Below, piece after piece: positions 1 through 41,539 of a stretch of DNA of 41,539 bases (its first letter is position 1; the number at the start of each line of letters is the position of its first letter). Both the position numbers and the translations under genes were made by a program. The notes below the pieces were generated by a model. It saw nothing but the letters and a program-made list of their open reading frames with translations. It was not told the DNA's origin and did not search any database. Source of the DNA: a virus; the IMG/VR virus record IMGVR_UViG_3300009093_000076, positions 1 to 41,539 of that record; one strand, 5' to 3'.

Positions 1-1010
1 CCCGCGCCCTGCGCCTGCGCCGCCTCGTAAGCGTTGTTCTGGCCGGTAGCCGAGCCAGCCAGCCCTTGACGGAGCCCCTCGTAGCCCATGCTTTGCGCAC
101 CGGCGCCGAGCGTGAATGCGTCGTTCTGCCCTTGCGTCTGGAGCCCAGCGTTGAGGTTGTTCGCGCCAACTTGGTATTGCAGCTGCTGCTGACCCTGGTT
201 GAACTGGTTCGCCGCCGCTGCATCGTAGTTCGCCTGCCCGGCCATCGTTTGGCCGAAGCTTTGATCGCCACCACGGAGCTGCCCAGCGTAGCCAGCCGAC
301 ATGCCCGCGCCCTGCTGGGCCGCACCAAGCGCCTGGAGCTGCTGCGCGCGATAAGCCTGGTCCTCTTGAGCTCGAAGCGTCGCCGCCGCGTTCGCCGCAT
401 TGCTCGAGATACCAGCGGCATTGAAGGCGGCTGTCCGAAGCGCCGCGCCGCCGCCGCCAGGTTGGCTCCTGGCAAAGCCGTATTGCTGTTTCGCGGCAAG
501 GTCCGTGCCGGCCTGGAGTTGCGCCTGTGCCGCGCTGGGTCCCTGCTCGCGATTGGCGAACTGGTTGAGCGCCCCGGTCTGCTGCTGGAGACCGCCGAGC
601 GCTGCGAGCTGGGCTTGTCGACCAGCCGCATCGGAGTTCTGGAGGTACCCGAGCCCGCCGCTCTGAACCTGCTGGATGCTGTTCGGCATCTTCTGCGTCG
701 GTCCCTCGCGGAACTGCGCGCCTTCGCCCAGCGCGTCGAGCTGCTCCTGGCGTTGCCGATAGCGCTCGGACTGCTGCTCAGCCCAGCCGCCGGACGGACC
801 GAGCCCATACGAGAAGTTGTTGCGGTTCGGCGTGTAGCTCGGCGCCGCCTTGTCGCCGTCTCCGCTCTTCAGCCAGCCGCCGATGCCGCCAATGAGGGCA
901 CCAGCTCCTGCGCCAATCGCGGTTCCGATGCCAGGGACAACCGAGCCGAGCGCTGCGCCCGTGGCTGCGCCTGCTCCTGCGCCCTTGAGTGTATCTCCTC
1001 CTCTGCTCAT
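1..1010 (-). CDS. N-terminal part of a putative ejection/tail structural protein (cut by window start)
   Basis: An open frame runs from the ATG at 1010 to the window edge without a stop, giving about 336 residues. The ATG overlaps the TGA of the nozzle gene by one base (TGATG). Residues 10-45 form a Gly/Ala-rich glycine-zipper-like hydrophobic stretch ending in GGIGGWLKSG. The rest is Gln/Ala/Gly/Asn-rich with repeated AAQ, QAQ and ANQFNQGQQQ tracts, which is typical of long helical internal virion proteins. It is very probably the front of the gene whose end lies at 40934-41539, because composition, strand and gene order agree. Function is inferred from position after the nozzle gene: membrane-active DNA-ejection or tail-tip protein. 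No enzymatic motif is visible in this part. Confidence 0.8.
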   Translation of the reverse strand, partial: MSRGGDTLKGAGAGAATGAALGSVVPGIGTAIGAGAGALIGGIGGWLKSGDGDKAAPSYTPNRNNFSYGLGPSGGWAEQQSERYRQRQEQLDALGEGAQFREGPTQKMPNSIQQVQSGGLGYLQNSDAAGRQAQLAALGGLQQQTGALNQFANREQGPSAAQAQLQAGTDLAAKQQYGFARSQPGGGGAALRTAAFNAAGISSNAANAAATLRAQEDQAYRAQQLQALGAAQQGAGMSAGYAGQLRGGDQSFGQTMAGQANYDAAAANQFNQGQQQLQYQVGANNLNAGLQTQGQNDAFTLGAGAQSMGYEGLRQGLAGSATGQNNAYEAAQAQGA

Positions 1011-4000
1011 CAGACGACCCGATCCGCCGGCTTGAGGAGCCGGAAACCTTGGGGTTTCGCATCCGCTTCGATGACGATCCCGATGAAAGCCATGCCTTCG
1101 AGCGCGCTGGACTCGAAGATGGAGAACCGCAGCGCCGTCACGTCGCGCTGCTCGACGTTCCCGAGTTCCACGTCGAGGTAAACATCGTCGCCGGAGACGT
1201 AGTCCGGCGAGATACCCGTGTAGCCACGGGTGGTCGCTCGACTGCCGAGGTCCGTCGTCTTGGTGGCGCTCAGCGTGCAAGCGGAGCCCAGCACACCGAG
1301 CAGGCCGACCCGGTTCACGACACCATGGCCGAATGTGCCCCAGGGTCGGATGTCGCCGGTCGTGAGCTGCATCGAAATGGCCAAGCCGCCATCGCTGTGG
1401 AAGTCGTCGCGAACGCGGAAGGGGTGCCACTTAGACGCGCCGCCTGTGCCGACGGTCATCAGGGCCGGAGCCTGAACCGAGTCTCCGGACCACCCAGCCT
1501 GGAAAGTCGCCGGGTAGTCCGCGGAGCAGGTGTCGACCGAAAATGCCTGGTAAGCAACGTCGAATGTGATGACGACGCCAGACGTGGCTGCCTCGTCGGC
1601 AACGGCTGTCCATTGCACCACTTGCTCCGAGTTGTCCGCGCCACCGCGGGAATTGTAGCTTGAGCGCGCGCTGGTGATGATGGGGTACGTGCTGAGCGTG
1701 TCCAGCACCTGGCTCATCTGGATCGGCGCGCCAAAGCCGCGAGGTAGCAGCATCAAACCGCGGGCCGACTGGAAGAAGATGCCAGCGTCGGTCGCGTCTA
1801 CGCTGCGCCAGTCGATGCAGCCCATATCGAAAGGCAGACGCGAGACGGAAAAGAACCCGTTCCCGGAAGCATCGGGCCCTTCGCCGCTGACGACGTAGAT
1901 GCCCTCTTGCGTGAATGCCACCTGCGCGTCGCACCAGGCCATGCCCGTGCATGCGGACGGCAACGTAGCGCGGAATGCATCATCATCAGCGAACTCTGGC
2001 GCCAGGTGAGGCATGAACAGCTTGGACGCCTGGATGGTGTTCCCGGCAAACCCGCCGCCGCACCACAGCCGGTTTCCTCCGACGTTCGCAAATGAACACG
2101 CTGGGAACTGCGAGGCGGCTAACTCTTGTCCGATGTTGACGTAAAGCGCCTCGTTCTGAACGATGTCCAGATCGGTTGATAGGCTATCGGCGAAGTTGAA
2201 GTAGCCAAGCACGTCGCCGCCCGGGGAAGCGTCGAATTTGCCGACGAGGTAGTACACAGTGCCGTTGGTGAGCGTGCGGTAAACCTTGCACGTGACTTGG
2301 CGACGAGACCCCAGCTCCATCGTCGACCACCGGGTGATGATGGTCGTGTTGGGGGCCGCAGTAGTGGCCGAGACGGGCAGCGCGGGTGCGCTTCGTTCCT
2401 CCACTCCGCCCACGTTGCTCACGAAAACAGCCGTGTACTTGTAGCTTCCGCCAGCAGGCAGCACGCCGCCTCCGGCCACCGAAGGAGCAGCGAGCGAAAC
2501 GGGCGCTTGGATGAATCCCGCCTCGTATGCCGCCACCGCGTCAACCCATTGCGGCTGCGCGCCGGCCACGAATTGCCGATCCGTACAGGGGACGACGCAG
2601 GACTGCGCGTAACGCACCCCTTCGGTGATGTGCCGCACCGGGACGACCATCACCGAGCGCTGGTAGACCGTCGCGCTGTTGCGAACGAAGCTCTGGCGGT
2701 TGTAGTTGATGAGCGAAACGTATCCATTTGCGGCCAGCAGCGGCGTCGGGAACGGTGGCCCTGCCTTGGCAGCAACTAGCGGCGTCGGCACATCGCGGTC
2801 ATCCACGGTCGCTTGGACAGGAAACACTCCAGGGAATGACGCTGCGCCGCCGGAGTACTCCTGATCGTGCGGGATTCGGACGAGCGTCGCGACGCCGATC
2901 CCTTCGCCAGAGATGTAGCGGAGCCAGATGAAAACCTCGGTCGTCCCGATGTTAAATGGCTGCGAAAGCGGAACGCAGTTCTTCTGGCGCATCACCACCA
3001 GTGTCACGGCTGCAGTGGAGTCGAAGTCCAACACGAACGTATCGTTGTTCGCCCCGGTCACGACCGCGAGCAGCTTGTAGACGAAAACGGCCGGGCGCTC
3101 GGCGAACATGACCGGGCCGACTGCCCCGGCCACCGAAGTGGTAACGTTAACCACGCCAGCGCCGCCGAATGCCGCGTTGTAGGAGACGGCAAAAACGCTC
3201 GTCGCGTCGAAGTAGCCCACGCACAAGGCGCCCGAGGCGCGGCCAAAAATGCTCAGCTGTGTCTTGTTACCAGCGCCGCCGGCCGTAACGTTCGTTACCA
3301 CGGCCCCAGAGACAGGGTCGAGCGTGCCGATCCGGACGATGAGCGGCGTTCCCGAGAGAACGTGAGCAAAAAGGAGGAGGTTGTTGCTTGTCGGGTAGTA
3401 GTTCGCCGCGGACTGGCTGCAGGTGAAGGGCGGCGCGTCATCGAAGCCGTTCACGAGATCGGTCAGCGTGTAGGATATGATTCCCGTCTTGTTGCCGGCC
3501 GTGAAAACGTCAGTGATGACGACGATGGTTGCCGGCGAAGGCATGCTCAGCATCTGAACACTCGGGGTGTCCGTCGTCGCGACGCTGGTCAGCGCGATGT
3601 CCTGGCTGAACTCCACGGCACCCGTTTCCGGGTCCATGGCGTTCACGCAGATGTACCAGCCGCCGTTGTAGATGCGCCCCTCGGCAGTCCAGATGAAGCC
3701 GAGCCCGGTCGTCATGCCGCTGTAGGGCGCGCCGCCGCCGGCCACTTCGAGTGTCTCTTGGACGGGCGGGTCGATGATTGGTCCGGGCGTGAACTCCGGG
3801 AACTTGTTCCAAAGCATGCGCGTCGCCCCAAGCACGCCGATGCTGGGCTTGGCGACCCAGTTGTCGGAGATGGTGTTACGCCGGTAGAACGTGTCATCGA
3901 CGACGCAGAACTCTGGACCGAGGCAAACGAGCCGACCGCCGCCGTTGCCGAGCGCCGCGCCGCTCGCATCCAAGCCGCTCTTGCTCGTGTAGCCGTTGCG

Positions 4001-4138
4001 CTTGCCAATACGGTTGTTCTTGCGGAACCGCGCGTTCTGCATGCGCGAAAAGGTGCCGACGGGCAGCACCTGAACGGCCTGCCCTTCGTTCTGTCCTTGG
4101 GTGAACGGGAACTCGATGATTTCGGTTTCCGCCGCCAT
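1010..4138 (-). CDS. Tail nozzle / stabilisation protein (beta-propeller type)
   Basis: This is a 1042-aa protein. Residues 8-50 (EFPFTQGQNEGQ, then a Leu-Pro-x-Gly segment, then Asn-Ala-Arg-Phe-Arg-Lys, ending KRNGY) match the opening seen in podovirus tail nozzle proteins such as P22 gp10 or T7 gp12 relatives. The body is beta-rich, low in charge, and full of short Thr/Val/Gly strands consistent with a propeller. The length is usual for the large members. It starts at ATG 4138 with a TGATG overlap to the preceding gene. The nozzle would sit below the adaptor ring and form the DNA exit channel. The assignment rests on the N-terminal pattern, composition and position; no structure search was possible. 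Confidence 0.75.
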   Translation of the reverse strand: MAAETEIIEFPFTQGQNEGQAVQVLPVGTFSRMQNARFRKNNRIGKRNGYTSKSGLDASGAALGNGGGRLVCLGPEFCVVDDTFYRRNTISDNWVAKPSIGVLGATRMLWNKFPEFTPGPIIDPPVQETLEVAGGGAPYSGMTTGLGFIWTAEGRIYNGGWYICVNAMDPETGAVEFSQDIALTSVATTDTPSVQMLSMPSPATIVVITDVFTAGNKTGIISYTLTDLVNGFDDAPPFTCSQSAANYYPTSNNLLLFAHVLSGTPLIVRIGTLDPVSGAVVTNVTAGGAGNKTQLSIFGRASGALCVGYFDATSVFAVSYNAAFGGAGVVNVTTSVAGAVGPVMFAERPAVFVYKLLAVVTGANNDTFVLDFDSTAAVTLVVMRQKNCVPLSQPFNIGTTEVFIWLRYISGEGIGVATLVRIPHDQEYSGGAASFPGVFPVQATVDDRDVPTPLVAAKAGPPFPTPLLAANGYVSLINYNRQSFVRNSATVYQRSVMVVPVRHITEGVRYAQSCVVPCTDRQFVAGAQPQWVDAVAAYEAGFIQAPVSLAAPSVAGGGVLPAGGSYKYTAVFVSNVGGVEERSAPALPVSATTAAPNTTIITRWSTMELGSRRQVTCKVYRTLTNGTVYYLVGKFDASPGGDVLGYFNFADSLSTDLDIVQNEALYVNIGQELAASQFPACSFANVGGNRLWCGGGFAGNTIQASKLFMPHLAPEFADDDAFRATLPSACTGMAWCDAQVAFTQEGIYVVSGEGPDASGNGFFSVSRLPFDMGCIDWRSVDATDAGIFFQSARGLMLLPRGFGAPIQMSQVLDTLSTYPIITSARSSYNSRGGADNSEQVVQWTAVADEAATSGVVITFDVAYQAFSVDTCSADYPATFQAGWSGDSVQAPALMTVGTGGASKWHPFRVRDDFHSDGGLAISMQLTTGDIRPWGTFGHGVVNRVGLLGVLGSACTLSATKTTDLGSRATTRGYTGISPDYVSGDDVYLDVELGNVEQRDVTALRFSIFESSALEGMAFIGIVIEADAKPQGFRLLKPADRVV

Positions 4139-4569
4139 CAGGGCACCGTCCAGTAGTTGACGCCGTCACAGAAGACGAGCGCGTTGCCGGCGGTGGCGAT
4201 CGTGGCGTGGTCGAGCCCGTTGATGGTCCGACCTGCGGGGGCGCGCAGATAGAGGTTGCTCGTGCTGCCCGGGAGGTTGATGACGAAACTGAACTTCCCC
4301 GCGTCGCCCGGCTGCGGAGTCGCGAACGTGGTGGACACGTTGGTGACGCTGGTGTCGAACAGCTGGAACTGGCCAGGCGCCATCACGCATGAGTCGTCGT
4401 GGATGATTCGCGGGCTGGTGCGCGCGAGCCTCGACATGCTCGTCTGCTGCATCGCGTCGCCCATGTCCGAGGCGTTCTGCTCGAGCTGGACCAGCTGCCT
4501 GCGGAGTTCCTCGGCGCTCGCGTCGTCTTTCGGCGCCTTGAAGTCGCGGATGCGTTTTAGGGCGCTCAT
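4138..4569 (-). CDS. Small tail-associated structural protein, unknown
   Basis: This 143-aa protein starts at ATG 4569, which overlaps the stop of the spike gene (ATGA). Residues 1-55 are charged and helical, with heptad-like Leu/Gln spacing (a short coiled coil). The remainder is a beta-rich domain with PGQFQLFDTS, FVINLPGSTS and a C-terminal CDGVNYWTVP. A short coil followed by a small beta domain is common in phage fibre tips or decoration proteins. Its place between the spike and the nozzle suggests a tail accessory role. I do not recognise the family. Confidence 0.7.
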   Translation of the reverse strand: MSALKRIRDFKAPKDDASAEELRRQLVQLEQNASDMGDAMQQTSMSRLARTSPRIIHDDSCVMAPGQFQLFDTSVTNVSTTFATPQPGDAGKFSFVINLPGSTSNLYLRAPAGRTINGLDHATIATAGNALVFCDGVNYWTVP

Positions 4570-6296
4570 CCGACTAGCCACGCCTCCGTCCAAAACACGT
4601 CCATCGAGTCGCCGGCGCCAGCCAGCTTTCCGTTCACGGTCAGCGACAGGTCGGCGCTGGTGGTCACGGTCGGACTGTTCTGCTGCAGCTTGGGGTTGAG
4701 CCCGTCCACCAGCAAGCGCGACTTCTTGAACTGCGAATTAGCGCCTACCGCTTCGATTTCGCACTCATAGAAGAAGATTGCGTTTGCCGCCGGTCCGGCC
4801 GTCAGCGTGATGCGATCGATTTCGACGCCGCCCAGACTGCAACCAATCGACGACAGCGCAGCGGCCGTCACGAAGCGGCCCGTGACGCGCACGATGATTT
4901 TCTTCGTGTTGTCCTCGAACCAGTAGGCCTTGATTCGGGAGTTCGCAGCGCCGGTCAGCAGCGTCGACATGACCGTAAGGCCGGTAGTCCCCGTTAGGTT
5001 GTGGCTGTTCTTGTCGAAGGCGCGTCGCCGCATGCCCTGCGAGAGGAATGCGTCCTCGTCGCTCTCTCCGCTGCCGACGTAGTTCAGGAAGTCGACGGCG
5101 TTTTTGTCGGCGGCGCCGTTGTTGAACGTGTTCGGAGTCGCAAGGTCGTTGTAGTAGTAGCCGCCAGTCCGAGCCCGAACCGCAGCAACCGTGGAGCGTT
5201 TGAAATTGTTGCCCTGCAGATGGCAGCGCGCGTCGTGCATTACGTCGACAGCGACGGCACAATCGTTGAACTCACAATTGTCGATGTGCCCCTGGGTGCC
5301 GCGGGACCATTCGATCGCTGCATTCGTGTTCCCGTTGCAGCGCACCGGTACCCCGCCGTAGCCTAACGTCACGTCCACGCATCCGTTCACGAGCGCGCCG
5401 CGCGGGCTCGCCCAGATGCCGCCACCGCCGCGCACGTTGGTGCATCCCTGCAAGTAAACGTCGGAGTAGCTGCTACCCGATCCGTGGACGTTCGAGAAAG
5501 CCAGGCTGGCGCCGTAGTCCACCAGCAGACCGCACGAGTCGGTGCCTCCGATGTAGTTCTGGAATTTCACGTCGCGCACGTCGATTTGAACGCCCGCGTT
5601 CGGGCCAGTTGCGCGAATCGCCCAATCGCTCGCCACCGCTCCAACCGTTCCGTCGAAGATGGCCGTTGGGACGTTGGGGTGCCCGCCCACTGCCGGACCA
5701 GCGAAGATGACCGGGTTTTTGCTTGGCGTCGTATGGCTATTCCGGTGAACGGTGCCTGCCCAAGTGCCAGCTGCGCAGTCGATGCGCCAGGTTCCGTCAA
5801 GGAGCGCATGGCCTGCGTTCGTCAGCGCATCGAATGCGTTTTGGGGCGTGAGCTTTGGAAGGGACGCGCTAAGTCCGTCGTTCGCGGCGCTACCCGTCGC
5901 AGCAATGTAGATGTGGTTGGTCTGCCCAGATTTGGGCTCCATGTAGTAGATGTCCGAACCGCGCCGAACTGCGCCGGGCCCACGATGCTTCACGCTGTGA
6001 AAGTTCGCGATGTTCGCGCTCACATCGTAGAAAACGTCAGCCGCACCGGAGGGCCACCAGAGCGAGGCGCCGATCGCCAGGGCGTCTACGATGGCCAGCG
6101 CAATCGCCGCGTCATTCGCTACTGCCGTGCCGCCTGGGACCGCGCCGTACGTACTCACGTCGAGCCCATACATGGCCGAATCCACGTCCGCGCCCTCCAT
6201 GCTCCCGACGCGCGTGGCCGTGTTGGCCTTGTCGGCATGCTCGTTGCGAATCTGGTTCGCGGCGGCCTTGACGATGGTCTTGGGTACGAAGGCCAT
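4566..6296 (-). CDS. Tailspike with probable right-handed beta-helix
   Basis: This is a 576-aa protein. Residues 44-75 (Asp-Val-Ser-Thr-Tyr-Gly-Ala-Val then Ala-Val-Ala-Asn-Asp-Ala-Ala-Ile) follow the opening of pectate-lyase-like spikes, normally written as xxxFGAxGDGxxDDTxAIxxA. The middle, about residues 150-430, has the short repeating strands and Asn/Cys/Gly turns of a beta-helix (IDNCEFNDC, HLQGNNF). The C-terminal 150 residues form a separate beta-rich domain, probably for trimerisation or receptor contact. It likely binds or degrades host surface polysaccharide; I cannot pick catalytic residues. It sits between the adaptor and nozzle genes with TGATG and ATGA overlaps. Confidence 0.75.
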   Translation of the reverse strand: MAFVPKTIVKAAANQIRNEHADKANTATRVGSMEGADVDSAMYGLDVSTYGAVPGGTAVANDAAIALAIVDALAIGASLWWPSGAADVFYDVSANIANFHSVKHRGPGAVRRGSDIYYMEPKSGQTNHIYIAATGSAANDGLSASLPKLTPQNAFDALTNAGHALLDGTWRIDCAAGTWAGTVHRNSHTTPSKNPVIFAGPAVGGHPNVPTAIFDGTVGAVASDWAIRATGPNAGVQIDVRDVKFQNYIGGTDSCGLLVDYGASLAFSNVHGSGSSYSDVYLQGCTNVRGGGGIWASPRGALVNGCVDVTLGYGGVPVRCNGNTNAAIEWSRGTQGHIDNCEFNDCAVAVDVMHDARCHLQGNNFKRSTVAAVRARTGGYYYNDLATPNTFNNGAADKNAVDFLNYVGSGESDEDAFLSQGMRRRAFDKNSHNLTGTTGLTVMSTLLTGAANSRIKAYWFEDNTKKIIVRVTGRFVTAAALSSIGCSLGGVEIDRITLTAGPAANAIFFYECEIEAVGANSQFKKSRLLVDGLNPKLQQNSPTVTTSADLSLTVNGKLAGAGDSMDVFWTEAWLVG

Positions 6297-7072
6297 CAGT
6301 TGAACGACTCGTCGAAGGTGTCGTCGAAAATGCCGTTGCCCGACCCGGGCGAGCCCAGGTAGCCGCGCCGATGCCGCTCGGGGAAAACCTGCTGAATCTG
6401 CTCGGCGTAGTTGGCGTTCCGCTGGTCTGCGAGTGCCGAGATGCGCGCAAAGTTTTCGGCGTAGAGCTGGGCCAGGTTGCCGATGGGCTTCTCGGCGATG
6501 GTCCGGTACTCAATGGCGACCTTGAGCGCGACCAGCTTTTCCCAGCCGTTCACGCCGTCGAAGGTCGCCGCGTCGTCGTTCAGCGGCGCAAAAAGCGGGA
6601 TGTAGCGAATGTTCGCCGTCACCGCCGTCCGTGGCATCGGCAGGATTTCGACGGACCGAGCCGACGCGGTTTGCGTCCCCTGCAGGCGGTACGCCTTGGG
6701 TGTGAACCGGTCGAAAATCTGGAGCATCTCGTAGCGGGTGCGCTCACGCACGCCGAACGGGTGGAGCTCCTCAATCTGCGTGGGGCCCCAGTTCAGCCGA
6801 ATCGAGAGCAGCTGGTAGAAGTCCGATGGCAGGGCGTAGAGCTTCGTGCCGGAGACCACGGCGATGTCTGCGTCCGTGGCGTAGTACTCATGGCCCCGGG
6901 CAGCCACCAGCACGTCGAACAGCTCAGCCAGACACGTGTTGATGAGCGTGTCGAGGCTGACCGCGTTCAGCGTGGCGTCGCTGTCAGGTACGAACGAGCT
7001 CGAGCCGCCCGGACGACCGTCGGCATACGTGCGCGCCAAGTTGCGAAGATACGCTCGATTGACGCTGCCCAT
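6296..7072 (-). CDS. Head-to-tail adaptor protein
   Basis: This 258-aa protein contains ALPSDFYQLLSIRLNW (about residues 80-95) and a run of helices with the signature of SU10/P22-gp4-like adaptors: a Leu-Pro-x-Asp-Phe motif after a beta strand, then a C-terminal helical half (VALKVAIEYRTIAEK). Such adaptors form the ring under the portal. Gene order supports this, since it lies after coat and decoration genes and before the spike and nozzle. The C-terminus is Gly/Asp/Phe-rich and probably a flexible tail. ATG 7072 lies 20 bp after the preceding stop. Confidence 0.7.
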   Translation of the reverse strand: MGSVNRAYLRNLARTYADGRPGGSSSFVPDSDATLNAVSLDTLINTCLAELFDVLVAARGHEYYATDADIAVVSGTKLYALPSDFYQLLSIRLNWGPTQIEELHPFGVRERTRYEMLQIFDRFTPKAYRLQGTQTASARSVEILPMPRTAVTANIRYIPLFAPLNDDAATFDGVNGWEKLVALKVAIEYRTIAEKPIGNLAQLYAENFARISALADQRNANYAEQIQQVFPERHRRGYLGSPGSGNGIFDDTFDESFN

Positions 7073-7092
7073 ATGCCTCCGGTTCGGTCATC

Positions 7093-7335
7093 TCACATGC
7101 ACGCTTTGACGTAGCGGTCCAAGGCGTCCGCGAACAAGGCGCGGTCACCCGACTTGATAGCGTCGAAAGCGTCGTCGGCCGCCATCGACTTCATGTCCCC
7201 GTAGCTCGGCTCGTCGCTTTCCGTCGACTCGCCCGGGTCGCCGGGGTCCGGCTCACTGTCCATCGACGGCTTCTTTTTCAAGCCGCCGAGGGCAATGAGC
7301 AGGTTCGCCTTTTTCGGTGCTGCTCCGTCAGCCAT
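7093..7335 (-). CDS. Small acidic head-region protein, unknown
   Basis: This 80-aa protein starts at ATG 7335, overlapping the previous stop (TGATG). It has a basic start (AAPKKANLLIALGGLKKKP), then an acidic Asp/Glu/Ser/Pro linker, then a helical end (AADDAFDAIKSGDRALFADALDRYVKAC). The C-terminal helix resembles short helical motifs found in small head-completion or accessory proteins, but no family is recognised. Position between decoration-like and adaptor genes suggests a virion-assembly role. Confidence 0.65.
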   Translation of the reverse strand: MADGAAPKKANLLIALGGLKKKPSMDSEPDPGDPGESTESDEPSYGDMKSMAADDAFDAIKSGDRALFADALDRYVKACM

Positions 7336-7766
7336 CAGCAAGCCGCAATGTCGGCGAAAACGATCTCGCCGCTGATGAAGTTGTTGGCGTTCGCGGCGGC
7401 CGGGTCCTGAACGGCGCCCGTGTTGTCGACCACGAGCAGATCGACCGTGACCGGCGTGCTCGTGCCGACGTTCGCGACCGGGCCAGGCTGGCAAAAGCGC
7501 TGCTGGCCGGCCGCGTTGACGTTCAGGTGAGCCATCGTGGACACGTGGTTCTTATAGGCGTGGGTCAGCGTGAGCCGAAACAGACCCTGGGAAACACGCG
7601 AAGCGCTGGCGACGTACAGGTTTAGCGGGTTGCCCGACGTGTTGACGCCAGCCGATGCGTACCCGGCGAGAATCGGAGCGTTCGCGCCATCGACAAACAG
7701 CTTGAAGACGATCCGCTTCTCGGATGGGACGTTGGACTTCCCATCATAGCCGGCGAAGTCAGCCAC
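7335..7766 (-). CDS. Head decoration-like structural protein
   Basis: This 143-aa protein is beta-rich, with few charges and many Asn/Ala/Val/Gly residues. It lies two genes after the coat protein and directly after another protein of the same style. Segments such as RIVFKLFVDGANAPIL and PVTVDLLVVDNTGAV suggest a compact beta-sandwich. Decoration or minor capsid protein is the best inference from composition and context. No specific family was recognised. Confidence 0.65.
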   Translation of the reverse strand: MADFAGYDGKSNVPSEKRIVFKLFVDGANAPILAGYASAGVNTSGNPLNLYVASASRVSQGLFRLTLTHAYKNHVSTMAHLNVNAAGQQRFCQPGPVANVGTSTPVTVDLLVVDNTGAVQDPAAANANNFISGEIVFADIAAC

Positions 7767-7769
7767 CGC

Positions 7770-8270
7770 TCAGGTCTCCGCCTTGAAGAGCTTGATGACG
7801 AACTTGCTGACAGGGACCACCACGCCAGTTCCGCCCTTGGCGATGCTGAAGGTGATGCCGCCACCAACCGGAACCGCGAGGTTCGCCACCGTTTGCGTGG
7901 TGATGTTTTTCGCCTGGTTTTGGGTCCAGTTGCCGCCGGCCACATCGGTCACGATGGTCAGCGCTGCCGCGCTCGCACCACCAGCCAGGTCGATGGAGCG
8001 AAACGTAATGGTCGCGTTGTTCGTGGCGTCGGCCGTGATGCCAGCGCCAGTCGCCACGGCCACCGCGCTCTGCATGTACACCGGCACGTTGAACGGATTC
8101 ATCCAGACGAGCGTGTCGGTCGTTGCTGTGCTCGCCATGCCATCTGCGGCGGCCTTGTCGAACACAACGTTGATGGCGTGGAGTTCGTCGATGACGCCCA
8201 GCGCGCCGAGCTGGGTAATAGACGCGGAAAGCGCCTTCTTTGCGTTGCCGAGGTTGGTTGCTACGGGCAT
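7770..8270 (-). CDS. Head decoration or minor capsid protein
   Basis: This 166-aa protein starts at ATG 8270, 13 bp after the coat-protein stop. The chosen start gives MPVATNLGNAKKALSASI. The body is rich in Ala, Thr, Val and Gly with alternating beta patterns (TITFRSIDLAGG, GGITFSIAKGG) and ends in FVIKLFKAET. Its place immediately after the major capsid gene and its beta-sandwich-like composition suggest a capsid decoration protein. Function is inferred from position only. Confidence 0.65.
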   Translation of the reverse strand: MPVATNLGNAKKALSASITQLGALGVIDELHAINVVFDKAAADGMASTATTDTLVWMNPFNVPVYMQSAVAVATGAGITADATNNATITFRSIDLAGGASAAALTIVTDVAGGNWTQNQAKNITTQTVANLAVPVGGGITFSIAKGGTGVVVPVSKFVIKLFKAET

Positions 8271-8283
8271 TGCTTTGCTCCAA

Positions 8284-9534
8284 TCAGAATGCGGCAACCA
8301 CGGCGTTGACCGGGTTCGCGTTTTCGAAGTTCATGTAGCAGCCCAGACGGAACTGATAGTCGTCGCCGTTCGGGTTGCGGAGGAAGGACTTGATGCCATC
8401 GAAGTCGAGCAGCATCGGGCAGTCACCAGCGCTGCGGCAGGTCCAGTCCTCGCGCGGGTTGATGATCCAGGCCGTGCCCTGCGGAACGTCCGTCTCGTCG
8501 AACACGGTGCAAGCGCCGACCGAGCCGAGCAGCTTGATGCCCTCGTAGCCAATCTGCGGGTTGTCCGTGGCCACGTCGATCGTCTTGTAGGAACTCTGTT
8601 CCTTGAAGGCGTCGCGGATGTCCAGCGGGTTCATGAACACGGTGTTCAGGTCGATGCCAGAGAGCTTCGCTTCGGCGATGGCGTCGACCAGCGTTTGCTG
8701 CTTCGGTTGCCCGCCGCCGCTCACGCGCCAGCCAGACAGGTAGTTCACGTCGCCAGCCGTCGAGCGGTTCACGCCCAGGAAGCTGTCGCCGCCCGTCGGG
8801 TCAGCCGTCGGAGCCCAACCGGGGATGCCGTTCGGGTAGATGCTGTAGTCGCCGTCGCGGAACAGGTAATCGTTCGCGGCGATGCCACCGATGAACGTGT
8901 TCCAGGCCGCAGAGGCGGTGAGGGTGGCCGTACCGGTCGAGGTCTTGCGGGTCACCGAGGTGATGGTCGCTTTGCCGATGTTCGGGCTGGTGACGGTCGC
9001 GTAGCCGTCGTTCGGGGCCGACTGGAGCACCATGCCCTTGAAGAAGCCGGCCACGTCGGCGCGGTTCGTCAGGGTGATGGTGGTCGTGGTCTGGCCGCTC
9101 AGGATGCGACCGCGCGAGCCGCCGCCAGTGCCCCAGACGGCGCGGCCGAACGTGCGCTTGAAGGCGTCGCGGGCCCGCTGCATTGCCCACTTGACGATGT
9201 CCAGGATGGCGCCCTTCGAGTTGTCTCCGCCGCCGTTCTTGGCAACCGCCATCGCTTCGCCGTCGATGCTGCCGATCTCGTACAGCTTGCGACGACCGAG
9301 CGAGAAGCGGACCTGCTGGGTCGCGCTCTGGTTGGCCAGGGCGTTCGCGATGTTCGCGGAACCGCCAGCGCCGGGAGCGATGCTCACGACGACGTACTTC
9401 GTGCCGTCGGAGGCGAACTTCGTGTCTTTCTTCATCAGACCGTAAGCCTTGGAGGCCTGGTACTGAGGCGTGGACACGTCGTCCGGGTAGAGAATCTTGA
9501 AGATGTTTGAGCCGGAAATCTGTTCTGCAGCCAC
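8284..9534 (-). CDS. Major capsid protein
   Basis: This 416-aa protein starts at GTG 9534 behind the strongest ribosome-binding site in the window (AAGGAGG, six bases upstream), as expected for the most abundant virion protein. It follows a scaffold-like gene, which follows the portal. It has a helical N-terminal region, RRKLYEIGSIDGEAM, an inserted Thr/Gly-rich beta segment (about residues 140-200), then LNTVFMNPLDIRDAFK and a C-terminal beta-rich part (WIINPREDW). This is compatible with an HK97-fold coat. Gene order is the main evidence; I did not recognise a precise coat family. Confidence 0.8.
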   Translation of the reverse strand: MAAEQISGSNIFKILYPDDVSTPQYQASKAYGLMKKDTKFASDGTKYVVVSIAPGAGGSANIANALANQSATQQVRFSLGRRKLYEIGSIDGEAMAVAKNGGGDNSKGAILDIVKWAMQRARDAFKRTFGRAVWGTGGGSRGRILSGQTTTTITLTNRADVAGFFKGMVLQSAPNDGYATVTSPNIGKATITSVTRKTSTGTATLTASAAWNTFIGGIAANDYLFRDGDYSIYPNGIPGWAPTADPTGGDSFLGVNRSTAGDVNYLSGWRVSGGGQPKQQTLVDAIAEAKLSGIDLNTVFMNPLDIRDAFKEQSSYKTIDVATDNPQIGYEGIKLLGSVGACTVFDETDVPQGTAWIINPREDWTCRSAGDCPMLLDFDGIKSFLRNPNGDDYQFRLGCYMNFENANPVNAVVAAF

Positions 9535-9537
9535 GGA

Positions 9538-9561
9538 AACCTCCTTGCGACGCTCGGTCGC
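9538..9561 (-). promoter_or_regulatory. Strong Shine-Dalgarno with adjoining small hairpin before the coat gene
   Basis: On the minus strand AAGGAGG (9540-9546) lies six bases before the GTG start at 9534. Immediately upstream, GCGAC (9557-9561) and GTCGC (9547-9551) can pair around a five-base loop. The hairpin abuts the ribosome-binding site, so it could protect the message or set coat translation relative to scaffold. It is too short, and lacks a U-run, to be an intrinsic terminator. Confidence 0.5.
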
Positions 9562-9581
9562 GGAGGTCCGGCTGATTCAGA

Positions 9582-10730
9582 TCACCCGTAAAAACCCGCG
9601 GCTTCGAGCTGGCGAATCTGCTCCCGTCGTTGCTCTTCCTCACTCATGCGCCGTTGTGCGCCGCCCGGGGAAGTGCTGAGGGTTGCAGGAATCGTTGCTT
9701 GTGTTGTCGCGGGTTTCGGAGGTTCCTGGCTGGGTGCCCGTCCAGCTTCCGGCACGGAGCCGGCAGTCTCGTTTTCGCGATCCGTTCGGGCTTGCGCCGT
9801 TCCGTTCGCTCGCTGAGACAACTCGAGATGAACCGCTAGGTTCTCTTCGAGTATTTCACAAGCGCGGCGAATGTCAATAGGTCGTCCATGCTGACGATGC
9901 ATCGACAACATGATCTCGGCCAGCGCGTCCTTGGTGTAGTCCGCTGTGCGCGGGTCCGATGCGTAGGCGACGACGCGGGGGGTCTCTTCGTTCTTTGCCG
10001 CGAACTCGAGGTTCCGCTGCTTCACTTGCGCGACTTGTGCATCGAAGGCGGCGTCCTCCTCGGCCTGCTGTTTCCCCTTCACGGCCTGCTCAATCTGCTC
10101 GAGCCGGCGCTGAATCTCGGGGTCGGCCTGGGCCTGCTTCTTCTCGGCCTCGGTGAAGGTGCCGCCGCTGGCGAGCTTGAGCGAGATGGTTCGCCAGAAG
10201 CCGGCCGGGTCGCCCACGTTCCCGAGCCGATGGATAGCCGTCAGGAACTTGTCGGGGTCGCCGCTCTGCATGTCGGCGATGCTGGCCTTGAAGGCGCGGT
10301 CGTAGGCGACGACGGCGGCCTTTTCCTTTTCGACCTCGGCCTCGCGGCGCTCCACGGCGGCCTCGCGGCGCCCGGCCGCGCCATGCGCGCGGTGGGAGGC
10401 CCGGGTGAGCTCGGCTTGCTGCGCCCGAGCCTTGAGCAGCCGGTCCCGAGCGGCCTTGATGGCCTCGGGGCTGTTGAGCTTGGTCTCGTCGAAGTCTGCC
10501 TCATCGAGCGGGTCGATGGGCTCTTTGACCTTGGGGACGACCGAGCGCGACTCGCCGGGCTTCGGCTCTGACTTCGCTTCGGCGGTCGGCTCGGGCTTGG
10601 GCGCAGGCTTGGCGGGCTCATCCCCGAACCCAAGCAGCTGGGAAAGGGCGCTGGCCTGGTCGATGCTCGGCGGCGCAGGCGGTGCTGCTGGGGTCGGGGT
10701 GGCTGCGGCGGGTGCGGCTTGTTCGGTCAT
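9582..10730 (-). CDS. Capsid scaffolding protein
   Basis: This 382-aa protein is highly charged and Ala/Glu/Lys/Gln-rich. A Pro/Ala N-terminus (about 1-75) is followed by a long coiled coil (about 95-250, with the heptad-like stretch RREAAVERREAEVEKEKAAV), and the tail is basic and flexible (EEEQRREQIRQLEAAGFYG). Lack of aromatic core, coiled coil and position between portal and coat all fit a scaffold that guides procapsid assembly. SD-like AAGGA precedes ATG 10730. No protease is fused or adjacent, so release rather than cleavage would be expected. Confidence 0.75.
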   Translation of the reverse strand: MTEQAAPAAATPTPAAPPAPPSIDQASALSQLLGFGDEPAKPAPKPEPTAEAKSEPKPGESRSVVPKVKEPIDPLDEADFDETKLNSPEAIKAARDRLLKARAQQAELTRASHRAHGAAGRREAAVERREAEVEKEKAAVVAYDRAFKASIADMQSGDPDKFLTAIHRLGNVGDPAGFWRTISLKLASGGTFTEAEKKQAQADPEIQRRLEQIEQAVKGKQQAEEDAAFDAQVAQVKQRNLEFAAKNEETPRVVAYASDPRTADYTKDALAEIMLSMHRQHGRPIDIRRACEILEENLAVHLELSQRANGTAQARTDRENETAGSVPEAGRAPSQEPPKPATTQATIPATLSTSPGGAQRRMSEEEQRREQIRQLEAAGFYG

Positions 10731-10740
10731 GGTTGGTCCT

Positions 10741-12720
10741 TCACTGCATCACGGGCGGCGCGACGGTCGCCCCGGGCGGCCCTGGTAGTTGTCCCTGCAG
10801 CGACAAGGGTCCCGGAGGCGGCCCGCCTGCTGCGTTCATTGCGCCGGCCATCTGCGGCGCGGTCGGGGGCGGCGGTGGAGGCGTGATTCCCATCAGCTCG
10901 TCCACGTCGGCGAGGAAAGCGACGACGCGCTCAATCTTCTCGGCCCCCTCACCGTTGAGCTGCAGCCGGTTGAACGCCTTCAGCGCCTCGGCCTTGCACG
11001 TCTCAATGTCGTGGTACGGCGTCGGCATCATGTCCTCGGAATACTCCGGGCCCTTGATGACCTTCTTGACCGTCGCGATGGCGTTCTTGCGCAGAATCTC
11101 CTTGTCATCCGCCAGCGCTTGCAAGTCCGGCGACTTCACCGCCTGGAACAGCGCCGACGGCGGCAGCAGACCGCGCTCGACCAGGTCGGCAATCTGCTCG
11201 GCCTGCTCGCTCGGGTCCTGGCTGAAAAGGTTCGTGCCCTTTTCCTTGATTCGGTACTCATCCGGCTTCGCGGCAATCTCGGACCACTTGGCGCGCGTGA
11301 GCTGCTCGTCTTTTTCGAAGATGACCTCGAAATTCGGGTCGTGTTCGCTGAGTTCGCTCAGGCAACGGATGATGTTCTTATACCGGTCGAGCTGATAGCG
11401 CTTCCACGCGCGGAACTCGATGATGTGCCGGATGGTTTCGGTGTCGGCGAGGTACTTGAGACCCGGCTTGTGCTCGATACCGGCGGGACGACGCGCGGTC
11501 ATCGACATTTCGGACATTCCGCGCTGGTCGCGAGCCTGGGCGGGCAGGCGATCGAGCCGCGCAACCAGCTCTTGGGGCACGGCGGGCTGGTTGATGACCT
11601 CCATCGCCCCGTTCACATTGCCTTCGACCTGCCAGATGTTGAAAAGCGCGTTGTTGATCTGCGCCGGGTTCAGTTTCGCACCCTTGCTGAGCACGATGGC
11701 GGGCCGCGCGTAGCGGTCGAGCACCTGGTAGACGCGCTCGTTCCACTGATTCGACTCAAGCTGGGTCGCCGCCAGGATTTCCGGCTCGCCGCGCCCCCAA
11801 AAGCTTCCCGGAATGCGGTTCGGCTTGAACCAGGCCACCGGGAAATGGTCGTACGGCCACGGGCGAACGAGCAAAGGCGGCGCCGACTTGGTTCCGTCAA
11901 GGCAAACCATGTGCAAGCCGTCGTGGTTCGGCTTCACGGTGCGTCCGTCCTTGTCGCTCTTGCCGAACGCCTTCGGGTCGGTGAGGTCGACGCGCCCGCT
12001 TGGGAGGTGCCAGCCCTTCCAAACGATGACGAGGTCCGCGACCTTGCCTACTTCGCCGCTGTCGAACTCCTTCGCGTCGTCCCAGCTCGCGGCCGGGGCG
12101 TCCTTCACGGCCTGCAAAACCTCGGGACGGGCATTTGCTAGAAATGAAAGAAGCACGTCGCGCGGGATGACCTGGCGGCTGAATAGCTGCTGGGGCTTGT
12201 TGGAGCGAGCTTCCTGGCGCGAGACGAAATAGTTCCAGTGCCAGACGGGCGTGACAAGGATTCGCGAGTTCGCGACGTCGGCGCTGTACTCCTCGCCCCC
12301 GTTGCCGAAGATGAAGCCGTTCCAAGCGGCCTGCTCTTCCATCTCCTCGAGCTCGAGAATCTCGCGCTGGCCGTCGCAGGCGTCCTGCATCGCGTCGACG
12401 CGCTCGCGTAGGTCACTGTCGCCGCCCTCGGTCATGAACAGCGGGCGCACTTCGTTGCGAATCGTGTGGTTGACCTTCGTATCGACGATGGCCTGGACCA
12501 CGTTGTAGCCGGCGGTCTCGTCGACCAGCCCGAGCACGCCCATCGGCGACATGCCGGAGAGCCCGTGCTGCGTCGTGCCGGCCCAGAGCGTAAGCGCGTC
12601 GTCGGCCATGCGGCGCCGAGCCGTGCCCTGCTCGTTCCAAAGCTGCTGCGCGACGGTTGTCAGGCGCTCGGCTTGCTGCTCTTCGGTCTGTGAATCGTGG
12701 TACCAGAGTGGGTTCGGCAT
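10741..12720 (-). CDS. Portal protein
   Basis: This 659-aa protein has the layout of podovirus portals. It has a helical N-terminus with TVAQQLWNEQGTARRRMADDAL, a wing region containing TPVWHWNYFVS and the motif RPWPYDHFPVAWFKPNRIPGS written here in part as PFPVAWFK-type text, and then SFWGRGEPEILAATQLESN. A long stem/crown helical part follows (AWKRYQLDRYKNIIRCLSEL). The C-terminal 60 residues are a Pro/Gly-rich tail. It lies between terminase-linked small genes and the scaffold gene. The portal forms the dodecameric entry ring for DNA and docks terminase and adaptor. Length fits P22/SU10-type portals. Confidence 0.8.
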   Translation of the reverse strand: MPNPLWYHDSQTEEQQAERLTTVAQQLWNEQGTARRRMADDALTLWAGTTQHGLSGMSPMGVLGLVDETAGYNVVQAIVDTKVNHTIRNEVRPLFMTEGGDSDLRERVDAMQDACDGQREILELEEMEEQAAWNGFIFGNGGEEYSADVANSRILVTPVWHWNYFVSRQEARSNKPQQLFSRQVIPRDVLLSFLANARPEVLQAVKDAPAASWDDAKEFDSGEVGKVADLVIVWKGWHLPSGRVDLTDPKAFGKSDKDGRTVKPNHDGLHMVCLDGTKSAPPLLVRPWPYDHFPVAWFKPNRIPGSFWGRGEPEILAATQLESNQWNERVYQVLDRYARPAIVLSKGAKLNPAQINNALFNIWQVEGNVNGAMEVINQPAVPQELVARLDRLPAQARDQRGMSEMSMTARRPAGIEHKPGLKYLADTETIRHIIEFRAWKRYQLDRYKNIIRCLSELSEHDPNFEVIFEKDEQLTRAKWSEIAAKPDEYRIKEKGTNLFSQDPSEQAEQIADLVERGLLPPSALFQAVKSPDLQALADDKEILRKNAIATVKKVIKGPEYSEDMMPTPYHDIETCKAEALKAFNRLQLNGEGAEKIERVVAFLADVDELMGITPPPPPPTAPQMAGAMNAAGGPPPGPLSLQGQLPGPPGATVAPPVMQ

Positions 12721-12754
12721 GTCAGGCTCTTGTCAGTGATTCGTGGTCAAAAAA

Positions 12755-12982
12755 CTACTCTGTGACTCGCTCGACGACGCTGCCGTTTGGATAATTCAAC
12801 GGCGCCCAGTGGGTGACGGGGCGCTGTAAGCCCGAGGTGCACCAATATCCCTTGGATAAATGCATCGGCCTGTCGTGGGCTCGGTAAAAACCAACGGTCA
12901 TGCCGTTGCTTGGTTCGTGGAACATCAACACATGCTGTAAATGCTCAGGAGAGCGCTCCGTAGCTGGTACCCAGTCGATCAC
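12755..12982 (-). CDS. DUF551 domain protein
   Basis: This 75-aa protein starts at GTG 12982, overlapping the previous stop (GTGA). It matches the DUF551 outline from end to end: an opening Ile-Asp-Trp-Val-Pro-Ala-Thr-Glu-Arg-x-Pro-Glu, a beta strand HVLMFHEP, a central GFYRAHDR, then GYWCTSGLQ and the closing VTHWAPLNYPNG. DUF551 proteins are common small phage proteins without a settled function. A second copy is fused to the end of the gene at 29846-30250 in the other operon. Confidence 0.75.
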   Translation of the reverse strand: MIDWVPATERSPEHLQHVLMFHEPSNGMTVGFYRAHDRPMHLSKGYWCTSGLQRPVTHWAPLNYPNGSVVERVTE

Positions 12983-13269
12983 TTGATTCCCAATTTCGCA
13001 AACGCATGCTTCCGGCAAAGCGCCTTCTGCTTCCCGCCGAGCACGCCGCCATTCGGTTCGCCGCAGCCTTCCACGGCGCATTGGTTCGGATCGCCGCGGA
13101 ACTCGGGTTCGACTTCGGGCGGAGTTTCCGGTTCGTCTGGCGCCAGAGTCGCGCGGTCATCCGAGGGCGCAATGGCAGGCGTACCGGAGTCGTCGGACAA
13201 CTCCAGCGCCAGACTCCGAATGCCGAGCGCGCGCATGTCGATGACGAGGTTTTCGATCATGCTGTTCAT
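12979..13269 (-). CDS. Small protein with C-terminal zinc-finger-like motif
   Basis: This 96-aa protein starts at ATG 13269, overlapping the previous stop (ATGA). The N-terminus is helical (MIENLVIDMRALGIRSLALEL), the middle is an acidic Pro/Glu linker, and the end carries C-x4-C then C-x2-H (QCAVEGCGEP and LCRKHAFAK). This arrangement can bind one zinc ion. Its place between terminase and portal genes suggests an accessory role in packaging, but nothing in the sequence proves it. Confidence 0.65.
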   Translation of the reverse strand: MNSMIENLVIDMRALGIRSLALELSDDSGTPAIAPSDDRATLAPDEPETPPEVEPEFRGDPNQCAVEGCGEPNGGVLGGKQKALCRKHAFAKLGIK

Positions 13270-13547
13270 GGGCCAATCCCGCGAGCCCGACGAGCGGCGC
13301 TTAGCGCTTCGCCGGCCATCTTCTTCCCAAGCGGGTGCCTCTTGGCGTAGTCCCAGAGCCCCTCTTGCGCCGTGACGAACCTGTCGGCAAGGTCTTGGAT
13401 GTTCCGCTCGAACTCCGGCGGCATGCGCTCTTGGAGAACAGCGTCGGCCAGGCTCCGAATTGGGCTGTAGTAGCTCGGGTCTTCCGTAACGGACAGCCCT
13501 GCCTGACGAAGGACCTCGTCCAGTAGCCTTTGCTCGGCTTCGGTCAT
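13266..13547 (-). CDS. Unknown small helical protein next to terminase
   Basis: This 93-aa, mostly helical, charged protein overlaps the terminase stop by ATGA. Recognisable segments are TEAEQRLLDEVLRQAGL, PPEFERNIQDLADRFVTAQEG and a basic C-terminus GKKMAGEALSAARRARG. No known domain is visible. A role in packaging or head assembly is possible from position. It is not an obvious small terminase, since no DNA-binding helix-turn-helix stands out. Confidence 0.65.
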   Translation of the reverse strand: MTEAEQRLLDEVLRQAGLSVTEDPSYYSPIRSLADAVLQERMPPEFERNIQDLADRFVTAQEGLWDYAKRHPLGKKMAGEALSAARRARGIGP

Positions 13548-15088
13548 GCGAACACGCTCCTCAACCGCTCCGCCGCATAGCGGGTCGGGTTGCTCTTGCT
13601 GCTGTTGATGAAGTCCAAAACGCGGCGCTCGTTCTCGTCGATGCCGCTCGGGTCTACCGCGACGAAGGGCTCAGGGAGGTGCTTCAGCGAGAGGCAGAGG
13701 GCGGGTGCGTAATCCCCATGACGACCGTCCCCAGTGCTAGGAAGAACAATCTGCCAACTACGGGCGGTAAGTCGGCGCTGAATCCCCAAAATGTCAGCGC
13801 GTAGAGCAGCGTTAGGAGGAAGGCTAATTGTGCGTTCGCTAACGTGCTTCTCCAAAAGCTTCGCATGTGCCCTCCAGTTCGATTCGGTGAAGTCGTCTTC
13901 GATGAGCGTGATGCCCTGCTGCTGGGCGAGTTCGAACTTGTCGTTGAAGCTCGCCTGGTCCGTCCAGACGTGGTCGACCTTGTACAGTTCGAGCAGGGGT
14001 TTCATCTCCGCGAACACGCGAGACGATGCAAGCGGTGCCGACTTCGAGCCCATCCACTGACGCGCCAAGACTACCTCGGGGTTGCCTTTCGCGTCCGGGC
14101 GGGTGATGACCAGCGTCCAAGCGTTGCGGCGATTGGCGGGGTCGATTGCGGCGGAACACGGGTGCTCGTTGGGCTGCAGCTCGTCCGGGCCCTTGCGGGT
14201 GCATTCTTGGACGTCGATGCTTGAGAGCAGTGAGTCTTCCCCATCGGCGAACAGTGCGAGCACGTCGGTTCGGTACGCGCGCGGGTCTTCGCGGCGGAGC
14301 TTCTCGCAACGCTCTGGGGTAAACCAACTTGGATTCATTGATGGCCCGTCGGCCACAACGAACAGAACGTCGGGCGTCGGGCGCCCGTAGCAATCCACGT
14401 ACATGTCGTACACGGGCCCGTGCGGTTTCCACGGTGAGCCAGGGATGCCAATCTGCGCACCAGGCAGCAAGCGGCCGCGAACGGCGGTGAGCGCATCAGG
14501 CAGATTCACCACGCCTTCGCTCTGTCCCTGTAGGCGCGGCCCCTCGTCGAAGCTGCAGCCGGCGGACCAGCGCGCAACGAGCGAGCCGCCCGCTTTCTTG
14601 CCGGCGCTCACCATGACTTCGACCGCCCGTCCGCTCGGGTGCATCAAGAACACGGAGTCAGCAGTGGGCTTGCCAATCATCACGCCGCTCAGGTCCGGCG
14701 ACGCGCGCAAGGCCCCGACGAAGTGTTCGAAGATGGCGTGAGCCTTGTCCTTGTCGAGGCTGATGATGCTGTAGCGGGCAATCTCGTCCTCGCGGATGCC
14801 GTCTAGGTTGATGGTCTGGCTGGCGCGGAAAGCCTTGGCCGCTTCCTTGATGCTCTTAGCCGTGCGGATGGCGGCGAGCAGGACGGCGATTGTGGGCGCG
14901 ATGCCGACCATGCCGCGCAGAGCGTCGATTGCTTGGGTGCCACCGAAAGCGCGAACAACGTCGGGATGCTCCGCGTACTCACCAAGCTCCAGCCCGGTCT
15001 CGGCTCGAGCAATTGCGCGCTGCAGGACGGTCGCCGTGGTCAGGCGGAATCCGTCAGGCGAGCAGAGCAACTCCTCGAGGCCCATCAT
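13544..15088 (-). CDS. Terminase large subunit (packaging ATPase/nuclease)
   Basis: This 514-aa protein has both terminase domains. The ATPase part shows a deviant Walker A, AAIRTAKS (residues 72-79), and Walker B CSFDEG (178-183, acidic pair D181/E182). The nuclease part shows AAIDPANRR (D316), VWTDQAS (D377) and GRHGDY (D459), the spaced acidic residues of the RNase H-like nuclease. It would pump DNA into the prohead and cut it. It starts at ATG 15088 with ATGA overlap; ATG 15085 directly after is equally possible. It is followed by small genes and the portal, a standard order. Confidence 0.85.
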   Translation of the reverse strand: MMGLEELLCSPDGFRLTTATVLQRAIARAETGLELGEYAEHPDVVRAFGGTQAIDALRGMVGIAPTIAVLLAAIRTAKSIKEAAKAFRASQTINLDGIREDEIARYSIISLDKDKAHAIFEHFVGALRASPDLSGVMIGKPTADSVFLMHPSGRAVEVMVSAGKKAGGSLVARWSAGCSFDEGPRLQGQSEGVVNLPDALTAVRGRLLPGAQIGIPGSPWKPHGPVYDMYVDCYGRPTPDVLFVVADGPSMNPSWFTPERCEKLRREDPRAYRTDVLALFADGEDSLLSSIDVQECTRKGPDELQPNEHPCSAAIDPANRRNAWTLVITRPDAKGNPEVVLARQWMGSKSAPLASSRVFAEMKPLLELYKVDHVWTDQASFNDKFELAQQQGITLIEDDFTESNWRAHAKLLEKHVSERTISLPPNAALRADILGIQRRLTARSWQIVLPSTGDGRHGDYAPALCLSLKHLPEPFVAVDPSGIDENERRVLDFINSSKSNPTRYAAERLRSVFA

Positions 15089-15291
15089 GCTGGGTCAGCC
15101 CCCAGCGGCTCGAAGTAGCTCCAATGCGAACAAGCCCGGAGCGGCGTCGTATCCCCGGTGCGCGTCTCCCAGCAAGGCTCGGCCGTGTCCGTACGGAGCT
15201 TGACCAGCATCGGGTACTCGCGCCCCGGCACGGTGCCCATGAGCCAGACGTTCGGCTCGGGCATGGAGTCGGAGGTGCGGGTCCAGGGCAC
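15085..15291 (-). CDS. Small protein, unknown
   Basis: This 68-aa product is read from GTG 15291, which overlaps the previous TAG by one base. An internal ATG at 15264 (MPEPNVWLMG) is the alternative start. It contains PEPNVWLMGTVPGREYP, TAEPCWETRTGD and SHWSYFEPLGADP, with several Trp and two Cys, suggesting a small folded domain. No family is recognised. It is tightly coupled to the terminase gene by an ATGA overlap. Confidence 0.55.
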   Translation of the reverse strand: MPWTRTSDSMPEPNVWLMGTVPGREYPMLVKLRTDTAEPCWETRTGDTTPLRACSHWSYFEPLGADPA

Positions 15292-15479
15292 TACCAAACC
15301 GCCTTGACTGCCGGTCCGTACATGAGCCGATACAACTCCTGGTCGAGCCGCAAGAGTTCCTTCTGCCGAGCAAGGTACGGGTCTGTTTCGTAACCAGCCT
15401 GACGCCTGCGAACGACGTTCTCCTGGCGCCGCGCCTGTTTGCTGGTGACGCCCCACTTGTGCTTCTTGAGCGGCTTCAA
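15291..15479 (-). CDS. Small basic protein, unknown
   Basis: This 62-aa product begins at TTG 15479, overlapping the previous TGA (TTGA), with AAGGCGGGG upstream. It is basic at the N-terminus (KPLKKHKWGVTSKQARRQE) and helical in the second half (DPYLARQKELLRLDQELYRLM). The basic helical character would fit nucleic-acid binding. It lies two genes before the large terminase, so it is a weak small-terminase candidate. The TTG start is inferred from the overlap pattern used throughout this operon. Confidence 0.5.
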   Translation of the reverse strand: MKPLKKHKWGVTSKQARRQENVVRRRQAGYETDPYLARQKELLRLDQELYRLMYGPAVKAVW

Positions 15480-16063
15480 TGCATCCCCGCCTTCGCCCGA
15501 TACGCCTTCTGCTGCTCCACGCACTCAGAGCAAACAAGGTCGATGATTCGCCGCGCGAACTCCTCACGCTCGCTGCGCGCAATGTCGACGCGCTCACGAG
15601 CAGGCAAGGTGATGGTCACGAGGTAGTCTTCGCTCGGCATGCTGATGCCACGGCTGGCCGCGTCGATGCTGGCCTTGTCCTGACCGGCGAGCACACCGCC
15701 GAGCCCGTTCGGCTCCGGAGCCGCGGCGAGCAGGATGATGCCTTTGGCGAGCAGTCGCTTATTGCACTCCTGCATTATCTCCTGGAACAGCCGTTGCCAC
15801 TTGGCCGACTCGTCCTTGGTCAGCGGGCGGCCCTCCAAGAGCTCGCGGTTCGCGTTGACCACGTCCTCCTCGGACTCGAATGCGTCCAGCACGTCGTCGA
15901 TGCCGGGGGTGACGATGCGGGCGGCGACGGGGCCGATTGGCGCGGTCAGTTCCTCGTCGTCGGCTGGCGGCGGCGCTGGCTCAGTATCCGAAGGCTCAGC
16001 AGGAACCACGGTGCTCGCGCTGTAGTCATTCAGCTCGTCGACCTCGCGGTAGGCGCGGTTCAT
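15476..16063 (-). CDS. Unknown protein upstream of terminase (possible small-terminase candidate)
   Basis: This 195-aa protein starts at ATG 16063 with ATGA overlap. It has an acidic Pro/Ala N-terminal linker, then a helical part (DDVLDAFESEEDVVNANREL and SAKWQRLFQEIMQECNKRLL), a short hydrophobic segment (KGIILLAAAP) and a C-terminal helix with two cysteines (IIDLVCSECVEQQKAY). No helix-turn-helix is evident. It is the longest gene near the terminase without an assigned role. I infer nothing beyond possible involvement in packaging. Confidence 0.6.
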   Translation of the reverse strand: MNRAYREVDELNDYSASTVVPAEPSDTEPAPPPADDEELTAPIGPVAARIVTPGIDDVLDAFESEEDVVNANRELLEGRPLTKDESAKWQRLFQEIMQECNKRLLAKGIILLAAAPEPNGLGGVLAGQDKASIDAASRGISMPSEDYLVTITLPARERVDIARSEREEFARRIIDLVCSECVEQQKAYRAKAGMH

Positions 16064-16266
16064 TTCCCAACCTGGCCCTGCAGTCCGAAAAGCATGTCGG
16101 TTGCTTTGTGAACAAATCCTACGACCCGCCCTAGCTCCTCGTCGCTTGTGATCTGGCTGCGGCGATACAGCAAAAAACATGACTCGATGACCTGAGGCAG
16201 GTCCATATAAGGGTCCGGCTCCAGTAGTGTTCCGTTGCGGACAGCCATAGCAATGTTTTCACTCAC
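16060..16266 (-). CDS. Small helical protein, unknown
   Basis: This 68-aa product is read from GTG 16266, two bases after the preceding stop; ATG 16248 is an alternative. It is largely helical (DLPQVIESCFLLYRRSQ, ELGRVVGFVHKATDMLFGLQ). It overlaps the next gene by ATGA. No family is recognised. Its amphipathic helices suggest an oligomeric accessory protein. Confidence 0.55.
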   Translation of the reverse strand: MSENIAMAVRNGTLLEPDPYMDLPQVIESCFLLYRRSQITSDEELGRVVGFVHKATDMLFGLQGQVGK

Positions 16267-16268
16267 AC

Positions 16269-16508
16269 TCAGCCAGCCTTCCGCGGCATCTGCGCCTTGC
16301 CATCGACGACCGGGTCACCGCTTTCGAGCTTGCTCAGCGGAAGCGCCTTCACGTCGTCGCCGCGCGTGATGACCAGCAGCGGGCCAACCTGCTCGATGCT
16401 GTCGCAACGCTGGCTGGTCTGGTTGTCGTACGTCGCGAGCATGCCAACGGCGTTTTCGTTACCGAAGACCTTCACGCTGATGCTGAATCGGACTGCTGAA
16501 AACTTCAC
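16269..16508 (-). CDS. Small beta-rich protein, unknown
   Basis: This 79-aa product starts at GTG 16508, overlapping the previous TGA (GTGA). Strand-like segments KFSAVRFSISVKVFG, GMLATYDNQ and GPLLVITRGDDVKALPL are followed by a charged tail. The chosen start is far shorter than the longest open frame and is supported by the overlap. Function is unknown. Confidence 0.55.
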   Translation of the reverse strand: MKFSAVRFSISVKVFGNENAVGMLATYDNQTSQRCDSIEQVGPLLVITRGDDVKALPLSKLESGDPVVDGKAQMPRKAG

Positions 16509-16696
16509 TTTTTTGCCTCGGCTAGGGAACACGTGTCGCTCGGCGCTGGGCGCATGAATTGCGCGAGCTGCTGCGCGTCCATGGTTTGAGAGAACGACGC
16601 CCTGAGGTCGATGTTCTTGCATCCGCCGTCAATTCCAGAGAGCGGCGAAGATGGGCCGGCGTAGTGCCTGCATTGCGCACAGTGAATCCTGATCAC
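16505..16696 (-). CDS. Cys-containing microprotein
   Basis: This 63-aa product starts at GTG 16696 (GTGA overlap). It opens with IRIHCAQCRHYAG, a C-x2-C-x-H motif, followed by GGCKN and a later TCSLAE, giving four cysteines and one histidine able to bind a metal. It is one of many small CxxC proteins in this genome. Function is unknown. Confidence 0.55.
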   Translation of the reverse strand: MIRIHCAQCRHYAGPSSPLSGIDGGCKNIDLRASFSQTMDAQQLAQFMRPAPSDTCSLAEAKK

Positions 16697-17034
16697 GTTG
16701 CCTCCACGCTCTTTGGTTCGTCGCCAACCCGCTGCAAAAACTCGACCGGCACGTTCGGGATAATCCGCCCGCGCGCGTCCTTGATGTCGCAGTCGTCGCC
16801 GATGCGGTTCACGATGGTGTACAGGAACAGCGCGCCGATGTGGCGTGTCATTTTGACGGTCGCGCCGATGTTTAGCGCTGAGCTGGCAGAGTCGACGTGA
16901 CCTGAGCCGCTAAGCCCGTCTGCGTCGACCCCACCAGCTCGATTCCGTACGCGAGCATCGCTGCTCTCGCCGGCCAACTCTTCAGGCGGACCAACGCGCC
17001 ACCGCCGCGTCATAACGTCTGCCATGGTTTTCAT
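16693..17034 (-). CDS. Unknown protein with disordered N-terminus
   Basis: This 113-aa product starts at ATG 17034, overlapping the previous stop by one base (TGATG). Residues 1-55 look disordered, rich in Gly/Ser/Asp/Ala. Residues 56-113 look folded (NIGATVKMTRHIGALFLYTI, VNRIGDDCDIKDARGRIIP). The same frame stays open upstream to 17748, but that stretch covers a coding gene in another frame and a repeat-rich non-coding segment, so I reject the longer version. Confidence 0.55.
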   Translation of the reverse strand: MKTMADVMTRRWRVGPPEELAGESSDARVRNRAGGVDADGLSGSGHVDSASSALNIGATVKMTRHIGALFLYTIVNRIGDDCDIKDARGRIIPNVPVEFLQRVGDEPKSVEAT

Positions 17035-17354
17035 CACCCCGCCGCTTTCTTCGGCTGCGCGTCGAACTTCTTCAACGCCGCGAACCGCCGCACGTTGTCC
17101 GCGCCGTAGCCGGCCTTCTCCGCGTCGTGCAGCCACTGCTTGCCCACGTCGAGAATCTTGAGCCGCGTGGAGTTGTTGCACTGCGGGTAAGCTTCGCCCG
17201 ACTTGCTCACGTAGACCTTTGCGAGCTCGTCCTGGTCCAGCAAATCGAGCCGGTCGACGAACGCATCCAGTCGCTGCTCGAGAGGCAGGGCCAGAATCTC
17301 CCGAAGCGTACGGAATATCGGCCCATCGTTCGGTCTCGGCGGCTTGTACGACAT
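17034..17354 (-). CDS. Small charged protein, first gene after the repeat region
   Basis: This 106-aa product starts at ATG 17354. It contains NDGPIFRTLREILALPLEQRL, DAFVDRLDLLDQDELAKVYVS, then CNNSTRLKILDVGKQWLHDA and a basic tail. It is mainly helical and highly charged. It is the first gene after the 223-bp non-coding repeat segment, so it may head a transcript of its own. No family is recognised. Confidence 0.6.
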   Translation of the reverse strand: MSYKPPRPNDGPIFRTLREILALPLEQRLDAFVDRLDLLDQDELAKVYVSKSGEAYPQCNNSTRLKILDVGKQWLHDAEKAGYGADNVRRFAALKKFDAQPKKAAG

Positions 17355-17439
17355 GCGTTTCAGTTCGCGCGCGTGGTGTCAAGGTTCTGTCAGCGTTCGG
17401 CCGGTTGGTCAAGTGGTTCGTGAGAGCCCAAATCCACAG

Positions 17440-17452
17440 CTGGTTCAACCAG
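17440..17452. promoter_or_regulatory. Perfect 13-bp palindrome (operator- or origin-like)
   Basis: CTGGTT-C-AACCAG reads as a perfect 6+1+6 inverted repeat and runs directly into the 9-bp repeats. It shares the core GTTSAAC with the palindrome over the early promoter at 24538-24550 (CAAGTT-G-AACTTG). The same protein may bind both; this is inferred from symmetry alone. Confidence 0.4.
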
Positions 17453-17559
17453 TGTAGGAAGTGTAGGATTTCGCCGAACCTCGCTTCACATGATGTGTGC
17501 GCCTGCGCGTGCGCGCGCGTGAAGACCATGGTTTGTTGAAAAGCTACACTTCCTACACT
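17451..17559. repeat. 16-bp inverted repeat with 77-bp spacer, left arm a tandem 9-mer
   Basis: The left arm 17451-17466 (AGTGTAGGAAGTGTAG) is the exact reverse complement of the right arm 17544-17559. The left arm continues as two copies of AGTGTAGGA (17451-17459 and 17460-17468). The right arm lies 17 bp from the helicase stop. The spacer holds an 11-bp palindrome and a Z-DNA-prone alternating tract. Confidence 0.75.
17493..17521. other. Alternating purine-pyrimidine tract
   Basis: Positions 17493-17502 and 17504-17521 alternate purine and pyrimidine (TGCGCGTGCGCGCGCGTG in the second part) with one break at 17503. Such tracts can adopt left-handed DNA under negative supercoiling. It sits in the spacer of the 16-bp inverted repeat, next to the helicase gene. 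Confidence 0.6.
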
Positions 17560-17576
17560 TTCTTCTAGTCTCATTG

Positions 17577-19028
17577 TTAGTCTGTCAACCTCACTGGATA
17601 TATTACCGCCTGGGCAGACCTGACTGCCGCGAGCTTGAGCATGCTCATTCGCTCCTTGAACCGACCCTGGGTCAGCGGCTTCGAGTGCCCGTTGTCCAAA
17701 GCCCACACCTTGTACGACTTGTAGGCCTGGTCCGAGGTTGCCCACCAATGATGCGGAGCCGTCGCTGGCAGTCGCTCACACCGGTCGGTCACGAAGGCGT
17801 CTACCTGGTCCGCGCGCTTACGCCACGCCGTGAGCGCCTCGACAGAGCTGGCGGGCTTCGTGTACTGGCCCTGCCTCAAGGCCCTCACGGCGCCGCGCAG
17901 GAGCCACGACACCAGCTCGGCGCGCTCGGCCGTGACCTTAGCTTCGATGTTGGTGTCCTGCTCGTGAGGGAGGAAGGTGCGCAAGAACGGTATTACCTCC
18001 CAGCGGCGCCAAAACCCTCCGGATTGGTCGGTGGTGTCGGGCAGGATGTTGCAGCTGTAGAGGTGGCCAGCAATGGGGCGAAAGTGGACGATATCCTTGA
18101 AGATGGCGCGAGCCTTGATGAGGTTCTTGCCGTCGACGATGGCCTTCCAGGGCTCGGTGCTGCCAATCTCGCGGGCCTCCACCTCCGAGACCACGTTGAG
18201 CAGCTTGCCCGGGAACTGAGCCCGGTCGTAGTCCTGGTTCATGTTGTGCGGCGAGATCGAGATGACCGAGTCAGGAGGCATAGCCGCGGCGATGATTGCC
18301 TGAAACGTGCTCTTGCCGTTCGAGCCCTCGTTGCCGGTCATCATGATGACCTTCTGGTAGCGGCACCCTTCGCCGATGAGCGACATGCCAACGTGCTCTT
18401 GGAGCAGCGCGATTTTCTCTTCGGCATCAGCGTCGTCTCGGAATGAAGCTCGCAGGAAGGTGAGCAGCTCGGTAGGTTCACCATGCTCCTTGAACGGGAA
18501 GTCGTAGGCGAAGCGCGCGCGGTGTTCTTGCTTGTGCTCGTGCTGGGTGATGCCGTCTGCTGTCACCTCAACAAAAGAGGACAGAAACCCAATGCCGCGT
18601 TTCCCTTGCTCAAAGAATCCCTGCTCGAAGATTCGGTCAGCCGCGCAGGTGATGTCCGACTTGATGTCCGAGAGCTTGAGCGACAGGCGCTTCTCGTTGC
18701 TCAGCGGCGAGCCTGAATAGTCCTGAACGATGCAGCGCAGAGCCTGCTCGGTCAGCTGCGAATACACTCCGCGCGCTGGGTCGTATCGGTAGAACCCGCC
18801 ATCGCTGAAGGTCGTGTGGGCCACACCTTGAAGGTCAGCGTTTAGCCACTTGCCGATCTCGACGTGGTCCCCGAGGTCGAATAGGTGCTGGCCCTCACCG
18901 GCGACAAGCGGCTCCTTCGGTTTCGCCGGCTTGCGCGTCCTAATGTCAGTGACGGTCGCCTTTGGCGGCGCGTCAGGCGCATCTTCGTCCGACGGGATCC
19001 AACCGTCGTCATCGATTGGCCCCGGCAT
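17577..19028 (-). CDS. SF3 / D5-type replicative helicase (primase-helicase C-terminal type)
   Basis: This 483-aa protein starts at ATG 19028 (TGATG overlap; the GTG at 19031 directly before is equally possible). A short acidic N-terminus is followed by a D5_N-like helical region (about 45-200), then the SF3 ATPase. That ATPase has Walker A MTGNEGSNGKST (about residues 230-241), a Walker B-like LLNVVSEVEA (about 276-285) and a following NILPDTTDQSGGFWRR segment typical of the sensor/arginine region. A C-terminal winged-helix-like part ends the protein. Relatives unwind DNA at phage or plasmid origins. No primase catalytic domain is visible; the N-terminus is too short for an AEP or TOPRIM module. 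Confidence 0.85.
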   Translation of the reverse strand: MPGPIDDDGWIPSDEDAPDAPPKATVTDIRTRKPAKPKEPLVAGEGQHLFDLGDHVEIGKWLNADLQGVAHTTFSDGGFYRYDPARGVYSQLTEQALRCIVQDYSGSPLSNEKRLSLKLSDIKSDITCAADRIFEQGFFEQGKRGIGFLSSFVEVTADGITQHEHKQEHRARFAYDFPFKEHGEPTELLTFLRASFRDDADAEEKIALLQEHVGMSLIGEGCRYQKVIMMTGNEGSNGKSTFQAIIAAAMPPDSVISISPHNMNQDYDRAQFPGKLLNVVSEVEAREIGSTEPWKAIVDGKNLIKARAIFKDIVHFRPIAGHLYSCNILPDTTDQSGGFWRRWEVIPFLRTFLPHEQDTNIEAKVTAERAELVSWLLRGAVRALRQGQYTKPASSVEALTAWRKRADQVDAFVTDRCERLPATAPHHWWATSDQAYKSYKVWALDNGHSKPLTQGRFKERMSMLKLAAVRSAQAVIYPVRLTD

Positions 19029-19228
19029 CACTTCGCACCAATGCGCTTCTCTTCCGCCTCAGCAAGCGACTCGAAATCATCCGCCAGCGCCCTCAAAACT
19101 AACGCTAGCTGCTTGGCGCCTTCAATGTTCGACCAGATCGAAAGGTTTCCAGCAAACGCATGGGCTCCGGAACCGTCTGGCAGCTCAACAGCTGCCTCCA
19201 AAGAACGCTTGATGGTGACCTTTCCCAT
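19028..19228 (-). CDS. Small protein, unknown
   Basis: This 66-aa product starts at ATG 19228, which overlaps the RHH gene stop (TGATG); GTG 19231 is the alternative. It has a beta-rich first half (GKVTIKRSLEAAVELPDG) and a helical end (GAKQLALVLRALADDFESL). It sits between a putative DNA-binding protein and the helicase, so a replication accessory role is possible. No family is recognised. Confidence 0.6.
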   Translation of the reverse strand: MGKVTIKRSLEAAVELPDGSGAHAFAGNLSIWSNIEGAKQLALVLRALADDFESLAEAEEKRIGAK

Positions 19229-19419
19229 CACCCCACCGCCTTTCGCTCATCCTCACCCACCGAAACAGAGGCCACGTCAAGTCCCTTCAGCGTGCGCCTC
19301 CGCATCACCTGACTGATGCTCCAGCCACGCCGAGTAGCCTCGCGCCGAATCGCCTCAAGCTCTTCCGGAGTGAGGCGAATACCCACGTTTATAGTGCGCC
19401 CACGTTTCGGTTCCGTCAT
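19228..19419 (-). CDS. Ribbon-helix-helix (Arc/CopG-like) DNA-binding protein
   Basis: This 63-aa protein starts at ATG 19419. Residues 8-46 (RTINVGIRLTPEELEAIRR, then EATRRGWSISQVMRRR) have the beta strand, helix, turn, helix pattern of RHH repressors, with alternating residues in the strand for DNA contact. RHH dimers bind inverted repeats and often repress their own promoter. A perfect 10-bp palindrome lies 7 bp before the start codon, over a putative -10 box. Likely targets are its own operon, which includes the helicase. Confidence 0.7.
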   Translation of the reverse strand: MTEPKRGRTINVGIRLTPEELEAIRREATRRGWSISQVMRRRTLKGLDVASVSVGEDERKAVG

Positions 19420-19425
19420 GTCGGG

Positions 19426-19435
19426 AACACGTGTT
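19426..19435. promoter_or_regulatory. 10-bp palindrome, candidate RHH operator
   Basis: AACACGTGTT is a perfect palindrome 7 bp upstream of the RHH start codon and overlaps the putative -10 box. Its position fits autorepression. A ten-base palindrome can also arise by chance, so the call depends on position. Confidence 0.35.
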
Positions 19436-19461
19436 TAGCACCGTTCGGCGTCGTTTGGCAA
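19433..19461 (-). promoter_or_regulatory. Candidate leftward promoter before the RHH gene
   Basis: On the minus strand TTGCCA (19456-19461) is followed after 17 bases by CTAAAC (19433-19438). The -35 box matches 5 of 6 consensus bases; the -10 box is poor. It lies in the 84-bp gap before the RHH gene and could serve the RHH-helicase group. Confidence 0.35.
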
Positions 19462-19503
19462 GCGCGTCTCGGGCGTTTTGTCCTACGTCACCCTACCTGA
19501 CGC

Positions 19504-19809
19504 TCAGTCACATGGCACCACGACCGTCACCTCAGTCCCCGGGTCGCCAATCGGGCACCACTGCGTCAGCTTCGTCCCCGGCGGCCACTGCGTCGCATGC
19601 GGCCCGCAAGCTCCGCGCTCGGACATGAAGCACTTGCCGCCACCGTATTGCTCCCAGCAGGCGGCGCGCTGCTCCGTGACGAGCGTGCTGAGCTCGTAGT
19701 ACCCGCAGCTGGTCTCGAGCCCAGCGGCGCCAAGCACGTCGTCTGCGGCGGCCGTCTGGAACGAGCAGGCCGACAGCAGCAACGCGGCGACAAGGGCGCT
19801 CTTCAGCAT
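19504..19809 (-). CDS. Small secreted lipoprotein, Cys-rich
   Basis: This 101-aa protein starts at ATG 19809. It opens with a short basic n-region, the hydrophobic ALVAALLL and a lipobox LLSAC (Cys at about residue 15), so it should be lipid-anchored by the host pathway. The mature part has six further cysteines (SCGYY, AACWEQY, GKCFMSE, GACGPH, QWCPIG, PCD), suggesting disulfides in the periplasm. Such early-type lipoproteins can act in superinfection exclusion or lysis, but nothing here decides between them. Its start overlaps the end of the preceding frameshifted gene. Confidence 0.7.
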   Translation of the reverse strand: MLKSALVAALLLSACSFQTAAADDVLGAAGLETSCGYYELSTLVTEQRAACWEQYGGGKCFMSERGACGPHATQWPPGTKLTQWCPIGDPGTEVTVVVPCD

Positions 19810-19992
19810 TGCTTCTGCCTCCACAACCGCCCCTCTCGCTTCAACCTCGCATCCCGCGCCTTGACCCAAGCCACATGCTTCGGGCAATGCACGCGCCCCG
19901 GAGCTCGGTCCTGGCCGCATCGGACGCAAAAGGCCGAGCCGCTTGCGCAGGCGGTACTCGGCCTTGATGTAGGCGGCGTGGTTGTAGGTCAT
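19803..19992 (-). pseudogene. Zinc-finger microprotein gene split by an apparent +1 frameshift
   Basis: Frame one from ATG 19992 gives a basic helical start ending YRLRKRLGL. The next frame then gives CVRCGQDRAPGRVHCPKHVAW and ends in RLWRQKQC at the TGA 19803-19805. Joined, they form a natural 62-aa protein with a C-x2-C...C-x2-H zinc finger. The frame change falls at a run of four T on the minus strand (plus 19928-19931, codons CTT TTG C). The second half has no ATG, GTG, TTG or CTG of its own. Either one T is extra (sequencing error or mutation), or ribosomes slip +1 on CTTT as in prfB. Its stop overlaps the lipoprotein ATG, which supports translation of the second half. Confidence 0.6.
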
Positions 19993-20054
19993 CTGTCGGG
20001 TGCGCGTTTCTGGGGCGGGCCAGCGGGGCACAGGGCGTATACTTTCACGCGTGA

Positions 20055-20168
20055 CTAAGGAGCAGGCACGCAAGCGACGCAGACGTACTTGGCAGCGAAT
20101 GTGGTCGCATGACTGGTGCCTCTGTCGCCGCTGTGCCCCGGGACGCTGGCAGAAATACCTAGATTCAC
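20055..20168 (-). CDS. Possible 37-aa small protein
   Basis: A frame from GTG 20168 overlaps the previous stop (GTGA), as many genes here do, and ends at TAG 20055. Its end reads FAAKYVCVACVPAP, with a CxxC pair. Otherwise the gap 19993-20164 would be empty. The product matches nothing I know and the call rests on the start overlap. Confidence 0.3.
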   Translation of the reverse strand: MNLGISASVPGHSGDRGTSHATTFAAKYVCVACVPAP

Positions 20169-20386
20169 GTGTCGCGTTTCCCGCAGAACCAAAGGTCAAA
20201 ATCAGCGCGTGGCACATCCCACATCTTCAAAAGGCGAGCTGTTGATCTTGCCTTCGACATCGATAGCTCAAATGGTGATCTGTCGTAAAGCTCGCGAAGG
20301 CTCCTGATTGGCCGGTTATTAGAGTTGAGCCTCATCACCACCCCAGAACCAATTGGGCTTCCGGTTACGCCACTGATATTTCTCAT
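20165..20386 (-). CDS. Small basic protein, unknown
   Basis: This 73-aa product starts at ATG 20386, overlapping the stop of the tiny membrane gene (ATGA). Segments NNRPIRSLRELYDRSPFEL and TARLLKMWDVPRADFDLWF suggest a helical, basic fold. No family is recognised. A plus-strand frame (19 Arg/Lys in 81 aa) lies opposite but lacks any start signal. Confidence 0.55.
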   Translation of the reverse strand: MRNISGVTGSPIGSGVVMRLNSNNRPIRSLRELYDRSPFELSMSKARSTARLLKMWDVPRADFDLWFCGKRDT

Positions 20387-20472
20387 CTCAAAAACCCAGC
20401 CCGCCAATACGCCAAGCCGACGCAACAGAGCGCGGCGATGCCGAGCCAGGCGACGCGTTGGGTGGGGCTCAC
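20383..20472 (-). CDS. 29-aa single-pass membrane microprotein
   Basis: GTG 20472 overlaps the preceding TGA (GTGA), and the TGA at 20383-20385 overlaps the next ATG (ATGA). The product, SPTQRVAWLGIAALCCVGLA then YWRAGFLR, is one hydrophobic helix with basic residues at both ends. Being coupled on both sides makes it likely to be translated. Possible roles are in the membrane during takeover or lysis; none is shown. Confidence 0.55.
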   Translation of the reverse strand: MSPTQRVAWLGIAALCCVGLAYWRAGFLR

Positions 20473-20867
20473 TTGCGCCGCCCCGTTGCCTGCTCTTCCA
20501 GCAGCTTTTCGTGCTCACGCTCGGCGATGTCACGCGTCGACAGCACCCCGCGCAGAATCCGCCTCGACTCGCGAAACCGCTCGCCCGCCTCGGTCCGAAC
20601 GCGCTGGTTGTCGGTAGCGCTGGGCGGGACGGATGCGCTCACGACTCGCGGGCCACTCAGACACCGCTCAACCGACTCGACTGACATGTCACGCGGGCAA
20701 TCCGGGTCGCTCTTGAGCTGGACGGCAAGCGCGCGCGCCAAGTGACGCCTCGCGTCCGCCAAGCACTGCAGCGCCGCCGCCCGCTCCGGGCTCGTGCTGA
20801 GGTCGCGCACGCGGGCCATGGTGTCGTCGATGTCGCCTAGGATTGCGGTGATGTTGGAGCGGTTCAC
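20469..20867 (-). CDS. Helical cytoplasmic protein, unknown
   Basis: This 132-aa product starts at GTG 20867 (GTGA overlap; AGGA seven bases upstream). It is helical and charged: GDIDDTMARVRDLSTSPERA, QCLADARRHLARALAVQL, a Ser/Pro/Val linker, then a second coiled part (RFRESRRILRGVLSTRD, EHEKLLEEQATGRRK). Three cysteines are scattered. It sits between membrane-protein genes. No family is recognised. Confidence 0.55.
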   Translation of the reverse strand: MNRSNITAILGDIDDTMARVRDLSTSPERAAALQCLADARRHLARALAVQLKSDPDCPRDMSVESVERCLSGPRVVSASVPPSATDNQRVRTEAGERFRESRRILRGVLSTRDIAEREHEKLLEEQATGRRK

Positions 20868-21055
20868 TTGAAGGTCCTGTCCGAAAGTATGAGTAGGAAA
20901 AGACCAATGAACATGGCAGGCAAGCACAAGAACATTGGCCCCCACTGGCCGAACCAGCGCAATCCGAAGATGGTACCAAACGCGACGGCCGCGCAAATGA
21001 GACCCGTGATTGCAAAAACCCCAACTGTGTGAATGAAACAGCGCCAGACTCTCAT
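20864..21055 (-). CDS. Two-pass membrane protein
   Basis: This 63-aa product starts at ATG 21055 (ATGA overlap). Two hydrophobic helices, VGVFAITGLICAAVAFGTIF and GPMFLCLPAMFIGLFLLIL, are separated by a short loop, with basic residues at the N-terminus and SDRTFK at the C-terminus. The size and topology would suit a holin- or antiholin-like protein, but the lysis cassette lies elsewhere, so an early membrane role is also possible. Confidence 0.65.
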   Translation of the reverse strand: MRVWRCFIHTVGVFAITGLICAAVAFGTIFGLRWFGQWGPMFLCLPAMFIGLFLLILSDRTFK

Positions 21056-21312
21056 CTCTTCCCTTTCTGTACGGCCGCGGCCTGCTCGGACTTAAGCGCC
21101 TTGAGTTTGTCCTGCTCTAACTTAAATTCGGCGGCGATTTTTTCGGTGGCGCGCTGAATGCCGCGGTTGAAGGCGGCCTCCCCCTCTGGCGCCTTCGGAT
21201 TTACGGCTCCGGCTAGTAGCTCGCGGATCAGCCTCGACTCCGAATCTGTCAGGATGAGCGTCGTGAGGCCTTCGCCGTTACCCATTGCCCGGGCGGGGAT
21301 GCTGTTGGTCAT
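21052..21312 (-). CDS. Small helical protein, unknown
   Basis: This 86-aa product starts at ATG 21312 (ATGA overlap). It has a short N-terminus with GLTTLILTDSESRLIRELL, a Pro/Glu loop, then a long charged coiled coil (FKLEQDKLKALKSEQAAAVQ) ending in KGKR. No family is recognised; a protein-protein role is likely from the coil. Confidence 0.55.
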   Translation of the reverse strand: MTNSIPARAMGNGEGLTTLILTDSESRLIRELLAGAVNPKAPEGEAAFNRGIQRATEKIAAEFKLEQDKLKALKSEQAAAVQKGKR

Positions 21313-21545
21313 AGACCGAGCGCCTCGGCGGCTTCGATGGCTTCGGAGAGCACGTCGGGTAGCCTGAGATCCGAATACGAGTCCGTGATGCAGTCTCCCG
21401 GCTTGTAGCCAAGCCACCCTCCACAGCTCAGCATGTCGAATGCTGATTCACTCGCGGCTAGCGAACGCCGATACAAAACCCTGTCGGAGGCACGCCCGCG
21501 CCGAACGCTACCGAGTTCCCGCAACTCCGCTTCAATCGGTCCCAT
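21309..21545 (-). CDS. Small protein, unknown
   Basis: This 78-aa product starts at ATG 21545, sharing one base with the previous stop (TGATG). It contains a basic helix (ELRELGSVRRGRASDRVLYR), then SCGGWLGYKPGDCITDSYSD and an acidic helical end. No family is recognised. Confidence 0.55.
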   Translation of the reverse strand: MGPIEAELRELGSVRRGRASDRVLYRRSLAASESAFDMLSCGGWLGYKPGDCITDSYSDLRLPDVLSEAIEAAEALGL

Positions 21546-21757
21546 CAGACGCCCCTCCCGCGATAGCTCGGCTGCGCGGTCCGCCCGTGCGGGTGGCTGA
21601 TGACCGGCGACCTGGCAGCTCGCGCCGCCCGGATGCGCCGCTTGTTCTCGACGTGCCGCGCCGCGGAGACGTTGAGCCAGTCGGGGTCGCCGCAGGCTTG
21701 GCAGGGCACCAGTGATCGCATGAACCAATGTGAACACCTGAACTCGATTTGCTTCAT
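21545..21757 (-). CDS. Cys/His-rich microprotein
   Basis: This 70-aa product starts at ATG 21757 (ATGA overlap). EFRCSHWFMRSLVPCQACGD carries four potential zinc ligands (CSH and CQAC), followed by a basic, probably disordered tail (VENKRRIRAARAARS). It is adjacent to another C-x2-C protein and to the ERCC4 nuclease. Function is unknown. Confidence 0.55.
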   Translation of the reverse strand: MKQIEFRCSHWFMRSLVPCQACGDPDWLNVSAARHVENKRRIRAARAARSPVISHPHGRTAQPSYRGRGV

Positions 21758-21942
21758 GCTGACCTCGCAACGTCGCGCAGCTTCCAGGCTAGGTTTTCGC
21801 AGAGTCGGCAGCGCGGAGCTCGGCCGTCCTGGCATCGCTTCACGGGCACGCAGGCCTCGAGCGGCACCCAAGCCGCGCAACCTCGGCAGTACTTCTCGAC
21901 TCGGCCGTTTTGCTCACGTCGTCTCTGGCTTGTCTTGCGCAT
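21754..21942 (-). CDS. Zinc-finger microprotein
   Basis: This 62-aa product is read from ATG 21942, which has GAGGA six bases upstream; GTG 21954 is the alternative. It has a basic start, then KYCRGCAAWVPLEACVPVKR and RAPRCRLCENLAWKLRD. The two C-x2-C pairs spaced by about 25 residues match the zinc-ribbon part often found in front of HNH or endonuclease VII modules, but no nuclease module follows. It overlaps the end of the ERCC4 gene by 29 bp. Confidence 0.6.
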   Translation of the reverse strand: MRKTSQRRREQNGRVEKYCRGCAAWVPLEACVPVKRCQDGRAPRCRLCENLAWKLRDVARSA

Positions 21943-22462
21943 CCGGTTCCTCACAGCGGTAGATGTCCGACTTGCGCACCATGCGCATGCAGACCCACTC
22001 GATAAGCTTCGCGGCGCCCTGCTGGTTCCCGACCCAGTAGGCCGCCACGCCGTAGTCCATCTGGACAGCCCGCACGGCGCCCACGACGCTCTTGAAGTCG
22101 ATGTTCGAGCGGTAGGCGCCGGCTACCACCTCGGCCTCGTCAGCTTCAATCACGAGCATCCTGACGCGGTAGTCCGCCATGCGACGGCATTGGTCCATGA
22201 AGCGGTCCCGGTCGTGCCCGCAGCAGTGAACCAGATCGGGGAGGCTCTTGCGTTCCACCGCCAGCTGCGAACTGTAACCCTTGAGCGTGTAGTCCCCGGT
22301 GCCGATGCTGGCGACATCGACCCTGACGGCAGGGCTGAAGAAGCGATCGAGAGGAAGATTCTCGCGCGTGTCCCGCAAGATGACCGGCCGCACCTTCGCC
22401 TTGCGCGTCCCTTTCGGGACGGCTCCGAGGATTTCGACGGCGTCTTGCTCAGCGACGGGCAT
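21914..22462 (-). CDS. ERCC4/XPF-type nuclease
   Basis: This 182-aa protein carries the ERCC4 nuclease signature: DTRE at 31-34, GDYTL at 55-59 and ERKSLPD at 70-76 (the ERK-x3-D motif), then CGHDRDRFMDQCRRM. These acidic residues bind the catalytic metals. Relatives cut branched or flap DNA in recombination and repair. It lacks the tandem HhH domain of XPF, so it is a minimal version. It would work with the helicase and the annealing protein on replication intermediates. It starts at ATG 22462, overlapping the previous gene by 14 bp. Confidence 0.8.
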   Translation of the reverse strand: MPVAEQDAVEILGAVPKGTRKAKVRPVILRDTRENLPLDRFFSPAVRVDVASIGTGDYTLKGYSSQLAVERKSLPDLVHCCGHDRDRFMDQCRRMADYRVRMLVIEADEAEVVAGAYRSNIDFKSVVGAVRAVQMDYGVAAYWVGNQQGAAKLIEWVCMRMVRKSDIYRCEEPDAQDKPETT

Positions 22463-22724
22463 GGGCGGCTAGCTCCACTTTCGGCACCCCGCGCCAAATC
22501 TGCGCCTCCCAGTACACCGCGCCGCACCGGCATATGACCTGACGCGAGCCGTCACGCCAAGGCCCGAACGTCAACACCCGGCGGCAGTTGCACCGCGGTG
22601 CAAAAACTTCCAGCGGCTTCCACATGGCCGCCAGCGCCGTGTTGTAGTGCATGCGGCAGTCGAGGACTTGGGCGAGAGTATCCGCGATCGTGAGGTGAGC
22701 GCGGGCTTCGGTGGTGGTCAGCAT
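22449..22724 (-). CDS. Zinc-ribbon protein, unknown
   Basis: This 91-aa product starts at ATG 22724, sharing one base with the preceding TAA. It has an N-terminal helix (TTEARAHLTIADTLAQVLD) and a ribbon with CNC and CRC pairs (FAPRCNCRRVLTFGPW and RQVICRCGAVYWE). Two C-x-C knuckles about 20 residues apart fit one zinc site. It precedes the ERCC4 nuclease gene and overlaps it. Confidence 0.6.
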   Translation of the reverse strand: MLTTTEARAHLTIADTLAQVLDCRMHYNTALAAMWKPLEVFAPRCNCRRVLTFGPWRDGSRQVICRCGAVYWEAQIWRGVPKVELAAHARR

Positions 22725-23107
22725 TACCAGCGCCTCGGTGGCATAGGCATGTCGACTACCGGGTATGGCCCCATCGGCTCCCAGTCGGCCCAACGAATCA
22801 TGACTCCGTTGGCCAAAGCGATGCCCTTCACTTTGAGCCTGAATTCCATAAGCGTATCGCTCCGCTCGAACATGTGCATCGAATGCCAGTTGTCCGGGTC
22901 GAAGCCCACATGGCGGAATCCCTGATGCATCGCGATCCTATGAGTCTGCGCGCGCGGCGGCTCCCCAAGCCAAATGACCCCGTCTCGGTCCGGAACGTGA
23001 ACCTGCTCCCAGCGAGAACGCTCGCGTTCGGCCCCGATCTTCTCGCCCTGAGTGCGTGCCTCGGCCTTGAATTTCTGGATCAGCCGGTCGACTTTCGACT
23101 TTTTCAC
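22724..23107 (-). CDS. Unknown protein next to DnaB-N-like gene
   Basis: This 127-aa product is read from GTG 23107, which overlaps the previous TGA (GTGA) and has AAGGAG five bases upstream; GTG 23113 fits the spacing less well. It has a basic coiled N-terminus (KKSKVDRLIQKFKAEARTQG), then a beta-rich domain (RDGVIWLGEPP, HRIAMHQGFRHVGFDPD, EFRLKVKGIALANG). No family is recognised. It lies between putative replication genes. Confidence 0.6.
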   Translation of the reverse strand: MKKSKVDRLIQKFKAEARTQGEKIGAERERSRWEQVHVPDRDGVIWLGEPPRAQTHRIAMHQGFRHVGFDPDNWHSMHMFERSDTLMEFRLKVKGIALANGVMIRWADWEPMGPYPVVDMPMPPRRW

Positions 23108-23583
23108 TTCCACTCCTTCAGGTGCTCCCGCACCGCTTGAATCGCCTCGGTGTGGCTCATGTCTTCCGCCCCGTCCGCGCGCAGCCGAATCGTCAGCCGC
23201 GCCGCCAACTCGACGAACGCCCGCCGCTTGGCCAACTCGCGCAGCCGGTCGAAGTCGAGCGCCCAGCCCATCCGCCGCGCGTGCTCCGCTTCAAGGCACA
23301 TCTCCGCGAGCTCGGTCGCCTTAACCAGAATCGGCCCGTACTTCGGCGCCGACTCGCGCAGCCAGGCGTTGACCTGGGCGACGTTGCCGCCGACTTCGAG
23401 GACAGTCTCGTAGATGCGCTGGTGGGCGGTTGAAAAGAAGTGGCGCGGCTCGAGCCATCGCGGCATCGGCTCGGCCAGCATCGCGGCGCCGAGGATGTTG
23501 CGCTCCAGCTCCTGGTCGAAAAGGCCCAGGAGCGATTCGCCTAGGGACGGCTCGGGCGTGGCGAGACGGAGGGCGGCGGTCAT
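23104..23583 (-). CDS. Stand-alone DnaB N-terminal-domain-like protein
   Basis: This 159-aa protein starts at ATG 23583 (ATGA overlap). Residues 25-80 (QELERNILGAAMLAEPMPRW, then HFFSTAHQRIYETVLEVGG) match the opening of DnaB-family helicases, the helical primase- and loader-contacting domain. The RecA-like ATPase domain is absent. It could act as a helicase loader, a primase adaptor, or a decoy that captures host DnaG or loader. The C-terminal half is a long charged helix. It lies in the same operon as the SF3 helicase. Confidence 0.65.
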   Translation of the reverse strand: MTAALRLATPEPSLGESLLGLFDQELERNILGAAMLAEPMPRWLEPRHFFSTAHQRIYETVLEVGGNVAQVNAWLRESAPKYGPILVKATELAEMCLEAEHARRMGWALDFDRLRELAKRRAFVELAARLTIRLRADGAEDMSHTEAIQAVREHLKEWK

Positions 23584-23783
23584 GCTCTCCTCCGTGCCAT
23601 CACTTCGAACTTCCGCTGAATGGCCGCTCGCTCATGGCAATGCCACAGCGGCACGCTTGCTAGGGCCACGGAGAACGGCAACACGGTATTGAATGGGTTC
23701 GGATGCGACTGCCCGCATAGGGCGCAAGTGGGGACGGTGCGCCGGTCCGGTGAGTGCCAAACGTGTTCAGCTTGGTTTGCCAT
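23580..23783 (-). CDS. Zinc-knuckle microprotein
   Basis: This 67-aa product starts at ATG 23783, directly after the previous TAG. PTCALCGQSHPNPFN and PLWHCHERAA supply C-x2-C, C and three His as possible metal ligands. Function is unknown. It overlaps the DnaB-N-like gene by ATGA. Confidence 0.55.
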   Translation of the reverse strand: MANQAEHVWHSPDRRTVPTCALCGQSHPNPFNTVLPFSVALASVPLWHCHERAAIQRKFEVMARRRA

Positions 23784-24038
23784 CTAGCTCAGCACCTCCA
23801 GCACCGAATCAATCAGCGCGGCAGCTGACATGGCGCCGTCTGAATGCTCGGTTTGCAGCAACTCCGCCGCCTCCTCCAGCTTGCCCGTCACGGAGCGCAG
23901 CAGCGCGGCCTGGGCTGCGATTTGGCGGTCGCGGCAGCCTATAATTGCAGCAAGAACAGTCGGCGACTGAACCACGACAGCATCGATGATCATCTTCGCG
24001 CCGCATCCGGACCAGCCGCACCTCGCGCAAGTCGTCAT
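23784..24038 (-). CDS. Small protein with N-terminal CxxC motif and helical tail
   Basis: This 84-aa product starts at ATG 24038 (ATGA overlap). It opens TTCARCGWSGCGAK, a zinc-knuckle-like motif. The rest is helical (TVLAAIIGCRDRQIAAQAAL, VTGKLEEAAELLQ). No family is recognised. The tail resembles a helix pair in the early rightward gene at 27955, both with LLELEA/LEEAAELL-type heptads. Confidence 0.55.
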   Translation of the reverse strand: MTTCARCGWSGCGAKMIIDAVVVQSPTVLAAIIGCRDRQIAAQAALLRSVTGKLEEAAELLQTEHSDGAMSAAALIDSVLEVLS

Positions 24039-24265
24039 CGGAACATCTCCAGCTGTTGCGGCATGACGAACTCCAACACCCAAAGGCACCCATGCTCCCG
24101 GGCAGCCGCAGTCAATTCGGCGAGAATCACGGCGCGACTCCGTGGGTAGTTCGAATTGACGCAGCCTTCGCATCGGCAGGCGTCATCGTGCTCCGCAGCT
24201 TCCGCAGGTTGACCATCGCACGGAAGGACTTCTGCTGTTGAGTGAGCTGCTTTTTTACGCGGCAT
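24035..24265 (-). CDS. Small protein with CxCxxC motif
   Basis: This 76-aa product is read from ATG 24265, with AAGG upstream. It has a basic N-terminus, then DDACRCEGCVNSNYPRSRAV, and a helical end (VILAELTAAAREHGCLWVLE). The CRCEGCVNSNYP motif resembles CGCIGCLNSDH at the end of the rightward gene at 31644-31892, so the two may share a domain. A second frame (24127-24324) overlaps it heavily and is less convincing. Confidence 0.55.
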   Translation of the reverse strand: MPRKKAAHSTAEVLPCDGQPAEAAEHDDACRCEGCVNSNYPRSRAVILAELTAAAREHGCLWVLEFVMPQQLEMFR

Positions 24266-24320
24266 TTGGTTACCTTGGTTGGCGGAGCTGGCCAGCCCGG
24301 CGCGTCCCAGCATTCGATGG

Positions 24321-24506
24321 TCATTTGTTCACCGGATGATCATCGAGCCCGAGCAGCTTGGCCCAGCGCTTGAGCGTGGAAACAGAATAGCCTGACTCGG
24401 TCGCCGTCTCTTGGTACGTGAGCTTGCGAGCCTTGCGAGATTGCAGCGCGCGCCGGAGAGTGGCCTCCCGTCGCTCGCGCTCTTTGGGTGTGAACTGAAA
24501 TGCCAT
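24321..24506 (-). CDS. Small helix-turn-helix protein, candidate early regulator
   Basis: This 60-aa protein is read from ATG 24506, with AAAGGGG upstream; in-frame upstream starts lack an RBS. The C-terminal half (TYQETATESGYSVSTLKRWA) is a good helix-turn-helix: helix, GYS turn, recognition helix STLKRWAK. The N-terminal half is a basic helix. It is the first leftward gene and faces the strong rightward promoter 42 bp away, a place typical of Cro-like regulators. Partner operators are proposed at 24538-24550 and 24575-24587. Confidence 0.65.
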   Translation of the reverse strand: MAFQFTPKERERREATLRRALQSRKARKLTYQETATESGYSVSTLKRWAKLLGLDDHPVNK

Positions 24507-24537
24507 ACCCCTTTCTGGCATACCCGAAAGAAAAGCG

Positions 24538-24550
24538 CAAGTTGAACTTG
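24538..24550. promoter_or_regulatory. 13-bp palindrome overlapping the early -35 box (candidate operator)
   Basis: CAAGTT-G-AACTTG is a perfect 6+1+6 inverted repeat whose last three bases are the first three of the -35 box. Binding here would block the rightward promoter. A degenerate second copy lies at 24575-24587 (right half AACCAG), 37 bp centre to centre. Confidence 0.5.
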
Positions 24551-24576
24551 ACACTTTCTTCGCCCGGGACTACAAC
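24548..24576 (+). promoter_or_regulatory. Strong sigma70-type promoter for the rightward early operon
   Basis: TTGACA (24548-24553, perfect) and TACAAC (24571-24576, 4 of 6) are separated by 17 bases, the ideal spacing. Transcription would start near 24583, leaving about 20 bases before the ATG at 24603, which has GGAGG (24593-24597) five bases upstream. Confidence 0.7.
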
Positions 24577-24602
24577 ACTTGAACCAGCTCACGGAGGACC
24601 CC

Positions 24603-24851
24603 ATGAACCGCGGAACAGCTACCCTTGAATTGTCTTTCCTGGTCGAGTCAGACCGCCTCGTCGAAGTCGGCGTGGAATGTCGCAGCAAGGCGCGCTTCGC
24701 CAGTGCCGGCGGGTGCGCGCTGACCAAGTCCGAGCGTGACGCAATCTGGGTGGCGCTACCCGAGTGGTTGCAAGAGCAGCTGATGAATGAGGCGGCCGAG
24801 GATGCTGAGCCGGTTGGTGAGGACGCGGCGTTTTGCGGGAGGGCTGTCTGA
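24603..24851 (+). CDS. First early gene, small acidic protein
   Basis: This 82-aa product is read from ATG 24603 behind GGAGG. It has NRGTATLELSFLVESDRLVE and GVECRSKARFASAGG (beta-like), then a helical acidic end (EWLQEQLMNEAAEDAEPVGE). As the first gene after the strong promoter it should be made early and in quantity, a position where host-takeover or anti-defence proteins often sit. No family is recognised. Confidence 0.65.
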   Translation: MNRGTATLELSFLVESDRLVEVGVECRSKARFASAGGCALTKSERDAIWVALPEWLQEQLMNEAAEDAEPVGEDAAFCGRAV

Positions 24852-25111
24852 TGAGCAAACTTCGCTCGATCGTGCGAGCCGCCGTCAACCGGCTAGATAG
24901 CGGGGGGATGTCTGCCGTTCCTGACGCATTGTCAGCACTGAAGGAAGCCGGCGCCGTTGCACACAAGAACGTCGGCAAAAAAGACATGAGTCCGGACGAT
25001 GTCGTCGATTGGTACGCAGGGCGGGTTGTCGCGATTCTTGAAGGCGAAAACTGGTTTGCTGTGAACAGCATCGTCAATGCGCTCGACAGGTTCTGCCCGG
25101 AGCAAGTCTGA
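24851..25111 (+). CDS. Small helical early protein
   Basis: This 86-aa product starts at ATG 24851, sharing one base with the previous stop (TGATG). It has helices SKLRSIVRAAVNRLDSGG and AVPDALSALKEAGAVAHKN, then DVVDWYAGRVVAILEGENWF and VNSIVNALDRFCPEQV. It looks like a compact all-alpha domain. No family is recognised. Confidence 0.6.
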   Translation: MSKLRSIVRAAVNRLDSGGMSAVPDALSALKEAGAVAHKNVGKKDMSPDDVVDWYAGRVVAILEGENWFAVNSIVNALDRFCPEQV

Positions 25112-25260
25112 TGCGTCTCTGTTCCTGCTGCTCGCTCCCCGCCGCGCCGACTCCGGAAAGCGCTCGGCCGATGATTTGGCCTGGCTTCTATTTGCTGCTC
25201 TGGGAATGCTCGTGCGGCAGCACCCAGGCGGTAACTCTGTTTGAAAGTGAGGAAGAATGA
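25111..25260 (+). CDS. 49-aa double-knuckle microprotein
   Basis: ATG 25111 shares one base with the previous stop (TGATG), and the stop overlaps the next ATG (ATGA). The product has LCSCCSL near the start and ECSCGS near the end, separated by a hydrophobic middle (MIWPGFYLLLW). Two C-x-C(C) knuckles form a plausible minimal zinc ribbon. It is coupled on both sides, so it is probably translated. Confidence 0.6.
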   Translation: MRLCSCCSLPAAPTPESARPMIWPGFYLLLWECSCGSTQAVTLFESEEE

Positions 25261-25598
25261 GCAACGATATTCCTTCTGACGCTGACCTTGCCCGCGCTGC
25301 GGCAACTAAGCTCGGCTTGCGGCTTCCGGCATGCGACGACGGGGTGGTCAGGTTCGTACTCGTCAACTGCCTCGCAGCCCTCGAACGCGCCCGCGTGGTT
25401 GGGGTGCTGGATGCGTGGGCCGGAAACCCACTGAAAAGCCGAGCTGCTTGGTACACGGCCACATCAGACGACATGAGCGAGTGGCGCTGCACTCTCTACC
25501 CCGAGAACGGCACGCTTGGGGCCAAGCACTACTTCGGGCAAAACCCCGACGCCGCCCGCGCCGCAGCTGCCAAGGCGATAGAAGCGGGAGAAGTCTGA
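25257..25598 (+). CDS. Early protein, unknown
   Basis: This 113-aa product starts at ATG 25257 (ATGA overlap). The N-terminus is helical (DADLARAAATKLGLRLPACD, LVNCLAALERARVVG). The second half is a beta hairpin region with WYTATSDDMSEWRCTLYPEN and ends in an Ala-rich helix. No family is recognised. Confidence 0.6.
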   Translation: MSNDIPSDADLARAAATKLGLRLPACDDGVVRFVLVNCLAALERARVVGVLDAWAGNPLKSRAAWYTATSDDMSEWRCTLYPENGTLGAKHYFGQNPDAARAAAAKAIEAGEV

Positions 25599-25822
25599 TG
25601 GGCAAGCTCCCCTACACCGTAGAGTTCGGCCCGTTCTGCTCGCAAAAGGTCGAGTTCGCCGAGTTCGGGTACGCGCTGGCGTTTTACAAGGGCTTCAAGG
25701 CTGGGCGCACGTACGACCGCAACTGGGAGGACGGCCCCCGCATCGTCAACTACGACCGCGCCGAGCTCGGGAATTCCGGGCTGACTAAGGACGAGCGCGA
25801 GGCTCTGAGCAACGCGGAGTGA
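25598..25822 (+). CDS. Small early protein, unknown
   Basis: This 74-aa product starts at ATG 25598, sharing one base with the previous stop (TGATG). It contains LPYTVEFGPFCSQKVEFAEF, then FYKGFKAGRTYDRNWEDGPR and an acidic end. The Phe/Tyr-rich N-terminal half suggests a small folded domain. No family is recognised. Confidence 0.55.
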   Translation: MGKLPYTVEFGPFCSQKVEFAEFGYALAFYKGFKAGRTYDRNWEDGPRIVNYDRAELGNSGLTKDEREALSNAE

Positions 25823-25832
25823 AAGGGAAACC

Positions 25833-26180
25833 ATGGACCACGGACTAGAAAAGCTGATTGGAAAAACCATCACCGACGTGGAAATTCCGGATGAGACCAC
25901 GCTTATTTTCCAGACCACTGACGGACCCGTGAAATACTACTCAAGCGGCGACTGCTGCGCCCAGTGCTTCTTCGATGAGCTGGAGGTGCCAGACTTTGGG
26001 AAGAGCGGCGGGCTCTGTTCGGCGGCAGACCTCGGCTCGTGGGAGGAGTGGCCCGAAGGAACCGACGACACCAACGAACAATGCTTCGGAAAGGTGGACA
26101 CCACGGCCGGGACGATCACGTTCACCCTGCGCTTGAACCACAACGGCTATTACGGCGGCGAGATGAGTCTCGCGGAGTGA
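25833..26180 (+). CDS. DUF7448-like protein
   Basis: This 115-aa product starts at ATG 25833 with AAAGGGA upstream. Residues 6-50 (KLIGKTITDVEIPDETTLIF, then YYSSGDCCAQCFFDELEV) resemble the DUF7448 family: a Gly-Lys-x-Ile strand pair followed by a Gly-Asp-Cys-Cys motif. The C-terminal half has FTLRLNHNGYYGGEMSLAE. Family members are small phage and bacterial proteins of unknown role. The assignment is from memory of the motif. Confidence 0.6.
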   Translation: MDHGLEKLIGKTITDVEIPDETTLIFQTTDGPVKYYSSGDCCAQCFFDELEVPDFGKSGGLCSAADLGSWEEWPEGTDDTNEQCFGKVDTTAGTITFTLRLNHNGYYGGEMSLAE

Positions 26181-26184
26181 GCCC

Positions 26185-27135
26185 ATGGCTGCCTCCGACC
26201 TCGAAGAACAACTACGGCGCAGCATCCACCACGTCCGCGCCAAAAAGGTACGCATGACCGAACAGCAAGCAATCGTCCGAACCGAGCAACAAGGCCGCAT
26301 GGCCGCCTCCGTCGTGGTCCACGGCGACCTGTCTGCGATGAGCGAGTCGCAACTGGCGACCTACTACGTCGAGCTTTGCCGCACGCTCGACCTCAACCCG
26401 CTCACTCGCCCCTTCACGCTACTCAAGCTGAACGGGAAGCTCATCTACTACGCAAACAAGGACTGCTCGGACCAGCTCCGCAAGCGCGATAAGGTGAGTG
26501 TGCGCATCCTCAGCCGCGAGACTGTCGGCGACTTGTTGATCGTGACAGCAGAGGCCCAGCTTCCGGACGGCCGCGTGGACCAGGCAATCGGCGCCCTCTC
26601 AGTCGCGAAGCTCGGCGGCGAAGTGCTGGCAAACGCGCTCATGAAGTGCGAGACCAAAGCCAAGCGGCGCGTGACGCTGAGCATCTGCGGGCTCGGCATG
26701 CTCGACGAGGAGGAAGTTGCCGGTGCCCAGATTGAAGAGGGCGGACGGACCGGCGGCGCGTTCAGCCCGCACCTTGCCCCCGGTGAGGACCCGGAGGCCC
26801 CCGGCGACGCCGACCTGTTCCGCCACCTCTGTGGCCGCTTCTCGACCATCGAAGCCGACCTGGACTCCTGCGACAGCTGGGAAAAGCTTACGGCCCTGCG
26901 CGCGCTCCTCGGAACCAAGGCGAAGCAGTCCGAACTGACCCGCACGATGCAGCTCAAGGCCGAAAGCGGAGACATCAGCCCGACCCAGCGCCAGGAACTC
27001 GGGAAGACATGGCAGCGCTGCAACCGAAAGGCGGAGAGGCTGGAGGCTACAATCAAGCCGCCGCCGGTTGAGGCGAGCTTTGCGGATGAGCCCGAACGCG
27101 AACCCGGCGACGACCCGGAGGAAGACCCGCTGTGA
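26185..27135 (+). CDS. Putative RecT-like single-strand annealing protein
   Basis: This 316-aa protein starts at ATG 26185 with GGAG upstream. Residues 50-175 (ATYYVELCRTLDLNPLTRPF, LLKLNGKLIYYANKDCSDQL, VLANALMKCETKAKRRVTLS, ICGLGMLDEEEV) follow the pattern of RecT-like SSAPs: a Leu-Asn-Pro-x-x-Arg-Pro turn, a strand, then ANALMKxETKAKRR helices. The C-terminal third is helical and acidic, ending in a Pro/Glu/Asp tail that may contact SSB. It would anneal single strands in recombination-dependent replication. No cognate exonuclease is next to it. A Rad52-type fold is the main alternative. Confidence 0.6.
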   Translation: MAASDLEEQLRRSIHHVRAKKVRMTEQQAIVRTEQQGRMAASVVVHGDLSAMSESQLATYYVELCRTLDLNPLTRPFTLLKLNGKLIYYANKDCSDQLRKRDKVSVRILSRETVGDLLIVTAEAQLPDGRVDQAIGALSVAKLGGEVLANALMKCETKAKRRVTLSICGLGMLDEEEVAGAQIEEGGRTGGAFSPHLAPGEDPEAPGDADLFRHLCGRFSTIEADLDSCDSWEKLTALRALLGTKAKQSELTRTMQLKAESGDISPTQRQELGKTWQRCNRKAERLEATIKPPPVEASFADEPEREPGDDPEEDPL

Positions 27136-27275
27136 CCGGCTGCCCCTACCACGGCCCCGCATCCGGATGTTACCGCTGCGTCCGCGTGACGACGGTGCCT
27201 TGGGTTGTCGTGGTCATCCTGGCGGTGATGGCGGTGGCTTGGTGCGTTGGGGTGGTTTGGGTTGGCGTGAGATGA
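27132..27275 (+). CDS. 47-aa membrane microprotein with Cys/His head
   Basis: GTG 27132 overlaps the SSAP stop (GTGA). The head, TGCPYHGPASGCYRCVRV, has three Cys and one His. The tail is one transmembrane helix (VPWVVVVILAVMAVAWCVGV). The layout resembles the gene at 31293-31442, but with the order of head and membrane helix reversed. Function is unknown. Confidence 0.5.
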   Translation: MTGCPYHGPASGCYRCVRVTTVPWVVVVILAVMAVAWCVGVVWVGVR

Positions 27276-27287
27276 AAGGAGAGCGGA

Positions 27288-27782
27288 ATGGCGACTGATT
27301 CGAAGTTCGAGGTTGGTCAACTTGTTCGGGTGCTATCGACGTGCCCCATGCCATCGTGGCGCGGGGCGATTGGCAGGATTACGAGGGTGTGGCAAAGCGA
27401 TATTGCGCATTTCGGAGATGGTAAGCAGATCAACTTCTGCTACCTAGAGCCCGCCCTCAGCCCCGGCCGCGCCCTGACTGCCGACGGGAGCGTGCGGGTC
27501 AACGAGGAGCAGGCGGAGGCGCTGAAACCGAAGGAAGACCCGTACACAGCATGGCGCCAGAGCCAGGGCGCCACATTCGCCGCTCAGCTGGAAGGGCGCA
27601 CCGTCGAGGAGTTCATTGCCGAACAGGTCGACCGCTACAGCGTCGGGCGCGGTGACCGTAAGCGGCTCGTCGCCGCCCTCGCCGTCGAGCTTTCGAAACC
27701 GGTCACGCTTCGTTTCCCCGCGGAAGGTCGCAGCGACCGGGCGCTTTCCGTGACGAATGGGATGATTCGGGGGCGGGAGTGA
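27288..27782 (+). CDS. Early protein with SH3/KOW-like start
   Basis: This 164-aa product starts at ATG 27288 with AAAGGAG upstream. Residues 6-55 (KFEVGQLVRVL, RGAIGRITRVWQ, NFCYLEPAL) look like a small beta-barrel of KOW/SH3 type. The remainder is helical (QAEALKPKEDPYTAWRQSQG, RKRLVAALAVELSKPVTLRF). A similar barrel appears at the end of the mosaic gene at 28411-29853. Function is unknown. Confidence 0.6.
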   Translation: MATDSKFEVGQLVRVLSTCPMPSWRGAIGRITRVWQSDIAHFGDGKQINFCYLEPALSPGRALTADGSVRVNEEQAEALKPKEDPYTAWRQSQGATFAAQLEGRTVEEFIAEQVDRYSVGRGDRKRLVAALAVELSKPVTLRFPAEGRSDRALSVTNGMIRGRE

Positions 27783-27958
27783 CTGAGCCGAAACGCCCGC
27801 GACTGACGCCGCTCAAAGCGATTGCGCTTTTGCGAAAGGTCGAGAAGTCTCGCGGCAGCGGCGACCTATACGACAAGAACTACGCGCTGGAGACGGTCGC
27901 CGATGCGCTAGAGAGCCACATCGCTGCGGAGTTGATGAAGCGCAAGAGGCGCCCATGA
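27779..27958 (+). CDS. 59-aa basic protein
   Basis: GTG 27779 overlaps the previous TGA (GTGA), and the stop overlaps the next ATG (ATGA). It is basic at both ends (TEPKRPRLTPLKAIALLRKV and KRKRRP) with an amphipathic helical middle (YALETVADALESHIAAELM). It may bind nucleic acid; no family is recognised. Confidence 0.55.
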   Translation: MTEPKRPRLTPLKAIALLRKVEKSRGSGDLYDKNYALETVADALESHIAAELMKRKRRP

Positions 27959-28224
27959 CCCAATCGCTCAGCGCTGAGGAGATAGCGGAGTTGCTAGCCT
28001 ACTTCGGTCACCACGGCGAATTGCCGCACGGTGTCGAGGAGGCGCTTCTCGGCATGGCGTCTAAGCTCCTGGAACTCGAGGCGCAGCTCTACGCATTGGA
28101 CAAGGCAGCCGCTGTGCTCGTCACAAGCGACGGGCTGCGCTTCGCGCCGGATGGCGAATCGGTCGAGATCGCGGCTGGGCATGTCGGCTGGCCCGGCCCC
28201 ACATCCCGGGCGAAAGGGGGTTGA
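27955..28224 (+). CDS. Small helical protein, unknown
   Basis: This 89-aa product starts at ATG 27955 (ATGA overlap). It is helical up to residue 52 (SAEEIAELLAYFGHHGELPH, MASKLLELEAQLYALDKAA), then has a beta-like end (VLVTSDGLRFAPDGESVEIA). No family is recognised. Confidence 0.6.
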   Translation: MTQSLSAEEIAELLAYFGHHGELPHGVEEALLGMASKLLELEAQLYALDKAAAVLVTSDGLRFAPDGESVEIAAGHVGWPGPTSRAKGG

Positions 28225-28226
28225 GG

Positions 28227-28418
28227 ATGGCGAAGGAATTGGACGCAAAGACGCTGCGCTATGTCGCGCGGTGGCATGGGCGACAGGCGGTGGCGGCTGG
28301 TTTAGCTGGCCTTCGTTGCGGTGAGACGATGCACACGTTCGCCGCCCATCAGTGGGAGAAAGAGGCCCGCTCCATCGAGCGCAAGGCAAAGAAGAAAGCG
28401 AGCAAGCGTCATGGCTGA
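28227..28418 (+). CDS. Small basic protein, unknown
   Basis: This 63-aa product is read from ATG 28227 behind a GGGGG/TTGAGG stretch; TTG 28221, which overlaps the previous stop, is possible. It is Lys/Arg-rich (DAKTLRYVARWHGRQAVAAG, WEKEARSIERKAKKKASKRH) and helical. Possibly nucleic-acid binding. Confidence 0.55.
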   Translation: MAKELDAKTLRYVARWHGRQAVAAGLAGLRCGETMHTFAAHQWEKEARSIERKAKKKASKRHG

Positions 28419-29853
28419 CTCAAAAGGCGAGACGAACGGGAAGGCGCTGGAGTGGATTGGTGCAGAGGGTGAGGCGTGCCGCCTAGCTGTTTACCGGAAG
28501 CCTGGCGACTATCACGCTACGCAAGGCGACGTGGACGACCTGATCCGAATGCTCCTCGCCAACCCCGAAGCCCGAATGGCGGTGCTGGGCGCCATGCCGG
28601 AGTTCGTTGATGCGCAAACCACCGCAGCGACGCGCCTTGTCAGCGTTGCGCATCTCGAAGAGGCGGCGGAGCTGCTGCGGTGCTACCTCAGTGGCTCGCA
28701 CGGGGAATGGGACATGCGGCGCGTCGCTTGGGTTCGCCGCGACCAGGCCCCCCACGCCCCAACCGCCGAGAGCCCGGATACGAGGGAGTGGCTTGTTTGT
28801 TCATCGTGCAAAGCCAAGCGATTCGTAGACCGAGCGACGTTCGTTTGCAGGCAGTGCCTGGGCATGAAGTGCGACCCTGAGCCCGCCCCCGTCGCCGAAG
28901 CTCCGGAGCGGGTGACGCATGCCCGAGCCTTGATGCTCCTGGAGCATCACAGCGATTCGCTGCCATCATCGTCGGCCGTTTTGCGTCGGTACATCCATGA
29001 GCAAAAGGCCGACAGTAACGCGCTCAAGTACTGGAGCACCCGCGCCCGTGAATTGGAGGCGAGCGGGAAAGCCGAGCGCGACGCCCTGCGCGCCAAGCTC
29101 TCCGAGTCAGAGCGGAAGCTGGGTGAGGCATCTCGACCGCTTTGGCACGGCAGACTGCTGAAGCTTGCAGAAAAGTGGGCAGAGGAAGCCCGTGACGAAA
29201 GTGGCGGAGATTGGGTGCACGAGCCACTCGCGCGCTGCGCCAACGAGCTAAACGCGGAGCTGATGGCGCTTCCGTACGCAACCGAGCTCCAACCAGCAGC
29301 GAAGGAACCCACCGGAGGGGAGCCAGCCAAGCTGACGACGGTCGAAGCGCTGCCGCGGTGTCGCGCTACAAGAAAGAACCCAGCTGGCTCTGTCGTGCAA
29401 TGCGTGCACCCTCGGAACCATCTCGGTGTTCATTCTGCGCTCGGTGGCGAGTGGCCGAACCAGGCCGAGGATTGGGACTTTGGTAATCCAGACCTGAATC
29501 CCACCCCTCCCGCGGCGGAAGCGGAGCCAAGGTTTCGGGTCGGGCAGCGGGTCAAGGTTACCGGCATGCAACTGCGAGTCGGAGAACTCGGGGAAGTGCT
29601 TGGGTTCAACTCGGCGAATGACGGAAGGTGGTCAGTCCGTTTCGCCGGAGGAGTTGGTCGCTACCTGCCTAACGAGCTTGAGCCCGCCGACCCCGCGCCA
29701 CCAAGGCCAGGCGGCGACAGGCCGTTGATGATGTCGGAGCTATCCCGAGCTATCCAGGTCGCCACGAAGCACCCGCGAGATGGCGTCGCGTACATCGACC
29801 CAGAGGCCTTAGTCGAGGCGCTAGAGCGGAAGGGGAGCGAGAAGCATGGCTGA
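28411..29853 (+). CDS. Large mosaic early protein (zinc ribbon, coiled coil, Cys/His module, KOW-like barrel)
   Basis: This 480-aa product starts at ATG 28411, overlapping the previous gene by 8 bp. Modules in order: an unknown N-terminal domain (about 1-125); a zinc ribbon with CSSCKAK and CRQCLGMKC (about 130-160); a coiled coil (about 185-250, with DALRAKLSESERKLGEASR); a helical domain with WVHEPLARCANEL; a Cys/His module CRATRKN to CVHPRNHLGVH (about 325-350); a KOW/SH3-like barrel (RFRVGQRVKVTGMQLRVGEL, about 395-440); and a C-terminal helical tail. The KOW-like part resembles the gene at 27288. It may have arisen by joining small proteins of the kind that surround it. Function is unknown. 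Confidence 0.65.
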   Translation: MADSKGETNGKALEWIGAEGEACRLAVYRKPGDYHATQGDVDDLIRMLLANPEARMAVLGAMPEFVDAQTTAATRLVSVAHLEEAAELLRCYLSGSHGEWDMRRVAWVRRDQAPHAPTAESPDTREWLVCSSCKAKRFVDRATFVCRQCLGMKCDPEPAPVAEAPERVTHARALMLLEHHSDSLPSSSAVLRRYIHEQKADSNALKYWSTRARELEASGKAERDALRAKLSESERKLGEASRPLWHGRLLKLAEKWAEEARDESGGDWVHEPLARCANELNAELMALPYATELQPAAKEPTGGEPAKLTTVEALPRCRATRKNPAGSVVQCVHPRNHLGVHSALGGEWPNQAEDWDFGNPDLNPTPPAAEAEPRFRVGQRVKVTGMQLRVGELGEVLGFNSANDGRWSVRFAGGVGRYLPNELEPADPAPPRPGGDRPLMMSELSRAIQVATKHPRDGVAYIDPEALVEALERKGSEKHG

Positions 29854-30250
29854 CTCAAGCACCAAAAAGAAGCGCGTCGAGGAGTACGGCGTTCGCTGCG
29901 TCAAGGGTCGCTGGTCCGAGTGGTCGCTGGACGGCAACGGCATCGAATGCGAAACGAAGGAGCAAACGAGCGGGCTCACGACGGAAGACCTGAAGTGGTT
30001 GCTAGAGCCGCACATCGCTTCCTACGTCCCCGAATCCACCCAACCGGCTGGGGAGTGGGTGAGCTGCGAGGAGCGGATGCCGGAACCGGTCGAGGACGAG
30101 ACGGTACTGATGTATTTCGCGACGACCGAGGTTCTCACGGGAGCGTGGGATGGCGAGGACTGGATACACGGCGACACTATCATTCCGCGCCGACACGTTA
30201 CCCACTGGATGCCGCTCCCCGCCCCGCCCCAACCGAAAGGCACAGGATGA
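29846..30250 (+). CDS. DUF551 protein with extra N-terminal domain
   Basis: This 134-aa product starts at ATG 29846, overlapping the previous stop by 8 bp. Residues 1-65 form a distinct domain (RVEEYGVRCVKGRWSEWSLD, LTTEDLKWLLEPHIASYVP). Residues 68-130 are DUF551: GEWVSCEERMPEPVEDETVL, then GEDWIH and VTHWMPLPAPPQP. A shorter DUF551 gene lies at 12755-12982 in the leftward block. The role of the family is not established. Confidence 0.75.
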   Translation: MADSSTKKKRVEEYGVRCVKGRWSEWSLDGNGIECETKEQTSGLTTEDLKWLLEPHIASYVPESTQPAGEWVSCEERMPEPVEDETVLMYFATTEVLTGAWDGEDWIHGDTIIPRRHVTHWMPLPAPPQPKGTG

Positions 30251-30462
30251 CCGACCGCATTCACATGGCCTGGTACGTTCCCAGCGATGCGCGATTCGCT
30301 TGCGACGAGCTTTGCGGGGCAGACAACGTGCCGCCATCGCAGGCTGTCGAGGTCAAGTCGCACAAGGAAAAACCAGCCGGCGCCAATTGCTTCGCCTGCA
30401 GTGAGCGCCATCACTCATGGGCACTCCGTCACCAGCGGCGCCGAGAAAGGACAGCGCGATGA
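30247..30462 (+). CDS. Small Cys-containing protein
   Basis: This 71-aa product starts at ATG 30247 (ATGA overlap). It contains RFACDELCGADN and GANCFACSERHHSW, a pair of Cys motifs 33 residues apart that could bind zinc, then a basic tail (LRHQRRRERTAR). Function is unknown. Confidence 0.55.
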   Translation: MTDRIHMAWYVPSDARFACDELCGADNVPPSQAVEVKSHKEKPAGANCFACSERHHSWALRHQRRRERTAR

Positions 30463-30692
30463 CTGATGTGATTTCAAGACTGCGAAAGCTGACTGCGTCT
30501 ACTGCCGACGCCGATTCGCGCTGCCCATGCGGGATATGTCAAGCATTCCGCGCCCTCCCGCTGCTGCTCGACTTGGTCGAGGCGGCGGACAGGTTTATCA
30601 AACAGCCGTCCCCGTTCGACGAGGTGCGAGCGCACCAGCTTGAGGACTACGACACCGCCCGAGCCGCGTTGGAGAAAGTGGGGATGGGGTGA
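30459..30692 (+). CDS. Small Cys-containing helical protein
   Basis: This 77-aa product starts at ATG 30459 (ATGA overlap). It has CPCGICQAF in the first third, then a helical stretch (LPLLLDLVEAADRFIKQP) and an acidic helix. The C-x-C-x2-C motif again suggests metal binding. Function is unknown. Confidence 0.6.
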   Translation: MTDVISRLRKLTASTADADSRCPCGICQAFRALPLLLDLVEAADRFIKQPSPFDEVRAHQLEDYDTARAALEKVGMG

Positions 30693-31132
30693 GCGACTGT
30701 CCGGATTGCGGGAGGCCCAAGCGGCGCAGCCTAATTTACGGCGGCAGCAGCGGATTCTGTCTCGCTGAGGTGATGCCTGAATGGGTTGGGAATTGCCGCG
30801 TCATCACCATCGATAGACTGCGCTCACAGCTTTCCGCAGCCCTGGCGCGAGCGGAGGCGGCGGAGCTGGAGAACAGTGCCTGGCGGGCGCTGGCGGAGTG
30901 GGAGGCTGAGCCTGGTGTTTACCGAGCGCTCGTGGCGGAGGAGCGGTACGAGTCAAGCCACTCGTATCGATTCTGTGCAGAGGACGGCAAAGAGACTCGC
31001 TACGGGGCCGGGCTCACTCCGCAGGCCGCCGCCATCGACCTTGCCACCAAGCTCGGCCTCCTCAATCCCGAGTCCGGCGCGAAGGGTGAGGGAGGTGGGG
31101 AGGGAACGACCGCTAAAGGAGTAGTCAAGTGA
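30689..31132 (+). CDS. Protein with N-terminal zinc knuckle and coiled coil
   Basis: This 147-aa product starts at GTG 30689 (GTGA overlap). It opens SDCPDCGRPKRRS, a C-x2-C knuckle with a further Cys at FCLAE. A coiled coil (RLRSQLSAALARAEAAELEN) leads into a small alpha/beta domain (YRALVAEERYESSHSYRFCA, TPQAAAIDLATKLGLL) resembling the short phage-ABA-sandwich-like fold. The tail is Gly-rich. Function is unknown. Confidence 0.65.
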   Translation: MSDCPDCGRPKRRSLIYGGSSGFCLAEVMPEWVGNCRVITIDRLRSQLSAALARAEAAELENSAWRALAEWEAEPGVYRALVAEERYESSHSYRFCAEDGKETRYGAGLTPQAAAIDLATKLGLLNPESGAKGEGGGEGTTAKGVVK

Positions 31133-31296
31133 GCGCAAGGTCCTGTCTCGTGCATCGAAGGCCGTTCGAGCGGATCATGCTCGTCGCATCAAACCCGTTG
31201 CGCTACGTGACGTGGTGTCTCGAATGCTTCCGGGCCGGCGCCCGCTACACGGTCGTGCCGACCGCTAGCCAGCCTAGCAAGCGCGAGGCCCAGTGA
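31129..31296 (+). CDS. 55-aa Cys-containing microprotein
   Basis: GTG 31129 overlaps the previous TGA, and the stop overlaps the next GTG (GTGA on both sides). It carries SCLVH near the start and TWCLECFRAGARYT after the middle, a potential C/H plus C-x2-C site. The chained overlaps are the main support. Confidence 0.5.
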   Translation: MSARSCLVHRRPFERIMLVASNPLRYVTWCLECFRAGARYTVVPTASQPSKREAQ

Positions 31297-31442
31297 CGTT
31301 CCTGCTCCTGATGGGCGCCCTAGTCGTGGTGCTGTTCGGGTGGATCGTCGCGCTCGGCGGCCTCAAGTGTGAGGGCTGCGAGACAAGCAAGCGGGGCGCC
31401 CCGTGCACCTGTTACGAAAACGAAAGCGGGTACCGATGGTGA
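31293..31442 (+). CDS. 49-aa membrane microprotein with Cys-rich tail
   Basis: GTG 31293 overlaps the previous stop (GTGA). It has an N-terminal transmembrane helix (TFLLLMGALVVVLFGWIVAL) followed by KCEGCETSKRGAPCTCYEN, with a C-x2-C and a C-x-C pair. It probably places a small metal-binding domain at the membrane. Function is unknown. Confidence 0.55.
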   Translation: MTFLLLMGALVVVLFGWIVALGGLKCEGCETSKRGAPCTCYENESGYRW

Positions 31443-31621
31443 AGCGCGTTGACCTGGACAAGCTGGAGGCCGAGCTAGAGAAGTGGCGTGGAGAGGTGCC
31501 GCTACCTTGCGACGTCGTGGTCTCAATGATCGCAGAGCTGCGCGCCTATCGACAACCGAAACCAAGGGCGCCCCGTAAAGGACCCTACGAGTTGAGCGGG
31601 CGAAACCGTTCGATTCGCTAA
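31436..31621 (+). CDS. Small basic protein, unknown
   Basis: This 61-aa product is read from ATG 31436; the GTG at 31439, which overlaps the previous stop (GTGA), is an alternative. It has an N-terminal helix (DLDKLEAELEKWRGEVPLP), VVVSMIAELRAYR, then a basic tail rich in Pro/Arg/Lys. It resembles the short helical proteins phages use for protein contacts. No family is recognised. Confidence 0.55.
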   Translation: MVKRVDLDKLEAELEKWRGEVPLPCDVVVSMIAELRAYRQPKPRAPRKGPYELSGRNRSIR

Positions 31622-31643
31622 CCAACGTAACTAGGGAGCAATG

Positions 31644-31892
31644 ATGGCAACTTTTCTCGAGATTGAACGCAAGAAGCAACTAGACGCGATTGCCCGGGCC
31701 ACGTTCGGGTGGCCTGACGACGGCACGCGCCGAACCTACTCGGTCGAGACCGTGATCGAGACAATCAAAGAATTGCGCGCGTGCGCGGCCGGGCCCATCG
31801 ACGAACGCGAACAGGCCGCCTTTGAACAAGGAAAGAAGTCCGCGCACCCCGCAACATGTGGTTGCATCGGTTGCCTGAACAGTGATCACTAG
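31644..31892 (+). CDS. Small protein with C-terminal CGCIGC motif
   Basis: This 82-aa product is read from ATG 31644, with AGGGAG five bases upstream; ATG 31641 directly before is too close to that site. It has a helical N-terminal part (ATFLEIERKKQLDAIARATF), VETVIETIKELRACA, and ends in HPATCGCIGCLNSDH. The end resembles CRCEGCVNSNYP in the leftward gene at 24035-24265. Confidence 0.6.
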   Translation: MATFLEIERKKQLDAIARATFGWPDDGTRRTYSVETVIETIKELRACAAGPIDEREQAAFEQGKKSAHPATCGCIGCLNSDH

Positions 31893-31914
31893 AGACAGCC
31901 ACTAGCGAGCGAAC

Positions 31915-32073
31915 ATGAAAGACAACCCTTTTGGCTGGACTCTCGATCGCGCGTTGCGCGCGTACAAGTGCGACGGGTGCGGGCGAGCGGTGCGCAAGGG
32001 CGACCGCGCTTACTTTCACCCGTTCTCCGTGCGGCACCTGAAGTGCCTGCCGACCGCTAGAGAGGGACGCTAG
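31915..32073 (+). CDS. 52-aa zinc-finger microprotein
   Basis: ATG 31915 opens a 52-aa frame ending at TAG 32073. AYKCDGCGRAVRKGDRAYFH then SVRHLKCLP gives C-x2-C...H...H-x2-C, a treble-clef-like zinc site. It is separated from its neighbours by 22 and 43 bp rather than overlapping them. Function is unknown. Confidence 0.6.
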   Translation: MKDNPFGWTLDRALRAYKCDGCGRAVRKGDRAYFHPFSVRHLKCLPTAREGR

Positions 32074-32116
32074 TGGTCAGTCGCCGAACGGCTTGACTCT
32101 TGCGTCATAGGCAATC

Positions 32117-32824
32117 ATGAAAGGTCCACTCTTCAGTTTCTACGGCGCTAAGTGGCGCATTGCGCCTAAGTACCAGAAGCCAGGCCCGCGCATCGTCGAG
32201 CTGTTCGCCGGCTCGGCCTGCTACGCCTCGCGCTACCCGGATCGGGCCGTGCTGCTTGTCGAGCGTGACCCGCTCTTGGCGTCACTCTGGCGCTACCTGA
32301 TCAAGGCAACCCCAGAAGAGATTAGAGCGCTGCCAGACATCACAGCAGACACGCACGTGGACGACCTGCCGATCTGCCAAGAGGCGCGATGGCTTGTTGG
32401 TTTCCAGATCAACGGAGGTAGCTCAATCCCCAAGAAGTCTGTTCCCTCGCGTTTGCGTAACCCCCTCTTCCCTCGCTTCGAGGCTGGCGCCTGGTGGGCA
32501 GCGCGACGCGCCGCGACGGCGCAAGGCGTGGCCGAGATCAAGCACTGGCGGATCTTCGAGGGCGAGTGGTACGACGCGCCACAAGACTTCGGCGCTACCT
32601 ACTTCATTGACCCGCCGTACGAGAACGCCGGCAAGCACTACCGCTTCTCGACGATCGACTACTCGGCGCTCGCTAACTTCTGCGAAACGCTGCACATGCA
32701 AGGCCAGCGCGTGATCGTGTGCGAGAACACTGGCGCGACGTGGCTCCCCTTCCGCCACCTGGACAACGTCAAAGCCAGCACGCGCCAGGGCGCCCGCTAC
32801 TCGGCCGAAGCGGTTTGGCCTTGA
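32117..32824 (+). CDS. DNA adenine N6-methyltransferase (D12/Dam class)
   Basis: This 235-aa protein starts at ATG 32117. Class D12 motifs are all present: motif X FSFYGAKWR (6-14), motif I IVELFAGSACYA (26-37, SAM binding) and motif IV IDPPYENAG (164-172, catalytic DPPY). Members methylate adenine in short targets such as GATC. In a phage this usually protects DNA from host restriction or affects packaging or expression. It is the last rightward gene and stands 43 bp clear of its neighbour. The recognition part is compact, so target specificity cannot be read from the sequence. Confidence 0.85.
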   Translation: MKGPLFSFYGAKWRIAPKYQKPGPRIVELFAGSACYASRYPDRAVLLVERDPLLASLWRYLIKATPEEIRALPDITADTHVDDLPICQEARWLVGFQINGGSSIPKKSVPSRLRNPLFPRFEAGAWWAARRAATAQGVAEIKHWRIFEGEWYDAPQDFGATYFIDPPYENAGKHYRFSTIDYSALANFCETLHMQGQRVIVCENTGATWLPFRHLDNVKASTRQGARYSAEAVWP

Positions 32825-32910
32825 ATCCGGTAGCGAACCCTAGCCCGCGCAACCAGCGCTCACCCCTTCCAAGCCCGCAACACCAGCCACACCCCGCAGC
32901 AGGCGAACAG
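32825..32910. other. Intergenic gap between converging operons
   Basis: The rightward block ends at 32824 and the leftward block at 32911. This 86-bp gap is C-rich on the plus strand. I see no GC-rich stem followed by a T-run on either strand, so no intrinsic terminator can be called. AGCGCT occurs at both its ends, but the copies are about 57 bp apart. Confidence 0.5.
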
Positions 32911-33204
32911 TCAGCGCTTGAACAGCCAGGCGATGAACGCCAGGAACGCAAGTAGCGAAATTGCGAACTGCAACCAGGGCGCCCGGCTTTTCACCACGAC
33001 GCCCTCCTTGCCGATGGTAACCTCGCTGACCGAGTCCATCTCCTCGCGGTAGGGCTCGGAGCCTGGCGCGTTAGACTGCTTCAGCGCCGCCAGGGCGTTT
33101 TGAGTTCCACGCCGGTTCTGTTCGGCGCGTCGCTGCTCGATTGCGGACTGTTCCCGGATGCGGTCCGCCCTGGCGACCTTTTCGTCCACAGTCCCGTTAG
33201 CCAC
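32911..33204 (-). CDS. C-tail-anchored membrane protein
   Basis: This 97-aa product is read from GTG 33204, which overlaps the stop of the preceding gene by 8 bp; longer starts cover that gene's end. The soluble part is a charged coil (VDEKVARADRIREQSAIEQ, RRAEQNRRGTQNALAALKQ). The C-terminus is one transmembrane helix (WLQFAISLLAFLAFIAWLF) ending KR. It is the last gene after the endolysin, so a lysis role (accessory holin, or spanin-like with unusual topology) is possible. Confidence 0.6.
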   Translation of the reverse strand: MANGTVDEKVARADRIREQSAIEQRRAEQNRRGTQNALAALKQSNAPGSEPYREEMDSVSEVTIGKEGVVVKSRAPWLQFAISLLAFLAFIAWLFKR

Positions 33205-33523
33205 CGACGGCACCTTCCGGGCAGCGCTTACGAATCTCGGAGACAAGTCCCTTGGCCGCATCCTCGGTCTTTTTTGCCTGCTCCAGGCGGCCGCGCATGG
33301 CGTCGATGTAGTTTGCCATCATCGTGTTCATGTCCTCCAAGCGTCGGTCGATGGAGACGTACAGCTCGCTGAGCTTGTGGACGCTCTTGGCAATCTCCTC
33401 GGTCGCTTGGGCGCTTTCGGCGATGTGACTTTCGGCCTTCACGGCGCGCTTGTCCGCGTCGCTCATGCGCTTGTCGAACGTCTCTAGGATGGTGACAAGC
33501 TTTTCGAGTTCGGCGACCTTCAT
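33197..33523 (-). CDS. Coiled-coil protein after endolysin
   Basis: This 108-aa product starts at ATG 33523 (ATGA overlap with the endolysin stop). It is coiled coil for most of its length (VAELEKLVTILETFDKRMSD, ATEEIAKSVHKLSELYVSID, RRLEDMNTMMANYIDAM) and has no membrane segment. It may pair with the tail-anchored protein encoded next, whose soluble part is also a coil. Function is unknown. Confidence 0.6.
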   Translation of the reverse strand: MKVAELEKLVTILETFDKRMSDADKRAVKAESHIAESAQATEEIAKSVHKLSELYVSIDRRLEDMNTMMANYIDAMRGRLEQAKKTEDAAKGLVSEIRKRCPEGAVGG

Positions 33524-34029
33524 GGTTTCGGGTCCTGAATGCCCGGAACGCTGTAGGGTGAATCGCGCACGAAGCCCGCTTCCGGTAGCGGGATGAGTGG
33601 CTCGATGCTGTAGAAAAGCAGACCTTCGAGGCGACGGCGCTTCTCGCGCACGTCGGGCTGATTGCCGTCGATGGAGTGGACCCAGCCATCCCCGTCGATG
33701 CGGTCGAAAACGAAGTGATGCTGGAAGGGCTGCGAGACGTAGCCGATGTCACCGCGCGACGGCGTCCGGGTCGTGTGAAGCTTCGCGGGTCCGAGGAACC
33801 CTAGCCCGTCGTGCCAGTGGACGCCCTTCGCGAGCCCGGCCTGGCGCAGGCACCACAGGGCGAAGCAGCCGCACCACTCTTTCGTCTTGGCGTACTCGTG
33901 AACCTGGGCGTCGGTCCACTCAGGCGGTAGCACGTCGCGCCAGTACGCCTCTACCTTGGCCGAGCCTTTGGATTGCGGCCCGATTTCGGCGGTGGCGATT
34001 TCGAGGATTCGCGCGCGGTAGTCGATCAT
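33520..34029 (-). CDS. Endolysin, CHAP/NlpC-like cysteine peptidase
   Basis: This 169-aa protein is read from ATG 34029 with GGAG nine bases upstream; a longer frame to 34104 lacks such a site. EWCGCFALWCLRQAG (51-65) provides the nucleophile (C53) in the CHAP-like W-C-x-x-F-x-x-W context. HHFVFDRIDGDGW (104-116) supplies His105, and DGNQ (121-124) the third polar residue. There is no signal peptide, so it needs a holin. It would cleave peptide or amide bonds of peptidoglycan. It lies downstream of holin-like and lipoprotein genes. Confidence 0.75.
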   Translation of the reverse strand: MIDYRARILEIATAEIGPQSKGSAKVEAYWRDVLPPEWTDAQVHEYAKTKEWCGCFALWCLRQAGLAKGVHWHDGLGFLGPAKLHTTRTPSRGDIGYVSQPFQHHFVFDRIDGDGWVHSIDGNQPDVREKRRRLEGLLFYSIEPLIPLPEAGFVRDSPYSVPGIQDPKP

Positions 34030-34088
34030 CCTTTGACTCCAGTGAAGAAGCGCCAGAGGGCTCGGAGGGTGCGCAGGGCGGCTTTCAC
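34026..34088 (-). CDS. Possible 20-aa leader peptide before endolysin
   Basis: GTG 34088 overlaps the lipoprotein stop (GTGA), and its TGA overlaps the endolysin ATG (ATGA). The product KAALRTLRALWRFFTGVKG is basic and amphipathic. It might couple endolysin translation to the upstream genes, or be an accident of spacing. Confidence 0.3.
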   Translation of the reverse strand: MKAALRTLRALWRFFTGVKG

Positions 34089-34330
34089 GGCGCCCCGCAT
34101 CCACCGTTGACGATGAGTTCGCAGTACTCCCGAGCGCCCTTGGCCCAGGTCACGCGCGGGTCGCCCAGGGCAGCTGTGCATGCAACGAAGGCTCCGTCCA
34201 GCGCGCCTTGGACTACCTGCTCTTTGCGCTCGACCGTCGTCGCAGGCGAGCAGGCAGACAGCAGTAGGCAAAGAACCAGAGCACGAGTCAGGGCCTCTCG
34301 TACTCTTGGCAAGGGTGTGGCCGATAGCAT
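34085..34330 (-). CDS. Lysis-cassette lipoprotein (possible outer-membrane spanin)
   Basis: This 81-aa product is read from ATG 34330. The signal peptide PRVREALTRALVLCLLLSAC ends in the lipobox LLSAC at about residue 26. The mature part is about 55 aa (PATTVERKEQVVQGALDGAF, ACTAALGDPRVTW, YCELIVNGGCGAP) with three further Cys. A GTG at 34462 would give a 70-residue leader, too long for export. Position in the lysis block and lipidation suit an o-spanin, but it is not Pro-rich like Rz1 and no clear i-spanin is adjacent. Confidence 0.6.
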   Translation of the reverse strand: MLSATPLPRVREALTRALVLCLLLSACSPATTVERKEQVVQGALDGAFVACTAALGDPRVTWAKGAREYCELIVNGGCGAP

Positions 34331-34455
34331 CGAGCGAACCGAGACCACCCTTGCCCGGGTCGGTGGACAAGCCAGCGCTGCCAGCCGCCGTTGACTCGGC
34401 GAAACTTCAGCGTTGAACCATCCGCTTGCGGGACGTACTTGGCCTTGTGGCGCAC
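34288..34455 (-). CDS. 55-aa basic protein in overlapping frame
   Basis: GTG 34455 lies 3 bp after the holin-like gene's stop, with GGAAGG upstream, and the frame ends at TGA 34288. The product reads RHKAKYVPQADGSTLKFRRV, NGGWQRWLVHRPGQGWSRF, then CYRPHPCQEYERP. It has a natural composition (Trp, Tyr, Phe spaced as in a small beta domain). It covers the 130 bp between the holin-like and lipoprotein genes and overlaps the lipoprotein start by 43 bp. Function is unknown. Confidence 0.5.
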   Translation of the reverse strand: MRHKAKYVPQADGSTLKFRRVNGGWQRWLVHRPGQGWSRFARCYRPHPCQEYERP

Positions 34456-34458
34456 GGG

Positions 34459-34638
34459 TCACGGCCCTTCCGCCTTGCCCAGGGTCAACCCAAGCCCACC
34501 GAGCCCAAGCCCGACCTTCTGCAACAGGTCGCTGTACTGCGGAGCGAAAACGCTCGCGATGGCGGAGAGGATGCCCAAAACGAGCGAGACGTTGCGGGCT
34601 GTATTTTTGGTGACGGGACCGGTAGGGATTCTGATCAT
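34459..34638 (-). CDS. Holin-like membrane protein
   Basis: This 59-aa product starts at ATG 34638, overlapping the spike-gene stop (ATGA). The N-terminus is polar (IRIPTGPVTKNTARN), then come two hydrophobic stretches, VSLVLGILSAIASVFA and VGLGLGGLGLTLG, separated by QYSDLLQK, and a short charged end. Size, two-helix layout and position just before the lipoprotein and endolysin suggest a class II-type holin. The second segment is Gly-rich and only moderately hydrophobic, so one membrane helix is also possible. Confidence 0.6.
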   Translation of the reverse strand: MIRIPTGPVTKNTARNVSLVLGILSAIASVFAPQYSDLLQKVGLGLGGLGLTLGKAEGP

Positions 34639-36074
34639 TGGATGCTCATCAGGTAGGGCTGGACCGCTTGCAGCAGGCCATAGGTGGGGTTGTCCATCAG
34701 CTTGAGGTAGCCGGAGTTGTTCGGGTGCGTGGTGTCGACGAAGTCACCAGCATTCCAGGGGCAGGCGTTGAAGGCGTCCCAGCGAATCAACACGCCAGGG
34801 TGCGCCGCTTCGAAGGTGTCCCAGACGCCAGTCCCGGCAGCGGTCAGCGAGTTGTTGAAGGTTGTGACGGCCGCCGTAGAGCCGTTGATGTCGGTGATGG
34901 TGGTGACCGCAATCCTCACACCGGGCTGCGCCTGGACCGCTTGCGTGTAGATGTTGTTGAGCAGCGTCGTATAGTCCGCGGTGCTCACATCGTTTGTGCC
35001 GGCGAACAGGCAGATCAGCTTGGCGCGTCGGTAGAGACCCTTGGAGCCGCCGCCGAACCCGAGACCCGTCGTGGCGTCCAGAATTCGCGTGTTCATCTGG
35101 AGGCACGTATTGCCCGAGGATGCGGAATGCGAGTAAGGAAACGCCTGCCCGACAGCTAGCGGCCCAATCGGGTCAGCGTAGGCGCCCAGGGCACGCATGC
35201 GTTGCGAGAGCAGCGTGACCATGCCGCCGTTGGTCGCGTTCTGTGCAGTGGTGATGCTGTCACCGACAAAATAGACGCAGGGCTTCGTGGTGCCGGGCCA
35301 TTTGGCCATGAGGGCGGCGACCCAGGGGCTGTATTCGGCGAACGTCTTGTTCGCACCGAAGAATGCCCGCTCCCGGATTACGCCGAAGAACCCCAGCGTG
35401 TCCGCGGAGCCCGTCTTGACGCCGACACCAACGATGTTCGCCGAAATCGCGCCGGCCGTGAGGAACGCAGCCGCCGAGCTTTCGGCACTACCGTTGATGC
35501 TCGTTCTGATTGTGAGCCCATCGATTGACGACTGCACGACGACACAGAGCCCCGCCATGATTTTCTCGGACGTGGCCGTGCGCGCTGGCCCGCTCGGGGC
35601 CCCGTCACGCTCGAAGTACCAATCACCAGCCGAGCTGAGATAGAACTGCCCGTTGCCGGTGTTGCCGCTGTCCCTGACCGAGTCCACACAGTAGGCGCCG
35701 CTGGCCAGCCCCAGCTCGAAAACGGCAATGGAACAAAACGGCTTGTTCGTTCCGTTGACGGCCGCGATGTAGGTCGCATCGACGCCTTTCATCCAGCCAG
35801 TCCCGGTTGGGTAAGCAAAGGCCGGCTGACCGTCGCGCGGGTCGGTGATGAGCGTTTGGGTTCCCGCTCCGCCGACTTTCGTGGAGATTGACGTACCGGA
35901 CACGAGGCTCGTGTAGGCGGTGATGTCCGAGCCCGACGTCGTGTAAGAGGCGGGGCGCGACGCGTCGAGCCACCAGGCGGCGCCGAGGGACGTAAAGTCG
36001 GGACCGTTGCTACTTCTGCCAGCAGCAATGCGGCCGCGGTTGAGGCGTGGGGCTCGAATCCGTGAAAAGGACAT
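34635..36074 (-). CDS. Tail spike/fibre with LamG-like N-terminus and SGNH esterase C-terminus
   Basis: This 479-aa protein starts at ATG 36074 (TGATG overlap). About residues 25-240 look like a concanavalin/LamG-like sandwich (AAWWLDASRPASY, FCSIAVFELGLASGAYCV, LTIRTSINGSAESS). Residues 265-475 are an SGNH/GDSL hydrolase: YFVGDSIT (nucleophile Ser273), FAGTNDV (Asn361) and VDTTHPNNSGY (Asp447, His450). Such spikes bind and de-O-acetylate capsule or O-antigen. It precedes the lysis genes, a common place for receptor-binding proteins. A short basic N-terminal arm may attach it to the virion. Confidence 0.8.
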   Translation of the reverse strand: MSFSRIRAPRLNRGRIAAGRSSNGPDFTSLGAAWWLDASRPASYTTSGSDITAYTSLVSGTSISTKVGGAGTQTLITDPRDGQPAFAYPTGTGWMKGVDATYIAAVNGTNKPFCSIAVFELGLASGAYCVDSVRDSGNTGNGQFYLSSAGDWYFERDGAPSGPARTATSEKIMAGLCVVVQSSIDGLTIRTSINGSAESSAAAFLTAGAISANIVGVGVKTGSADTLGFFGVIRERAFFGANKTFAEYSPWVAALMAKWPGTTKPCVYFVGDSITTAQNATNGGMVTLLSQRMRALGAYADPIGPLAVGQAFPYSHSASSGNTCLQMNTRILDATTGLGFGGGSKGLYRRAKLICLFAGTNDVSTADYTTLLNNIYTQAVQAQPGVRIAVTTITDINGSTAAVTTFNNSLTAAGTGVWDTFEAAHPGVLIRWDAFNACPWNAGDFVDTTHPNNSGYLKLMDNPTYGLLQAVQPYLMSIQ

Positions 36075-36493
36075 CAGGGCTCCAGCAACGTCGCGGACTT
36101 GCCGCTACCTTTTTCGATCTGGATGAACGTGCCCGCTGCGGCCCCGAGCCAACCGAAGTATAGCGTGCCACCAGGCGAACAATACGGCAGCTCCCGCTCC
36201 ATCATCTCGCCGTCCGGGACATAGCTGCCGTTCGTGGTCGCCTGTTGCGGCGGGTCAGCGGGAACGGGTAGCACGTTCATCTGGGCACCAGTCGGGGCGG
36301 AGCTGCCAATGGGTAGGCAACGAACTACCCAGCGGACCGCGGCCCCGACTGGCCGAACGCGAATCCAATTCCCCCTGAAACCATCCGGCAGGGCGAACAC
36401 GCGCGCCGTGGTGTCAAGCGTGCCGTAAAGCACGGTCGTGTTGTTCGTGCCGTCGCCGCTCGGCGCAATGCTGTCTGTTGCCTTCAACGTCAT
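36074..36493 (-). CDS. Small beta-rich structural protein before the esterase spike
   Basis: This 139-aa product starts at ATG 36493, one base after the preceding stop. It is beta-rich: TVLYGTLDTTARVFALPDGF, GNWIRVRPVGAAVRWVV, GGTLYFGWLGAAAGTFIQIE. It has an Ala/Pro loop in the middle. It is directly coupled to the esterase spike gene, so it may be its adaptor or a small virion-surface protein. No family is recognised. Confidence 0.65.
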   Translation of the reverse strand: MTLKATDSIAPSGDGTNNTTVLYGTLDTTARVFALPDGFRGNWIRVRPVGAAVRWVVRCLPIGSSAPTGAQMNVLPVPADPPQQATTNGSYVPDGEMMERELPYCSPGGTLYFGWLGAAAGTFIQIEKGSGKSATLLEP

Positions 36494-36494
36494 G

Positions 36495-39062
36495 TCAGAT
36501 GTCTCCTGCTGCGGCTTGCGCCGGTAGTTGCATGCCTTCGGTCAGCTTTCCTGGGCTCCCGCCGCCGCTGCCTGAAGTCGGTTTGGCCGCCTGCGCATCC
36601 TTCGCGGCGTCTTGGATGGTCATCGCCTTGGTCATCTGCTGCAGCGCCGTGAAGCGCGTCGGCTCGAGCGATGAGTCGCCCACGAAGTCGAAAACGGTGC
36701 TGAGCATGATTCGGCGCTGGTATGGGATAGCCTTGGTTCTGTGCTGAACCACGTCGGCCACCTGCGTTCGGAGTTGCTTGAAAGTGAGCGGGTGGACCGT
36801 CTTTAGCATCTCGATTGCCTGGCGGTTCACGACGCCGCGTCCGAGGTCGGCGATGACCTTTTCGGGTTGCAGCGCGCCCATCGCGGCGTTTAGGAATTCG
36901 CGTTGCTGTAGCGGAGAGACGCGCGTTTTGATGGCAAGCGGCGTCAGTGTTGCTCCCGTGTCCGCGTGCGTCTGGGGAATCTTCGCAGCGAGAGCTTGGT
37001 AGATGCCGAGCAGTTTTTGCGACACCGCCAGGCCAACGTTCGGATACTGCGCCGTCACGTCGGGGATGAGGTTGCTGATGTGCTGCTGAGCGAAGGCGGG
37101 CTGGGCGAGCTCGCGAACGCGCTCAGCTGTGCGCTCGTACTGCTCGGCGATGCTCTTGCCCTCGAAAGCCGTGGTCAGGACGGGCGCCTTGACCCGCTCA
37201 CCCGTGCCGGCCAGGGCCTTGGCGGCGGTGTCGATGACGTTGTCGGTTTCGGCGGCGCGGCGGGCCAGGGTGGCAATAAGCGCGTTTCCACGCTCCCGTA
37301 CCATCTTGTTCGCGATCGCCGCAGCGCCGCCGTAAGCCATGGCCCCGAGCGCGCCGACGTTGCCGGTGGCAAGCGCCCCGAGCGCGGAAGTCAGACCGAG
37401 CGCATGGTCCGAGGGGGACACGCCGCGGCGCCCTTGGGCCATCTGGTCCGCCTTGTTCGCTACCTGCTCGAGCTTGTTGAAGCTGCTGTAGAGCCGATTC
37501 GCTTCGTTGTAAGCGTTCGGGTTTTCGCCGACCTTGGCCAAGAACGTGCCGGCCTCTTCCTTGAGATAGTCGGCAAGGATGCGCTCGACCTTCTGTAACT
37601 GCTCGGCGCCCTTGGGCGGTGGGGCTGGCAGACCGCCACCAGGCGGCGGCTTCGGGTAGACGCGCGAGGCCAAGTCCTGACGGAACTGGTCCAACTCGCG
37701 GAACGACATGGCGGCCTGTTCCGGGTTGGCCGACTCCATGGCCATGGCCGCCCGCTCGCGAACAAGGGAAAGCTCTCGCTGTGCCGCCCGAATCTCGGAG
37801 CGCACGCCTGGTGAGTTGCTCTTCAGGGCAGGCGCGAAAACTTGCTCGTCTGCCCGGCGCAGGAACTCCCCAACATCGGGGCTATGGCCGGTGGCAGCCA
37901 TGCCCTCCGAGATGGTGTCCTTGAGCCCGCTCAGCTTCGCCTGCGCCTCGGTCTTAGCTTGCGAAATCCTGGACAGGGACTCGCCAACGTTCGCCGCGGG
38001 CTGCAGCACGCGCTGGCCGGCGAGTTCGCCCGTCTCGAGCTTCGTGTTGAGCAGGTCGTCCATCGTCGCGTCGACACGCGCCTGTCCCGCCTCACCTACC
38101 GCGCGGCCCGCCAGCTTGGCCCGCTGCGGACCGGTCAGACCGATCGCGTCGGCCGCCTGGTCTCGCGCGATTTGGTTCAGGGTCTCTTTCTTCGGCACCA
38201 GCCGCTCAAGCCCTTCGCCGACCGCCTTGGTCCCTGCGCCGAGCAGCCCACCGACGACGCCGCCGAACAGCGCCCCATGGCCCATACCGGCGACAATCTT
38301 CTCGGCCGTGATGGCGTCGCCGTTCAGGACGGAATCGTTCGCCTCCTGGGCGGCCCCATAGAGCGCGCCTTCTGCGGCGCCCCGGGCGGCCATCTTGGCG
38401 CCGGCAATACCGATGCGACCCAGCGCGGTCTCGCCCGTCGCCCCAAGCGCAGCAAGGCCCCTGGCGGCCCCTTCCTCGACCAGGCTCCCGACGCCGGCAA
38501 TGGCGCGGTGACCGGCTCCGAGCGCCCGGACTGCGCCGCTGGCGGCCTGCCCAGCGGTCCCGAGCGCCCCGGCGCCTTCCGTGGCGGCCGCAGCGCCCTC
38601 AGCAGCGCCGGCTCCGCCGCCCGAGAGCACCAAGGGGGCAAGCGCGCCGCCGATTTCGCCGACCGTGCTTGCTACCGGGTTGGCTTGCCTGAGCCCCTGG
38701 AGAGCCTTGCGGGTGTCATCGCCGCCGATGCCGGACAGGAGCGCGTCGGACGCCCCGAGGGTAAGGCCGCGGGCAGCGCCGGCCGCCGTGGCCTTGGCGA
38801 CGTTGCCGACCCCTTCGCCGTACTGCTTCTGGGCGTGGGCTTGCTCGATCTCGGCCGGGGTCAGAACCTGATAGCCGGGGTGATTTGCCTCGGCCGCGTC
38901 GAGGGTAACGAGCGTCCCTCGCTGGTCCCGCGCAAAAACCTTGGCCCCCTTTTGAAAGAAAGCCTTCCCCTCGGCAACGGCTTGCCCATACGCCTCAGGG
39001 GCGATCGGTTGCCCGTTGGCGTCGTACGCCTGGGGCTGGACGAAGGGGGCCGGTTCCGCCAT
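36495..39062 (-). CDS. Large internal virion / DNA-ejection protein
   Basis: This 855-aa protein starts at ATG 39062, immediately after the previous TAA. About residues 110-290 are Ala/Gly-rich and hydrophobic in patches (AGAARGLTLGASDALLSGIG, APLVLSGGGAGAAEGAAAA, ALFGGVVGGLLGAGTKAVGE), suited to crossing membranes. Residues 320-600 are long helices and coils with a Pro-rich loop (PPPGGGLPAPPPKG). The rest is helical. Size, composition and place next to two similar genes fit an ejection protein that leaves the capsid to build a trans-envelope channel. No lytic transglycosylase motif was found. Confidence 0.7.
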   Translation of the reverse strand: MAEPAPFVQPQAYDANGQPIAPEAYGQAVAEGKAFFQKGAKVFARDQRGTLVTLDAAEANHPGYQVLTPAEIEQAHAQKQYGEGVGNVAKATAAGAARGLTLGASDALLSGIGGDDTRKALQGLRQANPVASTVGEIGGALAPLVLSGGGAGAAEGAAAATEGAGALGTAGQAASGAVRALGAGHRAIAGVGSLVEEGAARGLAALGATGETALGRIGIAGAKMAARGAAEGALYGAAQEANDSVLNGDAITAEKIVAGMGHGALFGGVVGGLLGAGTKAVGEGLERLVPKKETLNQIARDQAADAIGLTGPQRAKLAGRAVGEAGQARVDATMDDLLNTKLETGELAGQRVLQPAANVGESLSRISQAKTEAQAKLSGLKDTISEGMAATGHSPDVGEFLRRADEQVFAPALKSNSPGVRSEIRAAQRELSLVRERAAMAMESANPEQAAMSFRELDQFRQDLASRVYPKPPPGGGLPAPPPKGAEQLQKVERILADYLKEEAGTFLAKVGENPNAYNEANRLYSSFNKLEQVANKADQMAQGRRGVSPSDHALGLTSALGALATGNVGALGAMAYGGAAAIANKMVRERGNALIATLARRAAETDNVIDTAAKALAGTGERVKAPVLTTAFEGKSIAEQYERTAERVRELAQPAFAQQHISNLIPDVTAQYPNVGLAVSQKLLGIYQALAAKIPQTHADTGATLTPLAIKTRVSPLQQREFLNAAMGALQPEKVIADLGRGVVNRQAIEMLKTVHPLTFKQLRTQVADVVQHRTKAIPYQRRIMLSTVFDFVGDSSLEPTRFTALQQMTKAMTIQDAAKDAQAAKPTSGSGGGSPGKLTEGMQLPAQAAAGDI

Positions 39063-40934
39063 TTAGCGGACCTCTTGGGCGGACGCCGCCGGTCGATTGT
39101 CGGTGCCGAAAATGGTCTGAACCATGGCGCGCTGATCGGGAGCGAGCGCCTGGAGGAACGCCGCACGCTGGTCGGGCGTCATGGCGGAGAGTTCGATCTT
39201 CGCCTTCGAAATCGCCTTCTGCTTCAGTCGCTCGGCTGCCTGAATGCGCTCTCGGCCGGAGCCACCCAGGCCACGCGCTTGTTTCTCGGCCAAGTTTGCG
39301 TCGTTGTCGCTCTTGCCGAGGAATTGCTGCGCGCCGCGGGCCAGGCTAAAGGTCGCCTGATCCAGGTCCTGCCCGCGCTTGCGGGTGTCGGTCCCGGGGA
39401 TGTTTTTGGTGATGGCGTCGAGCGGACCGGAACGCGGGTCGTCTGTGTCCGATTCGCCGTACCCGAGCGCCGTGACGTGTCCCTTGATTTCGTCGGCCGC
39501 TTGGACCGTCTCCAGAGCAGCCGCGAGGGAATTGGTCTTTTCGCTGTCGATGGCGCGGCCGGGCTCCTTTTGGCCGCCGTTGGCGATTTCGCGGTAGTCC
39601 TTGAGTCCCGCAGCGGTCTCAGCCAACGCCTGGCGGAAAGTCTTGCGGGGCGCGCCGCCGCCACCCTGCATCGAAAGCTTCTGCTCGATGTCGACCTGAG
39701 CGCCCTGGCTGTTTTGAGCCTGGAGCGCGGCCCGCTGCGCCTCGGTCTGCAGCATGGCCTGGTTGTAGTTCTCGAGCGCGCTCGGGGTGCCAATCTTCTC
39801 GGCGTAGCTCTTGAGCATGCCGTCTCGAACCGTCCAAGCCTGCTCGCGCAGGTGGTCGGCTGCCAGGTTCTCCGACCCGAAGCGCTGCACCATCTTGGCG
39901 TATTGGTTATCGATGTCGTTCCCCTTTTCGCGCGCGCGCTGGTACTGCTCGCGCTGGCCGGCAATCCACCGGTCGATGGCCTGGTTCGACATTTCCAGGC
40001 CAGTGTTGCTGCCGCCTCGAAGCCCCTGGAGCGCGCCACCGAGCGTGATGCTGAGCGCCGTGGCGATGTTGGCCATCGTTCCGCGGCTTTCCCAGTAGTC
40101 CTCCATCTGCGGCGTCTTGAGCTGCGCTGCCTCTTGCATCGCCGCGTCGCGCTTCGCCTGGTAGTCCTGCAGCATCGCTTGCTGCTGCTCGAAACGCTGC
40201 TGCTGCGCCGCCATCTGCCCGGCTCGAGCGGCGTATTCGCCCTGCTGCGCCTGGTACGCCTGCTCCTGGCGAAGCGTCAGCGACTTGGCCAACTCTTCGC
40301 CGTACTTGTCGGACGCGCCGAGCGCTTCCTGGGCGGCCGCTACCTTGGTCGGGTCGCCGCCGGGATTCTGGAAAGTCGTGTATTTCTGCGTCTCGCCCGT
40401 CACGCCAAGCCCGCGCGGACCACCGCCACCGCGCGGCTGCATGGCTTCGCGCATGAGCTGGTCGCGAATGGCGGCCTCGTCATCGGCAGGCGCGCCGGTC
40501 TGCTGAGGTGCCGCAGAACCACCACGAGCCAACGAGGCAGGGTCGACGCCAACCGGCTGTGGCTTACCGACACCCTGACCGGTCGGCATCCACCCGGGCT
40601 GCTGGGGCTTCGTTTCATGTGAAACGCCTTGGGGCCTGACGCCCGCGCTGGCCATCTCGGCGCGGATCGCGTCCGCCTGGTTCGCCTGCTGCTCTTGGGG
40701 AGTCGGAGCCGGCAATGTCGGAATCTGGTCGCCCCACTGCGCCATGGGCCCACCACCCGGACCGGCAACGCGCATATCAGGGCCGGCCGGCGGAGCTGGA
40801 GGCAGCCCAGGCGGCCCAGGTAGCCCCGCCGCGCTCAGCTGGTCAGGGCTCATCGGGAGCGGCAGAAAGCCACCTGACGCCGTCTGAACGCCCGCTTGCC
40901 CCGTCGCCGGGTCGATGATGTACCCGCCGGCCAT
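39063..40934 (-). CDS. Gln/Pro-rich internal virion protein
   Basis: This 623-aa protein starts at ATG 40934 (TGATG overlap). The first 150 residues are disordered and Pro/Gly/Gln-rich. About 200-300 is a long Gln/Ala coil (QAYQAQQGEYAARAGQMAAQ, then RFEQQQAMLQDYQAKRDAAM), with a hydrophobic patch near IATALSITLGGALQGLRGG. The last 100 residues are helical (IQAAERLKQKAISKAKIELS). It sits between the S74-like protein and the 855-aa protein, in the usual ejection-protein cluster. Function is inferred from position and composition. Confidence 0.7.
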   Translation of the reverse strand: MAGGYIIDPATGQAGVQTASGGFLPLPMSPDQLSAAGLPGPPGLPPAPPAGPDMRVAGPGGGPMAQWGDQIPTLPAPTPQEQQANQADAIRAEMASAGVRPQGVSHETKPQQPGWMPTGQGVGKPQPVGVDPASLARGGSAAPQQTGAPADDEAAIRDQLMREAMQPRGGGGPRGLGVTGETQKYTTFQNPGGDPTKVAAAQEALGASDKYGEELAKSLTLRQEQAYQAQQGEYAARAGQMAAQQQRFEQQQAMLQDYQAKRDAAMQEAAQLKTPQMEDYWESRGTMANIATALSITLGGALQGLRGGSNTGLEMSNQAIDRWIAGQREQYQRAREKGNDIDNQYAKMVQRFGSENLAADHLREQAWTVRDGMLKSYAEKIGTPSALENYNQAMLQTEAQRAALQAQNSQGAQVDIEQKLSMQGGGGAPRKTFRQALAETAAGLKDYREIANGGQKEPGRAIDSEKTNSLAAALETVQAADEIKGHVTALGYGESDTDDPRSGPLDAITKNIPGTDTRKRGQDLDQATFSLARGAQQFLGKSDNDANLAEKQARGLGGSGRERIQAAERLKQKAISKAKIELSAMTPDQRAAFLQALAPDQRAMVQTIFGTDNRPAASAQEVR

Positions 40935-41539
40935 CAGTAGTGATACCCCGCGGGGCCGTAAGCCTCGTAGTCGGGCTGTTGCACGTCGGGGCGGACGAAG
41001 CCGCTGGATGGCAGCTCGCCGCCGAGGGCTTGGAGCTTGAGCCGCCGGTCGAGCTCGTCCTGGCGCCGCTGCACTTCGCTCAGGGCGGCCGTGTTAGCCA
41101 AGGTGAGCCGCGGGGCGTTGATTGCCTTCTGCCCGTCCGGGGCCCGCTCGACGACGCCAGGCAGGTGTTCCAGGTCTTGCGCCATGGGGCCGACGTAGCG
41201 GCCGGCGCCGTCCTGCTCGGGCTTCTTGTAGCTGTATTCGTAGCCCTGTGCGGGACGAAGGTCGGGCGCCTTGAAATCGCCCATCGCGCCGAGCGCTTGG
41301 AGCTGTTGCATCCGAGCGTACTGCTCCGGCGACGGCATGCTGTCTCCAGCCGGCGCATCCTCGAAATTCCGGTGAGACATGCTGTCCGGGACGATGTCTT
41401 TCTTGGCGCGAATGTCGCTCTTCGTTCCGCCGCCCTGCATCTGCGCGTAAGCCCCGAGCGCGCCCGTGGCGGCGCCGAGATACATGCCGGTTTGCGCCGT
41501 GCTGTTCGCCTGCGCGGCGTTGTAGTTGGCCGAGCCGAG
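40934..41539 (-). CDS. C-terminal part of a virion protein with S74-like chaperone domain (cut by window end)
   Basis: The frame is open from 41539 down to the TGA at 40934 (201 residues), although an ATG exists at 41485. The first 35 residues continue the Ala/Gln/Asn/Gly style of the gene at 1-1010. Then come TKSDIRAKKDI and, 60 residues on, GYEYSYKKPEQDGAGRYVGP, MAQDLEHLPGVVERAPDGQK and a helical end (LSEVQRRQDELDRRLKL). These are the marks of the Peptidase_S74 intramolecular chaperone, with the Ser-Asp-x-Arg-x-Lys opening. A 28-residue Pro/Tyr tail follows. S74 domains often cut themselves off after trimer folding; whether this one does is unknown. Confidence 0.75.
   Translation of the reverse strand, partial: LGSANYNAAQANSTAQTGMYLGAATGALGAYAQMQGGGTKSDIRAKKDIVPDSMSHRNFEDAPAGDSMPSPEQYARMQQLQALGAMGDFKAPDLRPAQGYEYSYKKPEQDGAGRYVGPMAQDLEHLPGVVERAPDGQKAINAPRLTLANTAALSEVQRRQDELDRRLKLQALGGELPSSGFVRPDVQQPDYEAYGPAGYHY

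What the first reader, a model, noticed from the sequence alone, without database searches (positions are those of the whole stretch)
17440..17559. Origin-like array beside the helicase gene
The 223-bp non-coding segment packs a perfect 13-bp palindrome, two tandem 9-mers, a perfect 16-bp inverted repeat with 77-bp spacer, an 11-bp palindrome and an alternating purine-pyrimidine tract, all within 120 bp and just after an SF3/D5-type helicase. P4-alpha-type helicases bind short iterated repeats at their origins, so this may be the replication origin. The arrangement (repeat, Z-prone tract, inverted repeat copy) is itself striking.
Basis: partly seen in the sequence, partly recalled or inferred. 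Interest (0 to 1): 0.72.

Follow-up and report, generated by a model that had tools for sequence, protein, structure and literature searches.

The report
Phage replication origin beside its helicase
The 120-bp repeat cluster just after this virus's helicase gene is very probably where its DNA replication starts, built to the plan known from phage satellites (paired 9-bp repeats facing each other), but with a GC-rich, Z-DNA-prone stretch in the middle that recurs in many GC-rich relatives.

Summary
The window's only strong inverted repeat of this kind, its longest alternating purine-pyrimidine run and its lowest-GC 60 bp all fall in one ~120-bp stretch directly 3' of a P4-family (TIGR01613/DUF5906) helicase gene. 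The array is four 9-bp iterons (AGTGTAGGA), two facing two, 77 bp apart. This layout was found in 22 + 25 viral and 43 genomic stretches, against 1 for a scrambled core; in 28 of these loci it lies within 160 bp 3' of a P4/DUF5906/VapE helicase. A helicase-first sample shows the same layout with other iterons in 59 of 91 3' regions; 5' regions gave 0 of 43 (3 of 89 in a wider set). The blind test also recovers two annotated replication elements, P4 crr and the Sfi21 origin. Best reading: a self-loading-helicase origin of the SaPI/PICI/P4 kind in a tailed-virus genome. It departs from the published PICI plan: the spacer is not AT-rich but 57% GC with an 18-nt CG/TG alternating tract. Such tracts are enriched in origins of GC-rich loci (11 of 16 clusters, Fisher p about 8e-15). 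Function is inferred; nothing was assayed. GC skew gives no support.

The parts
17577..19031 (-). P4-family (SF3, D5-type) helicase, 484 aa, no primase domain found; presumed initiator that binds the array
   Evidence: TIGR01613 over cut-off, DUF5906 over cut-off, invariant G232/K239/N327/R342, SaPI5 Rep 7ola closest solved relative by profile, fold match
17451..17468 (+). left iteron pair, AGTGTAGGA x2
17544..17561 (-). right iteron pair, inverted copies (CTACACTTC, CTACACTTT on the + strand)
17467..17543 (.). 77-bp spacer between the two iteron pairs, 57% GC
   Evidence: spacer lengths 62-92 bp were set by the search pattern, median loop 78 bp in the sample blind to sequence
17504..17521 (.). 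18-nt alternating purine-pyrimidine (Z-prone) tract TGCGCGTGCGCGCGCGTG
   Evidence: longest in the window; p about 0.001-0.002 against shuffled spacer; recurs in GC-rich origins
17520..17591 (.). lowest-GC stretch of the window (best 60-mers 36.7% GC), overlapping the right iteron pair and the helicase stop; possible melting region
17355..17576 (.). 222-bp non-coding gap that holds the origin

Best explanation
The segment 17451-17579 is the cis replication origin of this virus. The helicase encoded next to it binds the 9-bp AGTGTAGGA iterons through its C-terminal winged-helix-like domain. Two pairs facing each other 77 bp apart would place two hexameric rings head to head; ATP-driven pumping then melts the DNA between or beside them, helped by the alternating CG/TG tract (which can take up negative supercoiling as Z-DNA) and the adjacent lowest-GC stretch. 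Two forks leave in opposite directions, with priming by another viral or a host primase. Shown here: the anatomy, its position, the family of the helicase, recurrence of the layout beside diverse relatives, and the tract enrichment. Inferred: DNA binding, two rings, melting, any role of Z-DNA, and direction of replication.
For: Array exceeds chance. Layout search: 22 + 25 viral stretches against 1 for a scrambled core, and that one hit is itself such an array 3' of a P4-type helicase. 25 of 40 records carry DUF5906 or VapE. In 28 loci the array is within 160 bp 3' of the helicase ORF. Linker triplet identical in both arms in 32 of 50 distinct arrays, 2.1 expected. Helicase-first, blind to sequence: 59 of 91 3' regions against 0 of 43 5' regions; after clustering 18 of 38 unselected clusters against 3 of 89 5' regions. 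Annotated P4 crr and Sfi21 origin recovered. Published precedents: SaPI Rep and Cch2 recognise repeats directly downstream of their genes, Cch2 through its C-terminal domain (PMC7581432); PICI rep-ori drives a plasmid (PMC6092414).
Against: No GC-skew switch. About half of unselected helicase clusters have no detectable layout, nor do the best-covered named relatives Seuss, JWF and Lumi. In G019, among the closest helicases seen (29.8%), a similar array is not adjacent to the helicase. No binding or replication data for this virus. Background of inverted repeats 3' of other long ORFs is 39 of 399, though some of these are the arrays themselves.
Confidence: 0.85

Rival explanations
1. A transcription control region: a regulator binds the inverted 9-bp repeats and governs the genes that run from 17354 downward, presumed to lead into packaging genes.
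For: The array lies between early-type and presumed late genes on one strand; in L038 and L069 similar arrays lie upstream of terminase large-subunit genes.
Against: The constant neighbour across lineages is the helicase upstream, while the downstream gene varies (integrase in a streptococcal satellite phage; polymerase, methylase or others elsewhere). No sigma-70-like promoter or terminator in the region.
Confidence: 0.06
2. A packaging (pac or cos-linked) site recognised by the small terminase subunit.
For: In L038, L069 and L021 the array sits near terminase genes.
Against: The layout tracks the helicase also where no terminase is nearby: satellite phage Javan591 (VapE then integrase), genomic loci and P4 crr.
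Confidence: 0.03
3. A recombination, attachment or plasmid-partition-like site rather than an origin.
For: Paired inverted repeats are typical of such sites too; P4 attP lies close to crr.
Against: No integrase was identified next to the array in the window; association is with the helicase across families; experimental precedents are origins (PMC6092414, PMC7581432, PMC4234260).
Confidence: 0.03
4. Chance cluster of short repeats with no function.
For: Short repeats occur by chance, and the two odd palindromes may be no more than that.
Against: The array exceeds shuffles and the layout recurs beside diverse helicases.
Confidence: 0.02

Closest known systems
PICI/SaPI replication origins (SaPIbov1, SaPI5, EcCICFT073; PMC6092414, PMC7581432)
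   Same: Immediately 3' of the replication-initiator helicase gene; two sets of short iterons flank a central region; helicase homologous to SaPI5 Rep.
   Different: Published PICI origins have an AT-rich centre; here the spacer is 57% GC with a CG/TG alternating tract. The window carries a tailed-virus head-tail adaptor (PF24175) rather than looking like a 10-15 kb satellite. No fused primase domain found.
Phage P4 crr and ori, alpha protein
   Same: crr is annotated 46-345 bp past the alpha stop, with 8-mers at 9-bp spacing in both orientations; helicase of the same TIGR01613 family.
   Different: Iteron GGTGAACA instead of AGTGTAGGA; crr is a 120-bp direct duplication and works with a distant ori; alpha carries a fused primase.
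Streptococcus phage Sfi21 origin
   Same: Annotated 302-bp non-coding origin right 3' of the orf382 primase/helicase gene; facing repeats around a 71-bp loop.
   Different: Different repeat with a period of 8, AT-rich loop.
SCCmec cch2 downstream repeats and pRN1 stem-loop (PMC7581432, PMC4234260)
   Same: Cis element directly downstream of a D5/SF3-type replication helicase; the Cch2 iteron AAGTG is a string also found in AAGTGTAG here; pRN1 uses a ~100-nt stem-loop.
   Different: Cch2 binding needs the direct repeats only and its inverted repeats were dispensable; in pRN1 the stem-loop structure itself is required.

Membership tests
P4-family phage/plasmid helicase (TIGR01613 / DUF5906) | score over curated cut-off | tested here: met
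   TIGR01613 125.2 bits over 108.7; PF19263 46.3 over 27.6
P4-family phage/plasmid helicase (TIGR01613 / DUF5906) | SF3 ATPase residues (Walker A GxxGxxGK, motif C Asn, Arg) | tested here: met
   G232, K239, N327, R342 invariant in both alignments
PICI/SaPI-type origin | lies immediately 3' of the replication-initiator gene | tested here: met
   iterons begin about 16 bp past the helicase stop
PICI/SaPI-type origin | two sets of iterons flanking a central region | tested here: met
   two pairs of 9-mers in opposite orientation, 77-bp spacer
PICI/SaPI-type origin | AT-rich region between the iteron sets (PMC6092414) | tested here: not met
   spacer 57% GC with an 18-nt CG/TG alternating run; the lowest-GC stretch lies at and beyond the right pair
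PICI/SaPI-type origin | rep plus ori sustains a plasmid | not testable with these tools
   needs an experiment
PICI/SaPI-type origin | initiator binds the iterons through its C-terminal domain | not testable with these tools
   model shows a confident C-terminal helix-helix-strand-strand unit only
PICI element (satellite) | small satellite without a full set of virion genes | tested here: inconclusive
   41.5-kb virus record with an SU10-type head-tail adaptor (PF24175); portal and terminase had no family hit
P4 crr/ori | type 1 iteron sequence GGTGAACA | tested here: not met
   iteron here is AGTGTAGGA

The most novel reading that the evidence does not exclude
The alternating CG/TG (Z-prone) tract between facing iteron pairs is a working part of a large class of P4-family helicase origins in GC-rich phages and mobile elements, taking the place of the AT-rich unwinding region known from PICIs; and a simple rule (facing 9-bp iterons just 3' of the helicase, with a lineage-specific iteron) locates the origin of many uncharacterised phages from sequence.
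Probability: 0.35. Interest if true: 0.78.

Novelty: new variant of a known kind. Interest (0 to 1): 0.62.

Why it matters
Replication origins are unknown for most phages. A sequence rule tying the origin to the 3' end of a common helicase family would make many of them testable at once. The layout was described as shared by no known bacterial replicon other than PICIs (PMC6092414); finding it 3' of helicases in this virus and in named tailed phages widens that. The recurring Z-prone tract in GC-rich origins poses a direct question about how these helicases open DNA that lacks an AT-rich centre.

Tried and rejected
GC skew: no switch near 17.5 kb. Single-protein search for related loci: no relatives; a 13-sequence alignment was too divergent to search with. 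DNA-level search of the segment in phage records: only short chance matches. Idea that GTGTAG is universal for P4-family helicases: rejected, 5 of 90 in the helicase-first sample, four of them in genomes chosen for the motif. Idea that the Z-prone tract is universal: rejected, weak in AT-richer loci (4 of 25 at p<0.05). A first grouping of loops by shared 12-mers over-merged CG-tract loops and was replaced by protein clustering. Idea that VapE and D5 C-terminal domains are detectably homologous: no hhalign support (probability 0.2), whereas D5-type GTGTAG users and D5-type users of other iterons align at 99.9. Ten Promicromonospora loci were excluded as one repetitive family. Literature search for the iteron string found no paper; a search for Z-DNA with phage origins and iterons showed no paper on this among the 12 listed titles, which I did not read in full.

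Full report
What is there. The 222-bp gap 17355-17576 lies between the stop of a 484-aa gene (17577-19031, minus strand) and the start of a 106-aa gene on the same strand. It holds two tandem AGTGTAGGA 9-mers (17451-17468) and, 77 bp on, an inverted tandem pair (17544-17561); the arms form a perfect 16-bp inverted repeat. It is the only such inverted repeat in the 41.5-kb record scoring at least 12; none of 60 shuffled windows had a 16-bp one. The 18-nt alternating run 17504-17521 is the longest in the record, and the record's lowest-GC 60-mers begin at 17520-17532. The window is a whole virus record, host unknown, and I found no terminal repeats.

The helicase. TIGR01613 (phage/plasmid primase, P4 family) scores 125.2 bits over a cut-off of 108.7, DUF5906 46.3 over 27.6. 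Invariant G232, K239, N327, R342 fit an SF3 ATPase. By profile the closest solved protein is the SaPI5 primase-helicase 7ola/7om0 (E 1e-59), also the only clear single-sequence hit (E 2e-5). The AlphaFold model is mostly confident from about residue 150 on and ends in a helix-helix-strand-strand unit (432-481); Foldseek finds the rings of AsfvPrimPol and SaPI5 Rep. No primase domain was found, and residues 1-88 are predicted with low confidence.

Motif-first comparison. The exact 16-mer AGTGTAGGAAGTGTAG occurs in 19 viral contigs. In the 12 where, by eye, it lies inside coding sequence, no DUF5906 helicase is present; the four records with a DUF5906 helicase are all among those with structured arrays. 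The layout GTGTAGNNNGTGTAG-N62-92-inverted pair was found in 22 viral stretches, its everted form in 25, a scrambled core in 1. That single control hit, L077, is itself a facing-iteron array directly 3' of a P4-type helicase, with iteron GTTGCGCGA. Of 40 new records, 25 carry DUF5906 or VapE. A genome scan added 43 stretches, ten from one repetitive Promicromonospora family. In 28 loci the array lies within 160 bp 3' of the helicase ORF end. Some of the rest sit 3' of DUF927 or DUF3987 proteins (L059, L097, L100). The 3-nt linker inside each pair differs between lineages, yet is the same in both arms in 32 of 50 distinct arrays, 2.1 expected.

Helicase-first comparison, blind to sequence. I took 94 TIGR01613 loci from three bacterial groups without regard to repeats (a few come from genomes chosen for the motif, and clusters containing those are left out of the unselected count). 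In the 300 bp 3' of the gene, 33 of 90 show a significantly repeated 7-mer, against 0 of 42 5' regions, and 59 of 91 (with the window) an inverted repeat scoring at least 10, against 0 of 43. After clustering all helicases at 50% identity, 18 of 38 clusters not selected by motif are positive; 5' regions 3 of 89. Background 3' of other long ORFs is 39 of 399, some of these being the arrays themselves. Iterons differ (ATGACGCTT, TGACGAAAG, TACGAGGTC and others), the tandem period is mostly 9 bp (14 of 22) and the median loop is 78 bp. Among 19 named phage isolates 8 are positive, including Mycobacterium Anaya, Arthrobacter Constance and Microcystis Mae-JY02. Two elements annotated in their records as replication elements are recovered: P4 crr, 46 bp past the alpha stop, and the Sfi21 origin.

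The alternating tract. In one search the longest alternating run in the spacer exceeded shuffled spacers (10 of 50 with p<0.05). In one search, one random representative per cluster, loci with GC >= 0.55 show a mean longest alternating run of 13.1 against 6.3 in shuffled spacers, 11 of 16 with p<0.05 (Fisher 8e-15); loci below 0.55 show 7.5 against 6.3 (Fisher 0.009). Same-length segments elsewhere in the helicase-first loci reach 10 nt in about 5%. Whether the tract forms Z-DNA or helps opening is inference.

How it most likely works. By analogy with SaPI Rep and Cch2, which recognise repeats directly downstream of their own genes through their C-terminal domains (PMC7581432), the helicase binds the two facing iteron pairs, assembles two rings and melts the intervening or adjacent DNA. 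Published PICI origins have two iteron sets around an AT-rich region and drive a plasmid with their rep gene; [quoted passage not shown] In pRN1 a ~100-nt stem-loop 3' of the replication gene is essential and a similar one was noted in a phage (PMC4234260). The 131-nt strand here likewise folds into a long hairpin (z -5.7). Binding, ring assembly, melting and bidirectional replication are not shown.

Membership. The helicase is a member of the P4 family. The array works like a PICI/SaPI origin and meets the positional and two-set criteria, but its spacer is not AT-rich, so I file it as a variant, not a member. It is not a P4 crr (different iteron).

Limits. GC skew gives no support. About half of unselected helicase clusters lack a detectable layout, and the named relatives with the best tblastn coverage (Seuss, JWF, Lumi) lack it. 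In G019, whose helicase is among the closest seen (29.8% identity), a similar array lies about 9 kb from the helicase if the record is circular. The helicase-first sample covers three bacterial groups plus selected phages.

Noticed in passing
window 23104-23583 (-): A 159-aa protein with only a DnaB N-terminal domain (PF00772, 24.4 bits), an orphan domain in a genome whose replicative helicase is of the P4 family.
   Followed up: no
window 21914-22462 (-): ERCC4/XPF-type nuclease (PF02732, 43.5 bits), similar to archaeal Hef/Xpf models.
   Followed up: no
window 19228-19419 (-): Small NikA-like ribbon-helix-helix protein (PF21983) two genes upstream of the helicase.
   Followed up: no
L059 84-3332, L097 1-1272, L100 1061-3646: GTGTAG facing arrays also lie 3' of DUF927 proteins (one a DnaG-type primase fusion) and of a DUF3987 protein, so the same iteron core is used beside other helicase-like families.
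   Followed up: partly
L078, L080, L085, L086, L107, L108, L112, L113, L114, L120: Promicromonospora kroppenstedtii DSM 19349 carries many copies of a GTGTAGAAG inverted array on several contigs; what they are is unknown.
   Followed up: no
L038 1198-1297, L069 2901-3022: Arrays without a nearby P4-type helicase lie upstream of terminase large-subunit genes, the same side of the genome as in the window.
   Followed up: partly
L118 1582-1694, L110 294-406: Two genomic arrays lie beside chromosomal genes (methylmalonyl-CoA mutase; exonuclease I), perhaps marking ends of integrated elements.
   Followed up: no
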